Below are positions 1 through 64,000 of a stretch of 64,000 nucleotides of DNA, in pieces; positions within the stretch are counted from its first letter, which is position 1; each line of letters opens with the position of its first letter. The notes beneath the pieces were generated by a model that did no database searches, was not told the DNA's origin, and worked only from the letters and a program-made list of their open reading frames with translations. Both the position numbers and the translations under genes were made by a program. Where the stretch lies: contig JAKAOG010000001.1 of NCBI GenBank assembly GCA_021823325.1, positions 62,001-126,000 on the forward strand. Reading direction: 5' to 3'. This DNA comes from an archaeon (lineage in GTDB: Archaea; Thermoproteota; Nitrososphaeria; Nitrososphaerales; Gagatemarchaeaceae).

Positions 1-600
1 CCGCCCTTTGACGAGTGGTCTGACCCCTCATACAGGAAAGTGTGCAGCGGACCGTTCCGATACAAGGCAAGCGGCACCAGGGCGGTGGAGAATTTCCTTG
101 ACGTCGCACATCTGCCGATCGTCCACGAAGGCATACTTGGCGAAAGGGCCCACGCAGAGATCCAGGATTACGAAGTCGAACAGACGGAAGAAGGCATAAT
201 CGCCAAAAACGTGAGGATCTGGCAACCCAACCCGGACGGGACAGGGGTCGCCAAGGAAGTCAACTACACCTACAAGGTCTTCAGACCGCTGACCATGTAC
301 CTCTCCAAAGACGCGGCAGAAGGGAGGTTCTCCATCTTCGCTTCAGTCTGTCCGGTGAGCGAGTTCGAATCGGTAGCTTGGTTCTGGACGGCGATGAACT
401 ACGGCCATGAGATCCCCGACGAAGAGCTGATCGCGGCGCAGAACCAGATAACCCAGCAGGATATACCGGTAGTCGAGTCGCAGAGGCCGGAGCGGCTCCC
501 GCTCGACCTGCAGGCGGAACTGCATCTCCGCTCCGACAGGATGGCCGTCGCATACAGGAAATGGATGAGACAGCTGGGTCTGTCTTTCGGGACGTCCTGA
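1..600 (+). CDS. Rieske non-heme iron oxygenase, catalytic C-terminal part (5' partial)
   Basis: The reading frame is open from base 1, so the gene begins outside the window and only about 199 C-terminal residues are seen. The stretch NFLDVAHLPIVHEG holds the D-x2-H-x4-H arrangement that binds the mononuclear iron in Rieske oxygenase alpha subunits of the vanillate O-demethylase/PaO type. The N-terminal Rieske [2Fe-2S] domain would lie upstream. Such enzymes hydroxylate or demethylate aromatic or cyclic substrates using electrons from a reductase; the substrate cannot be told from this fragment. It ends 4 bp before the convergent adenine deaminase gene. The family is fairly sure, the reaction unknown. 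Confidence 0.8.
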   Translation, partial: PPFDEWSDPSYRKVCSGPFRYKASGTRAVENFLDVAHLPIVHEGILGERAHAEIQDYEVEQTEEGIIAKNVRIWQPNPDGTGVAKEVNYTYKVFRPLTMYLSKDAAEGRFSIFASVCPVSEFESVAWFWTAMNYGHEIPDEELIAAQNQITQQDIPVVESQRPERLPLDLQAELHLRSDRMAVAYRKWMRQLGLSFGTS

Positions 601-604
601 GAGG

Positions 605-1642
605 TCAGTCTGTCCCCATTTCGGCAGCCAGCGCGGTGAGCTTCCCGATCTGCGCCGCCTTCGTATCCTCTTCGAGGAACGACGCCTCGAACGAGTTCCT
701 TAGCAGCCGCAGAATCTCTCTCTCACCGAGCGAGAAAGCCTCGATCACCGCGTCAAGGTTCTTCGCGATGTAACCCTTGAAGTAGGCGGGGTCGTCCGAG
801 TTGATGCACGCTACCATCCCGAGGTCTAGTGCCTTCTTGACGGGCATCTCAGCGACCGACCTGAAGTATTCGACGCCTATGGACGCGAGCGGACAGAAGG
901 TCACCGGGATCCTCTCTGACACCACCCTCCTTACGAGGTCAGGGTCCTCGAACATATGGTACCCGTGGTCAATCCGCGAGATCTTCAACGAGTCGAGCGC
1001 TTCCCATACGTATTCTGGCGGCGCCTCTTCCCCTGCATGTGCGACAGCCATGAAACCCTCAGCCTTCGCGCGCGCATATACGGCCGAGAACTTACCCGGC
1101 GGGTTTCCCAGCTCTTTGGAGTCCATCCCGACCGACTTTATCCACGCTTTGTGCTTCAGCGCCTGTTCCAGCGTCTCCATCGCGGACTCAGAGCTCATGT
1201 CCCTCAGGAAGCACATGATGAGGCTGGAAGAGAACCCGAGATTTCCTCTGGCGTCTTCGAGCGCTCTGTGGATTCCCTTGACGACGGCGTCGAACGGGAC
1301 CCCTCTGCTGGTGTGAGCCTGCGGGTCGAAAAATATCTCGGCGTGCACCACACCCTCAGACTTGGCCCTCTTGACGTAAGCCATAGTCAGGTCATAGAAG
1401 TCCCGCTCTTCGATCAACGTCTTCATCGCGCCGTAATAGATGTCTAGGAAGCTCTGAAGATCTGTGAAATTGTAAGCAGCTCTCGCTTCCTCCGGCGTCG
1501 CGTACGGGGTCTTCACTCCGTTGCGCCGAGAAAAACTCAGCATCATCTCGGGCTCGAGCGTGCCCTCGACGTGAAGGTGGAGCTCAGACTTGGGGAGCGA
1601 GCGGGCCATCCGTTTTAGACGGCCGGGGTCGCCCTTCGTCAT
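605..1642 (-). CDS. Adenine deaminase (adenosine deaminase superfamily)
   Basis: 345 residues. Metal and catalytic motifs of the ADA fold are in order: HLHVEG near residue 22, HAGEE near 200, a DHGYH segment, and SDDPAYF near 285. The signatures FFDPQAHT and NSDDPAYF are those of the adenine deaminase subfamily rather than true adenosine deaminase, so the likely reaction is adenine to hypoxanthine plus ammonia in the cytoplasm. This fits the MTAP, APT and SAH hydrolase genes at 22-25.3 kb, which release or use adenine and adenosine. The ATG at 1642 lies about 27 nt from a TATA-like box (1666-1673), which favours a leaderless start; an inner ATG at 1609 is possible. Confidence 0.85.
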   Translation of the reverse strand: MTKGDPGRLKRMARSLPKSELHLHVEGTLEPEMMLSFSRRNGVKTPYATPEEARAAYNFTDLQSFLDIYYGAMKTLIEERDFYDLTMAYVKRAKSEGVVHAEIFFDPQAHTSRGVPFDAVVKGIHRALEDARGNLGFSSSLIMCFLRDMSSESAMETLEQALKHKAWIKSVGMDSKELGNPPGKFSAVYARAKAEGFMAVAHAGEEAPPEYVWEALDSLKISRIDHGYHMFEDPDLVRRVVSERIPVTFCPLASIGVEYFRSVAEMPVKKALDLGMVACINSDDPAYFKGYIAKNLDAVIEAFSLGEREILRLLRNSFEASFLEEDTKAAQIGKLTALAAEMGTD

Positions 1643-1665
1643 TGGTTCACAAGTCTGATTTTGGC

Positions 1666-1673
1666 ACTTAAGG
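1666..1673 (-). promoter_or_regulatory. TATA-like box for adenine deaminase gene
   Basis: CTTAAGTG on the minus strand, centred about 27 nt upstream of the ATG at 1642, the archaeal spacing for a leaderless transcript. Confidence 0.5.
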
Positions 1674-1791
1674 GTTCGAGCGAAAGTTGCAGGCTTGCGG
1701 CAATTCAGAGCGGAAACGCACGCGTCCTCTGGAGACCCATCTGGCGGATGAGGCCGCCCCGAAAAGGGTACCCGCGGAGAAAGCTTAGTGG

Positions 1792-1886
1792 AGCCGGCGG
1801 AGGGCCTCCCGCTTGCTGACGCAAGAATCGATCCCTCGACCTTTCGCTTACGAGGCGAACGCTCTACCAGGCTGAGCTACGCCGGC
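1792..1886 (-). tRNA. tRNA-Thr(CGT) with a non-canonical T-arm intron
   Basis: The minus strand folds as a cloverleaf: acceptor GCCGGCG/CGCCGGC, TA at 8-9, D stem starting GCTC, anticodon stem TTCGC/GCGAA around loop CTCGTAA (anticodon CGT, complement of 1850-1852). The T arm is GAGGG-ATCGATT, but its 3' strand CCCTC follows only after a 21-nt insert (about 1805-1825). The insert contains a CTTGC-GTCA-GCAAG hairpin. Without it the tRNA is 74 nt. The boundary can shift by one base. The discriminator is U, as expected for archaeal tRNA-Thr. No CCA is encoded. Confidence 0.9.
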
Positions 1887-1973
1887 ACGAATCTGACCCG
1901 CAGCGTCGACTCGTTAAAGCCTTGTTGGCTTGACAACGCTTTTAGAATTCCCGAAGACGGCCTGCGTCCGAGT

Positions 1974-2058
1974 GCGGGGGTCGCCCAGCATGGTCAACGG
2001 CGTGGGACTGAGGCTCCCATCCCTTAGGGGTTCGAGGGTTCAAATCCCTCCCCCCGCA
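1974..2058 (+). tRNA. tRNA-Leu(GAG), class II
   Basis: Acceptor GCGGGGG/CCCCCGC with discriminator A, anticodon stem TGGGA/TCCCA around CTGAGGC (anticodon GAG, codon CUC), a long variable arm (CCCTTAGGGGTTC region) and T arm GAGGG-TTCAAAT-CCCTC. 85 nt, no intron, no encoded CCA. It lies 61 bp upstream of the prolyl iminopeptidase start. Confidence 0.93.
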
Positions 2059-2088
2059 TCCGTCTCTCACGTCAGACCTTCTGCCAAC

Positions 2089-2096
2089 GTTTAATG
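2089..2096 (+). promoter_or_regulatory. TATA-like box for prolyl iminopeptidase gene
   Basis: GTTTAATG centred about 27 nt ahead of the ATG at 2120. This decides that start over the GTG at 2111. Confidence 0.5.
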
Positions 2097-2119
2097 CGGG
2101 CCAGGGACTCGTGGGAGGC

Positions 2120-2992
2120 ATGCGCTCGAAAGAAGGCTTCGCTTCTGTCCTGGGGCACGACCTCTTCTACAGGCAGTTTGGTGAACCCACCGTTGGAGAG
2201 GTGCTGGGGCTCCATGGAGGACCAGGGGCGACTCACGACTACCTCGTGCCCCTCGCCGACCTCGCCGCGCACGGCTACCGGGTGACCCTATACGACCAGC
2301 TCGGCTGTGGGCGGTCCCAGCTCCCCAAGGACCCCTCCCTTTTCGTCCCTGAGCACTACGTGGAGGAGTTGGAGGCGTTCCGAAAAGAGATGAAGCTCGG
2401 AAGGCCGCACCTGATCGGCTCAAGCTGGGGAGGGATGCTGGCGATCGCCTACGCGCTGAAGTATCAGAAGAACCTGAAGACAATGACCACGGTGGGGGGC
2501 CTGCACAGCGTGCCTCTAACCGCGAGCGAGATGCAGAGGATGAAGAAGACCCTGCCGGCGAATGTCCAAAGGACAATGGAGATGTATGAAACCGCAGGAG
2601 AATATGACGCCCCGGAGTATCAGGAGGCGGTGATGGTCTTCTACAGGAAGTTCCTCTGCAGGCTGGACCCGTGGCCTGCTGAAGTCGCCTATTCCCTTAG
2701 CCACATCAGCAAACCGGTGTACGGGACCATGAACGGACCAAACGAGTTCACGATAACAGGCAACATCAGGTACTGGGACGTCACCGAAAGACTAAGCGAC
2801 ATCCACGCGCCTACTCTCGTATTGGGCGGGAGGTATGACGAGGTCTCACCGCTCGTCGCCAAAGAAATCCACAGCCACATCAAGGGCTCGGAACTGACGA
2901 TCTTTCCCAACAGCTCCCACGTGGCCTTCTGGGAGGAGCGAGCGGCTTTCATGAAGAGGTATCTGCGCTTCCTTGCGAAGCACCCCCGCTAG
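2120..2992 (+). CDS. pip: Proline iminopeptidase / tricorn-factor F1-like alpha/beta hydrolase
   Basis: About 290 residues. Features of the S33 peptidase family: oxyanion-loop motif HGGPG near residue 36, a DQLGCGRS segment, the nucleophile elbow GSSWGG near 103, a catalytic Asp near GGRYDEVSP and the catalytic His in NSSHVAF near the C-terminus. It should release N-terminal proline or other residues from short peptides in the cytosol, a role like tricorn-interacting factor F1 downstream of the proteasome. The ATG at 2120 sits about 27 nt after a TATA-like box, so a leaderless mRNA is likely. It stands alone between tRNA-Leu and the cupredoxin gene. Confidence 0.88.
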   Translation: MRSKEGFASVLGHDLFYRQFGEPTVGEVLGLHGGPGATHDYLVPLADLAAHGYRVTLYDQLGCGRSQLPKDPSLFVPEHYVEELEAFRKEMKLGRPHLIGSSWGGMLAIAYALKYQKNLKTMTTVGGLHSVPLTASEMQRMKKTLPANVQRTMEMYETAGEYDAPEYQEAVMVFYRKFLCRLDPWPAEVAYSLSHISKPVYGTMNGPNEFTITGNIRYWDVTERLSDIHAPTLVLGGRYDEVSPLVAKEIHSHIKGSELTIFPNSSHVAFWEERAAFMKRYLRFLAKHPR

Positions 2993-3139
2993 CTTCGAAG
3001 CTCATTCAGCTAAACCCGCTCGAACGTGTCGCTCACAGCCTCGGCTCGGTTCTGCCAGTCGGATGCCCTCGAGCGTCAGCCGACTGAGACGGTCCGCCCT
3101 GACGGGATGCGGCGTGTGCGGACTTGTACATCGATGAAG

Positions 3140-3149
3140 GGTTTATTGA
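3140..3149 (+). promoter_or_regulatory. TATA-like box for cupredoxin gene
   Basis: GGTTTATTGA centred near 3145. The GTG at 3170 is 25 nt downstream and in frame, which places the start inside the longer open frame. Confidence 0.45.
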
Positions 3150-3169
3150 ACCCCGACCAGGAGAAGGTC

Positions 3170-3769
3170 GTGTTGGGGCATCGTCCCACGAAGCTGGTTG
3201 TGATTTCAGGCATCATGAGCTTCCTGTTCGTTGCGAGCTTCGCTGCGGCCCTGGTGCCGGTCGCACATGCGTCGACTACCGTCAACGTCACGATCAAGAA
3301 CTACACTTTCACCCCTTCGACGATCACGGTGGTGATCGGAGTAAACAACACCGTGACCTGGACAAACGAGGACACAGTCAACCACGCACCCACCGCTAAC
3401 GACGGGTCATGGGGAGGGACAACTGGAGCGGAAGGAGGGACGTACACGCACACCTTCACCGTGGCGGGCACTTTCCCATATCATTGCGCGATCCACCCGA
3501 CGATGACAGGGACGGTCATCGTGCTGGGCACAGGTTCGGCGTCTTCCACGACGACCTCTTCAAGCGCTACGACCGTGGCGACCACCACGACAGCCGCCAC
3601 GACGCCCGCTACCACCACGACCACGACCTCCGTTCCAGCGTCGAGCACCACATCGGGAGGCGTCCCAGAGTTCCCATATGGGAGCCTCTCTGTGGCTCTA
3701 GTCGCCGTGATGATAGCCGCGTCTTACGTCTACGTGAGACGCCGCCAAATGTCCATCCGGCCCCCCTGA
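3170..3769 (+). CDS. Membrane-anchored plastocyanin/halocyanin-like blue copper protein
   Basis: About 199 residues from the GTG at 3170 (TTG at 3173 equally possible). A basic N-terminus and a hydrophobic stretch ending AHA form a signal peptide. The cupredoxin domain follows, with copper ligands His in TVNHAP and Cys-His-Met in YHCAIHPTM. A Ser/Thr-rich linker then leads to VPEFPYG, one transmembrane helix and a RRR tail. The copper domain would face outward and carry electrons at the cell surface, perhaps from the cytochrome b/Rieske pair at 7.8-8.8 kb to an oxidase (inference). The frame is open upstream to 3026, but that part has no signal-peptide logic. An ATG at 3134 is an alternative start. 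Confidence 0.85.
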   Translation: MLGHRPTKLVVISGIMSFLFVASFAAALVPVAHASTTVNVTIKNYTFTPSTITVVIGVNNTVTWTNEDTVNHAPTANDGSWGGTTGAEGGTYTHTFTVAGTFPYHCAIHPTMTGTVIVLGTGSASSTTTSSSATTVATTTTAATTPATTTTTTSVPASSTTSGGVPEFPYGSLSVALVAVMIAASYVYVRRRQMSIRPP

Positions 3770-3774
3770 TAGTC

Positions 3775-4293
3775 TCAGAAACCGTTTATCGACCAAGTCG
3801 CTCGGTCTTCCGCGGCGAACTCCCTCACCGCATCTTCCTGCGCCCGCTCCACGAACTCGGGCTTGATCGACCTCAACTCCCTCATCGCCTCATCGGCGCT
3901 CAGCCCGCGAACGCGTATCAGGTAGGCGGAAAGCACGCAGCCCGTCCTCCCCTCCCCTGCAAGGCAGTGCACCAGGACAGATTTCCCAGACGACCTCTGG
4001 GTGTCTATGAACTTCACACCCTCTGAAATGGAGGCGACGCTCGGCGGCTCGTGATCTTTCATCGACACGTGCGCCAGGGCCAGGCCGAGCCCACCGGTCC
4101 ACTCTGATGGGAGAGGCTTCTCGGTAAGGGTCAGGATGCTCTGCACCCCGTTCTTTGCCAGCCATGCGACCTGGGACCTGGAGGCAGGGTAGCCTGAGCC
4201 AGCAAGAGACTTGCCTTCTACCCACACGAAGCCAGTCGGCCTGTCTTCTACCCTCGCCCTGAGCTTTCTAAGAAAGACTCCGCCGGTCCCCAA
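3775..4293 (-). CDS. Dual-specificity/tyrosine protein phosphatase (DUSP23-like)
   Basis: 172 residues. The phosphatase loop HCLAGEGRTG matches HCx5R(S/T) and lies near residue 109. The general-acid loop is probably around MKDHEPPS near residue 80, and LAGSGYPASRSQVAWL near the N-terminus is typical of small archaeal and DUSP23-like phosphatases. It would dephosphorylate phosphotyrosine or related substrates in the cytosol. The start is a TTG at 4293; the first 20 residues are weakly supported. It is convergent with the cupredoxin gene, whose stop is 5 bp away. Confidence 0.82.
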   Translation of the reverse strand: MGTGGVFLRKLRARVEDRPTGFVWVEGKSLAGSGYPASRSQVAWLAKNGVQSILTLTEKPLPSEWTGGLGLALAHVSMKDHEPPSVASISEGVKFIDTQRSSGKSVLVHCLAGEGRTGCVLSAYLIRVRGLSADEAMRELRSIKPEFVERAQEDAVREFAAEDRATWSINGF

Positions 4294-4336
4294 GCTGAAT
4301 CAGCTGTTATCCGCGCTTGGCTTAGAACGTTTAGGA

Positions 4337-4624
4337 CTACAGGACTTCGAGCTTTCCGTATTTGCCCACATTGAGGCGAAGCTCGCCCCGGAAGCTGTTG
4401 GTGTAGCCGTTCGTCACCCTCACCTTGGAGCCGACCTTGACCTGGTCGATCTGGTCGTCCCAGAGCGAGAGCTTGATCTGGCCGCTGTCGTCCTTCAGCT
4501 GGCAGTCGGCCACCCTGGCCTCTCCACCAGTCCTAAGGTTGACAGTCCTGGGCTCCTGCATCTCGGCAATCTCGCCTTCAGCGTCCACCCTTCTCATACC
4601 GTCACGCAAATCGCGTACGTTCAT
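4337..4624 (-). CDS. Small OB-fold nucleic-acid-binding protein (RPA/SSB-like)
   Basis: 95 residues forming one OB fold: MNVRDLRDGMRRVDAEGEI, then a strand ending RTVNLRTGG, ADCQLKDDSGQIKLSLWDD, VKVGSKVRVTNGY and GELRLNVGKYGKLEV. This pattern is that of single OB folds related to replication protein A, found as free-standing proteins in many archaea. It probably binds single-stranded DNA or RNA. There is no zinc finger or second OB domain. The ATG at 4624 is about 28 nt from a TATA-like box (4648-4656) shared with the divergent gene. Confidence 0.8.
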   Translation of the reverse strand: MNVRDLRDGMRRVDAEGEIAEMQEPRTVNLRTGGEARVADCQLKDDSGQIKLSLWDDQIDQVKVGSKVRVTNGYTNSFRGELRLNVGKYGKLEVL

Positions 4625-4647
4625 GCGAAGGCTGGTCGTCGGACGGC

Positions 4648-4656
4648 ATTATTTAA
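4648..4656. promoter_or_regulatory. TATA-like box between divergent OB-fold and AglH-like genes
   Basis: ATTATTTAA, or TTAAATAAT on the minus strand. It lies about 28 nt upstream of the minus-strand ATG (4624) and could also serve the plus-strand gene with a leader of about 25 nt. Confidence 0.4.
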
Positions 4657-4703
4657 CATTGAAGCAGTGAAAAGGGGACTGGAAACCGTTTAATCAGAAA
4701 GAA

Positions 4704-5756
4704 ATGGTCGGCCTGCTTCAGTTGTTCTCATGGATACTTCAGGGCGGGCTCCTGCTCCTTGCCTTCTTCGTCCCACTGGTCCTCCTGTTAGCCGCTTTTC
4801 CCCCTTTCCTACGATACCTTGCCAGGATAGGCCACGTCTCTGACGACGCCCACAAGTCGCCACCGACGAAGGTGCCGGAGCCCGCGGGGCCGCTCCTCTT
4901 CATCGCCATCCTTGCCGGAGAGCTGACAGTCGCCGCGGGATATGGCTCGTATGTCCCCCTGGCGCTCGTCGCAGGTGCAGGCATAGCCTTCGCGATAGGG
5001 CTTGCCGACGACCTTTACGTCCTGGGGGGGAAGACCAAACCGCTGTTGCTTTTGCTAGCCGGAGTGGGTTTCGTCAGTTTCGTCTTTGTCAGGCCGGAGA
5101 TATACACCTCTGACCTCAGCTTCCCTCTGCTCGGGGACACAAGTCCGCACTTCATCATTTTCACCGTCCTCGCGATAGTGGCTTTCCCGGTCGTCACCAA
5201 CGCGTTCAACATGATGGACGCGTTCAACGGCGAGATCTCCTGGTTCACGCTGCTCACCTCGCTGGCCCTGCTTGCTGGGGTGGTGCTCCACGAGGTCTAC
5301 AGAGGAGGCTTCTCCATGTCGAGGGTCGCTTCGGTCCTTCCACTCGTAGCCGTGGCTACTGGTTTCCTGGTGTATAACAGGTATCCCGCCAGGGCGTTCG
5401 ACGGGGACAGCGGGAGCCTGATGTTCGGCGCCATGTTCGCGGGCATCGCGATCACGGGCGGGGTGGAAGTGGCGGCGATGATAGCGATGGTCCCAGCCAT
5501 ACTCAACTCGTTCTACACGCTCTCGAGCGTCAGAGGCTTCGTGGAGCGGCGAAAGATGTCCTCGAGGCCGACTTTCATCGGGAGCGACGGACTCCTGCAC
5601 GCGTCCGTCGAAAAGGACGCCCCGAACACGTTGGTGCGCCTCGTCCTCCTCGCATCGCCTCTCACGGAGAAAGACCTGGTCAAGAGCATAGTCAAGCTCG
5701 TCGCGGTCGCGTGCGCTTTCTCAGTCGGCATCTCGGTCCTCACGTGGGTGCTCTAG
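4704..5756 (+). CDS. UDP-GlcNAc: polyprenyl-phosphate GlcNAc-1-phosphate transferase (GPT/AglH-like)
   Basis: 350 residues with about 10-11 hydrophobic helices. It has the family's DDAHKSPPTKVPEPAG start motif, GLADDLYVLGGKTKPL (the DD pair of the catalytic loop) and NAFNMMDAFNGE, the conserved N-x-x-D region. These proteins move a HexNAc-1-phosphate from a UDP-sugar to dolichyl or undecaprenyl phosphate at the cytoplasmic face. In archaea this is the first committed step of N-glycan assembly. Nearby sugar-modifying genes (5978-7406, 10000-11052) support a surface-glycan role. The exact sugar is not known. Confidence 0.85.
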   Translation: MVGLLQLFSWILQGGLLLLAFFVPLVLLLAAFPPFLRYLARIGHVSDDAHKSPPTKVPEPAGPLLFIAILAGELTVAAGYGSYVPLALVAGAGIAFAIGLADDLYVLGGKTKPLLLLLAGVGFVSFVFVRPEIYTSDLSFPLLGDTSPHFIIFTVLAIVAFPVVTNAFNMMDAFNGEISWFTLLTSLALLAGVVLHEVYRGGFSMSRVASVLPLVAVATGFLVYNRYPARAFDGDSGSLMFGAMFAGIAITGGVEVAAMIAMVPAILNSFYTLSSVRGFVERRKMSSRPTFIGSDGLLHASVEKDAPNTLVRLVLLASPLTEKDLVKSIVKLVAVACAFSVGISVLTWVL

Positions 5757-5760
5757 AAAC

Positions 5761-6012
5761 GTGAAGCTCCTTCCGCTTTATCTGATAGAGTCGGTCGCGT
5801 TCCTGCTGATAATCGCCGAAACCTACGTCTTCTTCATATTCGTCGTCCCGCTTGGATCGATTCCCCACACCCTGACTGAGTACACGTCGCTCGCGCTGCT
5901 GAAGGTCTTCCTCATACTCGTCCTTGGTGCGGTTTGGTTCTTCGTCCTCGATGAGCTGACGGGCCTCTACGTCAGGTCTAAGGTCGGGAGTTCTCCCAGA
6001 CCTTCATCTTAG
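5761..6012 (+). CDS. Small two-helix membrane protein, unknown function
   Basis: 83 residues starting at GTG, 4 bp after the AglH-like gene and probably co-transcribed. Two hydrophobic stretches (about residues 8-30 and 42-63) are followed by a short polar tail. I do not recognise a family. Its 3' end overlaps the convergent acetyltransferase gene by 35 bp. The close coupling suggests an accessory role in lipid-linked sugar synthesis, which is inference only. Confidence 0.55.
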   Translation: MKLLPLYLIESVAFLLIIAETYVFFIFVVPLGSIPHTLTEYTSLALLKVFLILVLGAVWFFVLDELTGLYVRSKVGSSPRPSS

Positions 6013-6463
6013 CGTCGAACTCTTTCCGCGTGTAGGCCACCCTCGCTGGGACCCCCATGACCACCTTGCCTGCCGGGACGTCCTTGGTCACGACGGCTCC
6101 CATCGCGACGACGCCCCTCTTCCCGACGGTGACCCCCGCCTTGATCACAGCCCTGGCTCCGATCACCGCCCCGTCCTCGATGGTTACCCCGATCATCTTC
6201 TTGCTGGGAGGGTAAGGGTCGTTAGTGAGCACCGCCGCGGGGCCGATGAACACGTTCTTCCCGATCCGGGACAAAGGCGGGATGTATACTCCCCCTTCGA
6301 TCATGGTCCCGCTCCCGATCTGGACGTTGTAGTCTACGTGCGCCAGCGACCCGATCTTGACGTTGTCTCCTATCGTCGTGTTCGAGCCCACGTAAGCGAA
6401 GTGCCAGATCTTGACGTTCTTTCCTATCTTCGCCTCAGGCGACACGAAGTTCATGACCTTCAT
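5978..6463 (-). CDS. Left-handed beta-helix sugar N-acetyltransferase (WbpD/WlbB-like)
   Basis: 161 residues made of hexapeptide repeats, such as IGKNVKIWHFAYVG, IGDNVKIGSLAHV and IGSGTMIEGG, ending in the usual MGAVVTKDVPAGKVVMG loop. It resembles the acetyltransferases that acetylate a 3-amino-3-deoxy UDP-sugar. The upstream gene (6468-7406), 4 bp away on the same strand, is a Gfo/Idh oxidoreductase, and a pair of this kind makes diacetamido sugars in bacterial O-antigen synthesis. It probably makes a modified sugar for an archaeal surface glycan. The specific substrate is inferred. Confidence 0.82.
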   Translation of the reverse strand: MKVMNFVSPEAKIGKNVKIWHFAYVGSNTTIGDNVKIGSLAHVDYNVQIGSGTMIEGGVYIPPLSRIGKNVFIGPAAVLTNDPYPPSKKMIGVTIEDGAVIGARAVIKAGVTVGKRGVVAMGAVVTKDVPAGKVVMGVPARVAYTRKEFDAKMKVWENSRP

Positions 6464-6467
6464 AACA

Positions 6468-7406
6468 TCACTCGAGGTATACCGGCGTCCCCGATGTGCT
6501 TGAAGCCAGGGCTGCTTCAGCGACCCTCATGACATTGAGCCCGTCTTTTCCTGTGACCAGGGGCTGTCTCTTTTCTCCGACGGCGTCTACGAATCCCTTC
6601 AGCTCGAGCATGAGCGGCTCTTGGAAGGGCCTGGTAGGGACCGTCGTCGTGGCTCCTTCGTGGATGCTCGTCTGCTGCGTCACGAAGTCGACGTCCACGA
6701 CTCCGCCTGAAAAGACCGCGCTCATCGTCCTGACTCTGTTGGGCGTGATCCAGTTCGTCACCAAGAAGGCGGTCTTCTGCCCCGAAAATCCCAGCATGAT
6801 GGTGGCGAAGTCCTCATGCTCAAGGGGGGCGAGCGCGGCGCCCACCCTCGCGTAGACGACTTTTGGGGCCTCCCCGAACAACCAGCAGGCGGTGTCGATG
6901 TCATGCACAGACGCGTCTTTCACTATGCCGACGTCGCTTATGCCCAGCCCTCTCCTGTTCTCCCTGTGGAACTCCAGAAGGATTGGCTCCCCCAGCTTGC
7001 CTTCCGAGAACATATGCTTCAGCGCGGTTATCGGCGGGTTGAACCTCTCGATGAATCCGACAGTGATGAAGCGGTTAGCGCTCTTCGCAGCCTCGATGAG
7101 CATCTCTCCGTCCTTCATCGAGGTGGACATGGGCTTCTCGATGAAGACGTGCATCCCCGCGGTAAGCGCCTGCGTCGCCACCTGGAAGTGCGTGGTGGCA
7201 GGCGTGCAGACCGTGATCGCGTCGAGGTTCTCCTTCTTCAGCATGGCCTCGAGCGAAGTGTACCCGGGGACATGGTAATTCTTGGAGAAGGTGTCCGCCC
7301 TTGCCTGGTCCATGTCACAGACAGCTGCCAGGCAGTGGAGCTCGTTAAACACCCGGACGTGGTTCTTTCCCCAGCCTCCCGTCCCGACGACGCCGACCCG
7401 CACCAT
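6468..7406 (-). CDS. Gfo/Idh/MocA-family NAD(P)-dependent sugar oxidoreductase (WbpB/WlbA-like)
   Basis: 312 residues. The N-terminal Rossmann fold has VGVVGTGGWGKNH at residues 4-16. The family motif EKPMSTS near residue 92 contains the conserved EKP lysine, and the C-terminal alpha/beta domain follows. It oxidises or reduces a sugar, often at C3 of a UDP-sugar acid, and is in operon with the acetyltransferase downstream. The ATG at 7406 lies about 28 nt from a TATA-like GATATAGG (7431-7438), so this gene opens the operon with a leaderless start. Confidence 0.83.
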   Translation of the reverse strand: MVRVGVVGTGGWGKNHVRVFNELHCLAAVCDMDQARADTFSKNYHVPGYTSLEAMLKKENLDAITVCTPATTHFQVATQALTAGMHVFIEKPMSTSMKDGEMLIEAAKSANRFITVGFIERFNPPITALKHMFSEGKLGEPILLEFHRENRRGLGISDVGIVKDASVHDIDTACWLFGEAPKVVYARVGAALAPLEHEDFATIMLGFSGQKTAFLVTNWITPNRVRTMSAVFSGGVVDVDFVTQQTSIHEGATTTVPTRPFQEPLMLELKGFVDAVGEKRQPLVTGKDGLNVMRVAEAALASSTSGTPVYLE

Positions 7407-7536
7407 CAGAAATTCGGTCCGAATCCTTGCGATATAGGGTTACTGCCATGGAACGCCGGCTACCATCCAAGGCCCACGCCGGGGAGAGTCAACCCGCCAT
7501 GGTTCTCGCCCCAAAGCAGCTTTCAAAGTCTTAGAG

Positions 7537-7542
7537 TTATAT
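7537..7542 (+). promoter_or_regulatory. TATA-like box for small secreted protein / cytochrome b-Rieske genes
   Basis: TTATAT, centred about 27 nt before the TTG at 7567. This supports that TTG as a leaderless start and a promoter for the 7567-8758 gene run. Confidence 0.5.
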
Positions 7543-7566
7543 GGAAACGTCTGGGTCGAAGAGGGG

Positions 7567-7794
7567 TTGCAGAGGCTTTCACTGATATCTCTGGCTGCTC
7601 TCGTCGCGGTGGCGGGCATCCTTGCTCTCGCCGTCTTCGTCCATCCCGGGGTGATTTCATCGCCTGCGCAGGGACAGAGCGCCGGCGCTCAGGGGGCGAA
7701 CCAGATTGGCACGAACAGCTCTCTTCTGTCGCAGCCACCACCTTCTAGCTCCGGCGGCGGGAGCGATGACGGCGGCGGGTCGTCCGACGGGTAA
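7567..7794 (+). CDS. Small secreted or membrane-anchored low-complexity protein
   Basis: 75 residues from TTG. A hydrophobic N-terminal segment (about residues 5-25) is followed by a Ser/Gly/Gln/Asp-rich tail containing GGGSDDGGGSSDG. I know no homologous family. It lies 14 bp ahead of the cytochrome b-like gene and is probably transcribed with it and with the Rieske gene. It may be a small outward-facing subunit or linker of that complex (inference). The leaderless promoter at 7537-7542 is the main evidence that it is real. Confidence 0.5.
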   Translation: MQRLSLISLAALVAVAGILALAVFVHPGVISSPAQGQSAGAQGANQIGTNSSLLSQPPPSSSGGGSDDGGGSSDG

Positions 7795-7808
7795 CCGGAG
7801 CCTGATAC

Positions 7809-8285
7809 TTGCCGGAGTCCTTGTTCCTCGGGGACATAACGGGTTTCGCTGCGCTGGCCTTCCTGTGCCTTTCCGCTTTCATGATGGCCTTCAGGGCGAA
7901 GTTAGTGACGCTGTCAGGGGGGACCGCGCCCCTCAGGAACGCTCACGTCATCGTCTCGCTCCTGGGGACGGTGTTCCTCGCCCTCCACATCGGGATCCTG
8001 TTCAACCTCCCGGTGACCATACCGCTCGACCTGGGGTACGGCGCGTTCGCGCTGGGGTTGTTCCTGTGGGCGACCGGCATCGGCTTTCTTGAGCGCAACA
8101 GGGACTCCTACTTTCTCCATGGATCGACGGCGGTGGCCCTTGTCGCCCTCGTCGTCGTACATGCTGCGTCTTCAGGGATTAACTTCCCCGAGTACGTAGC
8201 CGTTCCCGCGTTGATTGCCTCAGGTTCGATTGCACTGTTAAGCGGCGCGTTAACCATTAAGAGGCCGCGCCCGAAAGCCAGGTGA
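7809..8285 (+). CDS. Cytochrome b-like four-helix membrane protein with paired heme histidines
   Basis: 158 residues, TTG start, with four to five hydrophobic helices. Two helices each carry a pair of His 14 residues apart: AHVIVSLLGTVFLALHI (about residues 46-60) and LHGSTAVALVALVVVHAA (about 98-112). Four such ligands in two helices suit two stacked b-type hemes across a membrane, as in cytochrome b and ferric-reductase-like domains. The stop overlaps the start of the Rieske gene by 4 bp, so the two products are probably partners in quinol oxidation. It is far shorter than a normal cytochrome b (about 380-420 residues). A ferric-reductase-like protein is the alternative. Confidence 0.7.
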   Translation: MPESLFLGDITGFAALAFLCLSAFMMAFRAKLVTLSGGTAPLRNAHVIVSLLGTVFLALHIGILFNLPVTIPLDLGYGAFALGLFLWATGIGFLERNRDSYFLHGSTAVALVALVVVHAASSGINFPEYVAVPALIASGSIALLSGALTIKRPRPKAR

Positions 8286-8758
8286 CAAAATCGGACAGGC
8301 GCGACTTCATCAGGAGGCTGTCGATGACCGCCGTGTTCGGGATCATCGGGGCCTTCGCCTACATCGAAGCTTTTGCCAAGATCGGAGAGCAGGCGCAGTA
8401 CAGCCTTCTCCAGTCCGGTACCGCAGCAGGAACGCAGCAGGCTCCTACAGGATACGTGTATGTCGCCCCTTTGTCTGCCCTGTCGGCCAAGACTTCAGCC
8501 TACTTCGACCACCCTTCCCACGGGTCTTCGATCCTGGTGAATTTCGGTGGGCAGTGGAAGGCGTTCAGCGCCATCTGCACCCATGCGGGGTGCACGGTCG
8601 ACTACACCGGCTCGTCGATCTTCTGCCCGTGTCATTCAGGGAGCTTCAGCCCGTCCAACGGGAGCGTCCAGGGCGGTCCTCCCCCGTCTCCGCTCCCCGA
8701 GTACGGAGTGGTGATACAGTCAGGGGACCTCTACGTCAGCCAGGCCATCATCAACTGA
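8282..8758 (+). CDS. Rieske [2Fe-2S] protein, quinol-oxidising complex type
   Basis: 158 residues, GTG start overlapping the previous stop (GTGA). The N-terminus DRRDFIRRL with a hydrophobic segment after it is a twin-arginine signal and anchor. The cluster ligands are in CTHAGC (about residues 97-102) and CPCHSG (about 113-118), the C-x-H...C-x2-H pattern with the extra disulphide cysteines of bc1/b6f-type proteins. The Gly-Pro-rich loop after the second box is present (GGPPPSPLPEY). It would take electrons from quinol with the adjacent cytochrome b-like protein and pass them to an outer carrier such as the cupredoxin at 3170. Confidence 0.9.
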   Translation: MTKSDRRDFIRRLSMTAVFGIIGAFAYIEAFAKIGEQAQYSLLQSGTAAGTQQAPTGYVYVAPLSALSAKTSAYFDHPSHGSSILVNFGGQWKAFSAICTHAGCTVDYTGSSIFCPCHSGSFSPSNGSVQGGPPPSPLPEYGVVIQSGDLYVSQAIIN

Positions 8759-8771
8759 ATACGAGCACGGG

Positions 8772-9902
8772 TCAGTCTCTTCGAAGAGCGGGGGTCGCGT
8801 AGATCAGGGTCGCATCTGCGTTCCCCAGCGCCTTCTTCATCGCTTTGAAGGAGTCCTGGTCTTCCCTGGAGCAGACGATTACCACGTTGTGCTTCAACGG
8901 GTCAAACGCCTCTCGGCCCCCTTTGACCCTCGAACCTGAGACCACCTCCACGTCTGTCACGTAGTCCCTCAGCCGCTGCTGGATGCTCTCGGCGACCTGA
9001 AGCCTTTCCCCCCTCATCTCGTACTTGTCGAGGTTCCAGAGAAGGGAGATCTTGGTCCTGCTGGCCTTCAGTTGCTTCTCCTTGAGCACCTCCCTTGTCT
9101 CGTCCACGACGTATCGCACGTAGTTGTCGAAGCTCTTCAGCGTGGCTCCCGCCAGATACGCGATTGACTCTCCAGTCTCTTCGCTGGCTTGGATTGCTTT
9201 CAACTCGAACAGATATTTCGAGAATTCGTCCAAGTACACCTCGGCCTTCCGCTGCAGGGATACCTTAGCCTCGCGCGCTCGCCTCGCCATCTCGATCTCG
9301 GTCACCGACTCCACCGCCGCTTCCATGACCCCTGCGGCGTACTCCAGTTCGGCAGAGAAGACATTCTGAGAATTGAGGGAGTAGCCCAGCCCGGTGAGCG
9401 GACCCTTGTCCATCAACCCCGCCGCGGACACCACCGCAGGCTTCTGCTCTCTCGGTCTCAGGGGAAGGTACGCATAGGTCAGCGTCGAACCTACCTGCAA
9501 CCCCGTCTGTTTCTCTACGAGCATGATGTTCTCCGAGTTACCGCCGGGACCAGTCGGGAGAGAGTTGACGAGTGTCACCCCCTTCGAGAGGTACTTCGAG
9601 AGTTCGCGCATCTTTGACACAGCCTCGATGAGGGTCTCGTCAGACGGTCGCCTCAGCTTGGGGGTGAAGAAGATCACCTGGGCCTCGCCGAGCACCTGTT
9701 CGAGCGGCTTGAAGCTAAGCAGCGGCTCTTCGGCCATGACCTCCTGGAGGTTGGGGTTCTTCTTCAGGAACCCCGGCTCTATGTCCATGGCCATCTGAAG
9801 GGTCTCGTCGACGATCGTCACCTGGGCCCTGTCGACAAGGTCCGCAGCCAATCGGTATGCTTCGCTCGTAAGCCCATACATCGCGACCTTGATCTTTGGC
9901 AA
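8772..9902 (-). CDS. Rossmann-fold protein, distantly nucleotide-sugar dehydrogenase-like
   Basis: About 376 residues from a TTG at 9902; the open frame runs further upstream but there overlaps the divergent gene. The N-terminus has a Rossmann beta-alpha-beta (KIKVAMYGLTSEAYRLAADL then VTIVDE). A long helical region with many Lys, Glu and Arg follows, and then a C-terminal segment (HNVVIVCSREDQDSFKAMKK) like the UDP-binding domain of UDP-glucose/GDP-mannose dehydrogenases. The usual GxGxxG is altered and no catalytic Cys motif is clear, so enzyme activity is uncertain. It is convergent with the Rieske gene and divergent from a DUF354 gene, which again suggests glycan metabolism. Confidence 0.5.
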   Translation of the reverse strand: MPKIKVAMYGLTSEAYRLAADLVDRAQVTIVDETLQMAMDIEPGFLKKNPNLQEVMAEEPLLSFKPLEQVLGEAQVIFFTPKLRRPSDETLIEAVSKMRELSKYLSKGVTLVNSLPTGPGGNSENIMLVEKQTGLQVGSTLTYAYLPLRPREQKPAVVSAAGLMDKGPLTGLGYSLNSQNVFSAELEYAAGVMEAAVESVTEIEMARRAREAKVSLQRKAEVYLDEFSKYLFELKAIQASEETGESIAYLAGATLKSFDNYVRYVVDETREVLKEKQLKASRTKISLLWNLDKYEMRGERLQVAESIQQRLRDYVTDVEVVSGSRVKGGREAFDPLKHNVVIVCSREDQDSFKAMKKALGNADATLIYATPALRRD

Positions 9903-9931
9903 AACCTGCTCGGGGCTCGCAGCCCGTTTGG

Positions 9932-9940
9932 TATTATACT
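9932..9940. promoter_or_regulatory. TATA-like element between divergent Rossmann and DUF354 genes
   Basis: TATTATACT. It is about 34 nt from the minus-strand TTG at 9902. The plus-strand TTG at 10000 lies further away but has a GAGG 7 nt upstream that can act as a ribosome binding site. Confidence 0.35.
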
Positions 9941-9999
9941 TTGAAACAAGGGCAAACGGATTAGTATCAAGACCTGGGCCGACTCTGCGAGGAACCGAG

Positions 10000-11052
10000 T
10001 TGCGCGTCTGGTTCGACGTTCTTACGCCCAAGCAGGTGCTGTTCTTCGGGCCCATTATCAGGAGCCTCAGTGACTCAGGCGCAGAGGTCCTGGCCACCTC
10101 GCGAAGATACCGTGAAGTCGGACCCCTCGCCGAAAGGTCGGGGCTGAAGCTCGAATATGTCGGAGACCGGGGTCGCAGGGGTGAGGAGGACCAGCTTCTG
10201 GCCGCGACCAGGCGGCAAGCTGAGATGATACCACTGGTCAGAGACTTCCGACCGCAGGCCGCAGTTTCGATAGCTTCAGCGGTCTGTGCGCGGATAGCCT
10301 TCGGCCTGAAAGTCAAGCACGTCGCTGTGAACGACTCTCCTCACTCAGAAGTCGCAGGGAGGCTCTCGATCCCGCTTAGCCATCACCTGCTTTGCCCTTG
10401 GGTAATCCCATATGCTGCCTGGAAGCGTTTTGGAATCGGAAAGGACCAGGTCACGACATATCACGCTCTTGACCCCGCCGCCTGGCTAAAGCGGGCCCCT
10501 CTCCCCGGCCCGGTACCAAAGCTCAGGACCGGGAGGAAGACAATCACCGTCAGGGTTCAGGAGAGCGACGCCCCCTATCTTGCGAGTGCAGATGCGAAGT
10601 GGGTTGACACCGTCCTGACGTCGCTCCTCGGGGCGTTCCCCGACGCCAACCTGGTGGCTCTATGCAGGTATGACTTCCAGGTGGAGGAGATAAGGAGAAA
10701 ATTCGGCTCGAGGTGGATCGTCCCCGGCGAGGTCGTCAGCGGCCACGACCTTCTCTCCTCTACAGACCTGTTCGTCGGGATGGGTGGGACGATGAACGCC
10801 GAAGCCGCCTTGATGGGCGTGCCGACCATATCCGCGTTTCAGGGGGCGCTCTACACTGACAGGTACCTTGGCTCTGTGGGCCTTCTATCCAAGGCGCTCA
10901 CGCCTGCCGCCCTTCTCTCAGAGGCGAAGAGACTGTTGAACTCGACGTCCAGGAAACGCTACGCTTCCAAGGCAAAGCGAACGCTCGACGCAATGGACGA
11001 CCCTGTTCCAAAGATAGCAGGATTCATCAGAAAGACTGCCAATCAAGCCTAA
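10000..11052 (+). CDS. DUF354-family predicted glycosyltransferase
   Basis: About 350 residues. Its beginning LRVWFDVLTPKQVLFFGPI is the typical start of the DUF354 family, which has the two-Rossmann GT-B fold related to UDP-GlcNAc 2-epimerase. Further family segments are VNDSPHS, YHALDPAAWLKR, FVGMGGTMNAEAALMGVPTIS and the C-terminal YTDRYL region. These proteins sit in archaeal polysaccharide loci but their exact reaction is unproven. The TTG at 10000 gives the expected N-terminus and has GAGG 7 nt before it; the upstream codons of the frame lack family similarity. tRNA-Gln follows 28 bp downstream. Confidence 0.8.
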   Translation: MRVWFDVLTPKQVLFFGPIIRSLSDSGAEVLATSRRYREVGPLAERSGLKLEYVGDRGRRGEEDQLLAATRRQAEMIPLVRDFRPQAAVSIASAVCARIAFGLKVKHVAVNDSPHSEVAGRLSIPLSHHLLCPWVIPYAAWKRFGIGKDQVTTYHALDPAAWLKRAPLPGPVPKLRTGRKTITVRVQESDAPYLASADAKWVDTVLTSLLGAFPDANLVALCRYDFQVEEIRRKFGSRWIVPGEVVSGHDLLSSTDLFVGMGGTMNAEAALMGVPTISAFQGALYTDRYLGSVGLLSKALTPAALLSEAKRLLNSTSRKRYASKAKRTLDAMDDPVPKIAGFIRKTANQA

Positions 11053-11080
11053 ATCACCACCACTGCGTGCTTTACACTGC

Positions 11081-11154
11081 AGCCCGGTCGTCTAGTTGGT
11101 CAAGGATGCTGGCCTTTGGAGCCGGCGACCCTGGTTCGAATCCAGGCCGGGCTA
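11081..11154 (+). tRNA. tRNA-Gln(TTG)
   Basis: Acceptor AGCCCGG/CCGGGCT with discriminator A, anticodon stem CTGGC/GCCGG around CTTTGGA (anticodon TTG), T arm CCTGG-TTCGAAT-CCAGG. 74 nt, no intron and no encoded CCA. Confidence 0.93.
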
Positions 11155-11164
11155 TCTTTTTCTT
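11155..11164 (+). terminator. Oligo-T terminator after tRNA-Gln
   Basis: The tRNA is followed directly by TCTTTTTCTT, the T-rich signal archaeal RNA polymerase stops at. Confidence 0.5.
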
Positions 11165-11242
11165 GCCGAGCGCACCGCTAGAAGACGCGCAGTTCCATCC
11201 ATGAGTCGGGCCCTTTGAGCGTCGTGTGCAGCCTAATCTGCC

Positions 11243-12028
11243 CTATGCCCCGCCGAGGGAGACGATGAGATCGGTGGCGAAGCCGAGGCAGAGCCCGAGG
11301 AATATCCCGCTCATCATCAGTCCGCTGCTGTACCGCCTGCGGCCAGTGTTGAACATCAACATTGTGACATAGACCAGAGCGCCTCCGGCCAGAGCGAGGA
11401 AGAAGACATAGGCGTACGGAGAATACGAAACGCTCCCTACCAGTGTCCCTATGAGCGTCGGGACCCCGCCTATGAACAACACCTTTGCAAGGAATGAGAT
11501 CTTCGGACTCTTTTCCGAGCCGACTAGAGGCGCAGTGATGCCGAACCCTTCAGTGGCGTTGTGGGCAGCGAACCCCACTGCAAGGACAACGCCCAGCCCC
11601 ACCAGCCCTGCAGCGAACGACTGTCCTATGGCGAGCCCTTCGCTCAGGTTGTGCGCCCCTATGCCAAGGGCGGTCATGGTGGAGACCTTAGCAGGCGTCA
11701 CCGCGTCCTGGCCCTGCCCCATGTAACGCCTCTCATAGACGACCAGCCCAAGTAGACCTATGCTTATCCCCGCGAACATCAGGATAAGATATGCAACCGC
11801 ATCAGATGCAGACCCCGCCCCCTGGTAGGCGGCCACCGCAGCGCCGGTCGTGGTGTCCCACGCGTGGCTGAAGACGTCCACTATCAGGAACATCAGTATG
11901 CCTACCGCGAACGCGTTGAGGAACCCCCTGACCTTGTCACCTATCCCTAGAAGGACTATCGGCAGGCCCAGGAATATGGTGAAACCGGCGAAGCCGCCTA
12001 TGAGGGCGAGCTCGAGTAGGTCGGCCAT
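11243..12028 (-). CDS. ZIP-family divalent metal transporter
   Basis: 261 residues with about eight transmembrane helices. Helix IV has HNLSEGLAIG and helix V has HNATEGFG, the metal-binding HN-x-x-E motifs of ZIP transporters. A short intracellular loop precedes them (RRYMGQGQDAVTP) but is not His-rich. The protein should bring zinc, iron or manganese into the cytoplasm. The ATG at 12028 is about 31 nt below a perfect 14-bp palindrome that overlaps the presumed TATA box, so metal-responsive repression is likely. The 80 bp between its stop and the tRNA-Gln terminator hold nothing I can name. Confidence 0.88.
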   Translation of the reverse strand: MADLLELALIGGFAGFTIFLGLPIVLLGIGDKVRGFLNAFAVGILMFLIVDVFSHAWDTTTGAAVAAYQGAGSASDAVAYLILMFAGISIGLLGLVVYERRYMGQGQDAVTPAKVSTMTALGIGAHNLSEGLAIGQSFAAGLVGLGVVLAVGFAAHNATEGFGITAPLVGSEKSPKISFLAKVLFIGGVPTLIGTLVGSVSYSPYAYVFFLALAGGALVYVTMLMFNTGRRRYSSGLMMSGIFLGLCLGFATDLIVSLGGA

Positions 12029-12052
12029 TGCTTGAGACCTTCGACCACCGAG

Positions 12053-12066
12053 ATAACATATGTTAT
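12053..12066. promoter_or_regulatory. Perfect 14-bp palindrome, candidate operator of the ZIP gene
   Basis: ATAACATATGTTAT is its own reverse complement and lies 25-38 nt upstream of the ZIP ATG, on top of the expected TATA position. A dimeric repressor such as a DtxR/MntR- or Fur-type metal sensor would block transcription there. The regulator is not in this window. Confidence 0.55.
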
Positions 12067-12136
12067 AACCGTTTAACCTAATTTCAGACCATTTGCCTGG
12101 AAACCTTAATGTCGATGAACGGGCTTTCTATCCTGA

Positions 12137-13228
12137 TTGTCGCCAGACCCCAGGCTGACAGTTCCCTCAGGTAAGGAGGCAGAGCTTTACCGAGACCTTT
12201 CAGGAGGTAAGGTACAGTGCACCGCCTGCGCGCGGCTCTGCCAGATAGGAGAAGGGCAGGTGGGACTGTGCGGCGTCCGCGGAGTCGTCGGGGGGAAACT
12301 CTACCTCCTCGTCTACGGCCGGGTGATGGCGGGGCACATCGACCCGATTGAGAAGAAGCCTGTCGTCCACTACCGGCCAGGCTCCAAGATATTCTCTCTC
12401 GCTACCAGTGGTTGTAACTGGCTTTGTCGTTACTGCCAGAACTACGACATCAGCCAGAGGAGGAAGATCGAGGGGACTGAGGCGGCGCCAGGCGACATGG
12501 TGGCCCAGGCTGTCGCGCACGGCTGCGAAGGAATGGCGTACACCTACAACCAGCCGACAATTTTCATGGAGTACGCCCGCGACGTGGGGAAGCTTGCGAG
12601 GTCGAAGGGGCTCTTCAACATATTCGTCTCCAACGGCTACGACACGCCTGAGACCGTTGCGATGATGGACGACTTCCTCGACTGCATCACCGTCGACTTC
12701 AAGGGGAGCGGAGAGACGAAGTTCGTCCGGAGCTACATCGGCATTCCCGACGCCGGCCCCATCTATCAGACCTTGAAGGAGATCCAGCGCCGGGGCAAGG
12801 TCCACATCGAGGTCACAGATCTGATAGTCCCAGGGGTCGGCGAGTCGCTGGAAGAGGCGGCGAAGATGTGCAGGTGGATATACGACAACCTCGGGCCAGA
12901 CACGCCAGTCCACTTCCTTAGGTTCCACCCCGACTACAAGATGATGGATCTTCCCTGGACTCCGGTGGAGACCCTTGAGAAGCATGTCAGGGTCGGAAGA
13001 GATGCGGGGTTGGATTACGTCTACATCGGGAACGTCCCAGGGCACCCCGACGAAAGCACCTACTGCCCCGGATGCAAGTCGGTCCTCATCAAGAGATACG
13101 GCTACGAGATCCTCGAGTACAACCTGGACCAAAACAGCAAGTGCAAGACCTGCGGATACAAGACCCCCATCGTAGGGCCCCTCAGCAAGTCCTTCGCCGG
13201 CGACCGGTTCCTATCCGTGATCAGTTAG
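12137..13228 (+). CDS. amrS: AmrS, AmmeMemoRadiSam-system radical SAM protein
   Basis: 363 residues from a TTG with a TATA-like CCTTAAT about 28 nt upstream. The radical SAM cluster motif is SGCNWLCRYCQN (C-x3-C-x2-C) near residue 95. The N-terminal CTACARLCQIGEGQVGLCG Cys motif and the C-terminal CPGC...CKTCGY pair are typical of AmrS. This protein is conserved with AmmeMemo partners in archaea and bacteria; the reaction is unsettled and the other partners are not in this window. It overlaps the convergent thioredoxin reductase gene by 8 bp. Confidence 0.9.
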   Translation: MSPDPRLTVPSGKEAELYRDLSGGKVQCTACARLCQIGEGQVGLCGVRGVVGGKLYLLVYGRVMAGHIDPIEKKPVVHYRPGSKIFSLATSGCNWLCRYCQNYDISQRRKIEGTEAAPGDMVAQAVAHGCEGMAYTYNQPTIFMEYARDVGKLARSKGLFNIFVSNGYDTPETVAMMDDFLDCITVDFKGSGETKFVRSYIGIPDAGPIYQTLKEIQRRGKVHIEVTDLIVPGVGESLEEAAKMCRWIYDNLGPDTPVHFLRFHPDYKMMDLPWTPVETLEKHVRVGRDAGLDYVYIGNVPGHPDESTYCPGCKSVLIKRYGYEILEYNLDQNSKCKTCGYKTPIVGPLSKSFAGDRFLSVIS

Positions 13229-14165
13229 CCAGGGGAGCTTCGAGCTTCTGTTTGACGAACTTCTCTGCGTCCAGGAGCGCCTTGCACCCGTCGGCAGCCG
13301 CTGTTATCGCCTGCCTGTAGCGGAAATCATGGACGTCCCCCGCCACGAAGACCCCTGGGACGCTGCTCTCGGTCCCATTGTGCAGGGCCACGTAGCCTTT
13401 CTGGTCGAGCTCAACCTGTCCCCTGAATATCTCTGTGTTCGGGTCATACCCGATGGCTACGAACACCCCATCCAGCTGGATGTCTCCCTCCTTTCCGGTC
13501 TTCAGGTTCCTGACCTTCACCCCGCTCACCTTTCCGTCGCCCAATACCTCGGTCACGGCGGAGTCCCACACGAAGCTGACCTTCGGATTCGAGAGGGCCT
13601 CCTTCTTCAGCGCTGCGTTGGCCCTGAGCTCGTCTCTACGGTGTATCACCTGCACGGAAGTGGCGAACTTCGTCAGGAACGTCGCTTCTTCCAAGGCTGT
13701 GTCCCCCCCGCCGACCACCGCGACCTTCTTCCCTCTGAAGAAGAAGGCGTCGCACACCGCGCAGTTGGAGACCCCCTTCCCCATCAGCTTCATCTCTGAT
13801 GGGAGGTTGAGGCGCCTCGGGTTCGCCCCGGTGGCGATGATCACCGAAAGCGCGCGCGTGACCCCTGACCCTGTGTAGACCTCCAACGGATACGTCTTGA
13901 AGTTCACCTTCACCACGTCTTCCTGGACAAGCCGCGCTCCGAGCCTCTCCGCCTGGGACTTCATCCGAGAGATCAGGTCGGGCCCAAGGACGGGGTCAGG
14001 GAACCCCGGAAAGTTCTCTACTTCGCTTGTGAGCATGAGCTGGCCCCCATACTTCGTCCCCATGAACACGAGTGGGTCGAGGTCGGCCCTGCATCCGTAG
14101 ATGGCCGCAGTGAGCCCTGCAGGCCCGGAACCAATGATCACTAACTTCTCAGCTTTTGCTTCCAT
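13221..14165 (-). CDS. trxB: Thioredoxin reductase
   Basis: 314 residues. FAD-binding GSGPAG near residue 12, the redox-active pair in CAVC near residue 136, the NADPH-binding GGGDTALEEA near 153 and the FAD-contacting GVFVAGDV near 274 are all in order. It reduces thioredoxin or glutaredoxin-like proteins using NADPH. The HRR motif (IHRRDELRA) that favours NADPH is present. The ATG at 14165 is clear. It is convergent with amrS; the divergent neighbour region holds the ribophorin-like gene on the same strand upstream. Confidence 0.93.
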   Translation of the reverse strand: MEAKAEKLVIIGSGPAGLTAAIYGCRADLDPLVFMGTKYGGQLMLTSEVENFPGFPDPVLGPDLISRMKSQAERLGARLVQEDVVKVNFKTYPLEVYTGSGVTRALSVIIATGANPRRLNLPSEMKLMGKGVSNCAVCDAFFFRGKKVAVVGGGDTALEEATFLTKFATSVQVIHRRDELRANAALKKEALSNPKVSFVWDSAVTEVLGDGKVSGVKVRNLKTGKEGDIQLDGVFVAIGYDPNTEIFRGQVELDQKGYVALHNGTESSVPGVFVAGDVHDFRYRQAITAAADGCKALLDAEKFVKQKLEAPLAN

Positions 14166-14222
14166 ATGCAGGTCTAATGCGCTGTTTCCGCTTCATAAAT
14201 CTGCCCCCGGCATGCGCCGGCG

Positions 14223-15899
14223 CTAGAGCAGCTTCGCTTCTCTCTGTACCGTGTGCAGCTCGTCCGAGAGCTGGTTCAGGGCTCTTTCAAGCCTCTTGGT
14301 GTACTGCGGGAGCAACCTGTCAAAGACTTCCTTCCTCATCTGCTTCAGGTAGTACTGCTGGTAGAGGTTCAGCTTGTCCTTGGTCGCCCTGTCGACCTCC
14401 CTCTCGGTCGCCTGCATCTGGTTGACGACTTCGGAGAACCTCTGGCTCGTGGCCTTCTGCTTTACCTCGTTGAGCCGCGCAAGCGCCTTGCTCCTGAATG
14501 TGTCTACCTTCCCCCTGAGCTCGTCGAAGTACGCCTTGTCCAGCTCGCTGGAGTCCTTCGACGCGATCTCCTGCCAGATGCCGTTGATGAGGCTGGTCTT
14601 CTCGTCGAAGGCATTGACCATAGCTTCGGCCTGCTCGGACGACGCCTCTGCTTCTTCCTCTTCGTCGCTTGCCGCCTCCGCTGAGGTCGTTCGTGAAGCG
14701 AAGAGCCCGATGAGCAACAGCATGAAAAGCACCGAAGCTACCGGTATCCCTCCCTCAAGGAACCATCCAGCGGACAGGCCGTAGGAGAAGGTGGTGCTCC
14801 CGGTCTGCCACGGCGTGACGGACGTCAGGTTCGTCGGAGAACCCTCGGACACCCTGGCGCTCGGAGGCATAGAGATCGTGATGCTGTATGAATCGGCGAA
14901 CGCGTTCACTGGAGGGGCGTCGGGGATCTTCAGCGTCACCTGACCGCCGGATACCGAATAGTAATTCGAGCCGAGAGGATACTGGTAGGTCAGAGTGAAG
15001 TTGGTGCTCGCCGGGACCCCGTCGCTAGGATAGCCTACGACGAAAGTGGCCAAGTCGATCGCTCCGCTGGATAGGGCGAGGGTGAAGGGCGGGAGCAGCA
15101 CAGGCTCGTCCGCGGTAGCAGTCACGATCGTCACCTGGGCGGACGGCAGGGTAAGCGACGCGACGTAGATCTGCGAAAGCGGGATTGTCCCGAGGTTCTC
15201 GAACTGTATTTCGTCCGTCACGAGCGGGGTCCCGCTTGACGAGGCGGTTATCGTCCGCTTCTCCGAGAAGACATGGAGTGGATTGAAGTCTTCGGTCGTG
15301 GAAGAGGCGACAGCTCTGACAGAGGTCACGGCGCCGGGGGTGGCGTTGGTGACGCTCGAAGAGTAGGTGTTGTTGCTCCCGAGGAGCGTGGGGGTGAGCC
15401 CCAGAGGAGCCGAGGTGAACTCGGTAGAGACGGGCATCTGGACGATGTTCGCTAATCTCCCGACCTCAAGGTTGATCGAAGGAGAGGAGAGGGTAAGGAC
15501 TTCGAGGCTTCCGTTCTTGGACGTCGAGACGACGTTGTTCGCCAGCACGCTGAGCATGAAAGTGGCGTTGCCCCCCGCCTGTATCGACTGGCTTCCTGTG
15601 ACCGTGAACGGACCTCCAGTAGGGGATGATCCGGTGGAAAAGCCCGAGCTGATGGTCGAAGCGACGATGTCAGATGACAGGTTCCCGAACCCTATGGTCA
15701 TGCTCGGGACTTGGATGGCGGACGTCCCGTTGTTCACGACCAAGATTGTCTCGTTGACAGTCGCAAACCCATATCGGTTCAGGGTATAGACGCTTTTGAC
15801 GCTCACCTGGGAGGTGCCCTGGGCGACCGCGGTCCCCATGACCGGGAGCACGGACAGGACGAGAAAGAGCAGGAGCGACGCTGCTACTAGGCGTTTCAA
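14223..15899 (-). CDS. Ribophorin I (OST1)-like type I membrane protein with cytosolic coiled coil
   Basis: 558 residues, TTG start. A signal peptide (residues 1-27) leads into about 350 residues of outward-facing beta-rich sequence with many N-x-S/T sites, one helix at about 380-401, an acidic linker (EEEEAEASSEQAEA) and a 120-residue Lys/Glu/Arg-rich helical tail. Two beta domains, one helix and a cytosolic helical domain of about 150 residues are the layout of eukaryotic ribophorin I. Short segments also look alike, such as VKSVYTLNRYGFATVNETI at the start and TYQYPLGSNYYSVSGGQVTL before the helix. That relation is inference. If true it would be an oligosaccharyltransferase accessory subunit. 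Otherwise it is an unknown surface protein. Confidence 0.55.
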   Translation of the reverse strand: MKRLVAASLLLFLVLSVLPVMGTAVAQGTSQVSVKSVYTLNRYGFATVNETILVVNNGTSAIQVPSMTIGFGNLSSDIVASTISSGFSTGSSPTGGPFTVTGSQSIQAGGNATFMLSVLANNVVSTSKNGSLEVLTLSSPSINLEVGRLANIVQMPVSTEFTSAPLGLTPTLLGSNNTYSSSVTNATPGAVTSVRAVASSTTEDFNPLHVFSEKRTITASSSGTPLVTDEIQFENLGTIPLSQIYVASLTLPSAQVTIVTATADEPVLLPPFTLALSSGAIDLATFVVGYPSDGVPASTNFTLTYQYPLGSNYYSVSGGQVTLKIPDAPPVNAFADSYSITISMPPSARVSEGSPTNLTSVTPWQTGSTTFSYGLSAGWFLEGGIPVASVLFMLLLIGLFASRTTSAEAASDEEEEAEASSEQAEAMVNAFDEKTSLINGIWQEIASKDSSELDKAYFDELRGKVDTFRSKALARLNEVKQKATSQRFSEVVNQMQATEREVDRATKDKLNLYQQYYLKQMRKEVFDRLLPQYTKRLERALNQLSDELHTVQREAKLL

Positions 15900-15926
15900 G
15901 CGAGTTACGCCATCGCCGCTACGTTC

Positions 15927-15936
15927 TTATTTTAAG
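15927..15936. promoter_or_regulatory. TATA-like element shared by gcvPA and the ribophorin-like gene
   Basis: TTATTTTAAG on the plus strand is near-symmetric (CTTAAAATAA on the other). It is centred 26 nt before the gcvPA ATG at 15957 and about 32 nt from the minus-strand TTG at 15899, so it may drive both genes. Confidence 0.45.
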
Positions 15937-15956
15937 CGTTTTTCGGCCAATGAGAA

Positions 15957-17345
15957 ATGCGAGACGCTCCTAGGCGTCACCCCCTGCTGCCCAACCTCGA
16001 CGAAGCCCTGGTAGCCAAGATGCTTGAGAAGGTAGGCGCCGGGTCGGTCGACGAGCTCTTCTCCGACATCCCTCAGAAGGTGCGCCTTGGGCGGAAGCTG
16101 AAGATCCCCGAAGGGGCAGCCGAGCATGAAGTGAGGCGCGAGGTCCAGTCGAAGCTCGCCCAGAACATGACCCCTCCCAATTCACTCTGCTTCCTCGGCG
16201 GCGGGGTCTGGCCCCACTACGTCCCCGCGGCGGTGGAGTCGATAACCTCCAGGCAGGAGTTCTACACGGCATACACCCCCTACCAGGCCGAGGTCAGCCA
16301 GGGGATGCTGCAGTCTCTCTTCGAGTACCAGAGCCTCATGTGCGACCTGCTGGGGATGGAGGTCTGCAACAGCTCGCTCTACGACTGGGCGTCCGCCGCC
16401 GGCGAAGCGGTGAGGATGGCTGGAAGGGTCACAGGGCGAAGGAAGGCGCTCCTCGCAGGGAACTCCGGGACCCAACGGAGGTCTGTGATCGGGACCTATA
16501 CCGAACCGATGGGAATGTCCCTAGAGACCGTGGCCTACGACAAGGCCAGAGGGACCCTCGACATGGGAGACCTTAGGCGGAAGCTCTCGCCGGACGTCGC
16601 CTGCCTCTACATCGAGAACCCGAACTTCTTCGGCGGGATAGAGGACGCCATAGAAGACGTGGTCGGGGCCGCGCACGAATCCGGGGCACTCGCAGTCGTA
16701 GGGGTCGACCCGATCTCGCTTTCGCTCCTGAAGGAGCCTGGAGGGTATGGCTCTGACATCGTCGTGGGGGAAGGCCAACCCCTGGGGATCGCGATGAACT
16801 TCGGCGGTCCACATCTTGGCATCTTCGCTGTGCGAGACCTGAAGCTCGCAAGGAGCATGCCTGGCAGGTTGATCGGGATGACCACCGCCGCTTCAGACCC
16901 CAGCAGGAGAGCGTTTGCAATGGTGCTACAGGCTAGAGAGCAGCACATCAGGAGAGAGGCTGCGATGTCCAACGTCTGCACAAACCAGTCCCTCATGGCC
17001 CTGGCGGCGGCGAGCTATCTCTCGCTCCTGGGGAAGGAAGGGTTCCGCTCGCTAGGCGAAGCCGTGATCTCAAACTCGCACTACGCAGCTAGGCGGCTCG
17101 GACAGGTCACGGGCGTGGTTTCTCCTCACTTCAAGGGCGCCTACTTCAAGGAGTTCGTGGTATCATACAGGAAGAAAAAGGCGGAGACCGTCTACAGACA
17201 AATGGCGAAGAAGGGCGTCCTTGCGGGGTATCCAGTCCCCCGAGAGTTCGGTCTCGGGGCGGAAGCAGGGTCATACTGCGTGACCGAGGTCCACACCCCT
17301 GAGGACATCGAAAGGCTGGCCTCGGCTCTGGAGGGGGCGCTGTAG
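15957..17345 (+). CDS. gcvPA: Glycine decarboxylase P protein, subunit 1
   Basis: 462 residues with the usual N-terminus (HPLLPNLDEALVAKMLEKVG), FLGGGVWPHYVPAAVE, YTPYQAEVSQGMLQ and CTNQSLMAL near residue 342. It forms a heterodimer-based P protein with the next gene, which decarboxylates glycine and loads the aminomethyl group on the lipoyl H protein. The ATG at 15957 is 26 nt downstream of a TATA-like box, so the mRNA is probably leaderless. The H, T and L proteins of the system are not in this window. Confidence 0.93.
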   Translation: MRDAPRRHPLLPNLDEALVAKMLEKVGAGSVDELFSDIPQKVRLGRKLKIPEGAAEHEVRREVQSKLAQNMTPPNSLCFLGGGVWPHYVPAAVESITSRQEFYTAYTPYQAEVSQGMLQSLFEYQSLMCDLLGMEVCNSSLYDWASAAGEAVRMAGRVTGRRKALLAGNSGTQRRSVIGTYTEPMGMSLETVAYDKARGTLDMGDLRRKLSPDVACLYIENPNFFGGIEDAIEDVVGAAHESGALAVVGVDPISLSLLKEPGGYGSDIVVGEGQPLGIAMNFGGPHLGIFAVRDLKLARSMPGRLIGMTTAASDPSRRAFAMVLQAREQHIRREAAMSNVCTNQSLMALAAASYLSLLGKEGFRSLGEAVISNSHYAARRLGQVTGVVSPHFKGAYFKEFVVSYRKKKAETVYRQMAKKGVLAGYPVPREFGLGAEAGSYCVTEVHTPEDIERLASALEGAL

Positions 17346-17346
17346 C

Positions 17347-18819
17347 TTGAAGAGGTTCAGGCAGGCGGTCTGGGACGAGCCGCTCCTCAAGGAGCTCAGC
17401 AAGCCTGGAAGAGTGGGGAGCACGTTCCCCGTCGACAAGAGGGTCAGAGCACGAATAAGGGACCCGCTTTCGCTCGTGCCGTCTTCCGTCAGGAGGGAGT
17501 CGGTCAACCTCCCCGAGCTGTCCGAGCTCCAGGTGCTGAGGCACTTCAACCGGCTTTCCCAGATGAACTTCTCCGTCGAGCTGGGCATGTATCCGCTCGG
17601 CAGCTGCACGATGAAATACAATCCAAAGGTATCTGAGGTGGTGGCATCCTCTGACGGGATGAAGAACGCCCATCCTCTCCAGCCCACAGAGACGGTCCAG
17701 GGACTTCTCTCGGTGTTCTATGACCTGGAGCGCAGTCTGAGCGAGATAACCGGGATGAACCGCTTCTCGCTGTCCACAGCCGCCGGCGCCCAGGGAGAGC
17801 TCGCCGGTGTCCTCATGATAAGGAAGTACCTGAGGGATCATCGATCCGCCAGAGACGAGATCCTCGTCCCCGACTCGGCGCACGGAACGAATCCCGCTAG
17901 CGCCGCCATGGCTGGGTTCAAGGTAGTCAAGGTGCCTTCAGACGAGGACGGCCAGGTGAAGGCCCGGACGGTGGGAGAGCTCTGCTCCGATAGGACCGCC
18001 GGGATGATGTTCACAGTCCCCAACACCCTCGGGCTCTTCGAGGGAGAGGTGTCGGAGATATGCGAAGCTGTGCACCAGGCCGGGGGGTTGATGTACTACG
18101 ACGGCGCCAACATGAACGCCCTCCTCGGAAGGGCACGGCCGGGAGACATGGGGTTCGACGTCGTTCACCTCAACCTGCACAAGACATTCGCCACGCCCCA
18201 CGGAGGGGGCGGACCCGGAGCAGGACCGGTAGGGGCTAGCAAGAGGCTCGCCGAATATCTCCCCGTCCCCGTGGTGTCGAAAGGAAAAGACGGATACTAT
18301 CTCGACAACAGCCTGGAGCACTCCATAGGGCCGCTCAAAGGCTTCGTCGGGAACTCCGGCGTCCTCCTCAGGGCCTACGTGTACATCCGCCTGCTGGGCG
18401 CGTCCGGCCTGGCTGACGTGTCTTCACTGGCGGTCCTGGCTGCGAACTACCTATGGAAGAGCCTCGACCCGGAGGCCTTCCCGGCATCCCATGGGAAAGA
18501 GCTCAGAAGAAAGCACGAGGCGGTGGTCTCTGTGAAGAGCGAGCTCCCAGGCGCCGCCATGTCGGTCGCCAAAGCCGTCCTCGATTACGGCATGCACGCG
18601 CCTACCGTCTATTTCCCTCTCATCGTACACGAGGCGCTGATGATCGAACCGACCGAGTCGGAGCCGGTGGAGATGCTCGATGAATACGCCTCCGCCCTGA
18701 ACGAGATCTACGCTAGGATGAAAGACAGGACGCTAGGCGAAGCGCCCAGGAACGCAAGCGTAGGAAAGGTGGACGAAGTGAAGGCTTCGCACCCCTTGAC
18801 CCTGAAGACTCATTGGTGA
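17347..18819 (+). CDS. gcvPB: Glycine decarboxylase P protein, subunit 2
   Basis: 490 residues, TTG start 1 bp after gcvPA. The PLP-binding lysine is in HLNLHKTFATPHGGGGPG near residue 281. Other family signatures are YPLGSCTMKYNP near residue 84 and PDSAHGTNPASAA near 178. It carries the PLP and acts with GcvPA. The two-gene (split) P protein is the form common in archaea and many bacteria. The operon seems to end here, because the next gene has its own TATA-like box. Confidence 0.95.
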   Translation: MKRFRQAVWDEPLLKELSKPGRVGSTFPVDKRVRARIRDPLSLVPSSVRRESVNLPELSELQVLRHFNRLSQMNFSVELGMYPLGSCTMKYNPKVSEVVASSDGMKNAHPLQPTETVQGLLSVFYDLERSLSEITGMNRFSLSTAAGAQGELAGVLMIRKYLRDHRSARDEILVPDSAHGTNPASAAMAGFKVVKVPSDEDGQVKARTVGELCSDRTAGMMFTVPNTLGLFEGEVSEICEAVHQAGGLMYYDGANMNALLGRARPGDMGFDVVHLNLHKTFATPHGGGGPGAGPVGASKRLAEYLPVPVVSKGKDGYYLDNSLEHSIGPLKGFVGNSGVLLRAYVYIRLLGASGLADVSSLAVLAANYLWKSLDPEAFPASHGKELRRKHEAVVSVKSELPGAAMSVAKAVLDYGMHAPTVYFPLIVHEALMIEPTESEPVEMLDEYASALNEIYARMKDRTLGEAPRNASVGKVDEVKASHPLTLKTHW

Positions 18820-18828
18820 GCCAAAGGT

Positions 18829-18836
18829 CATATAGG
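18829..18836 (+). promoter_or_regulatory. TATA-like box for DUF59 gene
   Basis: CATATAGG, centred 28 nt ahead of the TTG at 18861, marking a leaderless start separate from gcvPB. Confidence 0.45.
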
Positions 18837-18860
18837 CTCTGAAACCCCGAGCGGTAGCCC

Positions 18861-19175
18861 TTGCCCAGCGAGCTCTCCAAGCGGGTTGCGGAAAGACTCA
18901 ACGACATCGTCGACGAAGAAACCAAGCGCAAATTCGGAGAGTTGAACATCGTGACCGAGGTCTCCGAGACGAACACCGGATCAATACAGGTAAAGTTCCA
19001 GCCTCTTTCCGCATACAGCCCCATAGCTGTGGACACGGGGCGGAGCATCAGGAACGCTGCGCTCGCGGTTGACGGTGTGATGACCGTGAGGGTCGAGTGT
19101 TCAGGGCACATGATGGACGAACTGGTGAACAGGTTGGTCAACCAGGAAGACCTGCAACCCATACTGCGGAGATAG
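18861..19175 (+). CDS. DUF59/PaaD-like (MIP18-type) protein, atypical
   Basis: 104 residues from TTG. The second half (SPIAVDTGRSIRNAALAVDG then VMTVRVECSGH) follows the DUF59 pattern of a helix after the loop and a GV-x-x-V-x-V strand. In typical SufT/PaaD/MIP18 proteins the loop before the helix holds a conserved Cys; here the position reads PLSAYSP and has none. The family helps iron-sulfur cluster assembly or delivery. The lack of Cys makes that function doubtful, and a divergent paralogue is likely. It sits between gcvPB and the FtsZ-like gene, each with its own promoter. Confidence 0.6.
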   Translation: MPSELSKRVAERLNDIVDEETKRKFGELNIVTEVSETNTGSIQVKFQPLSAYSPIAVDTGRSIRNAALAVDGVMTVRVECSGHMMDELVNRLVNQEDLQPILRR

Positions 19176-19245
19176 CTTCCACCCATCACGCGGGCAAGGG
19201 TAAACAAAAACTACTTCGTCGTCAACAATATTCAGTGATGGGTTT

Positions 19246-19257
19246 GTTTATGCATAA
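19246..19257 (+). promoter_or_regulatory. TATA-like element and 10-bp palindrome before the FtsZ-like gene
   Basis: GTTTATGCATAA contains the perfect palindrome TTATGCATAA (19248-19257). It lies about 26-36 nt before the TTG at 19283 and serves as TATA box; the symmetry could also mark an operator. Confidence 0.4.
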
Positions 19258-19282
19258 TGACAGCTAGGTCTGCGCTCCAGAA

Positions 19283-20308
19283 TTGACTGTAAACAATCGT
19301 AACGTAACCGCCATCGGAATCGGAAGTGCAGGGATCAAGATCGTCTCTCTGCTGAGCCGACGGTCTCTGCTGATAGACAGGTACGCCTACGTCTCCTGCG
19401 ACGAAGGCGATTTCTCTACCGTAGACCCGAAGGACACGATTCTCGTTGAATCGCCGATCGACCAGAAACTCTCACCGGCGCTGGTCCGGGGCCTCGCCCT
19501 CAACTCTGCGAAAGGGATACAGGCTGCCGTAAGCGGTTCGGAAGTGGTGTTCGTGGTCGCCGGCCTCGGTGGCGCGACCGGAAGCGGACTAGCACCAGTG
19601 GTGGCGTCCATGGCAGAGCAGTGCGGCGCGACAGCCGTTGGAGTCGCCGTCATGCCCTTCGAGTTCGAGAAGAAGATGAAGTTCTACGCCGGTGTCTCCC
19701 TGCGCAGGCTGAGAGCAGCGGCCAAAGGCGTCGTGGTGGTCGACAACGACACCCTGCTGAGGTCATCGCCAGAGGACTCCACCCTCGCGAACCTCTATGA
19801 CACCGCCAACAAGGCGGTGGTGAAGGCGCTGGCGTCCATGCTGTCAAAGCCGGCGGAGGGGTCAAAATCGCTGGGGATGAACAAGCTCCTCGGGACGGTG
19901 ATTCAGGAGGGGTATTCTCTCCTCGGGGTGTCAAGCAGCGGCGCGGACGACAAGGCCGAAGACGCAATCGCTGGCGCGGTGGTCTCTCTCGGCAAGCTGG
20001 CAGAAGCCAGGGAGGCAGGCCACGCCGTGGTGAGCCTGAACGCCGATGAGAGCCTCTCGGCCCAAGAAGTGGGACTAGCGGTCGGGCGCCTGGGTTCGAT
20101 AATGGACAGCGAAGGACTGGACGTCGAATATGCGGTTGACTACTCCGGGTCCGCCCAGCTACAGGTCAGCCTTCTCGCGTCAGGGTTCAGGTCGACGAAG
20201 TACGACGACTACGACCCTCTCGCAAAGGTGCTCGGAAACAGGGTCCTCGACGATGAAATGGATACCGCGCTCCCAGGCGGATTAGAACTGCTCCAGTCCT
20301 GCGACTAG
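19283..20308 (+). CDS. Tubulin/FtsZ-superfamily protein with a degenerate catalytic loop
   Basis: 341 residues, TTG start. The N-terminal nucleotide-binding half matches FtsZ: IGIGSAGIKIVSLL near residue 10, the tubulin signature GLGGATGSGLAP near 95 and MPFEFEKKMK then the DNDTLL loop near 155. In the second half the T7 loop that should read N-x-D-F-A-D, and that completes the GTPase site of the next subunit, reads SLGMNKL. The activating acidic residues are missing. It may bind GTP but should not hydrolyse it by the normal route. Thaumarchaeal lineages divide with Cdv proteins and their FtsZ-like proteins have unclear roles. It is convergent with metG (7 bp gap). Confidence 0.8.
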   Translation: MTVNNRNVTAIGIGSAGIKIVSLLSRRSLLIDRYAYVSCDEGDFSTVDPKDTILVESPIDQKLSPALVRGLALNSAKGIQAAVSGSEVVFVVAGLGGATGSGLAPVVASMAEQCGATAVGVAVMPFEFEKKMKFYAGVSLRRLRAAAKGVVVVDNDTLLRSSPEDSTLANLYDTANKAVVKALASMLSKPAEGSKSLGMNKLLGTVIQEGYSLLGVSSSGADDKAEDAIAGAVVSLGKLAEAREAGHAVVSLNADESLSAQEVGLAVGRLGSIMDSEGLDVEYAVDYSGSAQLQVSLLASGFRSTKYDDYDPLAKVLGNRVLDDEMDTALPGGLELLQSCD

Positions 20309-20315
20309 TCTTTCG

Positions 20316-22010
20316 CTACGAGAAGTAGTCTTTGACCGGTCGGCTCTTGGTGGCCAGAGCCTTTGCCCTAGCCACGTCGGAGTCTTCGAGCTTCCTGAAG
20401 GGTATCTCAGGCTTCGTGCTCAGACGGATGCTCTTCCTTTCATTGCCAACCACATCGAAGCTACCACTGGAGGACCCCAGAGAAGAGAGGATTCTCTCCG
20501 ACGACCCAGGCAGGAAAGGCTGCAGGAGCACGGCGACCGTCTCGCAGACGGTCAGGCAGGTGTGAATCACCTGTTCGCACCTGTCGCGGTCCTCTTTGAC
20601 TAGTTTCCAGGGTTGCGTCCGCTGGAAGAACTCGTTCCCAAGATCGGCGACCGAGAGTACCTTGGAGAGGGCATCCCTGAGCCTCACTTCGCCGAGCAGC
20701 TTCTCTACATCCGCGGCAAGAGCGCTCACCTTGGCGAGCAACTCTTCGTCATCCTTCGACCTCTTGCTCAGCGTCACCGCACCGTCGAAGTTGTTCCATG
20801 CGAAGGTGGTGGTCCTGTGGACGAAGTTCCCGACGTTCGCCACCAGCTCGTTGTTCACTTTGCTCTTGAAGTCCTCCCACTTGAAGTCAGTGTCCTTGGT
20901 TTCGGGGATTATGTTGATGAGGTAGTATCGCCATATGTCCGGGTCCAGTCCGACATCGGGGACGCTCTCACAGAATACCCCCCAGTTGTGACTTTTGGAG
21001 ATCTTGTCCCCCTCATAGTTGCAGAACTGCAGGCCGACCACGTCGTGGGGGAGGTTGAGACCGCCATGAGCGAAGAGCATGCCGGGCCAGAAAATGGTAT
21101 GAAATGGGATGTTGTCCTTCCCGAGGAAGTTGTAGATTTCAGTGTCCTCCACCCAGAACTTCTTCCAATAGTCCGGACTCCCCGTCGCTTCCGCCCATTC
21201 CTTCGTCGCAGACAGATAGCCGATGGGCGCGTCAAACCAGACATAGAACACCTTCCCCCCGAATTCCTTCAGGGGGACGGGCACCCCCCATCTCAGATCC
21301 CTGGTGATCGACCTCTTCTTCAGCCCCTCTTTCAGCCAGCCAAGGGCGAGGGAGGTGACCTGGCCCTTCCAGTCCTTCTTCTCACGTATCCACCTTTCAA
21401 GCGTCCCTTGCACTTTCCCGAGCTCGAGGAACAACTGTTCGCTGTCTCTCCAGACCGGCACGCTCCCGTCTATCTTGCACCTGGGGCTGACCAACTGTTC
21501 AGGGTCGAGCAGGGTGGAGCACTTCTCGCACTGGTCCCCCCTCGCGAGCTCGTACCCACAGACCGGGCAGGTCCCCTGCACGTATCTGTCCGGAAGGAAT
21601 ATCCCGTCCTTCTCGCAGAATGGCAGACGCAGGATCCCCTCACTGACGAAGCCCTTCCGATAGATCTCAAGGAAGAATTCCTGGGTAGTTTTGTGATGGA
21701 TGGGGGTCGAGGTCCGGGTGAAGTTGTCGTAGGATATCCCGAACCAGGCGTAGATGTCCCGGTGGACCCTGTACAGCGTGTCCGTCAACTCCTTGGGTGA
21801 TATTCCCAGCTCCAGGGCCGCTACTTCGGTCGGGGTGCCGTTCTCGTCCGCCGCCCCCACGAACAGCGTCTCGTAGCCTTTGAGCCTGCAGTATCTGGCG
21901 AAGACGTCGGCAGGCAGATGCGAGCCTACTATGTTCCCCACATGGGGGACGGCGTTCGTGTAAGGGAGGGCGCAGAGGACCAGGACCCGCTTCCTTTTCG
22001 CGCTTGCCAC
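20316..22010 (-). CDS. metG: Methionyl-tRNA synthetase
   Basis: 564 residues. Class I signatures: HVGN (HIGH-type) near residue 23 and KISKS (KMSKS-type) near 330. The zinc knuckle has CPVCG then CEKC, about residues 140-157. The C-terminal part is the anticodon-binding helix bundle. No extra EMAP/Arc1p-like C-terminal tRNA-binding domain follows, so this is the short form. It charges tRNA-Met. The start is a GTG at 22010, about 28 nt from a TATA-like ACTATAAAC (22033-22042), a likely leaderless start. The window also encodes an intron-bearing tRNA-Met(CAT) at 37 kb. Confidence 0.96.
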   Translation of the reverse strand: MASAKRKRVLVLCALPYTNAVPHVGNIVGSHLPADVFARYCRLKGYETLFVGAADENGTPTEVAALELGISPKELTDTLYRVHRDIYAWFGISYDNFTRTSTPIHHKTTQEFFLEIYRKGFVSEGILRLPFCEKDGIFLPDRYVQGTCPVCGYELARGDQCEKCSTLLDPEQLVSPRCKIDGSVPVWRDSEQLFLELGKVQGTLERWIREKKDWKGQVTSLALGWLKEGLKKRSITRDLRWGVPVPLKEFGGKVFYVWFDAPIGYLSATKEWAEATGSPDYWKKFWVEDTEIYNFLGKDNIPFHTIFWPGMLFAHGGLNLPHDVVGLQFCNYEGDKISKSHNWGVFCESVPDVGLDPDIWRYYLINIIPETKDTDFKWEDFKSKVNNELVANVGNFVHRTTTFAWNNFDGAVTLSKRSKDDEELLAKVSALAADVEKLLGEVRLRDALSKVLSVADLGNEFFQRTQPWKLVKEDRDRCEQVIHTCLTVCETVAVLLQPFLPGSSERILSSLGSSSGSFDVVGNERKSIRLSTKPEIPFRKLEDSDVARAKALATKSRPVKDYFS

Positions 22011-22032
22011 GGTTGGGGTCGACCCCTTCCTT

Positions 22033-22042
22033 TTACTATAAA
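22033..22042 (-). promoter_or_regulatory. TATA-like box for metG
   Basis: GTTTATAGTA on the minus strand, centred about 28 nt above the GTG at 22010. It separates metG transcription from the salvage operon that ends at 22050. Confidence 0.5.
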
Positions 22043-22049
22043 CCTTGGC

Positions 22050-23282
22050 TCAGATTTCCCAGCTTTTCGCGTATTCTTTCTGCTCTTTCGTCTGCGTCCC
22101 GATGGCGATCCCCATGGACTTCAGGGCGGCCCTCGCGACTTCATCTTCGAGCTCTGCCGGCACTCCGTAGACGCGCTTTTCCATCTTGGCATGGTCGGCG
22201 TGGATGCGGATTGCCGCCATCATCTGGTTGGCGAATGACATCTGCATCACTTCAGGAGGATGGCCCTCTGCTGCCACCAGGTTTGCGATCCTCCCCTTCC
22301 CGACGAGGTACACTTTCTTCCCTGAAGGTAGAATGACCTCGTCGACGTTAGGTCTGACCTCCTTCACACCCTTCGCTTTGGACAGCATCGTCTTCACGTC
22401 GATTTCGACGTCGAAGTGACCCGCATTGGAGAGAATGGCCCCCTCCTTCATCTTCTCTACGGCCGAATAGGGCACCACGTTCTTCTGGCCCGTAGTGGTG
22501 ACAAAGAGCTCGCCATCTTTGGCGGCCGTGTCAATGTCGGAGACGTCGAAGCCGTCTAGATGCGCCTCCAGAGCCCTGATGGGATCGATTTCTACAACTG
22601 TCACTCTTGCACCCATCCCCCTTGCCCTCATCGCGACCCCCTTCCCGACCCAACCGTATCCGACTACCACCGCCCTCACTCCAGCCAGGAGCAGCGCTGT
22701 CGCCCTCATGATTCCGTCGAGGGTGCTCTGTCCCGTCCCGTACCGGTTGTCGAACATGAATTTGGTCTTGGCATCGTTTACAGCGATGACCGGGTAAGCC
22801 AGTCTCCCCTCTGCTTCCATCGCCTTGAGCCTCCCCACACCGGTCGTGGTCTCCTCGGAGCCTCCCACTATGCCCCTGGCCTTGGAGAGGTGCGCTGCCA
22901 CATGGAGGTCCGCGCCATCGTCAATGATCTGTTCCGGATGGGATCCAATCACTTGTTCGATGCACCAGTTGTATTCCTTCGCAGACTGTCCTCTCCACGC
23001 CCAAACCTCCGTCCTCGTCGATAGGTAAGCGGCGATGTCGTCCTGCGTGGAAAGAGGGTTCGCGCCTGCCACCTTCAGGTCGGCTCCTGCGCCGAGGAGC
23101 GCGTCTATGAGGACCGATGTCTCCTTCGTTATGTGCAGACAGACGCCTATCTTGATTCCTTCAAGCGGTTTCGACTTCGCGTATTTCTCAGCCAGGTTCG
23201 TGAGCGCGCCCATGTGGGCCTTGGCCCACAGGAAGTTCTTCTCTCCGGACCTACTGAGCTTCTGATCTGCGACCTTGCTCAT
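22050..23282 (-). CDS. ahcY: S-adenosylhomocysteine hydrolase
   Basis: 410 residues. The NAD-binding GYGWVGKG is near residue 215, and NPLSTQDDIAAYL near 78 and NAGHFDVEID near 292 are family signatures. The conserved C-terminal PVSYAH-type region is short. It splits SAH to adenosine and homocysteine and so removes the inhibitor formed by SAM-dependent methyltransferases. The ATG overlaps the stop of the upstream phosphorylase gene by 4 bp. As the last gene of a four-gene operon it ties methyl-cycle recycling to adenine salvage. Confidence 0.95.
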   Translation of the reverse strand: MSKVADQKLSRSGEKNFLWAKAHMGALTNLAEKYAKSKPLEGIKIGVCLHITKETSVLIDALLGAGADLKVAGANPLSTQDDIAAYLSTRTEVWAWRGQSAKEYNWCIEQVIGSHPEQIIDDGADLHVAAHLSKARGIVGGSEETTTGVGRLKAMEAEGRLAYPVIAVNDAKTKFMFDNRYGTGQSTLDGIMRATALLLAGVRAVVVGYGWVGKGVAMRARGMGARVTVVEIDPIRALEAHLDGFDVSDIDTAAKDGELFVTTTGQKNVVPYSAVEKMKEGAILSNAGHFDVEIDVKTMLSKAKGVKEVRPNVDEVILPSGKKVYLVGKGRIANLVAAEGHPPEVMQMSFANQMMAAIRIHADHAKMEKRVYGVPAELEDEVARAALKSMGIAIGTQTKEQKEYAKSWEI

Positions 23283-24016
23283 TTTCCTTCTCCCCTCAGA
23301 CCCGTTACAGAGGACTCTATCAAGCGTTTCACCAGCTTCCCCGACTTCTTCATGACCTTGAGCACCTCATCGTGGCTCACCTTGGGCTGCATCCCCGCCG
23401 CCCAGTTGGTGGAAATGACCACCGACGCATATCCGATCCCTTTCTCGTTGGCCAATACGACCTCAGGGACCCCCGTCATTCCCACTACGTCTCCGCCGAG
23501 TATCTTGTACATCTTGATCTCTGCGGCAGTCTCGAACCTCGGCCCTTCGGCGCACACATAGACAAGGTGCTGGTGAAGCTCGAAACCCTGCTTCTTGGCC
23601 GCCACCGCGAGCTCGAGATTGATGTGCCTGCTGTACGGATAGGTCATGTCAGTATGGATCACCTTCTCGTCGAAGAATGTCGTCTGCCTGTGCTTTGTGA
23701 AGTCCAGGAACTGCTCGATCAGACCGATCTCCCCTACTCCGAAGCCCGGGTTCATCGAACCTACTGCGCTTGTGGCTATCACCTCCTTCACCCCTAGCTG
23801 CTCAAAGGCTGCTATGTTCGCCCTGTAGTTGATGCCCTGGGGAGGGTATCTGTGGGCCGCACCGTGCCGTGGGATGACGACGTAGTCTCCTTCTCTGCGA
23901 GTGTAGACCACCGCCTTTCCGTATCTCGTCGACACGGTCCTTGGTTTGCTTAGGTCGAAGTGCTCGCTAACTCCAGTCCCTGTGACTATCCCTATCGGCG
24001 CAATTCGCCTAGTCAT
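23279..24016 (-). CDS. MTAP/PNP-family phosphorylase, likely 6-oxopurine or methylthioinosine type
   Basis: 245 residues. It has TGTGVSEHF near the N-terminus, PRHGAAHRYPPQ near 47 and the purine-base loop STNWAAG near 205. The upstream paralogue (24539-25345) has TDYDAG at this loop. In the family, Asp at this place favours 6-aminopurines such as MTA, and Asn favours 6-oxopurines such as inosine or methylthioinosine. The Asn here therefore suggests a methylthioinosine or purine nucleoside phosphorylase. It overlaps apt by 8 bp and ahcY by 4 bp. Subclass is inference from one residue. Confidence 0.8.
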   Translation of the reverse strand: MTRRIAPIGIVTGTGVSEHFDLSKPRTVSTRYGKAVVYTRREGDYVVIPRHGAAHRYPPQGINYRANIAAFEQLGVKEVIATSAVGSMNPGFGVGEIGLIEQFLDFTKHRQTTFFDEKVIHTDMTYPYSRHINLELAVAAKKQGFELHQHLVYVCAEGPRFETAAEIKMYKILGGDVVGMTGVPEVVLANEKGIGYASVVISTNWAAGMQPKVSHDEVLKVMKKSGKLVKRLIESSVTGLRGEGK

Positions 24017-24539
24017 ACTTCGCGATGGAGTAGACTTCGTATCCAGCGAGTTTACTCCTTCCCTTCAGGGACTTCAGCTCAGTGACGAACGCGAAACCCA
24101 CGACCTTGCCTCCCAGTTTCTCGACGAGTGTGGCCGCGGCTCTCGACGTCCCTCCTGTGGCAAGGAGGTCGTCCACCACGAGCACCCTGTCTCCCTTCGA
24201 TATCGAGTCTGCGTGCATCTCGAGCCCCTGCCTGCCGTACTCGAGCTCGTAATTCACGCTGATCTTGGTCGCCGGGAGCTTCCCCACCTTCCTCGCAGGA
24301 ACGAAGCCTATCCCCAGCCTGTCGGCGAGCGGCGCGCCGACGATGAACCCACGAGCCTCGACGCCCACTATCTTGTCGATCCTGACGCTCTTCCACCTCT
24401 TCTCCATGTCATCGGCGACCTTTCTGTTGAGCTTCCCGTTCCTCCACAGCGTGGTGAGGTCCTTGAACGGGATCCCCTTCTTCGGGTAGTCGGGGATGTT
24501 CCTGATCGCCTTCTTGACGTCGGTCTCGAGCTTAGGCAT
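24009..24539 (-). CDS. apt: Adenine phosphoribosyltransferase
   Basis: 176 residues from the ATG at 24539, which overlaps the last base of the mtnP stop (TGATG); the longer open frame has no support. The type I PRTase site is VLVVDDLLATGGT near residue 121, and the early IPDYPKKGIPFKDLTTLW is the Apt signature. It converts adenine and PRPP to AMP. In this operon it captures the adenine that MTAP releases, while the adenine deaminase at 605-1642 would divert adenine to hypoxanthine. Confidence 0.93.
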   Translation of the reverse strand: MPKLETDVKKAIRNIPDYPKKGIPFKDLTTLWRNGKLNRKVADDMEKRWKSVRIDKIVGVEARGFIVGAPLADRLGIGFVPARKVGKLPATKISVNYELEYGRQGLEMHADSISKGDRVLVVDDLLATGGTSRAAATLVEKLGGKVVGFAFVTELKSLKGRSKLAGYEVYSIAKYD

Positions 24540-25345
24540 CAGGCTGTCAGCCTCGCGTGCTCCAGTGCCGAGCCGCATTCACAGGTGCGCTCTTCGGGGA
24601 GCCTCTTGACTATCTCCACGATGAGCTTTCTTAATCTCTCCAGGTTGCTGTTGAAGACCTTGATCACCTCTTCATGGGAGACTGGTTTCACCCTCGGGTC
24701 GCCTTCGAGCCCCGCGTCGTAGTCTGTGACAAGTGATATGTTCAGGAAGCACATCTCCTGCTCCCTCGCAAGGACCACCTCTGGATACTGGGTCATGTTG
24801 ATGACCTCCCACCCCTGTTTTGAGAAGAACCTGCTCTCCGACCTCGTCGAAAACCTCGGGCCCTGTATCACCACCACGGTGCCAGTCCGATGGAACTTCA
24901 GTCCGAGGACCTCGGCAGCCTCGATCGCGACCTCTCTCATCTGGGGGCAGTAGGGAGATGCGGTGCTCACATGAGTCGTCAATGGCCCGTCGTAGAAAGT
25001 GTCCTTCCTCCCGGTGGTGAAGTTGACGAACTGGTCGCAGAAGACCATGTCCCCCGGTCCTACTTCGGCCCTGAGGCTCCCCACCGCGTTGGGGGCTATG
25101 ATGCGCTGTACCCCGAGCTTCTTGAACGAATACAGGTTCGCCCTGTACGGCACCATGTGCGGGGGAAACTCGTGGTGTAGGCCGTGCCTAGGAAGGAAGG
25201 CAACGCTCCTCCCCTCGATCTCCGAGATGGTGACGCTGGCGCTGGGCTTGCCGTAAGGGGTATTCACGGGGACGCCGCGAGCGCCCTTCGCGAACTTGTA
25301 AAACCCCGAACCCCCAAAGACGCCGAACTCTGCCCTCGGCTTCAC
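24539..25345 (-). CDS. mtnP: S-methyl-5'-thioadenosine phosphorylase
   Basis: 268 residues, GTG start. It has GVFGGSGFYKF at residues 8-18, PRHGLHHEFPPH near 52, the MTAP loop TDYDAG near 207 and a C-terminal CECGS segment. That CxC pair recalls the disulphide motif of archaeal MTAPs. It cleaves MTA with phosphate to adenine and methylthioribose-1-phosphate, the first step of methionine salvage. The GTG is 26 nt from a TATA-like GATTAAAT (25368-25375), so this gene leads the operon mtnP-apt-phosphorylase-ahcY. Confidence 0.92.
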   Translation of the reverse strand: MKPRAEFGVFGGSGFYKFAKGARGVPVNTPYGKPSASVTISEIEGRSVAFLPRHGLHHEFPPHMVPYRANLYSFKKLGVQRIIAPNAVGSLRAEVGPGDMVFCDQFVNFTTGRKDTFYDGPLTTHVSTASPYCPQMREVAIEAAEVLGLKFHRTGTVVVIQGPRFSTRSESRFFSKQGWEVINMTQYPEVVLAREQEMCFLNISLVTDYDAGLEGDPRVKPVSHEEVIKVFNSNLERLRKLIVEIVKRLPEERTCECGSALEHARLTA

Positions 25346-25367
25346 AGTCGGCCTCCTCGTGTTTCTG

Positions 25368-25375
25368 ATTTAATC
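25368..25375 (-). promoter_or_regulatory. TATA-like box for the mtnP-apt-ahcY operon
   Basis: GATTAAAT on the minus strand, centred 26 nt upstream of the GTG at 25345. Confidence 0.5.
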
Positions 25376-25441
25376 TTTCCATGGAGGGGCACCGCCGACA
25401 TTCGGGCACTCTTCATTTATCGTCGCCGCCCAGGCGTCGGT

Positions 25442-26248
25442 GTGCAGAACATCGACCCGGTCTATTTCTCCCTGCCTGTCACGGTGCTCGTGCTCATGGT
25501 CGGCCTTGTTGTCTACTGGCGCCGATCGCGGGTCTTTTCCAGAGGAGCGATGCTCTATTCGCTCGTCGCCTACGCAGGGGCGATCGCTTTGAAATATGCG
25601 GTACAGCTTCCGACCATCAACGCATTCGAAGCATCCACCGGGGGGAGCCTGGTTGCATTAGGGGTATACTATGGGGCTCAGACCGCCGCATTCGAGGTCG
25701 GGGGCGCTTACGTCGTCGCCAGGCTCGCCGTTTCCCGCTCCAGGCTCAAGGCAGAAGATGCAGAAGGGTTCGGGCTCGGACTGGCCTTTTGGGAGAACGC
25801 GGCGCTTCTCGCGGTCCCAATGCTGCTCGAATACTCGCTGTACTATGTCGTCCTCTCTTCTCCGAACTCATTGGCGGCGCAGGTCCTGTATCCCGTGCTT
25901 GCTAAGCAGTCGCCGGGGCTCTTCCTATCGCCCGCGGCTGCCTTGCCATTGGTGGGATATTCCATCCTGGAAAGGGTGTCTTCCCTCGTCTCTCACTTCA
26001 CATGGGGCTTCCTCTGTCTTTTCGCAGCGGTGCTCAACAGAAAGCGCCTGTTCTTCATCGCTCTCCCCTTGGGTTTCGTCATCGACTTCCTGGTCCCCTT
26101 CGCTGGGGCCATCGGATTGGGGGTCTTCGAACTGACCATCTTTGCGATCAGCATCGCTGCGCTCGCAGGGGCCCTTTCTCTCGTCAGGCGTAGCGCGCTG
26201 CCGGGCGGAGCCGGGACCGTTTCCCACTCTCCTTCTTCGAATACTTGA
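25442..26248 (+). CDS. YhfC/PrsW-like polytopic membrane protein, putative intramembrane protease
   Basis: About 268 residues from a GTG at 25442, with seven to eight hydrophobic helices; the open frame upstream overlaps mtnP and is not coding. Polar residues buried in helices recall YhfC/PrsW-type CAAX-protease relatives: Glu in TAAFEVGGAYV, Glu in GLAFWENAALL, His in VSHFTWGFL and Asp in FVIDFLVP. These could form a metal site. The family call rests on this pattern only. It directly precedes the aIF2-beta gene, whose TATA-like box overlaps its stop. Confidence 0.5.
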   Translation: MQNIDPVYFSLPVTVLVLMVGLVVYWRRSRVFSRGAMLYSLVAYAGAIALKYAVQLPTINAFEASTGGSLVALGVYYGAQTAAFEVGGAYVVARLAVSRSRLKAEDAEGFGLGLAFWENAALLAVPMLLEYSLYYVVLSSPNSLAAQVLYPVLAKQSPGLFLSPAAALPLVGYSILERVSSLVSHFTWGFLCLFAAVLNRKRLFFIALPLGFVIDFLVPFAGAIGLGVFELTIFAISIAALAGALSLVRRSALPGGAGTVSHSPSSNT

Positions 26249-26254
26249 AATACC
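26247..26254 (+). promoter_or_regulatory. TATA-like box for aIF2-beta gene
   Basis: GAAATACC, 25 nt ahead of the ATG at 26275; it selects that ATG rather than the frame's earlier TTG. Confidence 0.4.
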
Positions 26255-26274
26255 GAGATTCGTCGATTCGCACG

Positions 26275-26691
26275 ATGCCCCATACATACGACGAGCTTCT
26301 TTCAAGGGCGAGGGCCGGCCTCGACAAGGACGCGAAGAAGTCGGGGGCGCTCAGGCTGGAGCTCCCTGAGCCGGACGTGATCTGGGTCGGCAACAAGACC
26401 ATCTTCCGCAACTATTCCGAGTTCCCCAAACTGTTGAGACGCGAGTCGGGGAGGGTGCTGATGTACCTGGCCAAGGAGCTGGCCACCGCGGCTTCTCTCG
26501 ACGGCGAAAGGGCGATCTTCATCGGCAGGAAGGACAAGGATTCCTTCTCGCAGCTTCTACAGCGTTACGTGAAGGAGGGGGTAATCTGTCCCGTCTGCGG
26601 GAGCCCGGACACCCACCTCGACAAGGAGAAGCGCATGTGGTTCATGGTCTGTGAAGCGTGCGGAGCAAGGTCAGTGGCCAAGGTGGCATGA
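26275..26691 (+). CDS. Translation initiation factor aIF2 subunit beta
   Basis: 138 residues. The early helix segment YDELLSRAR, the core with GNKTIFRNYSEFPKLLRRE, and the C-terminal zinc finger CPVCG...CEACG (about residues 107-128) match aIF2-beta/eIF5 family proteins of normal length. It joins aIF2-alpha and -gamma to deliver initiator tRNA to the small ribosomal subunit. The ATG at 26275 gives the expected short N-terminus and suits the TATA-like box at -25. It overlaps the DUF424 start by 4 bp (ATGA). Confidence 0.92.
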   Translation: MPHTYDELLSRARAGLDKDAKKSGALRLELPEPDVIWVGNKTIFRNYSEFPKLLRRESGRVLMYLAKELATAASLDGERAIFIGRKDKDSFSQLLQRYVKEGVICPVCGSPDTHLDKEKRMWFMVCEACGARSVAKVA

Positions 26692-27005
26692 CGGCGGAGA
26701 GCAAGGGGTTTTCAGTCAGGACCACAGCCTACAAGGGGACGATCCTCGTGAACATGTGCGACGAGGAGCTCGTGGGGACGACCGTGACCGAGGGGTCGCT
26801 GAAGATGCACCTTTCGAAGGAATTCTATTCCGGAGAAGTGGTGCAAAAGGGGGAAGCGCTGAGGCTCATCAGGACCTGTTCGATAGTCAACCTCGCAGGG
26901 AGCCGCTCTGTGTCTCTTGCCGTGGAGAACAAGGTCGGGGCGCCTGAGGCGATCCGCGAGATCGAAAAGGTGCCGTTCCTCATGATCTACAAGTTCGCGG
27001 GTTAG
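26688..27005 (+). CDS. DUF424 family protein
   Basis: 105 residues from the ATG at 26688, which overlaps the aIF2-beta stop. The sequence [16 protein letters not shown], the phrase [12 protein letters not shown] and [18 protein letters not shown] are recognisable DUF424 segments. The family is archaeal, single-domain and often next to translation genes; function is not known. Coupling to aIF2-beta supports a translation role. It overlaps the convergent dnaJ gene by 4 bp. Confidence 0.85.
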
Positions 27006-28060
27006 GACCCGAACCTGCGCAGAAGCTCTTTCTGAGAGCTTGACAAGTGCTTGGGCACTTCCACATTCACGAGCACGTATTCGTTCCCCTTGCCTCTCCC
27101 TCCCACCCTGGGAAGGCCTCTTTCCTTGATTGTGAAACGCTCGCCCGGCTGGGTCCCTGCGGGCACCTGGATGACCGCGTCTCCGTACAGCGTAGGGACC
27201 TTCACTTCTGTCCCCAGCATGGCCTGTATCGCGTCAATCTTGGTTGTGAAGTAAACGTCGCTGTTCTCTCGCATGAAGGTCCTGTGCGGCCTGACGTTCA
27301 CGACTATGTAGAGGTCCCCGGGTGGCGTACCGTTTTCTCCCGCGTCGCCTTCGCCCCTGAGCCGGAGTGTGTGTCCATCATCCAGCCCTCCGGGGATGAC
27401 CAGGCTGATCTTGCGCTTCCGCTGGACGGTCCCTTTGCCTCGGCACTCTCCGCAAGGGGCGTCGACGGTGAATCCCTTCCCTCTGCACCTGTCGCAGGCT
27501 GTGACCCTCACCAGGCGCGCGAAGCCTGCAGACTGCACCTTCTGTACCTGTCCCGTGCCTCCGCACGTCGCGCATGTCCTCGGCGAGGTCCCCGGCTTCG
27601 CGCCGCTCCCCTCGCAGGCGGAGCACAGCTCGGTCCTGGGAATCTCGATCTCCCTCGTTGAGTCGGCGACAAGGTCCTCGAGGTTGAGCTGCAGGTGGTA
27701 TGTCAGGTCCTGACCTCTGCCGGGCCCGCGGCCCCCTCCGAAGAACTGAGAGAAGATGTCGTCGAAGCCGAACCCTGCGCCTCTGAAGAACTCGCCGAAA
27801 TTCGCCCCCCTGAAGATATCCTCTTGGCTGTATCGCTGGTATACCCCTTCTCTGCCGAAGGAGTCGTACTGCCTCCTCTTTTCGTCGTCAGAAAGGACCG
27901 CGTATGCCTCGGATATCTCCTTGAATCGCTCCTCCGCTTCTGGGGCTCTGTTCCTGTCAGGGTGGAACTGGAGGGCGAGCTTCCTGTAGGCGTCCTTGAT
28001 CTCGTCTTTCCCAGCCCCCTTCTTAACTCCGAGAACCTCGTAGTAGTCTTTGGCGGCCAA
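27002..28060 (-). CDS. dnaJ: Chaperone DnaJ (type I Hsp40)
   Basis: 352 residues. J domain with HPD (LQFHPDRN) near residue 33, a Gly/Phe-rich linker (about 90-115), four CxxCxGxG zinc motifs ([32 protein letters not shown]) and the C-terminal substrate-binding domain. It stimulates DnaK ATPase activity and delivers unfolded proteins. It is the last gene of grpE-dnaK-dnaJ, the usual archaeal order, 14 bp after dnaK. Confidence 0.96.
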
Positions 28061-28073
28061 CCGATTAGGTCAC

Positions 28074-29918
28074 CTACTTGCTTTCATCGGCTACCTTGTA
28101 GTCTGCGTCGCTGACGTTCTGCGCACCCTGCTGAGGGGCGTCTCCCTGTTGTTTCTGGGCCTGCTGCTGGTATACCGACGCTCCGACCTCCTGTAGGACC
28201 TTCTTCAGCGCCTCGGTCTTCTCCCTGATCTGCGAGGCGTCGTTGCCTCCAATCGCCTTCCTCAGCTCAGCCGCCGCCGCATCCATCCTGTCAAGGGCGG
28301 TCTTGTCCGCCTTCCCTTCAAGGTCGCGTTTCGTCCTTTCGGCGGTGTACAGCACGGAGTCGGCTTCGTTCCTCACCTCCGCCTCTTCCCTCTTCTTCTT
28401 GTCCTGCTCTGAGAAAGACTCGGCTTCCTTGATGAGCTTCTCTTTCTCCTCCTTGGAGAGCTTGGTGGAAGCGGTGATCGTTATCTTGTTCTCTTTGCCG
28501 GTCCCCATGTCCTTCGCTCCGACCGTGAGGATGCCGTTCGCATCGATGTCAAACGTCACTTCGATCTGAGGGACTCCTCTCTGCGCCGGGGGTATCCCAG
28601 CCAGGTTGAACATCCCAAGTGACACGTTGTCCGCAGCCATGCTCCTTTCGCCCTGGACGACGTGGATAGTGACGGCCGTCTGGAAGTCGGCGGCCGTTGT
28701 GAACGTCTTACTGCGCTTGGTCGGGATCGTCGCGTTCTTCTCGATGAGGTGCTCTGTTATGCCTCCGAGCGTCTCTACTCCCAGGGAGAGCGGGGTTACA
28801 TCGAGGAGCAGTATGTCCTTGATCTCGCCGGCCAGGACCGCTCCCTGGATGGCAGCGCCGATCGCGACAGCCTCCATCGGGTCGACTCCCCTCTCGGCAG
28901 GCTTGCCGGCGACGTCTTCCACGAACCTCCTTACCAAAGGCATCCTGGTCATCCCTCCGATCAGTATCACCTTGTCCACCTGGTCGGGGGTCAGCTTGGC
29001 GTCGCTCATGACCTTCCGGATGGTCTGCTCGGTCTTCGCGACTACGGGCCGCGCGACTTCCTCTAGCTTGGTCCGGGTCAGGGTGTAGTGCAGGTTCTTT
29101 GGTCCGGAAGCGTCGCTTGCGATGAAAGGCAGGTCGATGTCAGTGGAGGTGAGGTTCGACAGCTGGATCTTTGCCTGCTCTGCCGCTTCTTTGAGCCTCG
29201 CCATCGCTGTCCTGTCGGTAGAGAGGTCGATGCCGTTCTTGGCGCGGAAGTCATCGAGCAGCACCTGGATGATCCCCTTGTCTATGTCTGTACCGCCTGT
29301 CTGGGTGTCACCCGACGTGGCGAGGACCTGGAACACCCCCTTCCCGAACTCCATGATGGTGGCGTCGTGGGTCCCCCCTCCGAAGCTGAACACCAGGATC
29401 TTCATCTCCTTCTCAGACTTGTCCAGACCGTAGGCCAGTGAGGCCGCAGTCGGTTCATTGATGATTCTGACGACCTCCAGTCCTGCGATCTCTCCTGCGT
29501 CCTTGGTAGACTGGCGCTGATTGTCGTTGAAGTGCGCCGGAACCGTGATCACCGCCTTCTTGACCGGATACCCCAGGAACACCTCGGCGTCGTGCTTGAT
29601 CTTCTGAAGGATGTATGAGCTCAGCTGCTCTGGCGAGTAGTCTTTTCCTGACAGGTTTACCCTGTGGTCGCTCCCCATCTTCCTCTTGATCTCGAACACG
29701 GTTCCGTCCGGGTTCGTAACGACCTGCCTTCGCGCCGGCTCCCCCACAAGCAGCTGCCCGTCCTTGGTGAATGCGACCACCGACGGGAACATCTTTCCGG
29801 CTGGCGTCGCACCTTCTGCGCTCGGGACCACTACAGGCCTCCCCGCCTCCACGACGGAAGCAGCGGAGTTCGTCGTCCCCAGGTCTATCCCGATTATCTT
29901 CTCCCTAGCGCTACTCAT
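28074..29918 (-). CDS. dnaK: Chaperone DnaK (Hsp70)
   Basis: 614 residues with actin-like ATPase, substrate-binding beta domain and helical lid (Gln-rich tail). Motifs: [12 protein letters not shown] at residues 10-21, [12 protein letters not shown] near 157, and the phosphate loop [11 protein letters not shown] near 181. In E. coli the same loop reads DLGGGTFD, so the catalytic Asp is Ser here and the Phe is His. The Thr and second Asp are kept. The stop-to-start overlap with grpE is 8 bp. It works with the neighbouring DnaJ and GrpE in protein folding. Archaeal DnaK genes are thought to derive from bacteria by transfer. Confidence 0.95.
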
Positions 29919-30456
29919 TCACTTTCTCCTCCCCTTTGGCCGCCAATTCAACTTTTACCATGCTGGGCCTCAGAACCTGACCGCGAAACTTGAAGCCTGG
30001 CCGCATCTCATCGACCACCACGTCCTGGCCGTGGGTTCCTCCCTGGGCTTTTGCTACTGCTTCGTGGATCGAGGGGTCGAAAGGCCTCCCTACGGCTTCT
30101 ATCTTCTCCACCCCTGCATCCTGCAGCGCGGAGAGGAGGTTCCTCTGCACCATCGATATCCCTTCCATCAGCTCCTTCCCGCCGGTCCCTTCTTGAGCGT
30201 GCTTCACTGCGAGGTCCAGCTCGTCCTGGACAACGAGGAGCCTCGTCACAAGTACCCTGGCAAGGGACTCTCCTGCGTCCTTCAGCTCCCTGTCCATCCT
30301 CTTGCGATAGTTCTCCAAGTCTGCCTGTGCGTATTTCAGGCGTGTCAGGAGTTCTTCATTCCGCCTCTTAAGTTCGGACAGCTCCCGCTGGATTTTACCA
30401 CTCCCGTCTTCAGCCTCCTCGTCCTCCCTTGACTCGCCCGCCTCAGTTTCCGGCAT
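29911..30456 (-). CDS. grpE: GrpE nucleotide exchange factor
   Basis: 181 residues from the ATG at 30456 (a GTG at 30474 is possible, about 31 nt below the shared TATA-like box). An acidic N-terminus leads into the long dimerisation coiled coil with the family phrase [12 protein letters not shown], then the beta domain with FDPSIHEAV and [19 protein letters not shown]. It drives ADP release from DnaK. It opens the operon grpE-dnaK-dnaJ, divergent from rio1. Confidence 0.92.
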
Positions 30457-30502
30457 TCTTCCTTCATCGCCCACTAGGAAATTTTTGCGGGCTATCTCAT
30501 AT

Positions 30503-30510
30503 GTATAAAT
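30503..30510. promoter_or_regulatory. TATA-like box between grpE and rio1
   Basis: GTATAAAT, 27 nt upstream of the rio1 GTG at 30534; its minus strand (ATTTATAC) is about 31 nt from the grpE GTG at 30474. A shared or overlapping divergent promoter is likely. Confidence 0.5.
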
Positions 30511-30533
30511 TTTCCATGGTTCTAGGTGGGGGT

Positions 30534-31310
30534 GTGCCAGGGTCGGACGAGGAGTCAAGCAAGGTCAGGGAGCGGATCCTCCGCTCTGAGCGTGAAAACA
30601 GGTATCTGAGAAGGGACTCGGACGACAGGAAGGTAATCGAGGAAGTCTTCGACAGGTCGACGATGCTGGCGGTGGAAGAACTCATCGCCAGGAAGGACCT
30701 AGGGGAACTTCACGGGGTCGTCAGCGCGGGGAAGGAGGCCAGGGTCTACCTCGGAGAAGACAGGGACAAGGGGCCAGTCGCGGTCAAAATCTACCTGACT
30801 TCCGCATCGGACTTCAGGAAGAGGATGGGTTACATAGCAGGAGACAGGCGGTTCGGAAAGCTGCCTTCGGGGTCCAGGCAGACAATCTACCTCTGGACAA
30901 GGAAGGAGTTCAAGAACTTGCAACTGGCAGACTCCATCGGTGTGGCGGTGCCGAAGCCCATCGCCTTCCACAAGAACGTGCTCGTCATGGAGTATGTGGG
31001 GGTCCCTCCCACTCCCGCGCCTACCTTCGCCGAGTCAGAGGTAGACGAAGGGGACCGAGACTGGGCGTTCGAGACCATTCGGGACCTCTGGAAGAAGGCG
31101 AAGCTAGTCCATGCGGACTTCTCCGAGTTCAACGCGTTCAAGTACGGGGGAAGAGACGTGCTCTTCGACATGGGCTCAGCGGTTCTTTCGTCTCACCCTC
31201 AAGCGGAGGAATATCTCAGGAGAGACGTCACCAATATGGTCAGGTTCTTTAGGAAGCGCGGGATCGCTGTCGAAGAGCCCGGCGAGGTCGTGGAGCGCAT
31301 CACAAATTGA
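30534..31310 (+). CDS. rio1: RIO1-type serine protein kinase
   Basis: About 258 residues. The leaderless GTG at 30534 is 27 nt after a TATA-like box. It has the RIO nucleotide loop SAGKEARVYLG near residue 64, the VAVKIYLTS lysine near 83, the catalytic loop HADFSEFN near 202 and the metal-binding DMGSAV near 219. RIO1 acts in the last steps of small-subunit maturation. The next gene, 4 bp overlapping, encodes a Dim2-type KH protein that works in the same process, and the pair is conserved in archaea. Confidence 0.95.
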   Translation: MPGSDEESSKVRERILRSERENRYLRRDSDDRKVIEEVFDRSTMLAVEELIARKDLGELHGVVSAGKEARVYLGEDRDKGPVAVKIYLTSASDFRKRMGYIAGDRRFGKLPSGSRQTIYLWTRKEFKNLQLADSIGVAVPKPIAFHKNVLVMEYVGVPPTPAPTFAESEVDEGDRDWAFETIRDLWKKAKLVHADFSEFNAFKYGGRDVLFDMGSAVLSSHPQAEEYLRRDVTNMVRFFRKRGIAVEEPGEVVERITN

Positions 31311-31906
31311 GTTTTGAGCAGGTAGTGCGCATCCCGGTAGAAAGAGTGGGGGCTGTCATCGGACGAGAAGGAGCGACCAAGAGATACCTCGAAGAGGAGA
31401 TGGGGGTCAAGCTCGTCGTCGACAGCAAGGAGGGGGTCGTCACCGTGAGGGCAGAGAAGGCGCTAAAGACTGACCCGTTCTCCGCCACCAGGGTAATCGA
31501 AGCCATCGGGAGGGGGTTCTCCCCCCAGAGGGCGTCCCGCCTGCTGGATGACGGGACCGCCCTGGAAGTGATCGACCTCAGGACTTACTCTGGGCGAAGC
31601 TCCAACTCCCTTGAGAGGATAAGAGGACGGGTGATCGGGCTGAAGGGCAAGTCCAGGCGGGTCATCGAAGAGCTGACATCTTGTCAGCTTTCAGTCTACG
31701 GGAGGACTGTCGCCATAATCGGCGAGGCAGGAGAGGTCCAGTTAGCTTCGGACGCTGTGAGGTCCCTGGCAACGGGGAGCCAGCACAAGAACGTGTACAA
31801 CACCCTGCAGAAGGCAAGGACGAAGCGCAAGATGGAGCGGATGTTCCTGTGGGAAGGGACGTCTCCGGAGACGGTCGAAGAAAAACTGAAGAAACTCGAA
31901 CATTAG
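31307..31906 (+). CDS. KH-domain rRNA-processing protein (Dim2/Pno1 homologue)
   Basis: 199 residues with two KH domains. The first has VGAVIGREGATKRYLEEEMG at residues 14-33, the second GRVIGLKGKSRRVIEE near 107. A basic C-terminal tail ends in ARTKRKMERMFLWEG, typical of archaeal Dim2. It binds near the 3' end of 16S rRNA in pre-30S particles. It is translationally coupled to rio1. The start is a TTG at 31307 inside the rio1 stop region. Confidence 0.9.
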   Translation: MSFEQVVRIPVERVGAVIGREGATKRYLEEEMGVKLVVDSKEGVVTVRAEKALKTDPFSATRVIEAIGRGFSPQRASRLLDDGTALEVIDLRTYSGRSSNSLERIRGRVIGLKGKSRRVIEELTSCQLSVYGRTVAIIGEAGEVQLASDAVRSLATGSQHKNVYNTLQKARTKRKMERMFLWEGTSPETVEEKLKKLEH

Positions 31907-32012
31907 CATATATCCGGTTTACGCCAGTACTCGCGGGCGGGGTCTGGCTAGGGAGAAATGGAGATTTGTTGACCGGCGTTAGATTCATAGGGACTGGTCC
32001 CCTGGCAGGCGA

Positions 32013-33644
32013 GTGAAGTTGAGCAGTAGGACGACGTTCGCTGAGATATCGCCGTCAGAGTTCTTCTACAGAAACCGAGACCTGGCGGGGTTCACGAATC
32101 CTGCGCGCGCCCTGTACATGGCAGTAAGGGAGCTCGTTGAGAACTCCTTCGACGCCGCTGAGCTGGCCGGGATAAACCCCGACGTCTACGTCAGGATCAT
32201 GGCTGAGAACCCCAACCCTGAGATTCCCGAGCCCAAGCCCTATCGCCTTACCGTCATTGACAACGGCCCCGGGGTTGCTCCGCAGCATGTTCCAAGCGCT
32301 TTCGGGAAAGTGTTCTACGGCTCAAAGTACGTGCTCAGGCAGTCTAGGGGGATGTTCGGCTTGGGAGGGACGATGGCGATCCTCTACGGTCAGATCACCA
32401 CCAACAAGCCGGTGACGATCATCTCCTCCCCTGACGGCAAGCGGAAGTATGGCTTCCAGATGATGATCGACATCAGCGAGAACAGGCCGATGGTCCTGAA
32501 GAGGTTCAACAGCGACGCCGACGGCACCACTGGGACGAGGGTCGACATGATCCTCGAGGGCGACTATCTTCGCTCCTCTGCGAAGATCGCCGAGTACTTC
32601 AAGCAGACAGCGATGGTGGCGAGCTACTCGAACATCACCTTCGTCGACCCACAGGGACAGGTCACCTTCTACGAGAGGGCTACCACAGCCATGCCGTCAC
32701 CGCCGAAGGAGACGCTCCCTCACCCCTACGGCGTAGACGTCGAGGCTTTCAAGAGAATAATCAAGCTCTCGGAAGAGCACGACATGAAGACGTTCATGGT
32801 GACCCATTTCCACCGGGTCGGGGACAGGATTGCGACGAAGTTCCTCGAGTTCGCAGGCGTGAGCCCCAAGCTCCCCCCGAAGAGACTGAACACGGCCCAG
32901 ATTGTAACGCTAGTCGACGCCCTGCAGCGCTTCCCCGACTTCCTTCAGCCTGACGCCGCCGTCCTCTCGCCGATAGGCGAGGACATCCTGCTCACGGGGA
33001 TCAACAAGGAGCTCCAGCCGGAGTTCTCCACCATCGTGACCCGGCCTCCTTCCTCATACTCTGGCTTTCCGTTCCTCATCGAGGTAGGGGTCGCATACGG
33101 CGGGAAGGTCCTGCAACCCGGGGTCAAACTGTTCAGGTTCGCCAACAGGATCCCACTGCTCTACGACGAAAGCTCCGACGTCAGCTTCGAGGTGCTCAAC
33201 GAAGAGGTGGACTGGCGAAGGTATCACGTCCCACAGGACGCCCCCGTCGGGGTCATCACCCACATCGCGAGCACCAGGATCCCGTACAAGACTGTCGGCA
33301 AGGAATACATCGCCGACAGGCCGGAGATTCAGAGAGAGATCAGAAACGCGGTAAGGGAGGCCCTCAGGAGGCTCGGGATATTCCTCTCGAAGAAGGGGAG
33401 CATGGAGGCGGTCCAGAGAAAGATGAACATCTATGGGAAGTACCTCCCGCTCATCGCCCAGTTCTCGACCGAGCTGGCAGGCAAGAAGGACCTGCCCGAA
33501 TACCGCAAGCTCATCGGGGAGGGAGGGGTCATAGTTGAAGAAAACGACGCCGCAGCTGCCGAGTCAGGGGCGGCGGGAGAAACAGAAAATGCCAACAAAG
33601 AAGAAGGCGGCCAAGAGACAATCGACAGGTACGGCGGAGTCTAG
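32013..33644 (+). CDS. top6B: DNA topoisomerase VI subunit B
   Basis: 543 residues, GTG start. GHKL ATPase motifs: LVENSFDAAE near residue 42, DNGPGVAPQH near 82 and SRGMFGLGGTM near 109. The helix-two-turn-helix and transducer domains follow, with the switch lysine region SGFPFLIEVG. It is the ATP-driven gate of the type IIB enzyme that relaxes and decatenates DNA. It overlaps top6A by 56 bp. The C-terminal Asp/Ala/Gly-rich tail lies in the overlap. Confidence 0.96.
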   Translation: MKLSSRTTFAEISPSEFFYRNRDLAGFTNPARALYMAVRELVENSFDAAELAGINPDVYVRIMAENPNPEIPEPKPYRLTVIDNGPGVAPQHVPSAFGKVFYGSKYVLRQSRGMFGLGGTMAILYGQITTNKPVTIISSPDGKRKYGFQMMIDISENRPMVLKRFNSDADGTTGTRVDMILEGDYLRSSAKIAEYFKQTAMVASYSNITFVDPQGQVTFYERATTAMPSPPKETLPHPYGVDVEAFKRIIKLSEEHDMKTFMVTHFHRVGDRIATKFLEFAGVSPKLPPKRLNTAQIVTLVDALQRFPDFLQPDAAVLSPIGEDILLTGINKELQPEFSTIVTRPPSSYSGFPFLIEVGVAYGGKVLQPGVKLFRFANRIPLLYDESSDVSFEVLNEEVDWRRYHVPQDAPVGVITHIASTRIPYKTVGKEYIADRPEIQREIRNAVREALRRLGIFLSKKGSMEAVQRKMNIYGKYLPLIAQFSTELAGKKDLPEYRKLIGEGGVIVEENDAAAAESGAAGETENANKEEGGQETIDRYGGV

Positions 33645-34704
33645 GCAGACCGTCGCCCAGGGCCTCCTTAGAGACCTTGGGGGGAGCGTCTACAGCGACC
33701 TGGACGAAGGCCGTTTCCCGAGCCTCACGCTCGCGAGCAGGTCGGTCCGCAACATCGTCTATGACAAGAAGCTGCAGCAGTTCGTCCTAGGCGCCACTAC
33801 CGTGAAGAAGTCGTCTGGAAACATCAAGCACATCCGCCCCTTCACCCAGCTCGTATGGCTCGCGTACTTCGCGAAGAAGCTGGTTGACGAAAAGCGCACT
33901 TCGACCCTCAGAGACGTGTTCTATTCTGCCCAGGCCTTCAACGTCGAGTTCCAGGATCAGGCGGAGTCAGACGAGCTGATCACCGACCTCGAAGTGCTGA
34001 TGCAGATGGCCCGCGAGGGGATGAACATCTACCCTGAGGAGCGCAGCGCCATCTTCGGCGACATGAAGATCGAGTACACCGTCCCTGGATACGAGGGGAA
34101 GCTGGCGGACCTTTCCGCCAATCCGGACGGGGTGATGATAGGCCCGGCGCTCACCACTGCGGAGTTCAGAGACACGGACGCGGAGCTCGTCCTGGCCATC
34201 GAGAAGGGCGGCCTTTTTACAAGGTTCATCGAGGAGAGGGTCCACCAGAAGTACAAGGCCATCCTGATCAATACCGCGGGCCAGCCGCCGAGGTCGACCC
34301 GCTACCTTATCCGAAGGCTGAACCAAGAACTCGGCCTCCCCGTCGGGATACTCTGCGACGCTGACCCCTGGGGGGCGCACATCGCCATGGTCATCAAGAG
34401 CGGGAGCGCGAACGCAGCCCATCTGAGGGAGCTCACGACCCCCAACTCCGTCTGGCTCGGGGTCTACGCGAGCGACATCCAGAAGTACAAGCTCCCGTCC
34501 GACAAGCTCACCGAGGTGGACGTGAAGAGGCTCTATGAACTGAAGGCCGACCCACGTTACACCGAGAAGATGTGGCACGACGAGCTGGAGACGTTCCTGA
34601 AGTACAGGCGGAAGAGCGAGCAGGAGGCATTCGCCAGATATGGGCTAAGCTACATCGTGGACACTTATCTTCCAGAGAAGCTGGAAATGATGAAGAGTTC
34701 CTAG
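33589..34704 (+). CDS. top6A: DNA topoisomerase VI subunit A (Spo11-like)
   Basis: 371 residues from the ATG at 33589; an in-frame TTG at 33535 would overlap top6B by 110 bp. The Lys-rich N-terminus is followed by the winged-helix domain with catalytic Tyr in LRDVFYSAQAF near residue 110, and the Toprim domain with AIEKGGLFTRF near 205 and LCDADPWG near 259. It cuts and rejoins both DNA strands. Same order as in most archaea (B then A). Confidence 0.95.
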   Translation: MPTKKKAAKRQSTGTAESRQTVAQGLLRDLGGSVYSDLDEGRFPSLTLASRSVRNIVYDKKLQQFVLGATTVKKSSGNIKHIRPFTQLVWLAYFAKKLVDEKRTSTLRDVFYSAQAFNVEFQDQAESDELITDLEVLMQMAREGMNIYPEERSAIFGDMKIEYTVPGYEGKLADLSANPDGVMIGPALTTAEFRDTDAELVLAIEKGGLFTRFIEERVHQKYKAILINTAGQPPRSTRYLIRRLNQELGLPVGILCDADPWGAHIAMVIKSGSANAAHLRELTTPNSVWLGVYASDIQKYKLPSDKLTEVDVKRLYELKADPRYTEKMWHDELETFLKYRRKSEQEAFARYGLSYIVDTYLPEKLEMMKSS

Positions 34705-34756
34705 GCCGATGCCGGCTAACTGCTAAATACCCTGACCCTTCTGCCCGAAAATAGAC

Positions 34757-34966
34757 TTGACTTTCACAGCCGAGCAGTCGAGGGTCGATGCTCTCGTCCG
34801 CCTTCTGGGCCTCATCATCCTCGCCTTCGGTCTCCTGATGCTGTACTACACTTACGCGAACGCGAACGCGGCAGGGATCGCCCCTGAGATCGTCACGATA
34901 AACTACTCACTGGGCGCATTGCTGACTGTGGTCGGCCTTTTCTCGACATTCTCGAAGTTCAAGTGA
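34757..34966 (+). CDS. Small two-helix membrane protein, unknown function
   Basis: 69 residues, TTG start, with a TATA-like CTAAATAC about 30 nt upstream. Two hydrophobic helices (about residues 14-34 and 46-66) are joined by an Asn/Ala turn, and the C-terminus is basic. I do not recognise a family. It lies between top6A and the inositol phosphate synthase gene, with 6 bp to the latter, so they are probably co-transcribed. Confidence 0.5.
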   Translation: MTFTAEQSRVDALVRLLGLIILAFGLLMLYYTYANANAAGIAPEIVTINYSLGALLTVVGLFSTFSKFK

Positions 34967-34972
34967 CCAGGG

Positions 34973-36013
34973 TTGCCAATCAAAGTAGCGCTTGCCGGCG
35001 TAGGCAACTGCGCGTCTGTGTTCGTCCAGGGGCTCAAGTTCTATTCGGGCGACGACTACAAGGGCCTGTGGCACTCGAACATCGGGGGTTTCAGGCCGAG
35101 GGATGTCCAGGTTGTCGCCGCGTTCGACGTAGCCCCGAGCAAGGTCGGCCTCGAACTGTCGAAGGCGGTGTTCGCGCCTCCAAACGTCGCCAGGCGGTAC
35201 GTGCCTCTTTCGAAGTCCAGGGTGACGGTCGAGCCTGGCATCTCGAAGTCCGACCCCGCGCCACATTTGAGGGACTCCAAGCTGGTCCGGAGCGGCTCTG
35301 AGGAAGTCTCGAAGAAGCTGGAAGAAGCCGAGGCAGACATCCTTGTGAACATGATTTCTTCGGGCTCCGCCGCGTCTTCTGAGGAGTACGCGAGGGCCGC
35401 GCTGAAGGCCGGCTGCGGATACATCAACTGCACCCCGAGCCTGGTCCTCCGGAACAACAAAATTGTGGCCGATTTTCAGAGAGCGAAGCTCCCCCTCATC
35501 GGCGACGACCTGATGAGCCAGTTCGGAGGGACTGTCTTCCACAAAGGCCTTCTCGGCCTGCTCGTCAAGAGGGGTGTGAAGATATCGAAGAGCTATCAAT
35601 TGGACGTAGGGGGAGGTTCGGAGACCCAGAACACCATCAGCGAGGACATCAAGATGGCCAAGAGAGACGTGAAGACCGGGTCCGTCGTAACGGAGGTCCC
35701 TTACAAGTTCGAGACCATCGCCGGCACCACCGACTTCGTCGACTACATGGGGAACGACAGGACGAGCTATTTCTGGTTCGAAGGGAGCTCTTTCCTCGAC
35801 AGCGGGATATCCGTGGACGTGTATCTCAGGTCGTCAGACGGAGCCAACGCCGGCAACGTGCTCCTGGACGTGGTCAGAGCAACCTACCGCGCGATGAAGA
35901 TTGGTAAGCTGGGGACTATGGGCGAGATCTGCGCCTATGGGTTCAAGTCGCCGCTGAAGCCGGTGCCTTTCGAAGAGGCATACACCAAATTCGCCGCGCT
36001 CTATGTGCGCTGA
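34973..36013 (+). CDS. ino1: myo-Inositol-1-phosphate synthase
   Basis: 346 residues from TTG. The NAD-binding GVGNCASVFVQGL starts at residue 9. Conserved segments INCTPSL, GDDLMSQFGGT near 178 and LDVGGGSETQNT near 209 identify the archaeal/bacterial INO1 family. It converts glucose-6-phosphate to inositol-1-phosphate, the head-group precursor of archaeal phosphatidylinositol lipids and of inositol-based solutes. It lies 6 bp after a small membrane protein gene. The 125 bp between its stop and tRNA-Asn show nothing recognisable. Confidence 0.93.
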   Translation: MPIKVALAGVGNCASVFVQGLKFYSGDDYKGLWHSNIGGFRPRDVQVVAAFDVAPSKVGLELSKAVFAPPNVARRYVPLSKSRVTVEPGISKSDPAPHLRDSKLVRSGSEEVSKKLEEAEADILVNMISSGSAASSEEYARAALKAGCGYINCTPSLVLRNNKIVADFQRAKLPLIGDDLMSQFGGTVFHKGLLGLLVKRGVKISKSYQLDVGGGSETQNTISEDIKMAKRDVKTGSVVTEVPYKFETIAGTTDFVDYMGNDRTSYFWFEGSSFLDSGISVDVYLRSSDGANAGNVLLDVVRATYRAMKIGKLGTMGEICAYGFKSPLKPVPFEEAYTKFAALYVR

Positions 36014-36138
36014 GCGACCGCATCGCGAATTCTAGCTCAGCCGATCCACCGATTTGGCCTCCGGCGAGAATCGCTGTCTATCCCCTCATCACTCGGCCCG
36101 AATCATCCCTCGCAACAGCATCAGATGGTAAAAGCAGG

Positions 36139-36227
36139 CGGCGACGGTCGGACTCGAACCGACGACCAATTGGTATCTGCCTGGCAGGCTAACAGCCAAT
36201 TGCTCTACCACGCTGAGCTACGTCGCC
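36139..36227 (-). tRNA. tRNA-Asn(GTT) with a 15-nt intron at 37/38
   Basis: Acceptor GGCGACG/CGTCGCC, discriminator G, TA at 8-9, D stem GCTC, anticodon stem ATTGG/CCAAT, anticodon GTT (complement of 36191-36193), T arm GTCGG-TTCGAGT-CCGAC. The anticodon loop CTGTTA-A is split after position 37 by the 15-nt GCCTGCCAGGCAGAT (36175-36189), the canonical archaeal intron site. Exons total 74 nt; no encoded CCA. Confidence 0.92.
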
Positions 36228-36264
36228 GCGATTCGACAGCATCGGGGTGCGTTCAAAAACCTTG

Positions 36265-36272
36265 TTTATACG
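36265..36272 (+). promoter_or_regulatory. TATA-like box for SnoaL-like gene
   Basis: TTTATACG, centred 27 nt before the GTG at 36296; leaderless start. Confidence 0.5.
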
Positions 36273-36295
36273 AGACCAGGGGCGGGTGACCGAGC

Positions 36296-36748
36296 GTGCA
36301 GGCAGCTTCTCCCGCACGGGACAAAGGCGAGGTCGAGACAGTCATTCACGCGTTCTTCGAGGCCGGGAAGAACAAGGACCTGACGACGCTTTCCGACTTC
36401 CACGCCTCTAGGGACGCTTTCACCAAGTTTGATGAGAACCCCCCATACACGAGGCAGACGTCAGACGAGGCATTCGTCTACGAACAGGCTGCATTCGCCA
36501 ACATTTCTGACTACAGATATGCCGTCGACGACCTGAGGATCGACCTTTTCGGCGGTACCGCGGTCGCCACATTCTACCTGACATATGGCGGCATATTCGT
36601 AAACGACTATTCATTCGAGGGTTCGCCTGTGAACGGAAGAGCCAGAGTGACAATGGTCCTGGTCAAGACCTCCAGAGGGTGGAGAATCGCCCACGAGCAC
36701 TTCAGCAGGTATCCTGACTGGGTCCCTCCAAGGGCAGCGAAACAGTAG
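36296..36748 (+). CDS. SnoaL-like / NTF2-fold protein (DUF4440 type)
   Basis: 150 residues, GTG start with a TATA-like box at -27. A first helix region (VETVIHAFFEAGKNKDLTTL), then the core strands with AVATFYLTYGG, then VTMVLVKTSRGWRIAHEHFS are the pattern of NTF2-fold proteins of the SnoaL/DUF4440 type. These bind small hydrophobic ligands or act as enzymes such as isomerases; no substrate can be named. It is flanked by intron-bearing tRNA-Asn and a small membrane protein gene. Confidence 0.75.
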   Translation: MQAASPARDKGEVETVIHAFFEAGKNKDLTTLSDFHASRDAFTKFDENPPYTRQTSDEAFVYEQAAFANISDYRYAVDDLRIDLFGGTAVATFYLTYGGIFVNDYSFEGSPVNGRARVTMVLVKTSRGWRIAHEHFSRYPDWVPPRAAKQ

Positions 36749-36789
36749 TCACACCACGATTATCTATCCGACCGGCCGGACCGGGATGG

Positions 36790-37089
36790 TTGTCCCTGGG
36801 CCTCTATGACGTGTGGTACTTCATCATCGGGTTCCTACTCGCCAATGGGGTCCCGCACTTCATCTTCGGGCGCGCCGGGAAGCTCTTTCGCTCCCCTTTC
36901 GGTCAGAAGTCCCCTCCGAAGGTGAACGTGCTCTGGGGGCTCGCGAACTTCGCGCTGGCGACAGCCATCGGCCTGGCTCTTGCCTACCTTGGCCTCTACG
37001 ATCAATATTCGATGGCCGTGCTGTTGGCGGGGTTCTGGCTCATGGCGTTGAACTTCGGGTTTTCTATCAGAAGGTTCCTTAACGAATAG
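36790..37089 (+). CDS. Small membrane protein, three hydrophobic segments
   Basis: 99 residues from a TTG, about 28 nt after a TATA-like ATTATCTAT. Hydrophobic segments at about residues 6-25, 47-66 and 72-90 with FGRAGKLFRSPFG in the first loop. No family recognised. It stands alone between the SnoaL-like gene and the convergent tRNA-Met. Confidence 0.55.
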   Translation: MSLGLYDVWYFIIGFLLANGVPHFIFGRAGKLFRSPFGQKSPPKVNVLWGLANFALATAIGLALAYLGLYDQYSMAVLLAGFWLMALNFGFSIRRFLNE

Positions 37090-37098
37090 GATCTGATG

Positions 37099-37202
37099 TG
37101 GGCCCGGCCAGATTTGAACTGGCGACCGACCGGTCTCTCAGGTCAAGCCGTATGAGCCGGTCGCTTTGGTCGGTTACGCTGACCGAACTGAGCTACGGGC
37201 CC
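37099..37202 (-). tRNA. tRNA-Met(CAT) with two introns (D arm and 37/38)
   Basis: Acceptor GGGCCCG/CGGGCCC, discriminator A, T arm GCCAG-TTCAAAT-CTGGC, anticodon stem ACCGG/CCGGT, anticodon CAT (complement of 37152-37154). Two inserts break the normal 75-nt molecule. A 13-nt CGTAACCGACCAA (37166-37178) splits the 3' strand of the D stem (G|AGC, about position 22/23). A 16-nt CGGCTTGACCTGAGAG (37135-37150) lies at 37/38. Removing both gives a perfect tRNA. It looks like elongator Met; tRNA-Ile with a modified CAT anticodon cannot be ruled out. Confidence 0.9.
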
Positions 37203-37284
37203 ACTTTCGCCGCTCCCCACCTGCTGCCTTTAAGCGGCTCGGCTAAGCGTAAATAGCCCTGAAATCAGTCAAAATCTAGTAACA

Positions 37285-37581
37285 GTGAGCAAGGACCAAG
37301 ACGAAGGGTTCGACGACATTTTAGCCGAACTGGACCGTGAGGAGGCCCGCGTCAAGATAAGGATGGAGATGAGGCGCTTCGGTAAGCCGACGACGGTCAT
37401 CGAGGGCATCAAGATGAGCGACAAAGACCTCCATGAGCTGAACTCCAAGATGAAGCGGGCTCTGGCCACGGGAGGGACGGTGAAGGACGGGATAATGATA
37501 CTGCAGGGGGACCACAGAGAGACCGCCGCCAAGATGCTCAAGGAGAACGGCTTCTCCGAGAGCGCCATCGAGATAATCTAG
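37285..37581 (+). CDS. SUI1/eIF1 family translation initiation factor
   Basis: 98 residues, GTG start. The SUI1 core includes MRRFGKPTTVIEGI near residue 29, KMKRALATGGTVKDG near 52 and ILQGDHRETAAKMLKENGF near 71. It has no zinc-binding N-terminus. The archaeal factor helps start-codon selection on the 30S subunit. It is the last gene before the complex I cluster, which has its own TATA-like element at 37621. Confidence 0.9.
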   Translation: MSKDQDEGFDDILAELDREEARVKIRMEMRRFGKPTTVIEGIKMSDKDLHELNSKMKRALATGGTVKDGIMILQGDHRETAAKMLKENGFSESAIEII

Positions 37582-37620
37582 CAGTCGGCTCGTTTGTCTC
37601 ATGGGTGAGGCCTGTTCAAC

Positions 37621-37630
37621 CTTTTAAAGG
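37621..37630 (+). promoter_or_regulatory. TATA-like box for the complex I cluster
   Basis: CTTTTAAAGG (a perfect 10-bp palindrome), 38 nt before the nuoH ATG at 37664, leaving a leader of about 12 nt. Confidence 0.45.
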
Positions 37631-37663
37631 GTAATCAGGGGCGCACCGCTTAGCGGAGTCATA

Positions 37664-38833
37664 ATGTCGAAGCCGATTACGAGTTTCGAGGACTTCGTAA
37701 GGCGCATAATCACTGTCGTATTCTGGATTGCGCTCGTCGCAGTGGTGGTCATCCTCCCGATCTACTACCTCCTCGACGCCGAGCTCCACTTCCCCTTCGA
37801 CATCATACACCTGGCGATAAACCCCAATCTGATGATTGCCTTCCAGCTTAACCTCCTCGCCACCGAGCCGTTCCACACCCTCTTCGCTCTGACCGTGTTT
37901 CCAGGGTTCACCTTCGTGGCGGTCTACGGGACGATATTCATGGGGTGGGTGGAGAGGAAGATGACCGCAAAGATCCAGCTCAGGACGGGACCGATGTACG
38001 CAGGGAGGTTCGAGGGCATACTCCAGAACATAGCTGACTTCTTCAAGTTGGCGTTCAAGGAGATAGTGATTCCAAACGGCGTCGACAGGGCCACCTTCGT
38101 CGCCGTCCCGTTCGCACTGATGGCCGTGGCTGGAGCGCTGGTCGCGCTGGTCCCGCTCTCTACGACGACCTACATCGCCGACCCATCGGTCGGAGCCGTT
38201 CTCGTCTTTGCCATCCTCGGTTTCACGCCCGTCATCGTCCTGCTCGCGGGGTGGGCCAGCAACAGCAAGTACCCGTTCCTAGGCGGGCTCAGAGCCCTTC
38301 ATCAGATGGTCGCCTACGAAGTCCCGATGATCCTCTCGCTCGTCGGCGCGGTGGTGCTCGCCGGGTCCTTGAACCTCATGAACATCGTCCAGGCGCAGAC
38401 GGGCTTCTGGTACATACTCGTTCAGCCGCTGGGGGCCATAGTCTTCTTCATCGCCGCCCTCGCAGAGCTGGAGAGGATTCCGTTCGACCTCCCTGAGGCC
38501 GACAGCGAGCTGGTCGCAGGGTGGCAGACGGAGTACACCAGCATGCTGTTCGGGACCTTCCAACTGGCGAACTTCTCAAGGATGTATATCATGGCCGGCC
38601 TCTTCACCACGTTCTTCCTGGGAGGGTGGCTGGGCCCCTCGCCGGTCCCGCCCGAAGTGTGGTTCATCATCAAAGTGACCGCGGTGATGGTCATGATGAT
38701 GCTCCCAAGGTCCATCATGCCCAGGCTCAGGATAGACATGCTGCTCAGGGCAGGCTGGGTAAAGCTGCTGGCCCTCGCGTTCGCCAACATCTTCCTCACG
38801 ATGATCATCGTGTCTCTGGGAGTGGTGCATTAG
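37664..38833 (+). CDS. nuoH: Complex I subunit NuoH
   Basis: 389 residues with eight to nine helices. Family features: MGWVERKMTAKIQLRTGP near residue 87, LKEIVIPNGVD-type loop (FKEIVIPNGVD) and the glutamate-rich quinone-channel loop FDLPEADSELVAGWQTEY near 272. It links the peripheral arm's quinone site to the membrane arm. It opens a run H-I-J-K-M-L-M-N. Subunits A-D are not upstream; the previous gene is eIF1. Confidence 0.95.
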   Translation: MSKPITSFEDFVRRIITVVFWIALVAVVVILPIYYLLDAELHFPFDIIHLAINPNLMIAFQLNLLATEPFHTLFALTVFPGFTFVAVYGTIFMGWVERKMTAKIQLRTGPMYAGRFEGILQNIADFFKLAFKEIVIPNGVDRATFVAVPFALMAVAGALVALVPLSTTTYIADPSVGAVLVFAILGFTPVIVLLAGWASNSKYPFLGGLRALHQMVAYEVPMILSLVGAVVLAGSLNLMNIVQAQTGFWYILVQPLGAIVFFIAALAELERIPFDLPEADSELVAGWQTEYTSMLFGTFQLANFSRMYIMAGLFTTFFLGGWLGPSPVPPEVWFIIKVTAVMVMMMLPRSIMPRLRIDMLLRAGWVKLLALAFANIFLTMIIVSLGVVH

Positions 38834-38834
38834 C

Positions 38835-39350
38835 GTGGGGACCTTGAGCTACCTCAAGGGCGTGTTCGTCGCCACATGGTCCGGGGTCAGACACCTCTTC
38901 CGCCCCAGGATGACGCTGAAGTATCCTGAGCAGAAGCTGGACCTCGAGGGACCCGGCTACAGGTATGACCCGAAGCAGGGGGTGGGCCTGCCTGGGTTCA
39001 AGGGACGCCACATCCTGTCATTCGAAAAGTGCACAGGGTGCCAGCTCTGCGCCATCGCCTGCGACGGCATAGCGGTTGCCATAGACATGCAGAAGGTCCC
39101 GAAGGGGAAGCCGCAGAACAAGAAAGACATCTTCCCCGCGGTCGACTACGGCAGGTGTGTGTTCTGCGGGCTCTGCGTGGACGCCTGCCCATTCGACGCC
39201 CTCGACATGACGAACGACTACGAGCTGTCCGCATACGACAAGATGGGCCTGAAGTACACGCCGGACATGCTGGCCGTCCCGCCTAAGCTCGAAGGGAAGA
39301 AGTACAAGGTCGAGTTCGACACAGAGAAGGGAGTGGTAAGGTACGGCTGA
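38835..39350 (+). CDS. nuoI: Complex I subunit NuoI (two [4Fe-4S] ferredoxin)
   Basis: 171 residues, GTG start one base after nuoH. Two cluster motifs: CTGCQLCAIAC near residue 65 and CVFCGLCVDACPFDAL near 111. The first lacks the usual Pro after the fourth Cys and has Asp-Gly there. It carries electrons in the hydrophilic arm. No NuoE, F or G gene is in the run, so the electron input is probably not standard NADH dehydrogenase, as in other archaeal 11-subunit-type complexes. Confidence 0.94.
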   Translation: MGTLSYLKGVFVATWSGVRHLFRPRMTLKYPEQKLDLEGPGYRYDPKQGVGLPGFKGRHILSFEKCTGCQLCAIACDGIAVAIDMQKVPKGKPQNKKDIFPAVDYGRCVFCGLCVDACPFDALDMTNDYELSAYDKMGLKYTPDMLAVPPKLEGKKYKVEFDTEKGVVRYG

Positions 39351-39354
39351 CATA

Positions 39355-39849
39355 GTGTTCATCGCGTTGGCAGTGGTGACAGTCGGCAGCGCGATATTCG
39401 CCCTTGAAGCAAAGGAGATAATCTACGGGGCGATAGGTCTCGCCGGTTCTCTCTTCGGGGTCGCCACCCTCTTCTTCCTCCTCAACGCCCCGTACGTCGC
39501 AGTATTCCAGATCTCGGTCTACATCGGCGCCGTGGCCGTGCTCATCCTCTTCACCGTGATGCTTGTGAGGGAGGAGGGATGGGCGAAGGAGGCCAAACCG
39601 GTGGGGTTGACAAGGGTCGCGGGCATCCTCACGGGTCTCGCGGTAGTCTTGGCCCTAGGCTTCGCCATAGTGGCCACTGACCTCTCGCAATTCACAAACC
39701 TCGCCAACGGCGCCACCTTCGTCAACATCGGTCAGCTGATTTCGACGGCGTACGCGCCGGTCCTGGAAATCCTGGCTCTGGTCTTGGCAGGCGCGATCGT
39801 CGGCGCCATAGCGCTGTCACGGGTCGACAGGGAGGAGACTGCGCATTGA
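39355..39849 (+). CDS. nuoJ: Complex I subunit NuoJ
   Basis: 164 residues, GTG start, five helices. The conserved helix VAVFQISVYIGAVAVLILFTVM (about residues 43-63) is the mobile TM3 region of NuoJ. The 3' end overlaps nuoK by 4 bp (TTGA). It sits between the quinone module and the antiporter-like subunits. Confidence 0.92.
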   Translation: MFIALAVVTVGSAIFALEAKEIIYGAIGLAGSLFGVATLFFLLNAPYVAVFQISVYIGAVAVLILFTVMLVREEGWAKEAKPVGLTRVAGILTGLAVVLALGFAIVATDLSQFTNLANGATFVNIGQLISTAYAPVLEILALVLAGAIVGAIALSRVDREETAH

Positions 39850-40163
39850 ACTCTCTCTCGGACTTCGTCCTTGTTTCGGCGATTCTGTTCGGCATAGGAG
39901 TCTACGGCCTTGTGACGAAGCGGAACGCGCTCCGCCTGCTCTTCGCAGTCGAGATCATGATCAACGCGGCGAACCTCAACTTCGTAGCCTTCAACCAGTA
40001 CCTCCCGTTCGGAACCGCGGAAAACGCCCTCGGGCAGACGTTCGTCCTCTTTTCCATCGCACTGGCCGCGGCAGAAACAGCGGTCATCCTTGCGATCGTC
40101 GTGGTTGCTTACAGGCTGCACAACGACATCGACGTCAGCGAGATGAAGACCCTGGAAGGATGA
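39846..40163 (+). CDS. nuoK: Complex I subunit NuoK
   Basis: 105 residues, TTG start. Three helices. The two buried glutamates of the family are present in LLFAVEIMINAANL near residue 36 and AAAETAVILAIVV near 77. It belongs to the proton path that joins NuoH/A/J to NuoN. A 69-bp gap to the next gene holds no clear signal apart from AT-rich bases just after the stop. Confidence 0.93.
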   Translation: MNSLSDFVLVSAILFGIGVYGLVTKRNALRLLFAVEIMINAANLNFVAFNQYLPFGTAENALGQTFVLFSIALAAAETAVILAIVVVAYRLHNDIDVSEMKTLEG

Positions 40164-40232
40164 AAAATTGAGAACCCACCCCTCTACGCAGGTCCGGCGC
40201 GACCCGGCCCCGCATCTAGGAAACTAGGCTGA

Positions 40233-41741
40233 GTGTCCATGGAATACATCCTGCTCCAAACAGTAGCTGTCCCTCTCATCATGGCGCCTGTCGTCCTCGC
40301 CCTGGGGAGGAAGCTAGGAAGGCACGTGGGTTGGATCGCCTTCGCCTCGCTCGTCTACACGACCTCTCTTCTTGCCTACCTCTCAGCTTCTCTGTTCAAC
40401 GGCGGGCAGGCTGTCCAGGAAGCGTATGCCTGGGCTCCGCTTTCGGGCCTCACCTTCGGGTTCCTGGGAGACAATCTGAGCATCCCAGTCGCCCTGATGA
40501 TGAACATCGTGGTCGCGGCGACCGCTGTGTATTCGATGGGGTACATGAAGCACAGGCTCGAGGTGATGTACGGCGAGGAGAGGAAAGGGCAGTATGCCAT
40601 CTACTTCCTGAACTTCATGCTTCTCGACGCGGGCCTCATCGGCGTCTCGCTCTCGACCAACCTCCTCGAGCTCTACATGTTCGTCGAGCTGATGCTCATC
40701 CCATCCACCTTCATGGTCGCCCTCTTCGGTTATACCAACAGGGAAAGGACCGCGATGATGTATTTCATCTGGAACCATCTTGGAGCTTTCATTTTCCTTG
40801 CAGGGGTGGTCGTCGCCTACACCGCCACCGGGAGCTTCCAGATCTCGTCTCTTTCCAGCATCCCCATCGGTTCCATAGCCTACTGGGCAGCTGGGCTGAT
40901 ACTCGTCGGCTGGCTGGTCAAGATGGCGGTCTTCGGCGTGCACCTGTGGCTTCCTACTGCTCATGCCGAGCACCCTACTTCATTCGCTCCGTTCATCGTC
41001 ACCATCGTGGGGGTGGGGAACTACGTGGTGGTGAGGCTGCTCGTCCAGGGGATGCAGGCCGCGTTCCTTCCATTCGCCTTCCCGCTGATGATCGTCGCCG
41101 TAATCACAATGGTCTACGGAGGAGCGATGACGATGGTCCAAAACGACGTGAAGTACCTTTACGCTTGGTCTACGATCAGCCAGAACGCGTACACCCTGCT
41201 CGGGATTGGGAGTCTGAGCATCCTTGGAGTATCGGGCGGTCTCCTCTACTTCCTCAGTCACATCATTGGCAAGACTATCCTCTTCTGCGTCGCAGGGATA
41301 ATGATCACCCAGGTCGGCACGAGGGACATGCGCAAAATGGGCGGGCTCGCGGGCAAGATGCCTCTGACCGCGGCCGTGGCGCTCATCGGCTCGATGATTC
41401 TTTCAGCCGTACCGCCAACCAGCGGGTTCCAGGCAGAATGGTTGCTGTTCGAGGGGGTGTTCACCAGGGGGATATCCGGTGGCCTGGAATGGAACTTCGT
41501 GGTAGCGATGGGCGGACTCATCGCCACCATCATCACCGTCGCCTACACCTTCTGGCCTATCAGGAAGATGTTCTTCGGGCCCCTGCCTGCTGAGCTGAAG
41601 GACGTCAAGGAGGCGCCGCTCATAATGACCTTGCCTCTCCTCTTCCTTGCGATACTGTCCATAGTGATAGGCATCTATCCTGACCTCTTCTTCCGCTCTC
41701 TCTACCACTTCGCAACCTCTGTAGGGCTAGGAGGGCACTGA
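40233..41741 (+). CDS. nuoM1: Complex I antiporter-like subunit, NuoM paralogue 1
   Basis: 502 residues, GTG start (ATG at 40239 possible), about 14 helices. The discontinuous-helix antiporter residues are kept: Glu in LYMFVELMLIP near residue 151, Lys in GWLVKMAVFGVHLWLP near 232 and Lys in VKYLYAWSTISQNA. It is diverged from the second NuoM (43885-45366) and looks Mrp/NuoM-like (HLWLPTAHAEHPTSF). It probably pumps an extra ion per cycle or replaces a subunit. Confidence 0.88.
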   Translation: MSMEYILLQTVAVPLIMAPVVLALGRKLGRHVGWIAFASLVYTTSLLAYLSASLFNGGQAVQEAYAWAPLSGLTFGFLGDNLSIPVALMMNIVVAATAVYSMGYMKHRLEVMYGEERKGQYAIYFLNFMLLDAGLIGVSLSTNLLELYMFVELMLIPSTFMVALFGYTNRERTAMMYFIWNHLGAFIFLAGVVVAYTATGSFQISSLSSIPIGSIAYWAAGLILVGWLVKMAVFGVHLWLPTAHAEHPTSFAPFIVTIVGVGNYVVVRLLVQGMQAAFLPFAFPLMIVAVITMVYGGAMTMVQNDVKYLYAWSTISQNAYTLLGIGSLSILGVSGGLLYFLSHIIGKTILFCVAGIMITQVGTRDMRKMGGLAGKMPLTAAVALIGSMILSAVPPTSGFQAEWLLFEGVFTRGISGGLEWNFVVAMGGLIATIITVAYTFWPIRKMFFGPLPAELKDVKEAPLIMTLPLLFLAILSIVIGIYPDLFFRSLYHFATSVGLGGH

Positions 41742-41743
41742 GC

Positions 41744-43888
41744 ATGGACCCGGTCAACATCCCCTCGTACTTCGTCTGGCTGGTGTTCGTGCTTCCGTAC
41801 GTCGGCGCGCTAGCGGCGCCTCTGACCGGAAGAGGTCGGATCAGAGACGTAGTAGCGGTTGCCTTCCCGTTCCTCTCCGCCATGTTCGCCCTGGTCCTCC
41901 TCGTCCCGGTCATCGAGGGGCACACGATCGCACTGGTCAACTCCATCATCCCCGCGTCGGTCCCATGGATCCCAGAGCTGGGGATCAACTTCGGGGTGCT
42001 CTCTGACCCATACACCGTCATCATCGCTAACCTCGTCGCGTGGATCAGCTTCCTGGTCATGCTCTACAGCGTGGACTACATGAAGGGAGACAATGGGCTG
42101 ACGAGGTATTGGTTCTTCATGAGCTTCTTCATAGGGAGCATGCAGCTCATCGTCCTCTCAGACAACCTCCTGTCGCTCTTCATCGGATGGGAAGGGGTCG
42201 GGCTATGCAGCTACGCCCTGATCGGGTACTACTACCACGACGAGCGGGAGAACTGGGTAGGGACCCCCGGCTCCAAGGCGCTGGGGGAGGAGCAGGCCTA
42301 CGCGCCGTCGCACGCCGGGATGAAGGCGTTCTTCATGACGAGGATAGGCGACCTGGCGATGCTCGCAGGGATACTCATCCTGTTCATCACCTCCGGGACC
42401 TTCAACTACCATCAGCTCGCTACTTCGACAGGCTGGGCGACCACGCTCGCTGCGGGGGGGCTCCTCGTCCCGGTGGCGCTGCTCATCTTCGGCGGTGCGG
42501 TGGGCAAATCTGCCCAGTTCCCGCTCCAAGAATGGCTCCCTGACGCAATGGCTGGCCCTGCTCCCGTCTCCGCGCTTATACACGCGGCCACAATGGTGAA
42601 CGCAGGAGTGGTTCTGGTTGCGCGCATCGGTCCAATCTTCTACTTCGCGATGCAGTCGAATCCGGCGCTGATACAACCGTTCTTCATGGTGGTCGCGTGG
42701 ATCGGGGGAATCACCGCTTTCCTTGCTGCGACTCAAGCCATGGTCGGCTTCGAGCTGAAAAAGCTCCTCGCGTACTCCACAATATCACAGATCGGCTACA
42801 TGATGCTGGCTCTGGGGCTAGCCGGTCTGTCGACTAACTTCGCCGAAGGACTTTCGGCGGGACTCTACCAGTTGATGAGCCACGCGATCTTCAAGGCCGC
42901 CCTCTTCCTTATGGCGGGGGTCCTCATCCATCTCACGGGGACCAAGTACATCAACGAGATGGGAGGGCTCAAGGACAAGCTCAAGATCACATTCGCAGTC
43001 TTCCTCATCGCGGCGGCATCGCTTTCTGGGCTCCCGCCGCTGAGCGGGTTCTGGGCCAAAGACGCCGTGCTGGCTACAGCGTGGAACTCTGGTCAGTTCG
43101 GTCTATTCCTGCTCGGTTCGGCTACTGCCGGCATCACCGCCTTCTATGCCTTCAGGATGTTCGGACTGATCTTCTATGGTGCCCGTGAACAGCACCCCGA
43201 GGCGCTCGCCGGGACGCACGAGGTCAAGGAGCCCTCGCCCATCGGCTGGATCCCATACACGGTGCTCGGGGCAGGCACGGTCCTGGTCGGGCTGCTCGGC
43301 TTCGCGAATCTCGAAGGCTCGCTTCAAGCCTCTTCTATAGCCTACATCTACAGCCTGTTCACCGGAAGCGCGTTCTCTTCTCTGACCTCCGCCGCGTCGT
43401 TCGACATCGTCCCTGCGGGCATCACCCTGGTCTTCGTGCTGGTGGGCCTCCTGCTGGCGGTGCAGCTCTACGTGAGGAGGAAGGTCTCGCCCTCAAGCTT
43501 GGTAAAGGAGTCCGGCTTTGCCCACGGTGTCTACAGGTTCCTTGAAAACAGGTGGTACATCAACGCCGTCTACTACAAGGCCTTCGTCAACGCGCCGCTA
43601 CGGGCGTCGTACTGGACACTGGACCACTTCGAGATAGGCGTGCTACAGAGGGTGCACGGTGGGGGCGCGTCGCTCGCAGTCCGGCTCTCTGGTGCCGGGA
43701 ACTGGTTTGACAGGAACGTCGTCGACGCCGTTTCGGCCGACTTCGCGGCCGCCGGCAAGGCGCTTTCCAAGGCGTTCCGACGCGTCCAGACGGGAGTCCT
43801 CGAACAGTACGCCTTGGTGCTCGCCATCGGGCTCATATTGCTCCTCTTCTTCTTCCTGCTAGTCACGGGGTTGTATACATCGATATGA
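41744..43888 (+). CDS. nuoL: Complex I antiporter-like subunit NuoL
   Basis: 714 residues. NuoL motifs: FIGWEGVGLCSYALIGYYY near residue 147, GKSAQFPLQEWLPDAMAGP near 255 and KKLLAYSTISQIGYM near 338. A long C-terminal part (about residues 560-714) holds the amphipathic lateral helix that runs along the membrane arm, and an end helix with a Phe/Leu-rich segment. It is the distal pumping subunit. Its overlap with the next gene is 4 bp. Confidence 0.94.
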   Translation: MDPVNIPSYFVWLVFVLPYVGALAAPLTGRGRIRDVVAVAFPFLSAMFALVLLVPVIEGHTIALVNSIIPASVPWIPELGINFGVLSDPYTVIIANLVAWISFLVMLYSVDYMKGDNGLTRYWFFMSFFIGSMQLIVLSDNLLSLFIGWEGVGLCSYALIGYYYHDERENWVGTPGSKALGEEQAYAPSHAGMKAFFMTRIGDLAMLAGILILFITSGTFNYHQLATSTGWATTLAAGGLLVPVALLIFGGAVGKSAQFPLQEWLPDAMAGPAPVSALIHAATMVNAGVVLVARIGPIFYFAMQSNPALIQPFFMVVAWIGGITAFLAATQAMVGFELKKLLAYSTISQIGYMMLALGLAGLSTNFAEGLSAGLYQLMSHAIFKAALFLMAGVLIHLTGTKYINEMGGLKDKLKITFAVFLIAAASLSGLPPLSGFWAKDAVLATAWNSGQFGLFLLGSATAGITAFYAFRMFGLIFYGAREQHPEALAGTHEVKEPSPIGWIPYTVLGAGTVLVGLLGFANLEGSLQASSIAYIYSLFTGSAFSSLTSAASFDIVPAGITLVFVLVGLLLAVQLYVRRKVSPSSLVKESGFAHGVYRFLENRWYINAVYYKAFVNAPLRASYWTLDHFEIGVLQRVHGGGASLAVRLSGAGNWFDRNVVDAVSADFAAAGKALSKAFRRVQTGVLEQYALVLAIGLILLLFFFLLVTGLYTSI

Positions 43889-45366
43889 TCCCTATCCTTT
43901 CGGTCCTGCTGTTACTTCCGATAGCCTCAGCCGGGCCTGCCTATCTGGTCCTGGGGAAGAGCAGGAAAGCCGGACTGTGGTTCACGATCGGGGTGGCTCT
44001 GATAGAGCTCGCCCTCTCGCTCTACGTCTTCTATTCTGTCTACGCGAGCGCTCCCGCCGCTGGGTCCTACGCCTTCACCGAGCAGTACAGCTGGGTCAGC
44101 ATCTCAACCTTCGGAGTGAACTATCTGGTGGGGGTCGACGGCCTCAGCTCTCCCCTGGTCTTGGCCGCTGCTCTCCTCACCGTCTTCGCTCTTGTAGGGT
44201 CGAGGCGGCTTGTAGACAGCAAAGAGCCAGCCTACTACGCCCTCATCCTGCTCTTCGAGGGGGCAATCATCGGTGTATTCGTATCCCTCAATCTGGTGCT
44301 CTTCTACTTCTTCTGGGACCTGGTGATGATCCCGATGTTCTTCCTGATCGGAGTCTGGGGAGGAGACAGGAAGAAGTACGCCGCAATGAAGTTCATGATG
44401 TTCATCATAACAGGGAGCATGATCCTTCTGCTGGCGCTGCTCGCGGCGTACATGGGGGTCACACCTACGACTTTCGACATCCCCAGCCTCGCTGGGAGGA
44501 TCCCAGCAGGCATCCAGTATCTCCCACTCCTTGCATCATTCATAGGCTTCGGGATCAAGCTGCCGGTCTTCCCACTCCATAGCTGGCTCCCCGACGCCTA
44601 CACCCAGGCGCCCGCACCAGTGGCGGTCCTCCTGGCAGGGGTCCAGTCTGCTATGGGCGGCTATGGGATCATAAGGATCAGCATAGGCCTGTTCCCCCAG
44701 GCGTCCTACGTCTGGGCGTGGGGGTTCATGGCGGTGGGGATCACAACGATGTTCTACGGCGCATTCGTGGCCATCGTCTCAAAGGACCTCAGATCCATGT
44801 TCGCATACACAAGCATCGCTGGCATGGGGTTCGTGGTGTTCGGCTCCTTCGCCTCGGTGGCTTCGGGGAGCCCTCTCGGGATGGAAGGGGCTATACTCCA
44901 GATGTTCGTTCACGCCTTCACCGCCGGTGCGCTCTTCATGCTCGCAGGGTACATCCAGAAGGGGATAGGGACCACTGACGTGTCCTCCCTGAAGGGCCTG
45001 AGGACGCTCATCCCGCGGACGAGCACTCTTCTGGTGTTCGTCTGCGCGGCCGCCATGGCGCTCCCTCCGTTCGGTAGCTTCGTCGCAGAAGTGCTGGTGG
45101 TCGTCGGCGGGATAGCCGCGAGCCCGTACACGGCATTCACAATCCTCGTCCCGGTGATGATCGGCGGCTATCTTCTATGGATGATCAGAAAGACGGTACT
45201 CTCCTCGCCGGACGGCGGCGCGACAGGTACCGACATGCAAGGGATCGATGCGGGCGTCCTCGCGCTCTATCTTGTCCCTCTGATCATAATGCTCTTCTTC
45301 TCTGTCCTGGTCCTGGGGCCAGCCGCCCCCGTGGTGCAGCACCTGCTGCAGCTGGTGAGCCACTAA
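43885..45366 (+). CDS. nuoM2: Complex I antiporter-like subunit, NuoM paralogue 2
   Basis: 493 residues. The sequence is close to standard NuoM: FYFFWDLVMIPMFFLIGVWG near residue 139, GIKLPVFPLHSWLPDAYTQ near 225 and SKDLRSMFAYTSIAGMGF near 297. The buried Glu/Asp, Lys and His are in place, though the TM5 Glu is Asp in FWDLVMIP. This is the subunit expected in any NDH-1, so the other NuoM is the extra one. Confidence 0.93.
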   Translation: MIPILSVLLLLPIASAGPAYLVLGKSRKAGLWFTIGVALIELALSLYVFYSVYASAPAAGSYAFTEQYSWVSISTFGVNYLVGVDGLSSPLVLAAALLTVFALVGSRRLVDSKEPAYYALILLFEGAIIGVFVSLNLVLFYFFWDLVMIPMFFLIGVWGGDRKKYAAMKFMMFIITGSMILLLALLAAYMGVTPTTFDIPSLAGRIPAGIQYLPLLASFIGFGIKLPVFPLHSWLPDAYTQAPAPVAVLLAGVQSAMGGYGIIRISIGLFPQASYVWAWGFMAVGITTMFYGAFVAIVSKDLRSMFAYTSIAGMGFVVFGSFASVASGSPLGMEGAILQMFVHAFTAGALFMLAGYIQKGIGTTDVSSLKGLRTLIPRTSTLLVFVCAAAMALPPFGSFVAEVLVVVGGIAASPYTAFTILVPVMIGGYLLWMIRKTVLSSPDGGATGTDMQGIDAGVLALYLVPLIIMLFFSVLVLGPAAPVVQHLLQLVSH

Positions 45367-45367
45367 A

Positions 45368-46840
45368 ATGGAATACATACTCGCGGCCGTGATCTCGCTG
45401 GCCGCCGCGGCGCTCGGCGTGCCGGTCCTTCAGGTCATAGGCAACAGGCCCAGGGTCGGAGCATACCTCTCCATCGCCGCCATCTCAGCGGCCATCCTGT
45501 TCGTGGCGGCCAATACCGCCTTCGGAGGGACGGTCACATCCTTCGGCAGCCTGCTCGTGTCCGACGTCCTGGGAGACCTGTTCGCCCTCGTCGTACTCTC
45601 GGTCACCCTCGCAGTAGCCGTGGTCTCGCTCTACTCAGCCCACGACGGCCCCAGCGTCCCGTCGTACTACTCTCTGCTCGCTTTCTCAGGGCTGGGGATG
45701 CTGCTCCTCTCATACTCGGCCGACCTGCTCATGCTCTTCGTAGCATGGGAGCTGATGAGCCTCCCCACGTACGTCCTGGCGGGGTTCGACAAGAAGAGGA
45801 TACAGTCCAACGAGGCCGCCGCCAAATATGCCATTCTCGGAGCGCTGTCTTCCGCCATAATACTTTACGCGATGAGCCTGACGTACGGGGTGACAGGGAC
45901 CACCCAGATATCGGGCATCCTGGAGAAGCTGGCGGGCCAGCCTTTCAACCCCCTGATCAGCGTGGCGATACTCCTCTTCATCGTCGGCTTCGGGTTCAAG
46001 ATGTCTATCGTCCCGTTCCACATGTGGGTCCCAGACACTTACGAGGGCTCACCCCCTGCGGTGGCTACGCTCTTCGCCTCGGCGACGAAGAAGGCGGGGT
46101 TCGTGGCTGCGATACGCGTGGTCCTTGCGATCGCCACGGTCTATTCCCTGACACCCAATTCGGCGTTCTCCCTCGCCAATGTTCTCGCTGTCCTTGCGGT
46201 CGTCACAATGACCTTCGGAAACGTGGCCGCCCTGACCCAGAAGAGCATGACGAGGCTGCTGGCTTACTCGAGCATCGCACAGGCAGGCTACATTCTGATC
46301 GGGTTCTCGATCTTTGCCTACAGCCAGCAGACCGGGTTGTTCACTTACAACGCGATGCTAGGGATGACCGGTTCGTTGCTGCATATTGTCAACCATGCCA
46401 TCATGAAGGGGGCCGCCTTCCTCGCGGCGATGCTAGTGATCCTGCAGTTGAAGAGGGGAGACCTGGGCGCTTACAACGGGCTCGCGAAGAGGATGCCCAT
46501 AACGGCTTTCACGATAGCTGTCTCGTTCTTGGCCCTTGCAGGGGTGCCCCCCCTAGCTGGGTTCTGGAGCAAGCTCCTGTTGTTCATCTCGGTGATCAAC
46601 ACCCCGCTGGCTTGGGTCGCCGTAGCGGCCATCCTGAACAGCGCGTTCAGCCTTGGGTACTACCTGTGGGTCATCAAGCGGATGTATCTGGATCCAGGGG
46701 AGAGCACAGAGAGGGTCAAGGAGCCGTTCTGGTTCGTGGTGGTCTTCGCCGTGCTTGTCGGCCTCATCATTGGGATAGGGCTCTTCCCACAGCAGGTCAT
46801 CAGCTTGGCCTCTAGCGCCGCCTCGAGCGTCTTCCACTGA
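45368..46840 (+). CDS. nuoN: Complex I antiporter-like subunit NuoN
   Basis: 490 residues, ATG one base after nuoM2. Motifs LMLFVAWELMSLPTYVLAGF near residue 119 and GFGFKMSIVPFHMWVPDTYEG near 210, with SMTRLLAYSSIAQAGYILIG near 295, are NuoN signatures. It ends the membrane-arm run. The 66 bp to the ATP synthase operon include the next promoter. Confidence 0.94.
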   Translation: MEYILAAVISLAAAALGVPVLQVIGNRPRVGAYLSIAAISAAILFVAANTAFGGTVTSFGSLLVSDVLGDLFALVVLSVTLAVAVVSLYSAHDGPSVPSYYSLLAFSGLGMLLLSYSADLLMLFVAWELMSLPTYVLAGFDKKRIQSNEAAAKYAILGALSSAIILYAMSLTYGVTGTTQISGILEKLAGQPFNPLISVAILLFIVGFGFKMSIVPFHMWVPDTYEGSPPAVATLFASATKKAGFVAAIRVVLAIATVYSLTPNSAFSLANVLAVLAVVTMTFGNVAALTQKSMTRLLAYSSIAQAGYILIGFSIFAYSQQTGLFTYNAMLGMTGSLLHIVNHAIMKGAAFLAAMLVILQLKRGDLGAYNGLAKRMPITAFTIAVSFLALAGVPPLAGFWSKLLLFISVINTPLAWVAVAAILNSAFSLGYYLWVIKRMYLDPGESTERVKEPFWFVVVFAVLVGLIIGIGLFPQQVISLASSAASSVFH

Positions 46841-46877
46841 GCCTGGCTCTTTCTTTCACGTTTCATCCGATGAACCC

Positions 46878-46885
46878 CTAAATAC
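46878..46885 (+). promoter_or_regulatory. TATA-like box for the A-ATP synthase operon
   Basis: CCTAAATA, centred 26 nt before the atpE ATG at 46907; leaderless start. Confidence 0.5.
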
Positions 46886-46906
46886 CTACCAGAGCCCGGT
46901 CGGTTT

Positions 46907-47500
46907 ATGGGCCTGGAGGAGATCATAGCGAGGATCAGCCAGGAAGCTTCCGACCAGGCGGGGAAGATTGTCGCAGACGCGAACGCCGAAGCATCGCGGA
47001 TACTCGCAGACGCGAAGGCGAGGGCAGACTCTGAGCTCTCGTCGGCGAAGGCGCAGGCAGAGAGAGAGGTAAGGGAGGAGAAGCTGCGTTCCGTCGCGTC
47101 AGCTAGGCTTGCTGCAAAGAGGGAGCTCCTCCAAGCAAGAGAGGACGTCATCCGCCGTTATGAAGCTGGAATCGCGGACGCCCTGGACGACTTCGCAAAG
47201 TCTGACGACTACCCGAAATTCCTCATCAAGGTGATAGATGACGGGGTTTCCAAGATAGGCAAAGACGCCAAGGTCCAGGTCAACGCCCACGACAAGGCAT
47301 TGCTGAAGGGGAAGAAGGTGGCCGCAGAAGTCTCCAAAGAAGAGATAGACTGCAAGGGAGGCGCAATCATTTCATCGGCGGACGGAAGGAGGCGCGTCGA
47401 CAACACCGTAGAGTCGCTGCTGAGGGAAAGGGGAGATGCGATAAGGCTGAAGCTCCTCGACCAGGTCTTCGCAGACGGCTCGAAAAAGACCGGTTCCTAG
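46907..47500 (+). CDS. atpE: A-type ATP synthase subunit E
   Basis: 197 residues. A long N-terminal coiled coil rich in Ala, Glu, Lys and Arg (ANAEASRILADAKARADSEL) and a C-terminal globular domain (CKGGAIISSADGRRRVDNT). This is the peripheral-stalk subunit that pairs with subunit H. It leads the operon E-C-F-A-B-D-x-H-I-K. The next gene starts at the adjacent base. Confidence 0.92.
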   Translation: MGLEEIIARISQEASDQAGKIVADANAEASRILADAKARADSELSSAKAQAEREVREEKLRSVASARLAAKRELLQAREDVIRRYEAGIADALDDFAKSDDYPKFLIKVIDDGVSKIGKDAKVQVNAHDKALLKGKKVAAEVSKEEIDCKGGAIISSADGRRRVDNTVESLLRERGDAIRLKLLDQVFADGSKKTGS

Positions 47501-48574
47501 GTGGGCGCGGTGGTCGACGCAATGTACGCCTATGCCAACGCAAGGGTCAAGGCGATGCAGTCTGACCTGTTCTCCCAGGCGAAGTTCGAGTCGCTCATCT
47601 CCACGAAAGACTTCGGCGAACTTGCCCACGAGCTGAACGTCACCGTCTACAAGGAGGATCTGGCCACGCTCGCCGTCAAGTATTCAGGTGCAGACCTCAT
47701 CGAGGCTGCGATACACAGGCACCTGGTCCGGGTCTCGAAGACCATCTTGCTTCTGACCCCAGATGACTCGAAGGACGTCGTGTCCCTCATACTCGGGAGA
47801 TGGGACATCAGGAACCTGGGCCTGATCATTACGTCCAAGGCTATGGGCTACCCACTCGGTCAGATGACCGACGTGTTCCTGGTTTCAAGCACCGACTTCC
47901 CATTGGGACCGATGGCTGGCGTCCTCTCGTATCTGGACCTGAAGGAACTATCTGAGATGAAAGACGTCGCCAACGTGGTCACCTGGGCGAGCAAGAGGTA
48001 CGGCGGAGACTTTGAGGCCTATCTCGAAAAATACAGGACTGACGGGGATATCGGCCCCCTCCTCCTCCAGCTCGAACTGACCTATCTGAGGAAGCTGGTG
48101 CTTTCGGTCCAAGGAAGGTCTGGTGCGGACGCGAGGGTGGCCTCGGCCCTAAAAGCGACCATAGACGAGAAGAACATAGTGGCCTTGATGAAAGGGAAAC
48201 AACGGGGTACAGGCGCACAGGACATGCAGCGGTACCTGGTCGAGGGTGGGAACCTGTCCGTTTCGACTCTGAACGACCTCTACAGGGCCGCTAACGTCGA
48301 AGAGCTCGTCGACGGGATCAAGCACCTGTATGACCTGAGCGAAGCTCTCCCATCCTATAGAGAAGAAGGGCTCGTAGCCCTGGAGAACCTCCTGAGCAGA
48401 AGGGTGGCCCAGAAGACGATCGCGTCCTTGAAGGTCGCTCCTCCCTCTTTGTCGTCCATAGTGGCGTATATGATGCTGAAAGACCTCGAAGTGGACAACC
48501 TCATCAAAATAATCCGCGGAAAAGAGTACGGCGTCCCGGACAAGGAAATCAGGAGCTCGCTGGTCTATGCTTGA
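47501..48574 (+). CDS. atpC: A-type ATP synthase subunit C
   Basis: 357 residues, GTG start. All-helical protein of the V-ATPase subunit d/A-ATPase subunit C family, with the early YAYANARVKAMQSDL and repeats of the type RWDIRNLGLIITSKAMG. It caps the c-ring and links it to the central stalk. A GTG at 47510 is also possible. Confidence 0.9.
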   Translation: MGAVVDAMYAYANARVKAMQSDLFSQAKFESLISTKDFGELAHELNVTVYKEDLATLAVKYSGADLIEAAIHRHLVRVSKTILLLTPDDSKDVVSLILGRWDIRNLGLIITSKAMGYPLGQMTDVFLVSSTDFPLGPMAGVLSYLDLKELSEMKDVANVVTWASKRYGGDFEAYLEKYRTDGDIGPLLLQLELTYLRKLVLSVQGRSGADARVASALKATIDEKNIVALMKGKQRGTGAQDMQRYLVEGGNLSVSTLNDLYRAANVEELVDGIKHLYDLSEALPSYREEGLVALENLLSRRVAQKTIASLKVAPPSLSSIVAYMMLKDLEVDNLIKIIRGKEYGVPDKEIRSSLVYA

Positions 48575-48596
48575 CCGCGGGAATGGGGGCTCCTAG

Positions 48597-48926
48597 ATGC
48601 CCACCAAAGGGGATAAGACCGTCGTCATCGGCGAAGACAAGGTGACCCTCGGGTTCCGCATGGCTGGCATAGCGGAGTGGTACACGGCCGAAGGCGAAGA
48701 GGGCGCCAGGAAGCTGTCAGAACTCCTAGGCAGGGACGACGTCGGGATCATCATCGCAAGCAACTCTCTCAGGAAGGCGATGGACTGGAAGCTCCAGAGC
48801 AAGGTCGAGGCATCCTCGAAGCCCATAGTCGTGTTCGTTCCCAGCAAGGCCGGAGAAGAGGAGGGCGGCGATGAGACTTCGCTTCAGGACCTCATCAGAA
48901 AGTCGATAGGGATAAATCTGGAATGA
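48597..48926 (+). CDS. atpF: A-type ATP synthase subunit F
   Basis: 109 residues. It has the Rossmann-like fold of subunit [19 protein letters not shown] then [18 protein letters not shown] and the C-terminal helix [11 protein letters not shown]. It sits in the central stalk and helps couple rotation to catalysis. Confidence 0.9.
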
Positions 48927-48948
48927 GAGGGGGAGGCAAAAACATCCA

Positions 48949-50730
48949 TTGGGAATCATAGTAAAGATCTCTGGCCCTGTAGTGGAAGCCGAACAGATGA
49001 GAGACGCGAAGATGTACGACGTCGTAAGGGTCGGCGAAGAGGGCCTCATCGGAGAGGTGATCCGCCTCGCCGGGAAGAGAGTCGCGATCCAGGTGTACGA
49101 GGATACGGCTGGGATAAAGCCGGGCGAAAAGGTGGAGAACACGGGAGCGCCGCTCTCAGCTGAGCTCGGTCCGGGGCTCGCAACATCGATCTTCGACGGG
49201 ATTCAGAGGCCGCTTCCTGTCATCAAGGACAGGGTCGGGGACATCATCAAGAGAGGGGTTTTCGCCGAGGCGCTCGACAAGAAGAAGAAGTGGAAGTTCG
49301 TCCCATCGGTCAAGCGGGGGGAGAAGGTCGAGACGGGCGACGTGGTCGGAACGGTGCAGGAGACTGCCTCTACCCTCCACAAGGTCCTCGTCCCGTCCGG
49401 GGTCAGCGGAGAAATTTCTGAGATCAGCGATGGCTCGTTCACCGTGGAAGAGCCCGTCTTCGCGGTGAAGGGGGCGGGCGGAACCAAGCGTCTTCCTATG
49501 ATGCAGCGGTGGGAAGTGAGGAGGCCCAGGCCATATGCGCAGAAGCTTCAACCCAACAGGCCCCTTGTCACGGGCCAGAGGGTCATCGACGCTTTCTTCC
49601 CCGTCGCAAGGGGAGGCTCCGCCTGCATTCCTGGCCCGTTCGGATCAGGCAAGACCGTCACCCAACAGCAGCTCGCGAAGTGGGCAGACGCGGACGTGGT
49701 GGTTTACGTAGGGTGCGGAGAGAGGGGGAACGAGATGACGGAGGTTCTCACCACCTTCCCTGAGCTCGAGGACCCCCGGAACAAGAGGCCGCTTATGGAC
49801 CGCACGATACTCATAGCCAACACGTCAAACATGCCGGTCGCGGCGAGGGAGGCGAGCATCTACACGGGGATCACCATCGCCGAATACTACAGAGACATGG
49901 GATACGCCGTGGCGCTCATGGCGGACAGCACCTCGAGGTGGGCAGAGGCGCTAAGAGAGATCAGCGGCAGGCTCGAAGAGATGCCGGGCGAGGAAGGGTA
50001 TCCTGCGTATCTCGGCAGGAGGCTCGCGGAGTTCTATGAAAGGGCCGGGAGCGTGGTCACGCTTGGTAAGGGGAAGAAGGAAGGGTCGGTCAGCGTCATC
50101 GGCGCCGTGTCTCCGCCAGGCGGCGACATCTCGGAGCCCGTGTCGCAGAACACCCTGAGGGTAACCAGGGCGTTCTGGGGCCTCGACGCCAGCCTTGCCT
50201 CAAGGAGGCACTTCCCGTCTATCAACTGGCTTACCAGCTACTCTCTGTACAAGGACGTGCTCGCCGACTGGTACTCGGCCAACGTTTCTGCCGACTTCAT
50301 GGAGATGCAGTCGAAGTCGATGCTCATCCTCCAGCAGGAGGCCGAGCTCCAAGAGATCGTGCAGCTGGTCGGACCGGACGCGCTCCCAGAAAGGGAGAGG
50401 GCCGTGCTCGACGCGGCCAGGATGATCAGGGAAGACTTCCTTCAGCAGAGCGCCTACCACGAGGTCGACACGTTCACTTCGATGAAGAAAGACAGGATGA
50501 TGCTGAAGGTCATACTCACGTTCCACGACCTCGAGCTCAAGGCAGTAGAGTCAGGGATACCCCTGTCGAAGGTCCTGTCTCTAGACGTCAGGGGAAGGAT
50601 TGGCAGGATGAAGGAGATCCCCGAGGACGCTGCCCAAGCAGACATCACGAAGCTCCTCGACGACACAGAAGCATCATTCAAATCGCTCGCACCGGAAATG
50701 CAGGCGGGCGCGACCGAGGGAGCGAGATAG
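48949..50730 (+). CDS. atpA: A-type ATP synthase catalytic subunit A
   Basis: 593 residues, TTG start. Walker [10 protein letters not shown] near residue 228, the catalytic Glu in GERGNEMTE near 256, Walker B-type [11 protein letters not shown] near 324 and the non-homologous insert of A/V-type subunits (about residues 110-190). It binds and turns over ATP. No intein is present. The gene is 2 bp from atpB. Confidence 0.96.
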
Positions 50731-50731
50731 C

Positions 50732-52123
50732 ATGAGCGAGATAGAGTATACGTCGGTGACAAGGGTAGCAGGTCCGCTCCTCTTCTTGGAGGGCGTGAAC
50801 GACGCAGGATACAACGACCTAGTGGAGATCACGCTTCCGAACGGGGAGACCAAGAACGGTCAAGTCCTCGACACCAGCGCAGGTCTCGCCGTCGTGCAGA
50901 TATTCGGGACCACCACCGGGCTCGACCTCCCCAACACCCGTGTGAAGTTCAAGGGAGAGACAGTGAAGCTTCCAGTTTCAGACGCGATGCTTGGGAGGAT
51001 ATTCAACGGGCTAGGCGTGCCAAGAGACGGTGGGCCGAGGATCGTCTCCAGCGAGCGGCCGGACATCTCCGGAGGAGCGATCAACCCCTATTCGAGGGCA
51101 GAGCCTTCCGAGTTCATTCAGTCAGGGATCTCTTCGATCGACCTGATGAACACGCTCGTCAGAGGCCAGAAACTCCCGATCTTTTCAGGGGCGGGGCTCC
51201 CGCATAACGACCTCGTAGCCCAGATCGCAAGGCAGGCTAAGGTCCTTGGCAAGGAAGAGAGCTTTGCTGTCGTCTTCGGCGCCATGGGGCTCACCAGCGA
51301 AGAAGCGAACTTCTTCATCAAGGACTTCGAGAACACAGGTGCGCTCGAGAGGGCCGTGCTCTTCCTCAACCTCGCCGACGAGCCTTCGATGGAACGCATC
51401 ATCACGCCCAGGATGGCCCTGACTACAGCCGAGTATCTAGCGTTCAGCCAGGATATGCACGTGCTCGTGATACTCAGCGACATGACCAACTATTGCGAGT
51501 CGCTCAGGGAAGTCTCCTCTGCCCGAGAAGAGGTCCCTGGACGCAGAGGATACCCCGGGTACATGTACACCGACCTTTCCTCTATCTATGAAAGAGCGGG
51601 CAGGATCAAGGGGAAGAAGGGCTCCATCACCCAGATACCGATACTTTCCATGCCGGGAGACGACATCACCCACCCCATCGCAGACCTCACGGGGTACATC
51701 ACGGAGGGCCAAGTGGTCATGAGCCGCGACCTTCACCGCAGGGGTGTCTATCCGCCGATAGACGTCCTTCCGTCGCTTTCCAGGCTGATGAACCAGGGGA
51801 TAGGAAAGGGGAGGACCAGAGACGACCATAGGGGGGTGGCGGACCAGCTTTACGCCGCGTACGCACAGGGGAAGGACCTCAGGAGCCTCAGCGCGATCGT
51901 GGGGGAAGCAGCCCTCACAGAGACTGACAGGGTCTACCTTAAGCTGGCAGACAAGTTCGAGAAGGAGTTCGTGTCACAAGGGAAATACGAAGACAGGACC
52001 ATCGAGGACGACCTCAGGATAGGGTGGAGACTCCTCAGCGCCCTGCCGCAGGGAGACCTAAAGAGGGTCAAGAAGGACTTCATCGACATGTACTACAAGC
52101 CCCAGGCGGCATCGCCGTCCTGA
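50732..52123 (+). CDS. atpB: A-type ATP synthase regulatory subunit B
   Basis: 463 residues. The nucleotide-loop equivalent reads [10 protein letters not shown] near residue 152 and lacks the Walker lysine, as in all B subunits. [15 protein letters not shown] near 276 and [11 protein letters not shown] near 348 are family signatures. It alternates with A in the headpiece. Confidence 0.95.
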
Positions 52124-52175
52124 CGTGACCAGGTGAAACCTCACGTCCTCGCGAGACTCAGTAAAGCCCACCAGG

Positions 52176-52781
52176 ATGGAGCTCCTGAGGCTGAAGTCGA
52201 GGATCCGCCTAGCTAACAAAGGGCTCAGTCTCCTCAAGCGGAAACAAGCGGCGCTCATCGTCGAGTTCTTCAAAATCAACAGGAAGGCGCTAGACCTTCG
52301 GAAGAAGCTCAAGCAGACCATGGACAAGAGCTACAATTCGCTCAAGGTGGCGGAAATGTATCACGGGCGGATGAGCATCGAAAGCGTCGCATACAGGGCG
52401 ACCAGGATCCAGGGACTGTCCATCACGACGAGGAACGTTATGGGGGTCCGCATCCCCGAGATAGAGGGGAGGGACGAGAAGTACAGGACCATGAACGAGC
52501 AGTACGCGCTCGTGGGCCTGTCGGTGAAGATGGAGAGTGCGATGGACAACTTCTCGGAAGCGCTTCGCATCGCGCTCGATATCGCCGAGATTGAGAACAC
52601 CCTCAGGAAGATACTAGCCGAGGTCGAAAAGACGAAGAGGCGGGTGAACTCCATCGAGAACGTCCTGATTCCTCGACTGAAGGGGCAGGCGAAGTACATC
52701 TCAATGAGGTTCGACGAGATGGAAAGGGAGAACTTCGTCACCCTGAAGACCGTCAAGGCGAAGCTGTCTGCCGAATCTTGA
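52176..52781 (+). CDS. atpD: A-type ATP synthase subunit D
   Basis: 201 residues, a long coiled-coil protein starting ELLRLKSRIRLANKGLSLLK, the usual subunit D entry. It forms the central rotor shaft with F. The stop overlaps the start of a 41-codon gene (TTGA). Confidence 0.92.
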   Translation: MELLRLKSRIRLANKGLSLLKRKQAALIVEFFKINRKALDLRKKLKQTMDKSYNSLKVAEMYHGRMSIESVAYRATRIQGLSITTRNVMGVRIPEIEGRDEKYRTMNEQYALVGLSVKMESAMDNFSEALRIALDIAEIENTLRKILAEVEKTKRRVNSIENVLIPRLKGQAKYISMRFDEMERENFVTLKTVKAKLSAES

Positions 52782-52903
52782 AAAGCAGAGGACAGAGCTC
52801 ACGCAAAGCATGGCTGGTGAGGAACTTCTGGCTGCTCACCATGATGGTCAACCTCGTCCTGCTGCTGGTCCTTCTCATGCTCCTCATCGTCCTGCTAAGG
52901 TGA
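52778..52903 (+). CDS. 41-residue single-helix membrane protein inside the ATP synthase operon
   Basis: A TTG that overlaps the atpD stop by the TTGA junction used elsewhere in this genome opens a 41-codon frame. The product has a basic N-terminus (MKSRGQSSRKAWLVRNFW) and one long Leu/Val/Met helix (about residues 18-40) ending in Arg. No similar subunit is known to me in A-type ATP synthases. Size and place fit a small assembly or stability subunit near D, H or I, and this is inference. The open frame is short enough to arise by chance, but the coupling and strong helix argue for a real gene. Confidence 0.55.
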   Translation: MKSRGQSSRKAWLVRNFWLLTMMVNLVLLLVLLMLLIVLLR

Positions 52904-52946
52904 CGCCCCTAAAGCTAATATTCCCATAAGGGACGGCCACGAAAAG

Positions 52947-53282
52947 ATGCCCGAAGTCGCCCAGCCCGGGGCCGATCAGGCTGCAGTCATCGAGAAGGTG
53001 AAGATAGCCGAGACCGACGCGAAGTCAAGGGTGACCGAGGCTACTTCTCGGGCGGAGAAGATCAAGTCGGACGCCGTCGCCGAGGCACAGAAGATCCTGA
53101 AGGACGCCGAATCCGCGGGCACAAGTGCGAAGTCTAAGATCGTGCAGGCAGGGAGGGCAGAAATCGAGAAGGAAGTGGCGTCGATAGCAAGAGAGGCGTC
53201 CGAAGGCGCCGAGAAGATCAGGCGCCAGAAGGAGAAGAAGGTGGCAGTGAAGGAGATAATCGAGTCCGTCCTGGGTTCCTAG
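52947..53282 (+). CDS. atpH: A-type ATP synthase subunit H (peripheral stalk)
   Basis: 111 residues, nearly all coiled coil (AETDAKSRVTEATSRAEKIK and following heptads) and a conserved C-terminal KEIIESVLG. It matches AhaH/subunit G, the partner of subunit E in the peripheral stalk. The ATG at 52947 has a TATA-like GCTAATATT about 29 nt upstream, so there may be an internal promoter. Confidence 0.85.
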   Translation: MPEVAQPGADQAAVIEKVKIAETDAKSRVTEATSRAEKIKSDAVAEAQKILKDAESAGTSAKSKIVQAGRAEIEKEVASIAREASEGAEKIRRQKEKKVAVKEIIESVLGS

Positions 53283-53294
53283 GAGGGCCCAGGG

Positions 53295-55232
53295 ATGCTC
53301 ACCCCAGTTCAGATGGATAGGGTAAGGATAATCGCCCTCAGGGAGGACATTTCGCAGATCCTCCATTCTCTACACGAGGCAGGCGTCATGCAGCTTGAAC
53401 AGGTGGAGAGGAGCCCGTCAGAAGGTTTCGGGGAACCCACCCCGCCCGAACTGCAGCGCAGGGTGGCGGACGAGGCGTTCAGGTTCGAAGGTCTCGTGGC
53501 CGCGCTCCCGCCCGTCACGGTCGATGGTCAGCGTCACTTCGAGGGCATAAACGACGTCCTCGCACAGGCAGAAGCGCTAACGATCGACGGCGAAGTCAAG
53601 GGTCTGAAGACCGAACTGGAGTCAGTCGACGTCAGGCTCGCGAGAAACAAGGTCTTCCTGCAAACCCTGGGGAGGATCGCTTCCTTCAGGAAGGACCTTT
53701 CGATCTTGACGGCATCGAGCCTCGTCTCTGGATTCTACGCTATTCCGGAGGACGGGTTCTCCTCTTTCAAGGAAGAGATGCGCACCATCGCCGGCGACGC
53801 GATTGTCGAAAGCTATCACTCTGCGGAAGGGGACGTCACTGCGCTCGTGGCGATCCCGAAGTCGGCCGAAGAGCAGGCGAAACCCATCTTCGAGAAGTAC
53901 AAGGCATTGAAGGCCGACCTGCCGTACAATCTGGGGACCCCTGCAGAGGCCAAGGCGAAGCTTGAGTCTGAGGACGCGGATCTGTCTCGGACGAAAGCCA
54001 AGGCGGAAGAGGGGCTCAGGGCGATATCGCGTGAGCACTACGGCGCAATCCTAGCGATAAGGGAAGCGCTCGCTATCGAGGGGCAGAGGCACGAGGCTAT
54101 CGGTAAGTTGGCCCAGAGCGACAGGACGGTCCTCCTCGAGGGCTGGGTACCTCGCCCCAATGTCCCTGCATTGGAAAAGGAACTTTCAAGCGCAGCCGCT
54201 GGCAGGGTGGTCATCGTCGGAGTGAAGGGCGATTCCGAAGAAGCGCCTACCCTGATGCAGAACAGCAGCAGGATCAAGCCCTTCGAGTTCCTTGTCAGAT
54301 TCTTCTCCCTCCCCAAGAGCGGTGAAATCGACCCTACCATGACCTTCTCCATAGTCTTCCCTATCTTCTTCGGGCTGATGGTCGGGGACGTAGGCTACGG
54401 CCTCGTCATCCTTCTGCTCGGGTTCTATTTCACGAGGATCGGGAGCGGCAAGACTAGCGCCAGGGCGCTCCCCCGGGCGATACGTTCCTTCGGTAGGGGG
54501 ATGATGGGGAAAAGGACCCTGGGAACAATAGGGACGATAATGATGATCGGAGGGGTCTCGGCGATGGTCTTCGGGGCCCTGTTCAACGAATACTTCGGAG
54601 CCGCGCTCCCATGGTACGGGGCTGCGCTGAACGTGGTCGGCCAGCTTCCTATCTTGCTGGTCATCACGATATTCATCGGACTGGGCCACATCACCCTCGG
54701 TTACATCTTCGGAATCTACCTTGGGGTCAAGACGGGGCACCTCAAGCATGCGATAGGGAAGATAGGCTGGCTTGGCTTCATGTGGAGCGGAACGGTGGGT
54801 CTGGTCGACTTCTTCGACAGGGGGCTCTTCCCGTCTCCCATCATTGCAGCATATGCGAGCATAGCGGCGCTCATAGGCTCGGCCGTCGTCGTCGCGGTCA
54901 GCGAGGGTCCAAGGTTCGCCATGGAGATTCCCACTCTCATGAGCCATGTCATGTCATATGCGAGGATTCTGGGGGTCCTTCTTGCTTCGGTCTTGCTCGC
55001 TTCGATCGTTGACACGAGCCTAGGGGCGAGCGTCGGCCGGGCGCCCATCACCGCGACGATCTTCGTCGCTGTCATAGCCATCATGGTCCACCTCCTGAAC
55101 ATCGTTCTTGGGATCTTCGAGCCGTCGATCCAGGGGGTCAGGCTCCATTACGTCGAGTTCTACACCAAGTTCTTCGAGGGGAACGGCAAGCCGTTCTCTC
55201 CGTTCGCCGTGCGAAAGAAGTACACGAAGTAG
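53295..55232 (+). CDS. atpI: A-type ATP synthase subunit I (a-subunit)
   Basis: 645 residues. The N-terminal 330 residues are soluble and partly coiled coil, the rest has about seven to eight helices. Conserved segments are PIFFGLMVGDVGYGL near 355 and the last-helix region SYARILGVLLASVLLASIVD near 552, where the essential Arg lies. It forms the ion channel with the c-ring and anchors the stalk. The gene is 12 bp after atpH. Confidence 0.94.
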   Translation: MLTPVQMDRVRIIALREDISQILHSLHEAGVMQLEQVERSPSEGFGEPTPPELQRRVADEAFRFEGLVAALPPVTVDGQRHFEGINDVLAQAEALTIDGEVKGLKTELESVDVRLARNKVFLQTLGRIASFRKDLSILTASSLVSGFYAIPEDGFSSFKEEMRTIAGDAIVESYHSAEGDVTALVAIPKSAEEQAKPIFEKYKALKADLPYNLGTPAEAKAKLESEDADLSRTKAKAEEGLRAISREHYGAILAIREALAIEGQRHEAIGKLAQSDRTVLLEGWVPRPNVPALEKELSSAAAGRVVIVGVKGDSEEAPTLMQNSSRIKPFEFLVRFFSLPKSGEIDPTMTFSIVFPIFFGLMVGDVGYGLVILLLGFYFTRIGSGKTSARALPRAIRSFGRGMMGKRTLGTIGTIMMIGGVSAMVFGALFNEYFGAALPWYGAALNVVGQLPILLVITIFIGLGHITLGYIFGIYLGVKTGHLKHAIGKIGWLGFMWSGTVGLVDFFDRGLFPSPIIAAYASIAALIGSAVVVAVSEGPRFAMEIPTLMSHVMSYARILGVLLASVLLASIVDTSLGASVGRAPITATIFVAVIAIMVHLLNIVLGIFEPSIQGVRLHYVEFYTKFFEGNGKPFSPFAVRKKYTK

Positions 55233-55320
55233 CTCCGTGGGCCGCCGGACGACCGACGGCAGAATTCATCCGAGTAACAGTTAAAAGTCCCTCAGAGTCG
55301 AGCCGCCTTCGAGTTCGCAA

Positions 55321-55563
55321 ATGGCTTTCACAATGGACCTCCCCACGGCCTTGACATTCATCGCCGCTGCGATTGCGATGGCGGGCGGGCTCATCGCCAC
55401 TGGCATTGCCCAGTCGGGCATCGGCGCGGCAGGCATGGGCGTAGTCGCCGAGAAGCCGGAGAGGACTGGGACCGTCCTCTTCTTCCTTGTGATCCCGGAG
55501 ACGCTCTTCATATTCGGCTTCGTCGTAGCGCTGATTATGATGCTGCAGATACTCCATCCGTAG
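55321..55563 (+). CDS. atpK: A-type ATP synthase c-ring subunit K
   Basis: 80 residues, one helical hairpin. Helix 1 is Ala/Gly-rich (GGLIATGIAQSGIGAAGMG), the loop has KPERTG, and helix 2 carries the ion-binding Glu in VIPETLFIFGFV near residue 60. A TATA-like TTAAAAGT is about 37 nt upstream, so this highly needed subunit may have its own promoter. It ends the ATP synthase gene run. Confidence 0.94.
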   Translation: MAFTMDLPTALTFIAAAIAMAGGLIATGIAQSGIGAAGMGVVAEKPERTGTVLFFLVIPETLFIFGFVVALIMMLQILHP

Positions 55564-55659
55564 CGGAACAACCTCTTCATCCGCCGGCTGAGTCCGACAT
55601 TCAGATACGCTAGAATGGCGCGGCGACATCTGTTGCCCGGGAGAGCCGGCGTTCCGGAG

Positions 55660-56499
55660 TCAGTACTGTCGAAGAATCGAGAAGTCCGATAGGTCAGACA
55701 GGAGCAGCGTAGCCTCGTTGCGGGGCAGGTTCATCAGCATGCGTTTCGCTTCTTCAGCATACGACTGCGCCTGAGCGGTCATCTTCCCGACGACTTCGCT
55801 CTCGCTATGGGTCTTCAGAAGGCCGACCGACACCTTGTCCTTGGACCTCCAGTCGAGCAGATCGTCCTTCAGCTGATACGCGATCCCCATGCACCTGCCA
55901 TATTCGGCGAGCGCCTTCACCTCCTTTTCGGTGCCGCCCCCGATCATCGCTCCCAGTTTCGCAGATGTCTCAAAGAGCGAGGCGGTCTTTTCACTCACGA
56001 TCCTGAGATACTCGTCCCAGGTCAGCTTGTAGATTTCGGGGTCTATTGTGAGCTCTGAGTATTCCCCCTCGGACATCTGCATCGCAGCGTTGCTGATTTC
56101 CTCAGAGATCCTCTTGTCGTCGTACCTTGCGGCGATCGCCAGGATCATGGCGAAGACGAAATCCGCGCTGAGAAGCGAAGCGCTGTACCCGTACTTCAGG
56201 TGGAACGGGACCCTCCCCCTTCTTAGTTTCTCTCCGTCGATGACGTCGTCATGTATTATAGATTCGGTGTGAAGCAACTCCACTGCGACTGCCGCTCCAA
56301 GGACCGAGTCGTCCTTGCTTCCGACGGCTTCCGCGGAGGCCATCAGCATCACAGGGCGGACCCGCTTTCCCCCTTCCGTCATGTACACCAACGGGTCGTG
56401 GAACCTAGAGTGGTTGTACAGCTTGAGTTCGCGCGAAAGGGCGGCGTCAACTCTCTTGGAGTAGGACTTCATCCTTTCCTCTAGCGCCTCCAGCGTCAT
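55660..56499 (-). CDS. Geranylgeranyl/polyprenyl diphosphate synthase
   Basis: About 279 residues from the ATG at 56499; an earlier TTG (56541) is possible. The two Asp-rich motifs are HDDVIDGEKLRRG near residue 84 and LKDDLLDWRSKDK near 210. GGKRVRPVML near 44 is the IPP-binding motif. It extends allylic diphosphates with isopentenyl diphosphate to build the C20 or longer chains of archaeal membrane lipids. Chain length cannot be read with confidence; large residues before the first motif (SIIHDD) should be compared with known enzymes. Confidence 0.9.
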   Translation of the reverse strand: MTLEALEERMKSYSKRVDAALSRELKLYNHSRFHDPLVYMTEGGKRVRPVMLMASAEAVGSKDDSVLGAAVAVELLHTESIIHDDVIDGEKLRRGRVPFHLKYGYSASLLSADFVFAMILAIAARYDDKRISEEISNAAMQMSEGEYSELTIDPEIYKLTWDEYLRIVSEKTASLFETSAKLGAMIGGGTEKEVKALAEYGRCMGIAYQLKDDLLDWRSKDKVSVGLLKTHSESEVVGKMTAQAQSYAEEAKRMLMNLPRNEATLLLSDLSDFSILRQY

Positions 56500-56587
56500 C
56501 GCCCTGTCTTCCGCCAACCTCTCCCCCTCCTCCTGAACCAAGTTTCTCTGGTTCTTATTTAATGAGTTCTCCTAAACGCTGAGGCAT

Positions 56588-57289
56588 ATGCTCGCTTTCA
56601 GGGTGCATCGGCTAGAACTCGCGGGCAGGCACCGGATACTGATGCCAAAGCTCAACAAGGGGCAGATGTCGCTCCTTGCAAGGCGCTTCGATTCCGAGGG
56701 GTTCAGGGTGGAATCGGGCCCGGTGTTGAGTGCGAGGAAGGCTTCGCACGCGATCTACGTCGACCCTGCCGGTCTGTGCTGGGGGTCGCCAGACCCTTCC
56801 GACTATCTGCTGCCCTCCATCCCTGAAGTCCTCAGCTGCGAGAAGGAGAAGGCCTCACTGGACGAGCTCCTGTCGAAGTACTTCGTTTTTTCATACTGGA
56901 GGGCAGAGCATGCTGTCAGAGTCTGCTCCCGCCTGGAGTCTCTAGGAACGTGGGACGCTTTGAGAGCATCTGGCGGCTGTGGGCTAGCTCCTGACGAACG
57001 TCTAATGGCCACGGCTCTCCTTCAAGGGTCTGCGGGGCAATGCAGGCTCGTTACCGACTTCGTCGCCGACGAGTCAAGCGCACTGCTGGTGGGAAGGCGG
57101 ACGTACTATGACTCGAGGTTGCCTGTTAGAGAGGCGTCTGAGACGCTCCGAGAAATGGACGGGGTCGGATCAAGGAACGCATACATCCCTCGAAACGGAG
57201 TGCTCTCCATGACCGACGCATGTCGTAAGGAGACCCTTGCGAAAGCTTCCGAGGCCCTGGGAGAATGGTGCTCCTTTGAGACTTCGTAG
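56588..57289 (+). CDS. Hypothetical protein, lineage-conserved type
   Basis: 233 residues, soluble, no signal peptide and no motif I can place. The sequence is Leu/Arg/Ser-rich with Cys at several positions (for example SRLESLG then GGCGLAP). A phrase VGRRTYYDSRLP near residue 165 and ENGVL-like end region are the most patterned parts. It runs just ahead of the tRNA-Glu gene. The codon use resembles neighbours, so it is likely native. Confidence 0.5.
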   Translation: MLAFRVHRLELAGRHRILMPKLNKGQMSLLARRFDSEGFRVESGPVLSARKASHAIYVDPAGLCWGSPDPSDYLLPSIPEVLSCEKEKASLDELLSKYFVFSYWRAEHAVRVCSRLESLGTWDALRASGGCGLAPDERLMATALLQGSAGQCRLVTDFVADESSALLVGRRTYYDSRLPVREASETLREMDGVGSRNAYIPRNGVLSMTDACRKETLAKASEALGEWCSFETS

Positions 57290-57328
57290 CGGGAAAGCTC
57301 TAATGGGCGACCGGACTGGCCCTGCTCA

Positions 57329-57422
57329 GCCCCGGTAGTATAGGGCCCATGAGGGCGTATAGCCCGGTCAAGTATGCTGGCCTTTCGAGTCGGCGACCCG
57401 GGTTCGAATCCCGGCCGGGGCA
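57329..57422 (+). tRNA. tRNA-Glu(TTC) with a 19-nt D-loop intron
   Basis: Acceptor GCCCCGG/CCGGGGC, discriminator A, anticodon stem CTGGC/GTCGG around CTTTCGA (anticodon TTC), T arm CCGGG-TTCGAAT-CCCGG. The D arm GTATAG...CCCGGTCAAGTATG is split by a 19-nt insert, GGCCCATGAGGGCGTATAG (about 57344-57362). The repeated GTATAG on both sides leaves the exact junction open by up to six bases. Exons total 75 nt. The 3' 18 bases also serve as an integration-site copy. Confidence 0.9.
57405..57422 (+). repeat. att-like direct repeat, left copy (3' end of tRNA-Glu)
   Basis: CGAATCCCGGCCGGGGCA, the T-arm and acceptor end of tRNA-Glu, identical to 58435-58452. Confidence 0.75.
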
Positions 57423-57518
57423 ATCTTGCACATATGCAGCAGCTCAGGTCGTAGCCAGGGACCTCTTCCGCCTCCGAGTAGCAGGGTTGGGGAGAGTATC
57501 TGTGGCTGGCAGCCGATC

Positions 57519-57965
57519 TCAATTGGTCACGTCAGCAGTGACAGTGGGTGAGAGGGCTGTCTTCCCATCCAACCCGAACAAAGTCAGCGTGACCTCGAAG
57601 CTGTTGCCACTGGCAGGATGTCCAATGATGTAACACACAGATGGTCCCCGATAGCCCACGGTGCAACTGGCCGTGGCAAGAGAATTCTGCACCCCGCCCA
57701 CCATGGTCACATTCTGCCCTGTGGTTGCATTGCGGAGCCATGCAACCGCAACGACTGTTATATTGGAGCCGAGGTGATCAACCAACGTTGCGTTGATGCA
57801 GAACGACTGGATAGAGCAGCCCTTTGGGGGTTCGAGGAATGTCACCGGATACTGGGCGTTGGTCGTAGTGACCGTACGTTCATTGGTGGTACCAATCAGA
57901 TATCCTCCCCCAACGCTGACCAAGACGATGAAGGCAAGAATGAAGGCTACCGCTTCTCGCTTCAC
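57519..57965 (-). CDS. Secreted or membrane-anchored hypothetical protein in the tRNA-Glu element
   Basis: 148 residues from a GTG at 57965. A TATA-like GTAAAT is about 28 nt upstream, and an AGGAG run also lies 4-5 nt before the GTG. The N-terminus is a basic KRE then a hydrophobic anchor (about residues 5-26). The outward part is Thr/Val/Asn-rich with four Cys (CSIQSFC, ASCTVGYRGPSVC), which could form disulphides. It is not a known family. The short N-terminal helix followed by a beta-rich domain recalls archaeal pilin-like or surface proteins. It is the largest gene of the element. Confidence 0.6.
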   Translation of the reverse strand: MKREAVAFILAFIVLVSVGGGYLIGTTNERTVTTTNAQYPVTFLEPPKGCSIQSFCINATLVDHLGSNITVVAVAWLRNATTGQNVTMVGGVQNSLATASCTVGYRGPSVCYIIGHPASGNSFEVTLTLFGLDGKTALSPTVTADVTN

Positions 57966-58020
57966 ACTTCTCCTTGGTCCCTGAGGTTGAATTTACGTCT
58001 ACAGGTTAGAACAATTCAGC

Positions 58021-58058
58021 GGCTTGGGTGTGCCCCAGCATCCTTGTGGATGCAAGCC
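58021..58058. other. Nested inverted repeat downstream of the 39-residue gene
   Basis: Inner stem GCATCC/GGATGC with loop TTGT (58038-58053) and outer stem GGCTT/AAGCC (58021-58025 and 58054-58058) with one unpaired side. It begins 9 bp after the stop of the minus-strand gene at 58067, where a terminator or RNA-processing site would lie. Confidence 0.45.
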
Positions 58059-58066
58059 TCCACACC

Positions 58067-58186
58067 TCACTTCGTGCTGGCCTTCGCCAGTCTAGGAAGC
58101 TCCGCCGCGGTCGCCAGCGTCGCATCCTCGGTCATGGCCGCGATAAGGTCGAGCTCGGCCTTCTTTCGCTTCGGGAGTTCCTTCAA
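58067..58186 (-). CDS. 39-residue basic/acidic small protein, second gene of a tiny pair
   Basis: TTG start overlapping the stop of the upstream small gene (TTGA). Product: MKELPKRKKAELDLIAAMTE, then an Ala/Leu-rich helix ending LAKASTK. A charged helical protein of this size, coupled to another small gene, is seen in antitoxin or DNA-binding modules, but I cannot name a family. It lies within the tRNA-Glu element. Confidence 0.4.
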   Translation of the reverse strand: MKELPKRKKAELDLIAAMTEDATLATAAELPRLAKASTK

Positions 58187-58362
58187 CCGGATCCTCTTCT
58201 CAATCTCTCTTCAGCCCGTTTATACCTTTCCGTGAGTTCTCGGTAAAGATAGGACGCCTCCATCGAACTGCTGAACAGGATTTGGATGACGTTCCCTACC
58301 CTCACGAGTCTGATCGAGGTCGTGCCGATGTCGAACTGGCTTGCCTCGACATCCTCAGTCAA
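58183..58362 (-). CDS. 59-residue small protein, first gene of a tiny pair
   Basis: TTG at 58362, 25 nt downstream of a TATA-like TTAAATT (58384-58390), so a leaderless start like others in the window. The product has a beta-rich first half (DIGTTSIRLVRVGNVIQIL) and a basic helix at the end (ASYLYRELTERYKRAEERLR). The frame stops in GSG and hands over to the next gene with a TTGA overlap. No family is recognised. A small toxin-antitoxin or regulator role is a guess. Confidence 0.5.
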   Translation of the reverse strand: MTEDVEASQFDIGTTSIRLVRVGNVIQILFSSSMEASYLYRELTERYKRAEERLRRGSG

Positions 58363-58383
58363 TACTCAACCAGGCAGTTGGCC

Positions 58384-58390
58384 AATTTAA
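58384..58390 (-). promoter_or_regulatory. TATA-like box of the small-gene pair
   Basis: TTAAATT on the minus strand, centred 25 nt upstream of the TTG at 58362. Confidence 0.45.
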
Positions 58391-58417
58391 CCCCCCAATA
58401 CGCCAGAAAGTACCTGA

Positions 58418-58433
58418 GCACCCATATGGGTGC
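58418..58433. promoter_or_regulatory. Perfect 16-bp palindrome beside the right att-like repeat
   Basis: GCACCCATATGGGTGC is its own reverse complement. It ends one base before the att-like repeat at 58435 and is 28 bp above the TATA-like box of the small-gene pair, so it could bind a regulator or a recombination protein. Confidence 0.5.
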
Positions 58434-58434
58434 A

Positions 58435-58452
58435 CGAATCCCGGCCGGGGCA
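58435..58452 (+). repeat. att-like direct repeat, right copy
   Basis: CGAATCCCGGCCGGGGCA, identical to the tRNA-Glu 3' end at 57405-57422; followed by T-ATCTT where the tRNA is followed by ATCTT. Confidence 0.75.
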
Positions 58453-58557
58453 TATCTTTCGAGAAGAGGCAGTGGTATCGATTTGTGGTCTCTGTTCCGG
58501 CGGAGCGACCTCCTGGTTGAGTTTAAAGGTAGGGCAGCTTTGACAAGCTCGGCTCCT

Positions 58558-58932
58558 GTGGACCTCGGTCGCTTCTCAGTCTGCTTGGCGGTCAAGAACC
58601 TGGAAGCATCGAAGGCCTTCTATGAAAAACTCGGATTCACCGCCTCTTCCCCTGACCCCTCTCACAAGAACTGGCTGGTCATGAAAAGCGGCGACACCGA
58701 GATAGGGATCTTCGAAGGGATTTTTGACAAAAACACCCTCTGTTTCAACCCCGGCGGGGCCTTGGGAAAGCCCACGGCTGTTTTCACCGACGTACGTGAG
58801 ATACACCGACAGCTGAAGGCGAAGGGAGTGGTCACAAAGGGAGAAGGCGGCTTGGATTCAAAGAGCGGTCCCGGTGGGTTCGTAGTTACCGACCCCGATG
58901 GCAACGACATCCTGTTCGATCAGCACGTATAG
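58558..58932 (+). CDS. VOC-family protein (glyoxalase/dioxygenase fold)
   Basis: About 124 residues from a GTG at 58558, with a TATA-like TTTAAAGG about 33 nt upstream. The typical start FSVCLAVKNLEASKAFYEKL and the repeat GGFVVTDPDGNDILFDQH near the end are VOC-domain hallmarks. Members bind metal and act as glyoxalases, isomerases, dioxygenases or resistance proteins. The open frame runs upstream to 58282 across the att-like repeat, but that part overlaps the opposite-strand small genes and lacks VOC similarity. Confidence 0.82.
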   Translation: MDLGRFSVCLAVKNLEASKAFYEKLGFTASSPDPSHKNWLVMKSGDTEIGIFEGIFDKNTLCFNPGGALGKPTAVFTDVREIHRQLKAKGVVTKGEGGLDSKSGPGGFVVTDPDGNDILFDQHV

Positions 58933-59112
58933 ACGGCCTACATCACCCAGTCGTCAGCGGGGCTGTGGTCGACCATCTGCGCACCCATCTCTGTTGCGCA
59001 TGAACAGGCCTACGTTGCGTTTTTCTGTGGCGGCCGACCATGCTTTTGAAAATCGCAAGGCAGTTTCTTATATCGGCATAAACGGGCAGGCGAACTCCCC
59101 GAGGATTCTGAC

Positions 59113-60579
59113 TTGGAATACAAATGGAAGGCACTGTCGGTAACGTCAGTCGGCGCCCTGATGGCGGCTATCGACAGTACCGTGGTTCTGCTAGCGCTCT
59201 TCCCCATGGCCGAAGACCTACACTCCGACTTCGTGACGATGATCTGGGTGATCATCGCTTACCTGGTGGTGAACACGGCCCTCGTGCTCAGCCTCGGAAG
59301 GCTGGCAGACATGTACGGCAGGAAGCTGCTCTTCAACATCGGGTTCGTGGTTTTCACCGTCGGGTCGGCCCTGTCCGGGTTCGCACCCACGGGGTTGTCC
59401 CTGGTCGCATTCAGGGTCATCCAAGGGACCGGGGCGGCCCTCCTCACCTCGAACTCCTTTGCGATACTCTCCGAGGCGTTTCCACGTAACGAGACCGGCA
59501 GGGCGTTCGGCATCCAGTCCATCGTCTGGGGGGTGGGGAACATCCTCGGGGTCGTGCTAGGCGGGGTCATAATCACCTATGTGAGCTGGCGCTGGATCTT
59601 CCTGATCAACATCCCCGTCGGCATTTTCGGTACCATCTGGGCTTACAGGACCCTGAAGTCCGTCAAGCCGCAGGGGCAGAGAGGATCCTTCGACATCCCT
59701 GCAGCAGTCACGTTCACAGTCGGACTCCTGTCACTGCTCTTGGGCATCACTTGGGGCCTCCTCTACTCGTGGGGGAACACGACCACGCTCACCGCGCTCG
59801 CACTTTCTCCGGTATTCTTCCTAGCGTTCGTCACATGGGAGTGGAAGTACAGCAAGGACCCGATCCTCGACTTCGCCTTCTTCAGGGACCGCACATTCTC
59901 ATTCTCAATAATCGCGGCGCTGTTCCAGTTCCTCGCTGTCTTCAGCGTCAACTTCCTGCTGATATTCTATCTGGAAGGGGTGGCGGGACTCTCACCTCTG
60001 ACATCTTCGTATCTGATCATCCCCTTCGCTCTCGCGACAGCCGCCCTGGGGCCCGTGGGTGGGACGTTGTCTGACAGGTTCGGCGCGAGGAAGGTATCGG
60101 CGTTGGGCGTCGGGGTGATGACCGTTTCACTGCTGCTCTTCAGCCAGCTGACCACCGGGTCCTCCCTCCTCGAGATAGGCATCATAGAAGCGCTGTCAGG
60201 GGTCGGCCTCGGATTCTTCTGGCCATCCAACACTTCAGCCATCATGTCTGCGACCCCGCCCGCGAAATATGGAGTCGGCTCCGGCACCATGAACACATTC
60301 AGGAACACGGGCATGATACTCAGCTTCGCACTTTCCCTGACGGCGGCCACCGCGGTGATTCCTCCCAGGGTCGTCTATCAGCTGTTCATCGGGAACATTT
60401 CCGGGAAGCTCCCGCCGGCGCTAGCTAGCTCCTATCTGTCCGGCCAAAGCTTCGCCTTCGAGATGTCAGCCGCACTGCTGGTGTTGGCCTTCGTCTTCAT
60501 CGTTTTCAGCGGCAGAAAGGTCGAGGTCAGCAAGGCGGAGCGGTCCTTAGCTGCGGAACCTCACGTCGGAGACAGTTAA
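59113..60579 (+). CDS. MFS transporter, DHA2/EmrB-type multidrug exporter
   Basis: 488 residues, TTG start with GAGG 8 nt before it and a TATA-like CTTATAT about 42 nt upstream. Fourteen hydrophobic segments, as in the DHA2 group. Motif D1-like AIDSTVVLLALFPMAEDL at residues 19-36, motif A GRLADMYGRK near 68 and motif C-like GGVIITYVSWRWIF near 154. It would pump drugs or other hydrophobic compounds out using the proton gradient. The 180 bp between the VOC gene and its start hold only the promoter. Confidence 0.88.
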   Translation: MEYKWKALSVTSVGALMAAIDSTVVLLALFPMAEDLHSDFVTMIWVIIAYLVVNTALVLSLGRLADMYGRKLLFNIGFVVFTVGSALSGFAPTGLSLVAFRVIQGTGAALLTSNSFAILSEAFPRNETGRAFGIQSIVWGVGNILGVVLGGVIITYVSWRWIFLINIPVGIFGTIWAYRTLKSVKPQGQRGSFDIPAAVTFTVGLLSLLLGITWGLLYSWGNTTTLTALALSPVFFLAFVTWEWKYSKDPILDFAFFRDRTFSFSIIAALFQFLAVFSVNFLLIFYLEGVAGLSPLTSSYLIIPFALATAALGPVGGTLSDRFGARKVSALGVGVMTVSLLLFSQLTTGSSLLEIGIIEALSGVGLGFFWPSNTSAIMSATPPAKYGVGSGTMNTFRNTGMILSFALSLTAATAVIPPRVVYQLFIGNISGKLPPALASSYLSGQSFAFEMSAALLVLAFVFIVFSGRKVEVSKAERSLAAEPHVGDS

Positions 60580-60582
60580 ATC
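60575..60582 (+). promoter_or_regulatory. TATA-like box for dipeptidase gene, overlapping the MFS stop
   Basis: GTTAAATC, centred 26 nt before the GTG at 60605. It contains the TAA stop of the MFS gene. Confidence 0.45.
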
Positions 60583-60604
60583 GCCAGGCCCCCCCGCCCG
60601 GGGC

Positions 60605-61606
60605 GTGGTAGTGGACCTTCACGAAGACGTTGGTTACCACTTCATGATGGGCGGAGCCACCGACATCCGGCCCTTCAGCGAAGACGTCAAGGGGAGGCAG
60701 GCGGACATCCCGAAGTACCGAAAGGCAGGGATGAAGCTGGTCCTTGGCTCGATATTCCCTCTTATCGGGAGCCTGAACCTGAGGAAGATGGCTGCGATGC
60801 AGCGGATGTACGGCCATTGGTCGCCCTCGTCCGCGCTCGTTTCACCCAGGGACGTAGCAATCGAACTCGTCAAGATCTACTACGCGCTCGAAGAGATGCA
60901 CCCGAAGGACCTCAAAATCGTCAGGAATCGCGATGATATCGAGAGCTTGGGGGACCGTGTGGGCATCGTCCTCCATATCGAGGGATGCGAAGCTCTCGGT
61001 GAGCCAGAGGACCTCAGAGTGTTCTACAATCTCGGCGTCCGCTCCATCGGACTAACTTGGAACTATGACAACAAGTTCGCTGCCTCGTGCCTCTCTGAGA
61101 AGGACTACGGGCTCACGGGGGAAGGCGAGGCTCTGGTCGCGGCCGCAGACAGGCTTGGCGTAATGGTCGACCTCTCACATTCGTCCCCAAAGACGTCCTC
61201 CGAGACGCTCGCAGTTTCGGAACTGGCTCCGTTCTTCAGCCACTCGGACTCGTCCTCCGAGCAGACGAACAGGCGGAACATCTCAGACAAGCTCATCAGA
61301 GAGACTGCGCGACGAGGGGGCATCATGGGGTTGACGTTCATCAGGAGCTGCATCGGGAAACCCTTCACTCTCGAAAGGCTCGCCGAGCACGCTAAACACG
61401 TAATCAAGGTTGGCGGGGAATCCTTGCCCGCGCTCGGCACTGATTTCCTTGGCATGTCCACCGCACCCGAGGGCGTTAGAGACGTCTCTGACGTAGGGAA
61501 GTTCAGGCAGGCCCTGATCCGTTCAGGCATAAGGCCCGGAGTGGCAGACGCCATCCTGAATGACAATGCATACAGGTTCATACTCGAGCGCTCCCGGCAT
61601 TGGTAA
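60605..61606 (+). CDS. Membrane dipeptidase (peptidase M19, renal dipeptidase family)
   Basis: 333 residues, GTG start. Metal ligands of the family are in place: H-x-D in VDLHEDV near residue 5, Glu in LHIEGCEAL near 125, His in VDLSHSS near 195 and FSHSDSSS near 218, and the Asp in LGTDFLGM near 285. It cleaves dipeptides, including D-amino-acid or dehydro types, with two zincs. No signal peptide is visible, so it is cytosolic. With the MFS and beta-lactamase-like genes it may process peptide or beta-lactam-like compounds (inference). Confidence 0.9.
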   Translation: MVVDLHEDVGYHFMMGGATDIRPFSEDVKGRQADIPKYRKAGMKLVLGSIFPLIGSLNLRKMAAMQRMYGHWSPSSALVSPRDVAIELVKIYYALEEMHPKDLKIVRNRDDIESLGDRVGIVLHIEGCEALGEPEDLRVFYNLGVRSIGLTWNYDNKFAASCLSEKDYGLTGEGEALVAAADRLGVMVDLSHSSPKTSSETLAVSELAPFFSHSDSSSEQTNRRNISDKLIRETARRGGIMGLTFIRSCIGKPFTLERLAEHAKHVIKVGGESLPALGTDFLGMSTAPEGVRDVSDVGKFRQALIRSGIRPGVADAILNDNAYRFILERSRHW

Positions 61607-61628
61607 GGAGCGGCCTAACCCGGAACCG

Positions 61629-61635
61629 CTTTATC
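61629..61635 (+). promoter_or_regulatory. TATA-like box for the beta-lactamase-like gene
   Basis: CTTTATC, about 29 nt ahead of the TTG at 61661, which it favours over the GTG at 61649. Confidence 0.4.
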
Positions 61636-61660
61636 GCCCAATAGGTCAGTGGGACGCGCA

Positions 61661-63052
61661 TTGAGTAACTTCGACCCGCGCAAATTCGACGACTTGGTCT
61701 TCGCAAAGATGAGCGAGACGAAGATGCCAAGCGTGGCCGCTTGCATCATCGAGGATGGGAAGGTCATCCACTCGCGCGGCTATGGATACAAGGATGTCAG
61801 CGGAGCGCTACCGGCTACCGCCCAAACACTCTACGGGGTAGGGTCCATAACAAAGTCGTTCGTGGCACTGTCGATCGCAAAACTCGTGGAAGCGGGAAAG
61901 ATGGACTTCCACGATCCGGTGACCAAATTCATTCCTCTGAGGCAGAGAGCCTTCGAACAGGTCGAAGTCCACCACCTGCTCAGCCATACGAGCGGGGTGC
62001 CCGGACTGGGGTCTCTCGAAGTCATCCTGTTCCAAGCATTCGGTGACTACCACCAGTGGCTTCCGATCTCGAGCACGGACGACATGATGTCGTTCCTGAG
62101 CGAAGTGGACGACTGGGTCGAGACGAAGCCAGGGGAGAAGTACATGTATCTGAACGAAGGATTCGTGCTCCTCGGCGAGGTGGTCTCTCGTGTCAGCGGC
62201 AAGCCGTGGGAACGCTACCTGAAGGACGAGATATTCGACCCACTTGAGATGACCAGGACCTTCATCCAGAAGCAGGACATCTCCGCTGACAGGGACGTGG
62301 CGACGCCGTACGCGGTGAGGGGAACGAAGGTCACGCCTGTGCCCATCCCATACGGGAGCAGCGCTGCAGGGGGCGTTGTGAGCAACGTGGTCGACCTTTC
62401 GCGCTTTGTGAGAATGCTCATCAACGGGGGCGAGCTGGATGGAAAGAGGGTCGTATCCTCTGACTCCCTAGCCAAAATGGAGACTCCACACATCAAATGC
62501 GGCGTAGAGTACTACGGAGAGGACTCCTACGGCTACGGTCTGAGGATACTTCCGAACTTCCTTGGACACAAGGTAGTAGGTCACGGCGGCTCCGTCGACG
62601 TGTACACAGCCAACATGGAATACGTCAGGGACACGAAATCCGGCGTAATCCTTCTTTCGAACGGGACCGGGTATAGCCTGGGGAGGTTGGCAATGAGGGC
62701 GGTCACAGCGATGCTGGGTGGAAATCCTTCGGAGCTCAGGCCGGTCAAGCTCGAGGGCCTACTCGCGAAACTTGAGGGGCAGTACAGGGCGTACAAGGGC
62801 ACAATCTATGCGGAGGTGAAGAGAAACGGAAGCTTCCTCGTCCTCTCGGGCGAGGACATCGGGAACAACATCGTCCTCGTTCCCGAGGGAGAGGCTGACG
62901 GCATTGCCAGATTCTTCACGCTTGACGCGGGCGCCAAGATGGAGGTGTCGTTCCGGTTCAACGAACACGGTGTTGAGCTGTTGTTCGAGCGTTACAGGTA
63001 CAGACGGTCTGGGCCGCTCCCACCGAAGCCCGAGTCCCAGTGGCCGAGCTGA
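61661..63052 (+). CDS. Class C beta-lactamase-like serine hydrolase
   Basis: About 463 residues. The serine site SITKSF (S-x-x-K) is near residue 62, the Y-x-N equivalent in YMYLNEGF near 163 and the KTG-like HGG in VVGHGGSVD near 307. A C-terminal domain of about 110 residues (DUF-like, beta-rich) follows, as in esterase and D-aminopeptidase members of family S12. It could be a peptidase, esterase or lactonase. Real beta-lactamase activity is not shown. No signal peptide is seen. It is 3 bp from the epimerase gene. Confidence 0.87.
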   Translation: MSNFDPRKFDDLVFAKMSETKMPSVAACIIEDGKVIHSRGYGYKDVSGALPATAQTLYGVGSITKSFVALSIAKLVEAGKMDFHDPVTKFIPLRQRAFEQVEVHHLLSHTSGVPGLGSLEVILFQAFGDYHQWLPISSTDDMMSFLSEVDDWVETKPGEKYMYLNEGFVLLGEVVSRVSGKPWERYLKDEIFDPLEMTRTFIQKQDISADRDVATPYAVRGTKVTPVPIPYGSSAAGGVVSNVVDLSRFVRMLINGGELDGKRVVSSDSLAKMETPHIKCGVEYYGEDSYGYGLRILPNFLGHKVVGHGGSVDVYTANMEYVRDTKSGVILLSNGTGYSLGRLAMRAVTAMLGGNPSELRPVKLEGLLAKLEGQYRAYKGTIYAEVKRNGSFLVLSGEDIGNNIVLVPEGEADGIARFFTLDAGAKMEVSFRFNEHGVELLFERYRYRRSGPLPPKPESQWPS

Positions 63053-63055
63053 GCC

Positions 63056-63904
63056 ATGCCGAAAATCGTAGTGACCGGAGGGACAGGAAAGGCGGGTCGG
63101 GCCTGCATCAGAGAGTTCATCTCTCGAGGTTACGAGGTCTTCAACGTCGACAGAGCCAGGCCGGCGGAGGGGCTCTGCCCTTCGATTCAGGCGGACCTTA
63201 CGGACTTCGGCCAGGCGGTAGACGCAATCGCGGCGGTTGAACGCGGCGAGCATGGGACGGACGCGGTGGTCCACCTGGCGGCGATCCCTGACTCGCGGCT
63301 CTCCCCCAACTCGGTAACCTTCGAAAACAACATCATGAGCACTTACAACGTCTTCGAAGCGTCCGCACGACTAGGCATCAAGAACGTCGTCTGGGCTTCT
63401 AGTGAGACCGTCCTCGGCCTCCCATTCGATTCTCCTCCGCCGTACGCTCCATTGGATGAAGAGTATCGCGGCAGGCCGGAGAGCGCGTACTCGCTCAGCA
63501 AGTTGTTAGGGGAAGAGATGGCGGAACAATACTGCCGCTGGGACCCTGAGCTGAAGATCGTGGGCCTGCGTTTCTCGAACATAATGGAGCCGCACGACTA
63601 TCAGAGCTTCAAGGACTTTCAGGACGACCCGACCCTACGCAAGTGGAACCTATGGGGATACATCGACGCCAGAGACGCGGCCCAGGCGGTCAGAAAAGCG
63701 GTGGAAGCCAGGTTCAAGGGCGCCCAGGTCTTCATCATCGCTAACGCAGACACCGTGATGCTCAGGAAGAGCGAGGACCTCATGAAGGCAGTCTTCCCAA
63801 ACGTCCAAGTGAAGAAGAAACTTGGAGACAATGAAACTCTCCTCTCGATAGACAAAGCGCGAAGGCTCCTGGGCTTCGAGCCTGTCCATAGCTGGCGCAG
63901 CTAG
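63056..63904 (+). CDS. NAD-dependent epimerase/dehydratase (extended SDR)
   Basis: 282 residues. NAD-binding GGTGKAGRAC at residues 8-17, HLAAIPD near 75 and the active-site Y-x3-K in SAYSLSKLLGEE near 144. The TGGTGKAG and VWASSETVLG segments match uronate dehydrogenase-like or sugar-epimerase SDRs. It is coupled to the previous hydrolase gene (3 bp gap). The substrate cannot be named. Confidence 0.85.
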   Translation: MPKIVVTGGTGKAGRACIREFISRGYEVFNVDRARPAEGLCPSIQADLTDFGQAVDAIAAVERGEHGTDAVVHLAAIPDSRLSPNSVTFENNIMSTYNVFEASARLGIKNVVWASSETVLGLPFDSPPPYAPLDEEYRGRPESAYSLSKLLGEEMAEQYCRWDPELKIVGLRFSNIMEPHDYQSFKDFQDDPTLRKWNLWGYIDARDAAQAVRKAVEARFKGAQVFIIANADTVMLRKSEDLMKAVFPNVQVKKKLGDNETLLSIDKARRLLGFEPVHSWRS

Positions 63905-64000
63905 CTGCTCCTCCCCGGCTGAGCCCCTTCACTTCGACAATTGAGGAATCTTCTCGGATTTCCGTCGAGGGTTTTAAGAGACCTAAAAACGGCCGGCGGC
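63905..64000. other. Intergenic end of the window
   Basis: Holds a TATA-like GTTTTAAGAG (about 63970-63979), which may serve a gene beyond the window. Nothing else is visible. Confidence 0.3.

Follow-up and report, generated by a model that had tools for sequence, protein, structure and literature searches.

A divergent OST1 (ribophorin I) homologue in Gagatemarchaeaceae and related Thermoproteota

Introduction

In human and yeast cells, OST1 (ribophorin I) belongs to the complex by which newly made proteins receive their sugar chains, and for Asgard archaea it is usually counted as a eukaryotic signature protein. A cytosolic four-helix bundle occurs in human and Asgard OST1 and is absent in yeast Ost1. 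In the Asgard archaeon MK-D1, the C-terminal domain of OST1 forms a four-helix bundle in a crystal structure (8whn), and ribosome binding has been reported for the cytosolic domains of human and MK-D1 OST1 (PMC11417166). The same 2024 study places OST1 in eukaryotes, TACK and Asgard archaea in a single sentence (PMC11417166), Ost1 and Ost3 are spoken of elsewhere as reported in Asgard archaea (PMC10307638), and in a 2016 survey based on BLAST and HMM searches, none of the accessory subunits had a convincing homologue in prokaryotes (PMC4973528). In the literature that we searched, no description of OST1 from the order Nitrososphaerales was found.

Here, we analysed a protein encoded in a 64,000-nucleotide stretch (hereafter the window, meaning the whole stretch) of a draft genome of an acid-soil archaeon of the Gagatemarchaeaceae. 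It shares the layout of human RPN1 (6s7o_E, 8b6l_O): a signal peptide, a pair of beta domains facing outward, a single membrane helix and, in the cytosol, a four-helix bundle. It differs from human and yeast OST1 in being only ~10-13% identical to them and, as a single sequence, under the Pfam cut-off; it differs from eukaryotic OST1 also in its location in the archaeal plasma membrane, with no sign of the other eukaryotic OST subunits apart from thioredoxin-like PF04756 matches. Compared with MK-D1 OST1, the cytosolic four-helix domain is alike in place and length, whereas the protein itself is thaumarchaeal and much diverged, and its ribosome binding is a prediction where that of MK-D1 has been reported. 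Further close counterparts are Thermoproteota proteins positive for Pfam Ribophorin_I (PF04597), which are similar in profile and architecture and can be found with Pfam, whereas the Nitrososphaerales branch cannot. OST1 in TACK archaea is already known, and the Nitrososphaerales OST1 is a new, divergent and unannotated branch of it. The first-pass annotation had anticipated that a confirmed ribophorin would bear on the origin of the eukaryotic complex; that line of evidence is extended by the Nitrososphaerales branch but was not opened by it, given that TACK OST1 appears in PMC11417166.

Results and discussion

Gene and predicted architecture

The ost1 gene lies at positions 14223..15899 of the window on the minus strand, where the first-pass annotation had placed it, and encodes 558 residues from a TTG start. 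It is a real gene, since open homologues of ~50-100% identity occupy the equivalent syntenic place throughout the genus. Matches were found in 48 of 61 related genomes, with identity falling from 100% to ~20% across many families of the order; the homologues are always open, and the neighbourhood is constant within the family. Named relatives are thaumarchaeal MAGs, several with names pointing to soil or groundwater, and one of them, SubAcS15-57, is a member of the Gagatemarchaeaceae (Group I.1c, GTDB f_UBA183) (PMC10640624), a kinship that would put the window in this family as well. One MAG (G001) carries two OST1 copies (L051 and L053, on JAGWHE010000009 and JAGWHE010000062), 70% and ~64% identical to the window OST1, which represent either a paralogue or a mixed bin.

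An AlphaFold2 model made with 25 sequences (mean pLDDT 82.4; beta domains mostly 85-97) and the sequence itself agree with the layout proposed in the first-pass annotation. All features lie on the minus strand. The signal peptide (residues 1-27; 15819..15899), with a putative cleavage site near AVAQ judged by eye, contains a modelled helix at residues 3-17. It is followed by extracellular beta domain 1 (residues 31-207; 15279..15809), delimited by modelled strands and the Foldseek alignment to RPN1, and by beta domain 2 (residues 208-375; 14775..15278), likewise drawn from AlphaFold and Foldseek, which starts with a conserved R215..D229..N235.G237 pattern and includes a conserved TYxYPL motif (Y307). 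The hydrophobic transmembrane helix (residues 386-404; 14688..14744; modelled at 387-404) leads into an acidic cytosolic linker of low pLDDT (residues 405-425; 14625..14687) with 9 D/E and 0 K/R. The C-terminal cytosolic four-helix domain (residues 426-558; 14226..14624) was assigned from the model and from profile matches to the corresponding C-terminal domains in human RPN1 and MK-D1 OST1. After the membrane helix, the model has helices at 415-447, 455-482, 486-517 and 523-557, giving a cytosolic part of ~150 residues. A signal peptide together with one C-terminal membrane helix, seen in both sequence and secondary structure, defines a type I membrane protein, and the acidic linker and signal peptide agree with an N-terminus outside and a C-terminus inside the cell. 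Among close relatives, the cytosolic domain is the best-conserved part of the protein (73% identity vs 50% for the beta domains), which is consistent with a strongly constrained cytosolic partner.

Homology to OST1

Searched directly, the single sequence gave no ribophorin match in Pfam, NCBIfam or PDB, and no NCBIfam model exists for these proteins. The window-family profile, compared directly with the same three databases, also returned nothing relevant. In the genome search, positions 307-368 of PF04597 matched window positions 14826-15005, within beta domain 2, at 11.5 bits (E 0.045), below the curated cut-off of 25, which is a detection threshold rather than a biological feature, and hmmscan was empty. 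The similarity that had been noticed ahead of the membrane helix is thus real, though sub-threshold. Taken alone, such a match would be chance-level, because similarly weak matches in Nitrosopumilaceae-like genomes (f10) proved unrelated to OST1, the fetched ORFs being cyclase-like. By direct searches alone, the protein would rate as unknown.

Thermoproteota relatives provided the bridge. Of 398 genomes of the phylum, 52 gave a PF04597 match above the curated cut-off, and 30 of the proteins found in this way were fetched (L078-L107). Ten of these were scanned whole: nine passed the cut-off (39-53 bits vs 25) with no better family, and the tenth, L106, had no PF04597 match in the whole-protein scan. 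The profile of the window family (A1) matched all 30 at 39-132 bits, most over their full length, while reversed and layout-keeping block-shuffled control copies reached at most 5.5 bits. Searched separately, the beta domains scored up to 80.7 bits against these relatives, with controls at 6.7, and the cytosolic domain 33.7 bits, with controls at 8.4. In the reverse direction, with a Thermoproteota profile built without relatives of the window protein (A4), the window protein reached 67.9 bits and its relatives, without exception, 50-152 bits, with controls no higher than 8.1, and hhalign aligned A1 with A4 over 540 columns (probability 100, E 5e-46). Against PDB, A4 reached human RPN1 at 2.9e-28, yeast Ost1 at 1.4e-15 and the MK-D1 OST1 C-domain (8whn) at 5.7e-18. 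A combined archaeal profile (A5) reached human OST1 at 1.3e-25 and 8whn at 9e-11. At the profile level, sequence homology to the Ribophorin_I family therefore extends over the length of the protein.

The predicted fold is in line with the profile evidence. The seven best Foldseek matches in PDB were all human (8b6l, 6s7o, 8pn9, 6s7t) or yeast (6c26, 7oci, 6ezn) OST1 chains, at E 1e-19 to 9e-12, and the next match, an unrelated protein, stood at 3e-4. An unrelated fold for the beta domains had been set beforehand as the result that would speak against a ribophorin, and it did not occur: both extracellular beta domains have the OST1 fold. TM-scores to OST1 were moderate (~0.4), because the domains pack differently or because the inter-domain geometry of the model is unsure. 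Taken alone, the cytosolic domain is a four-helix bundle. Its fold search was non-specific, with RPN1 third (E 0.05, TM 0.66), as four-helix bundles are too common, and the argument for this domain rests on sequence profiles for that reason. Two-way profiles with controls, the chain of profiles that leads to OST1 of human, yeast and Asgard archaea, and the fold all agree with the ribophorin I-like identity proposed at first pass. We conclude that the window protein is a true distant relative of OST1/ribophorin I, and that the first-pass interpretation as a whole is largely supported.

In two of the bridge proteins (L085 and L094), the OST1 cytosolic helices weakly resemble CdvA (PF18822 7.5e-5; PDB 9s9g 1.3e-5), possibly reflecting only coiled-coil composition.

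Genomic neighbourhood and descent

The divergent neighbour of ost1 is gcvPA-gcvPB (15957..18819, plus strand), and distant OST1 loci retain this arrangement. The OST1/gcvPA pair, again divergent, is also present in another family (G060) and, with two small ORFs in between, in G101, a genome outside the order whose protein scores 51.7 bits with PF04597 and which also has the gcvPA-gcvPB neighbourhood. These genes are orthology support for ost1 and no part of the machine. In a tree of Thermoproteota OST1, the Nitrososphaerales sequences split from all the others, the PF04597-positive proteins included (100/100). We favour vertical descent over recent transfer because the tree splits by order and the OST1/gcvPA neighbourhood is found in distant lineages.

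Other genes adjoin this locus. A thioredoxin reductase gene, trxB (13221-14165; TIGR01292, 381 bits), follows ost1 co-directionally, as it does in nearly all loci of the family (L074 is an exception, and in L076 it lies some distance off). A divergent tubulin/FtsZ-like protein (19283-20308; PF00091 70 bits; TIGR00065 94 bits, far under the cut-off of 295) adjoins gcvPB and is conserved in the family. In G011, a relative, the STT3 gene stands directly after apparent gcvT and gcvH genes (L131:3580-7582), such that both OST genes, OST1 and STT3, adjoin glycine-cleavage genes at different places (window 15957-18819; L131:3580-7582; L133; L124), possibly as remains of one ancestral cluster or by chance.

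The first-pass annotation had also drawn on AglH-like and other sugar genes for a glycosylation role. A sugar-biosynthesis stretch does exist at 4704-11052, comprising a GT4 glycosyltransferase (PF00953, AglH/ALG7 type), a hexapeptide transferase, a GFO/IDH/MocA oxidoreductase and DUF354. However, it is weak evidence for such a role, because unrelated genes (ZIP transporter, radical SAM, trxB) separate it from ost1.

Co-occurrence with STT3/AglB

An STT3/AglB gene, which the first-pass annotation had proposed to look for nearby, was found neither near ost1 nor elsewhere in the window's draft genome (86% complete). This absence is most likely a matter of incompleteness, because G011, whose OST1 is identical to that of the window, encodes a full-length STT3 (L131:5171-7582) with an intact WWDYG at 558. 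STT3 and OST1 genes are separated by ~15 kb in G120 and G191, both from one family, and are scattered elsewhere, and we did not retain their linkage as general evidence. Likewise, we make no claim for OST3/6: almost all PF04756 matches in relatives cover the thioredoxin part only, and E. coli proteins match too.

Across the 398 Thermoproteota genomes, A5 detected OST1 in 209 at E 1e-3, with 167 strong matches (E at most 1e-15), and STT3 was found in 354. STT3 was present in 161 of the 167 strong-OST1 genomes vs 193 of the 231 others (Fisher p 2e-5, genomes counted regardless of relatedness). The strong-OST1 genomes without STT3 include G061 (100% complete) and G330 (92%). Two families that we take to be ammonia oxidisers, f10 (Nitrosopumilaceae-like) and f8 (Nitrososphaeraceae-like), have kept STT3 and have no convincing OST1, with one f8 genome giving a marginal match (5.6e-4). 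AglB does not generally depend on OST1 to function, since many ammonia-oxidising archaea encode STT3 and show no detectable OST1. Family f2 has neither STT3 nor OST1, whereas other families of the order have OST1.

Short OST1s of ~416-454 residues occur in family f20 (G063, G072, G096, G112, G155, G209, G233, G245 and others). They match the profile to ~414 and so lack, like yeast Ost1, the greater part of the cytosolic four-helix domain.

Proposed role and alternatives

We consider it probable that the protein is a vertically inherited archaeal OST1 orthologue, most likely a non-catalytic, ribosome-docking subunit of the AglB (STT3) oligosaccharyltransferase through which glycosylation would be coupled to translocation. 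As a type I membrane protein, it would expose its two beta domains to the cell exterior, the archaeal counterpart of the ER lumen, where they may contact AglB and the nascent chain, while the conserved four-helix domain in the cytosol would attach to the large subunit of the ribosome close to the exit of SecYEG. Docking of the ribosome in this manner would couple N-glycosylation to translocation. Contacts with AglB and the ribosome are likely by analogy with known OST1 biology, namely the eukaryotic OST structures and the work on MK-D1.

The protein could also be a true OST1 homologue that works outside any oligosaccharyltransferase, as a membrane receptor for the ribosome or translocon whose outer domains serve another partner (e.g., in secretion or S-layer assembly), with OST1 recruited to the OST no earlier than in Asgard archaea and eukaryotes. 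The stronger conservation of the cytosolic domain would suit such a receptor, as would the lack of STT3 from the window's draft genome and from a few strong-OST1 genomes (G061, G330), and the ammonia oxidisers that have STT3 without detectable OST1. However, the intact STT3 of G011 accompanies an identical OST1, STT3 is enriched among OST1-positive genomes, and the outer domains, whose eukaryotic counterparts face STT3, are still clearly recognisable as OST1 domains; we therefore regard a receptor of this kind as unlikely. A convergent layout, in which an unrelated cell-surface protein with beta-sandwich domains, a helix and a coiled or helical tail merely resembles ribophorin I, could draw on the empty single-sequence HMMER searches against Pfam and PDB, on how common four-helix bundles and beta sandwiches are, and on the fact that sub-threshold PF04597 matches can arise by chance. 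Yet the reciprocal profiles exceed their controls by far (up to 132 vs 5.5 and 67.9 vs 8.1 bits), with the beta and cytosolic parts doing so separately, the top seven whole-chain Foldseek matches are all OST1, and the neighbourhood is common to a PF04597-positive relative. Convergence is already refuted by these results, and we give it next to no probability.

We judge the odds of a wider scenario to be even: the ancestor of TACK and Asgard archaea may already have had OST1 with a ribosome-docking domain, multi-subunit, ribosome-coupled N-glycosylation would then be older than eukaryotes and the Asgard lineage, and a secondary loss of OST1, with AglB kept, would have occurred in the ammonia-oxidising thaumarchaea.

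Implications

Gene annotations understate both the age of OST1 and how widely it occurs among archaea. With a clear though divergent orthologue in Gagatemarchaeaceae, in about ten further families of the order and in many other Thermoproteota, the subunit moves to a deeper position in the archaeal tree, and its absence in earlier surveys (e.g., PMC4973528) is partly a detection limit. The new profile lets proteins that lack an NCBIfam model be annotated, and OST1 becomes testable in non-Asgard archaea. What the subunit does can be approached through a natural series of archaea: those with OST1, those without it, and those whose short OST1 has no cytosolic domain.
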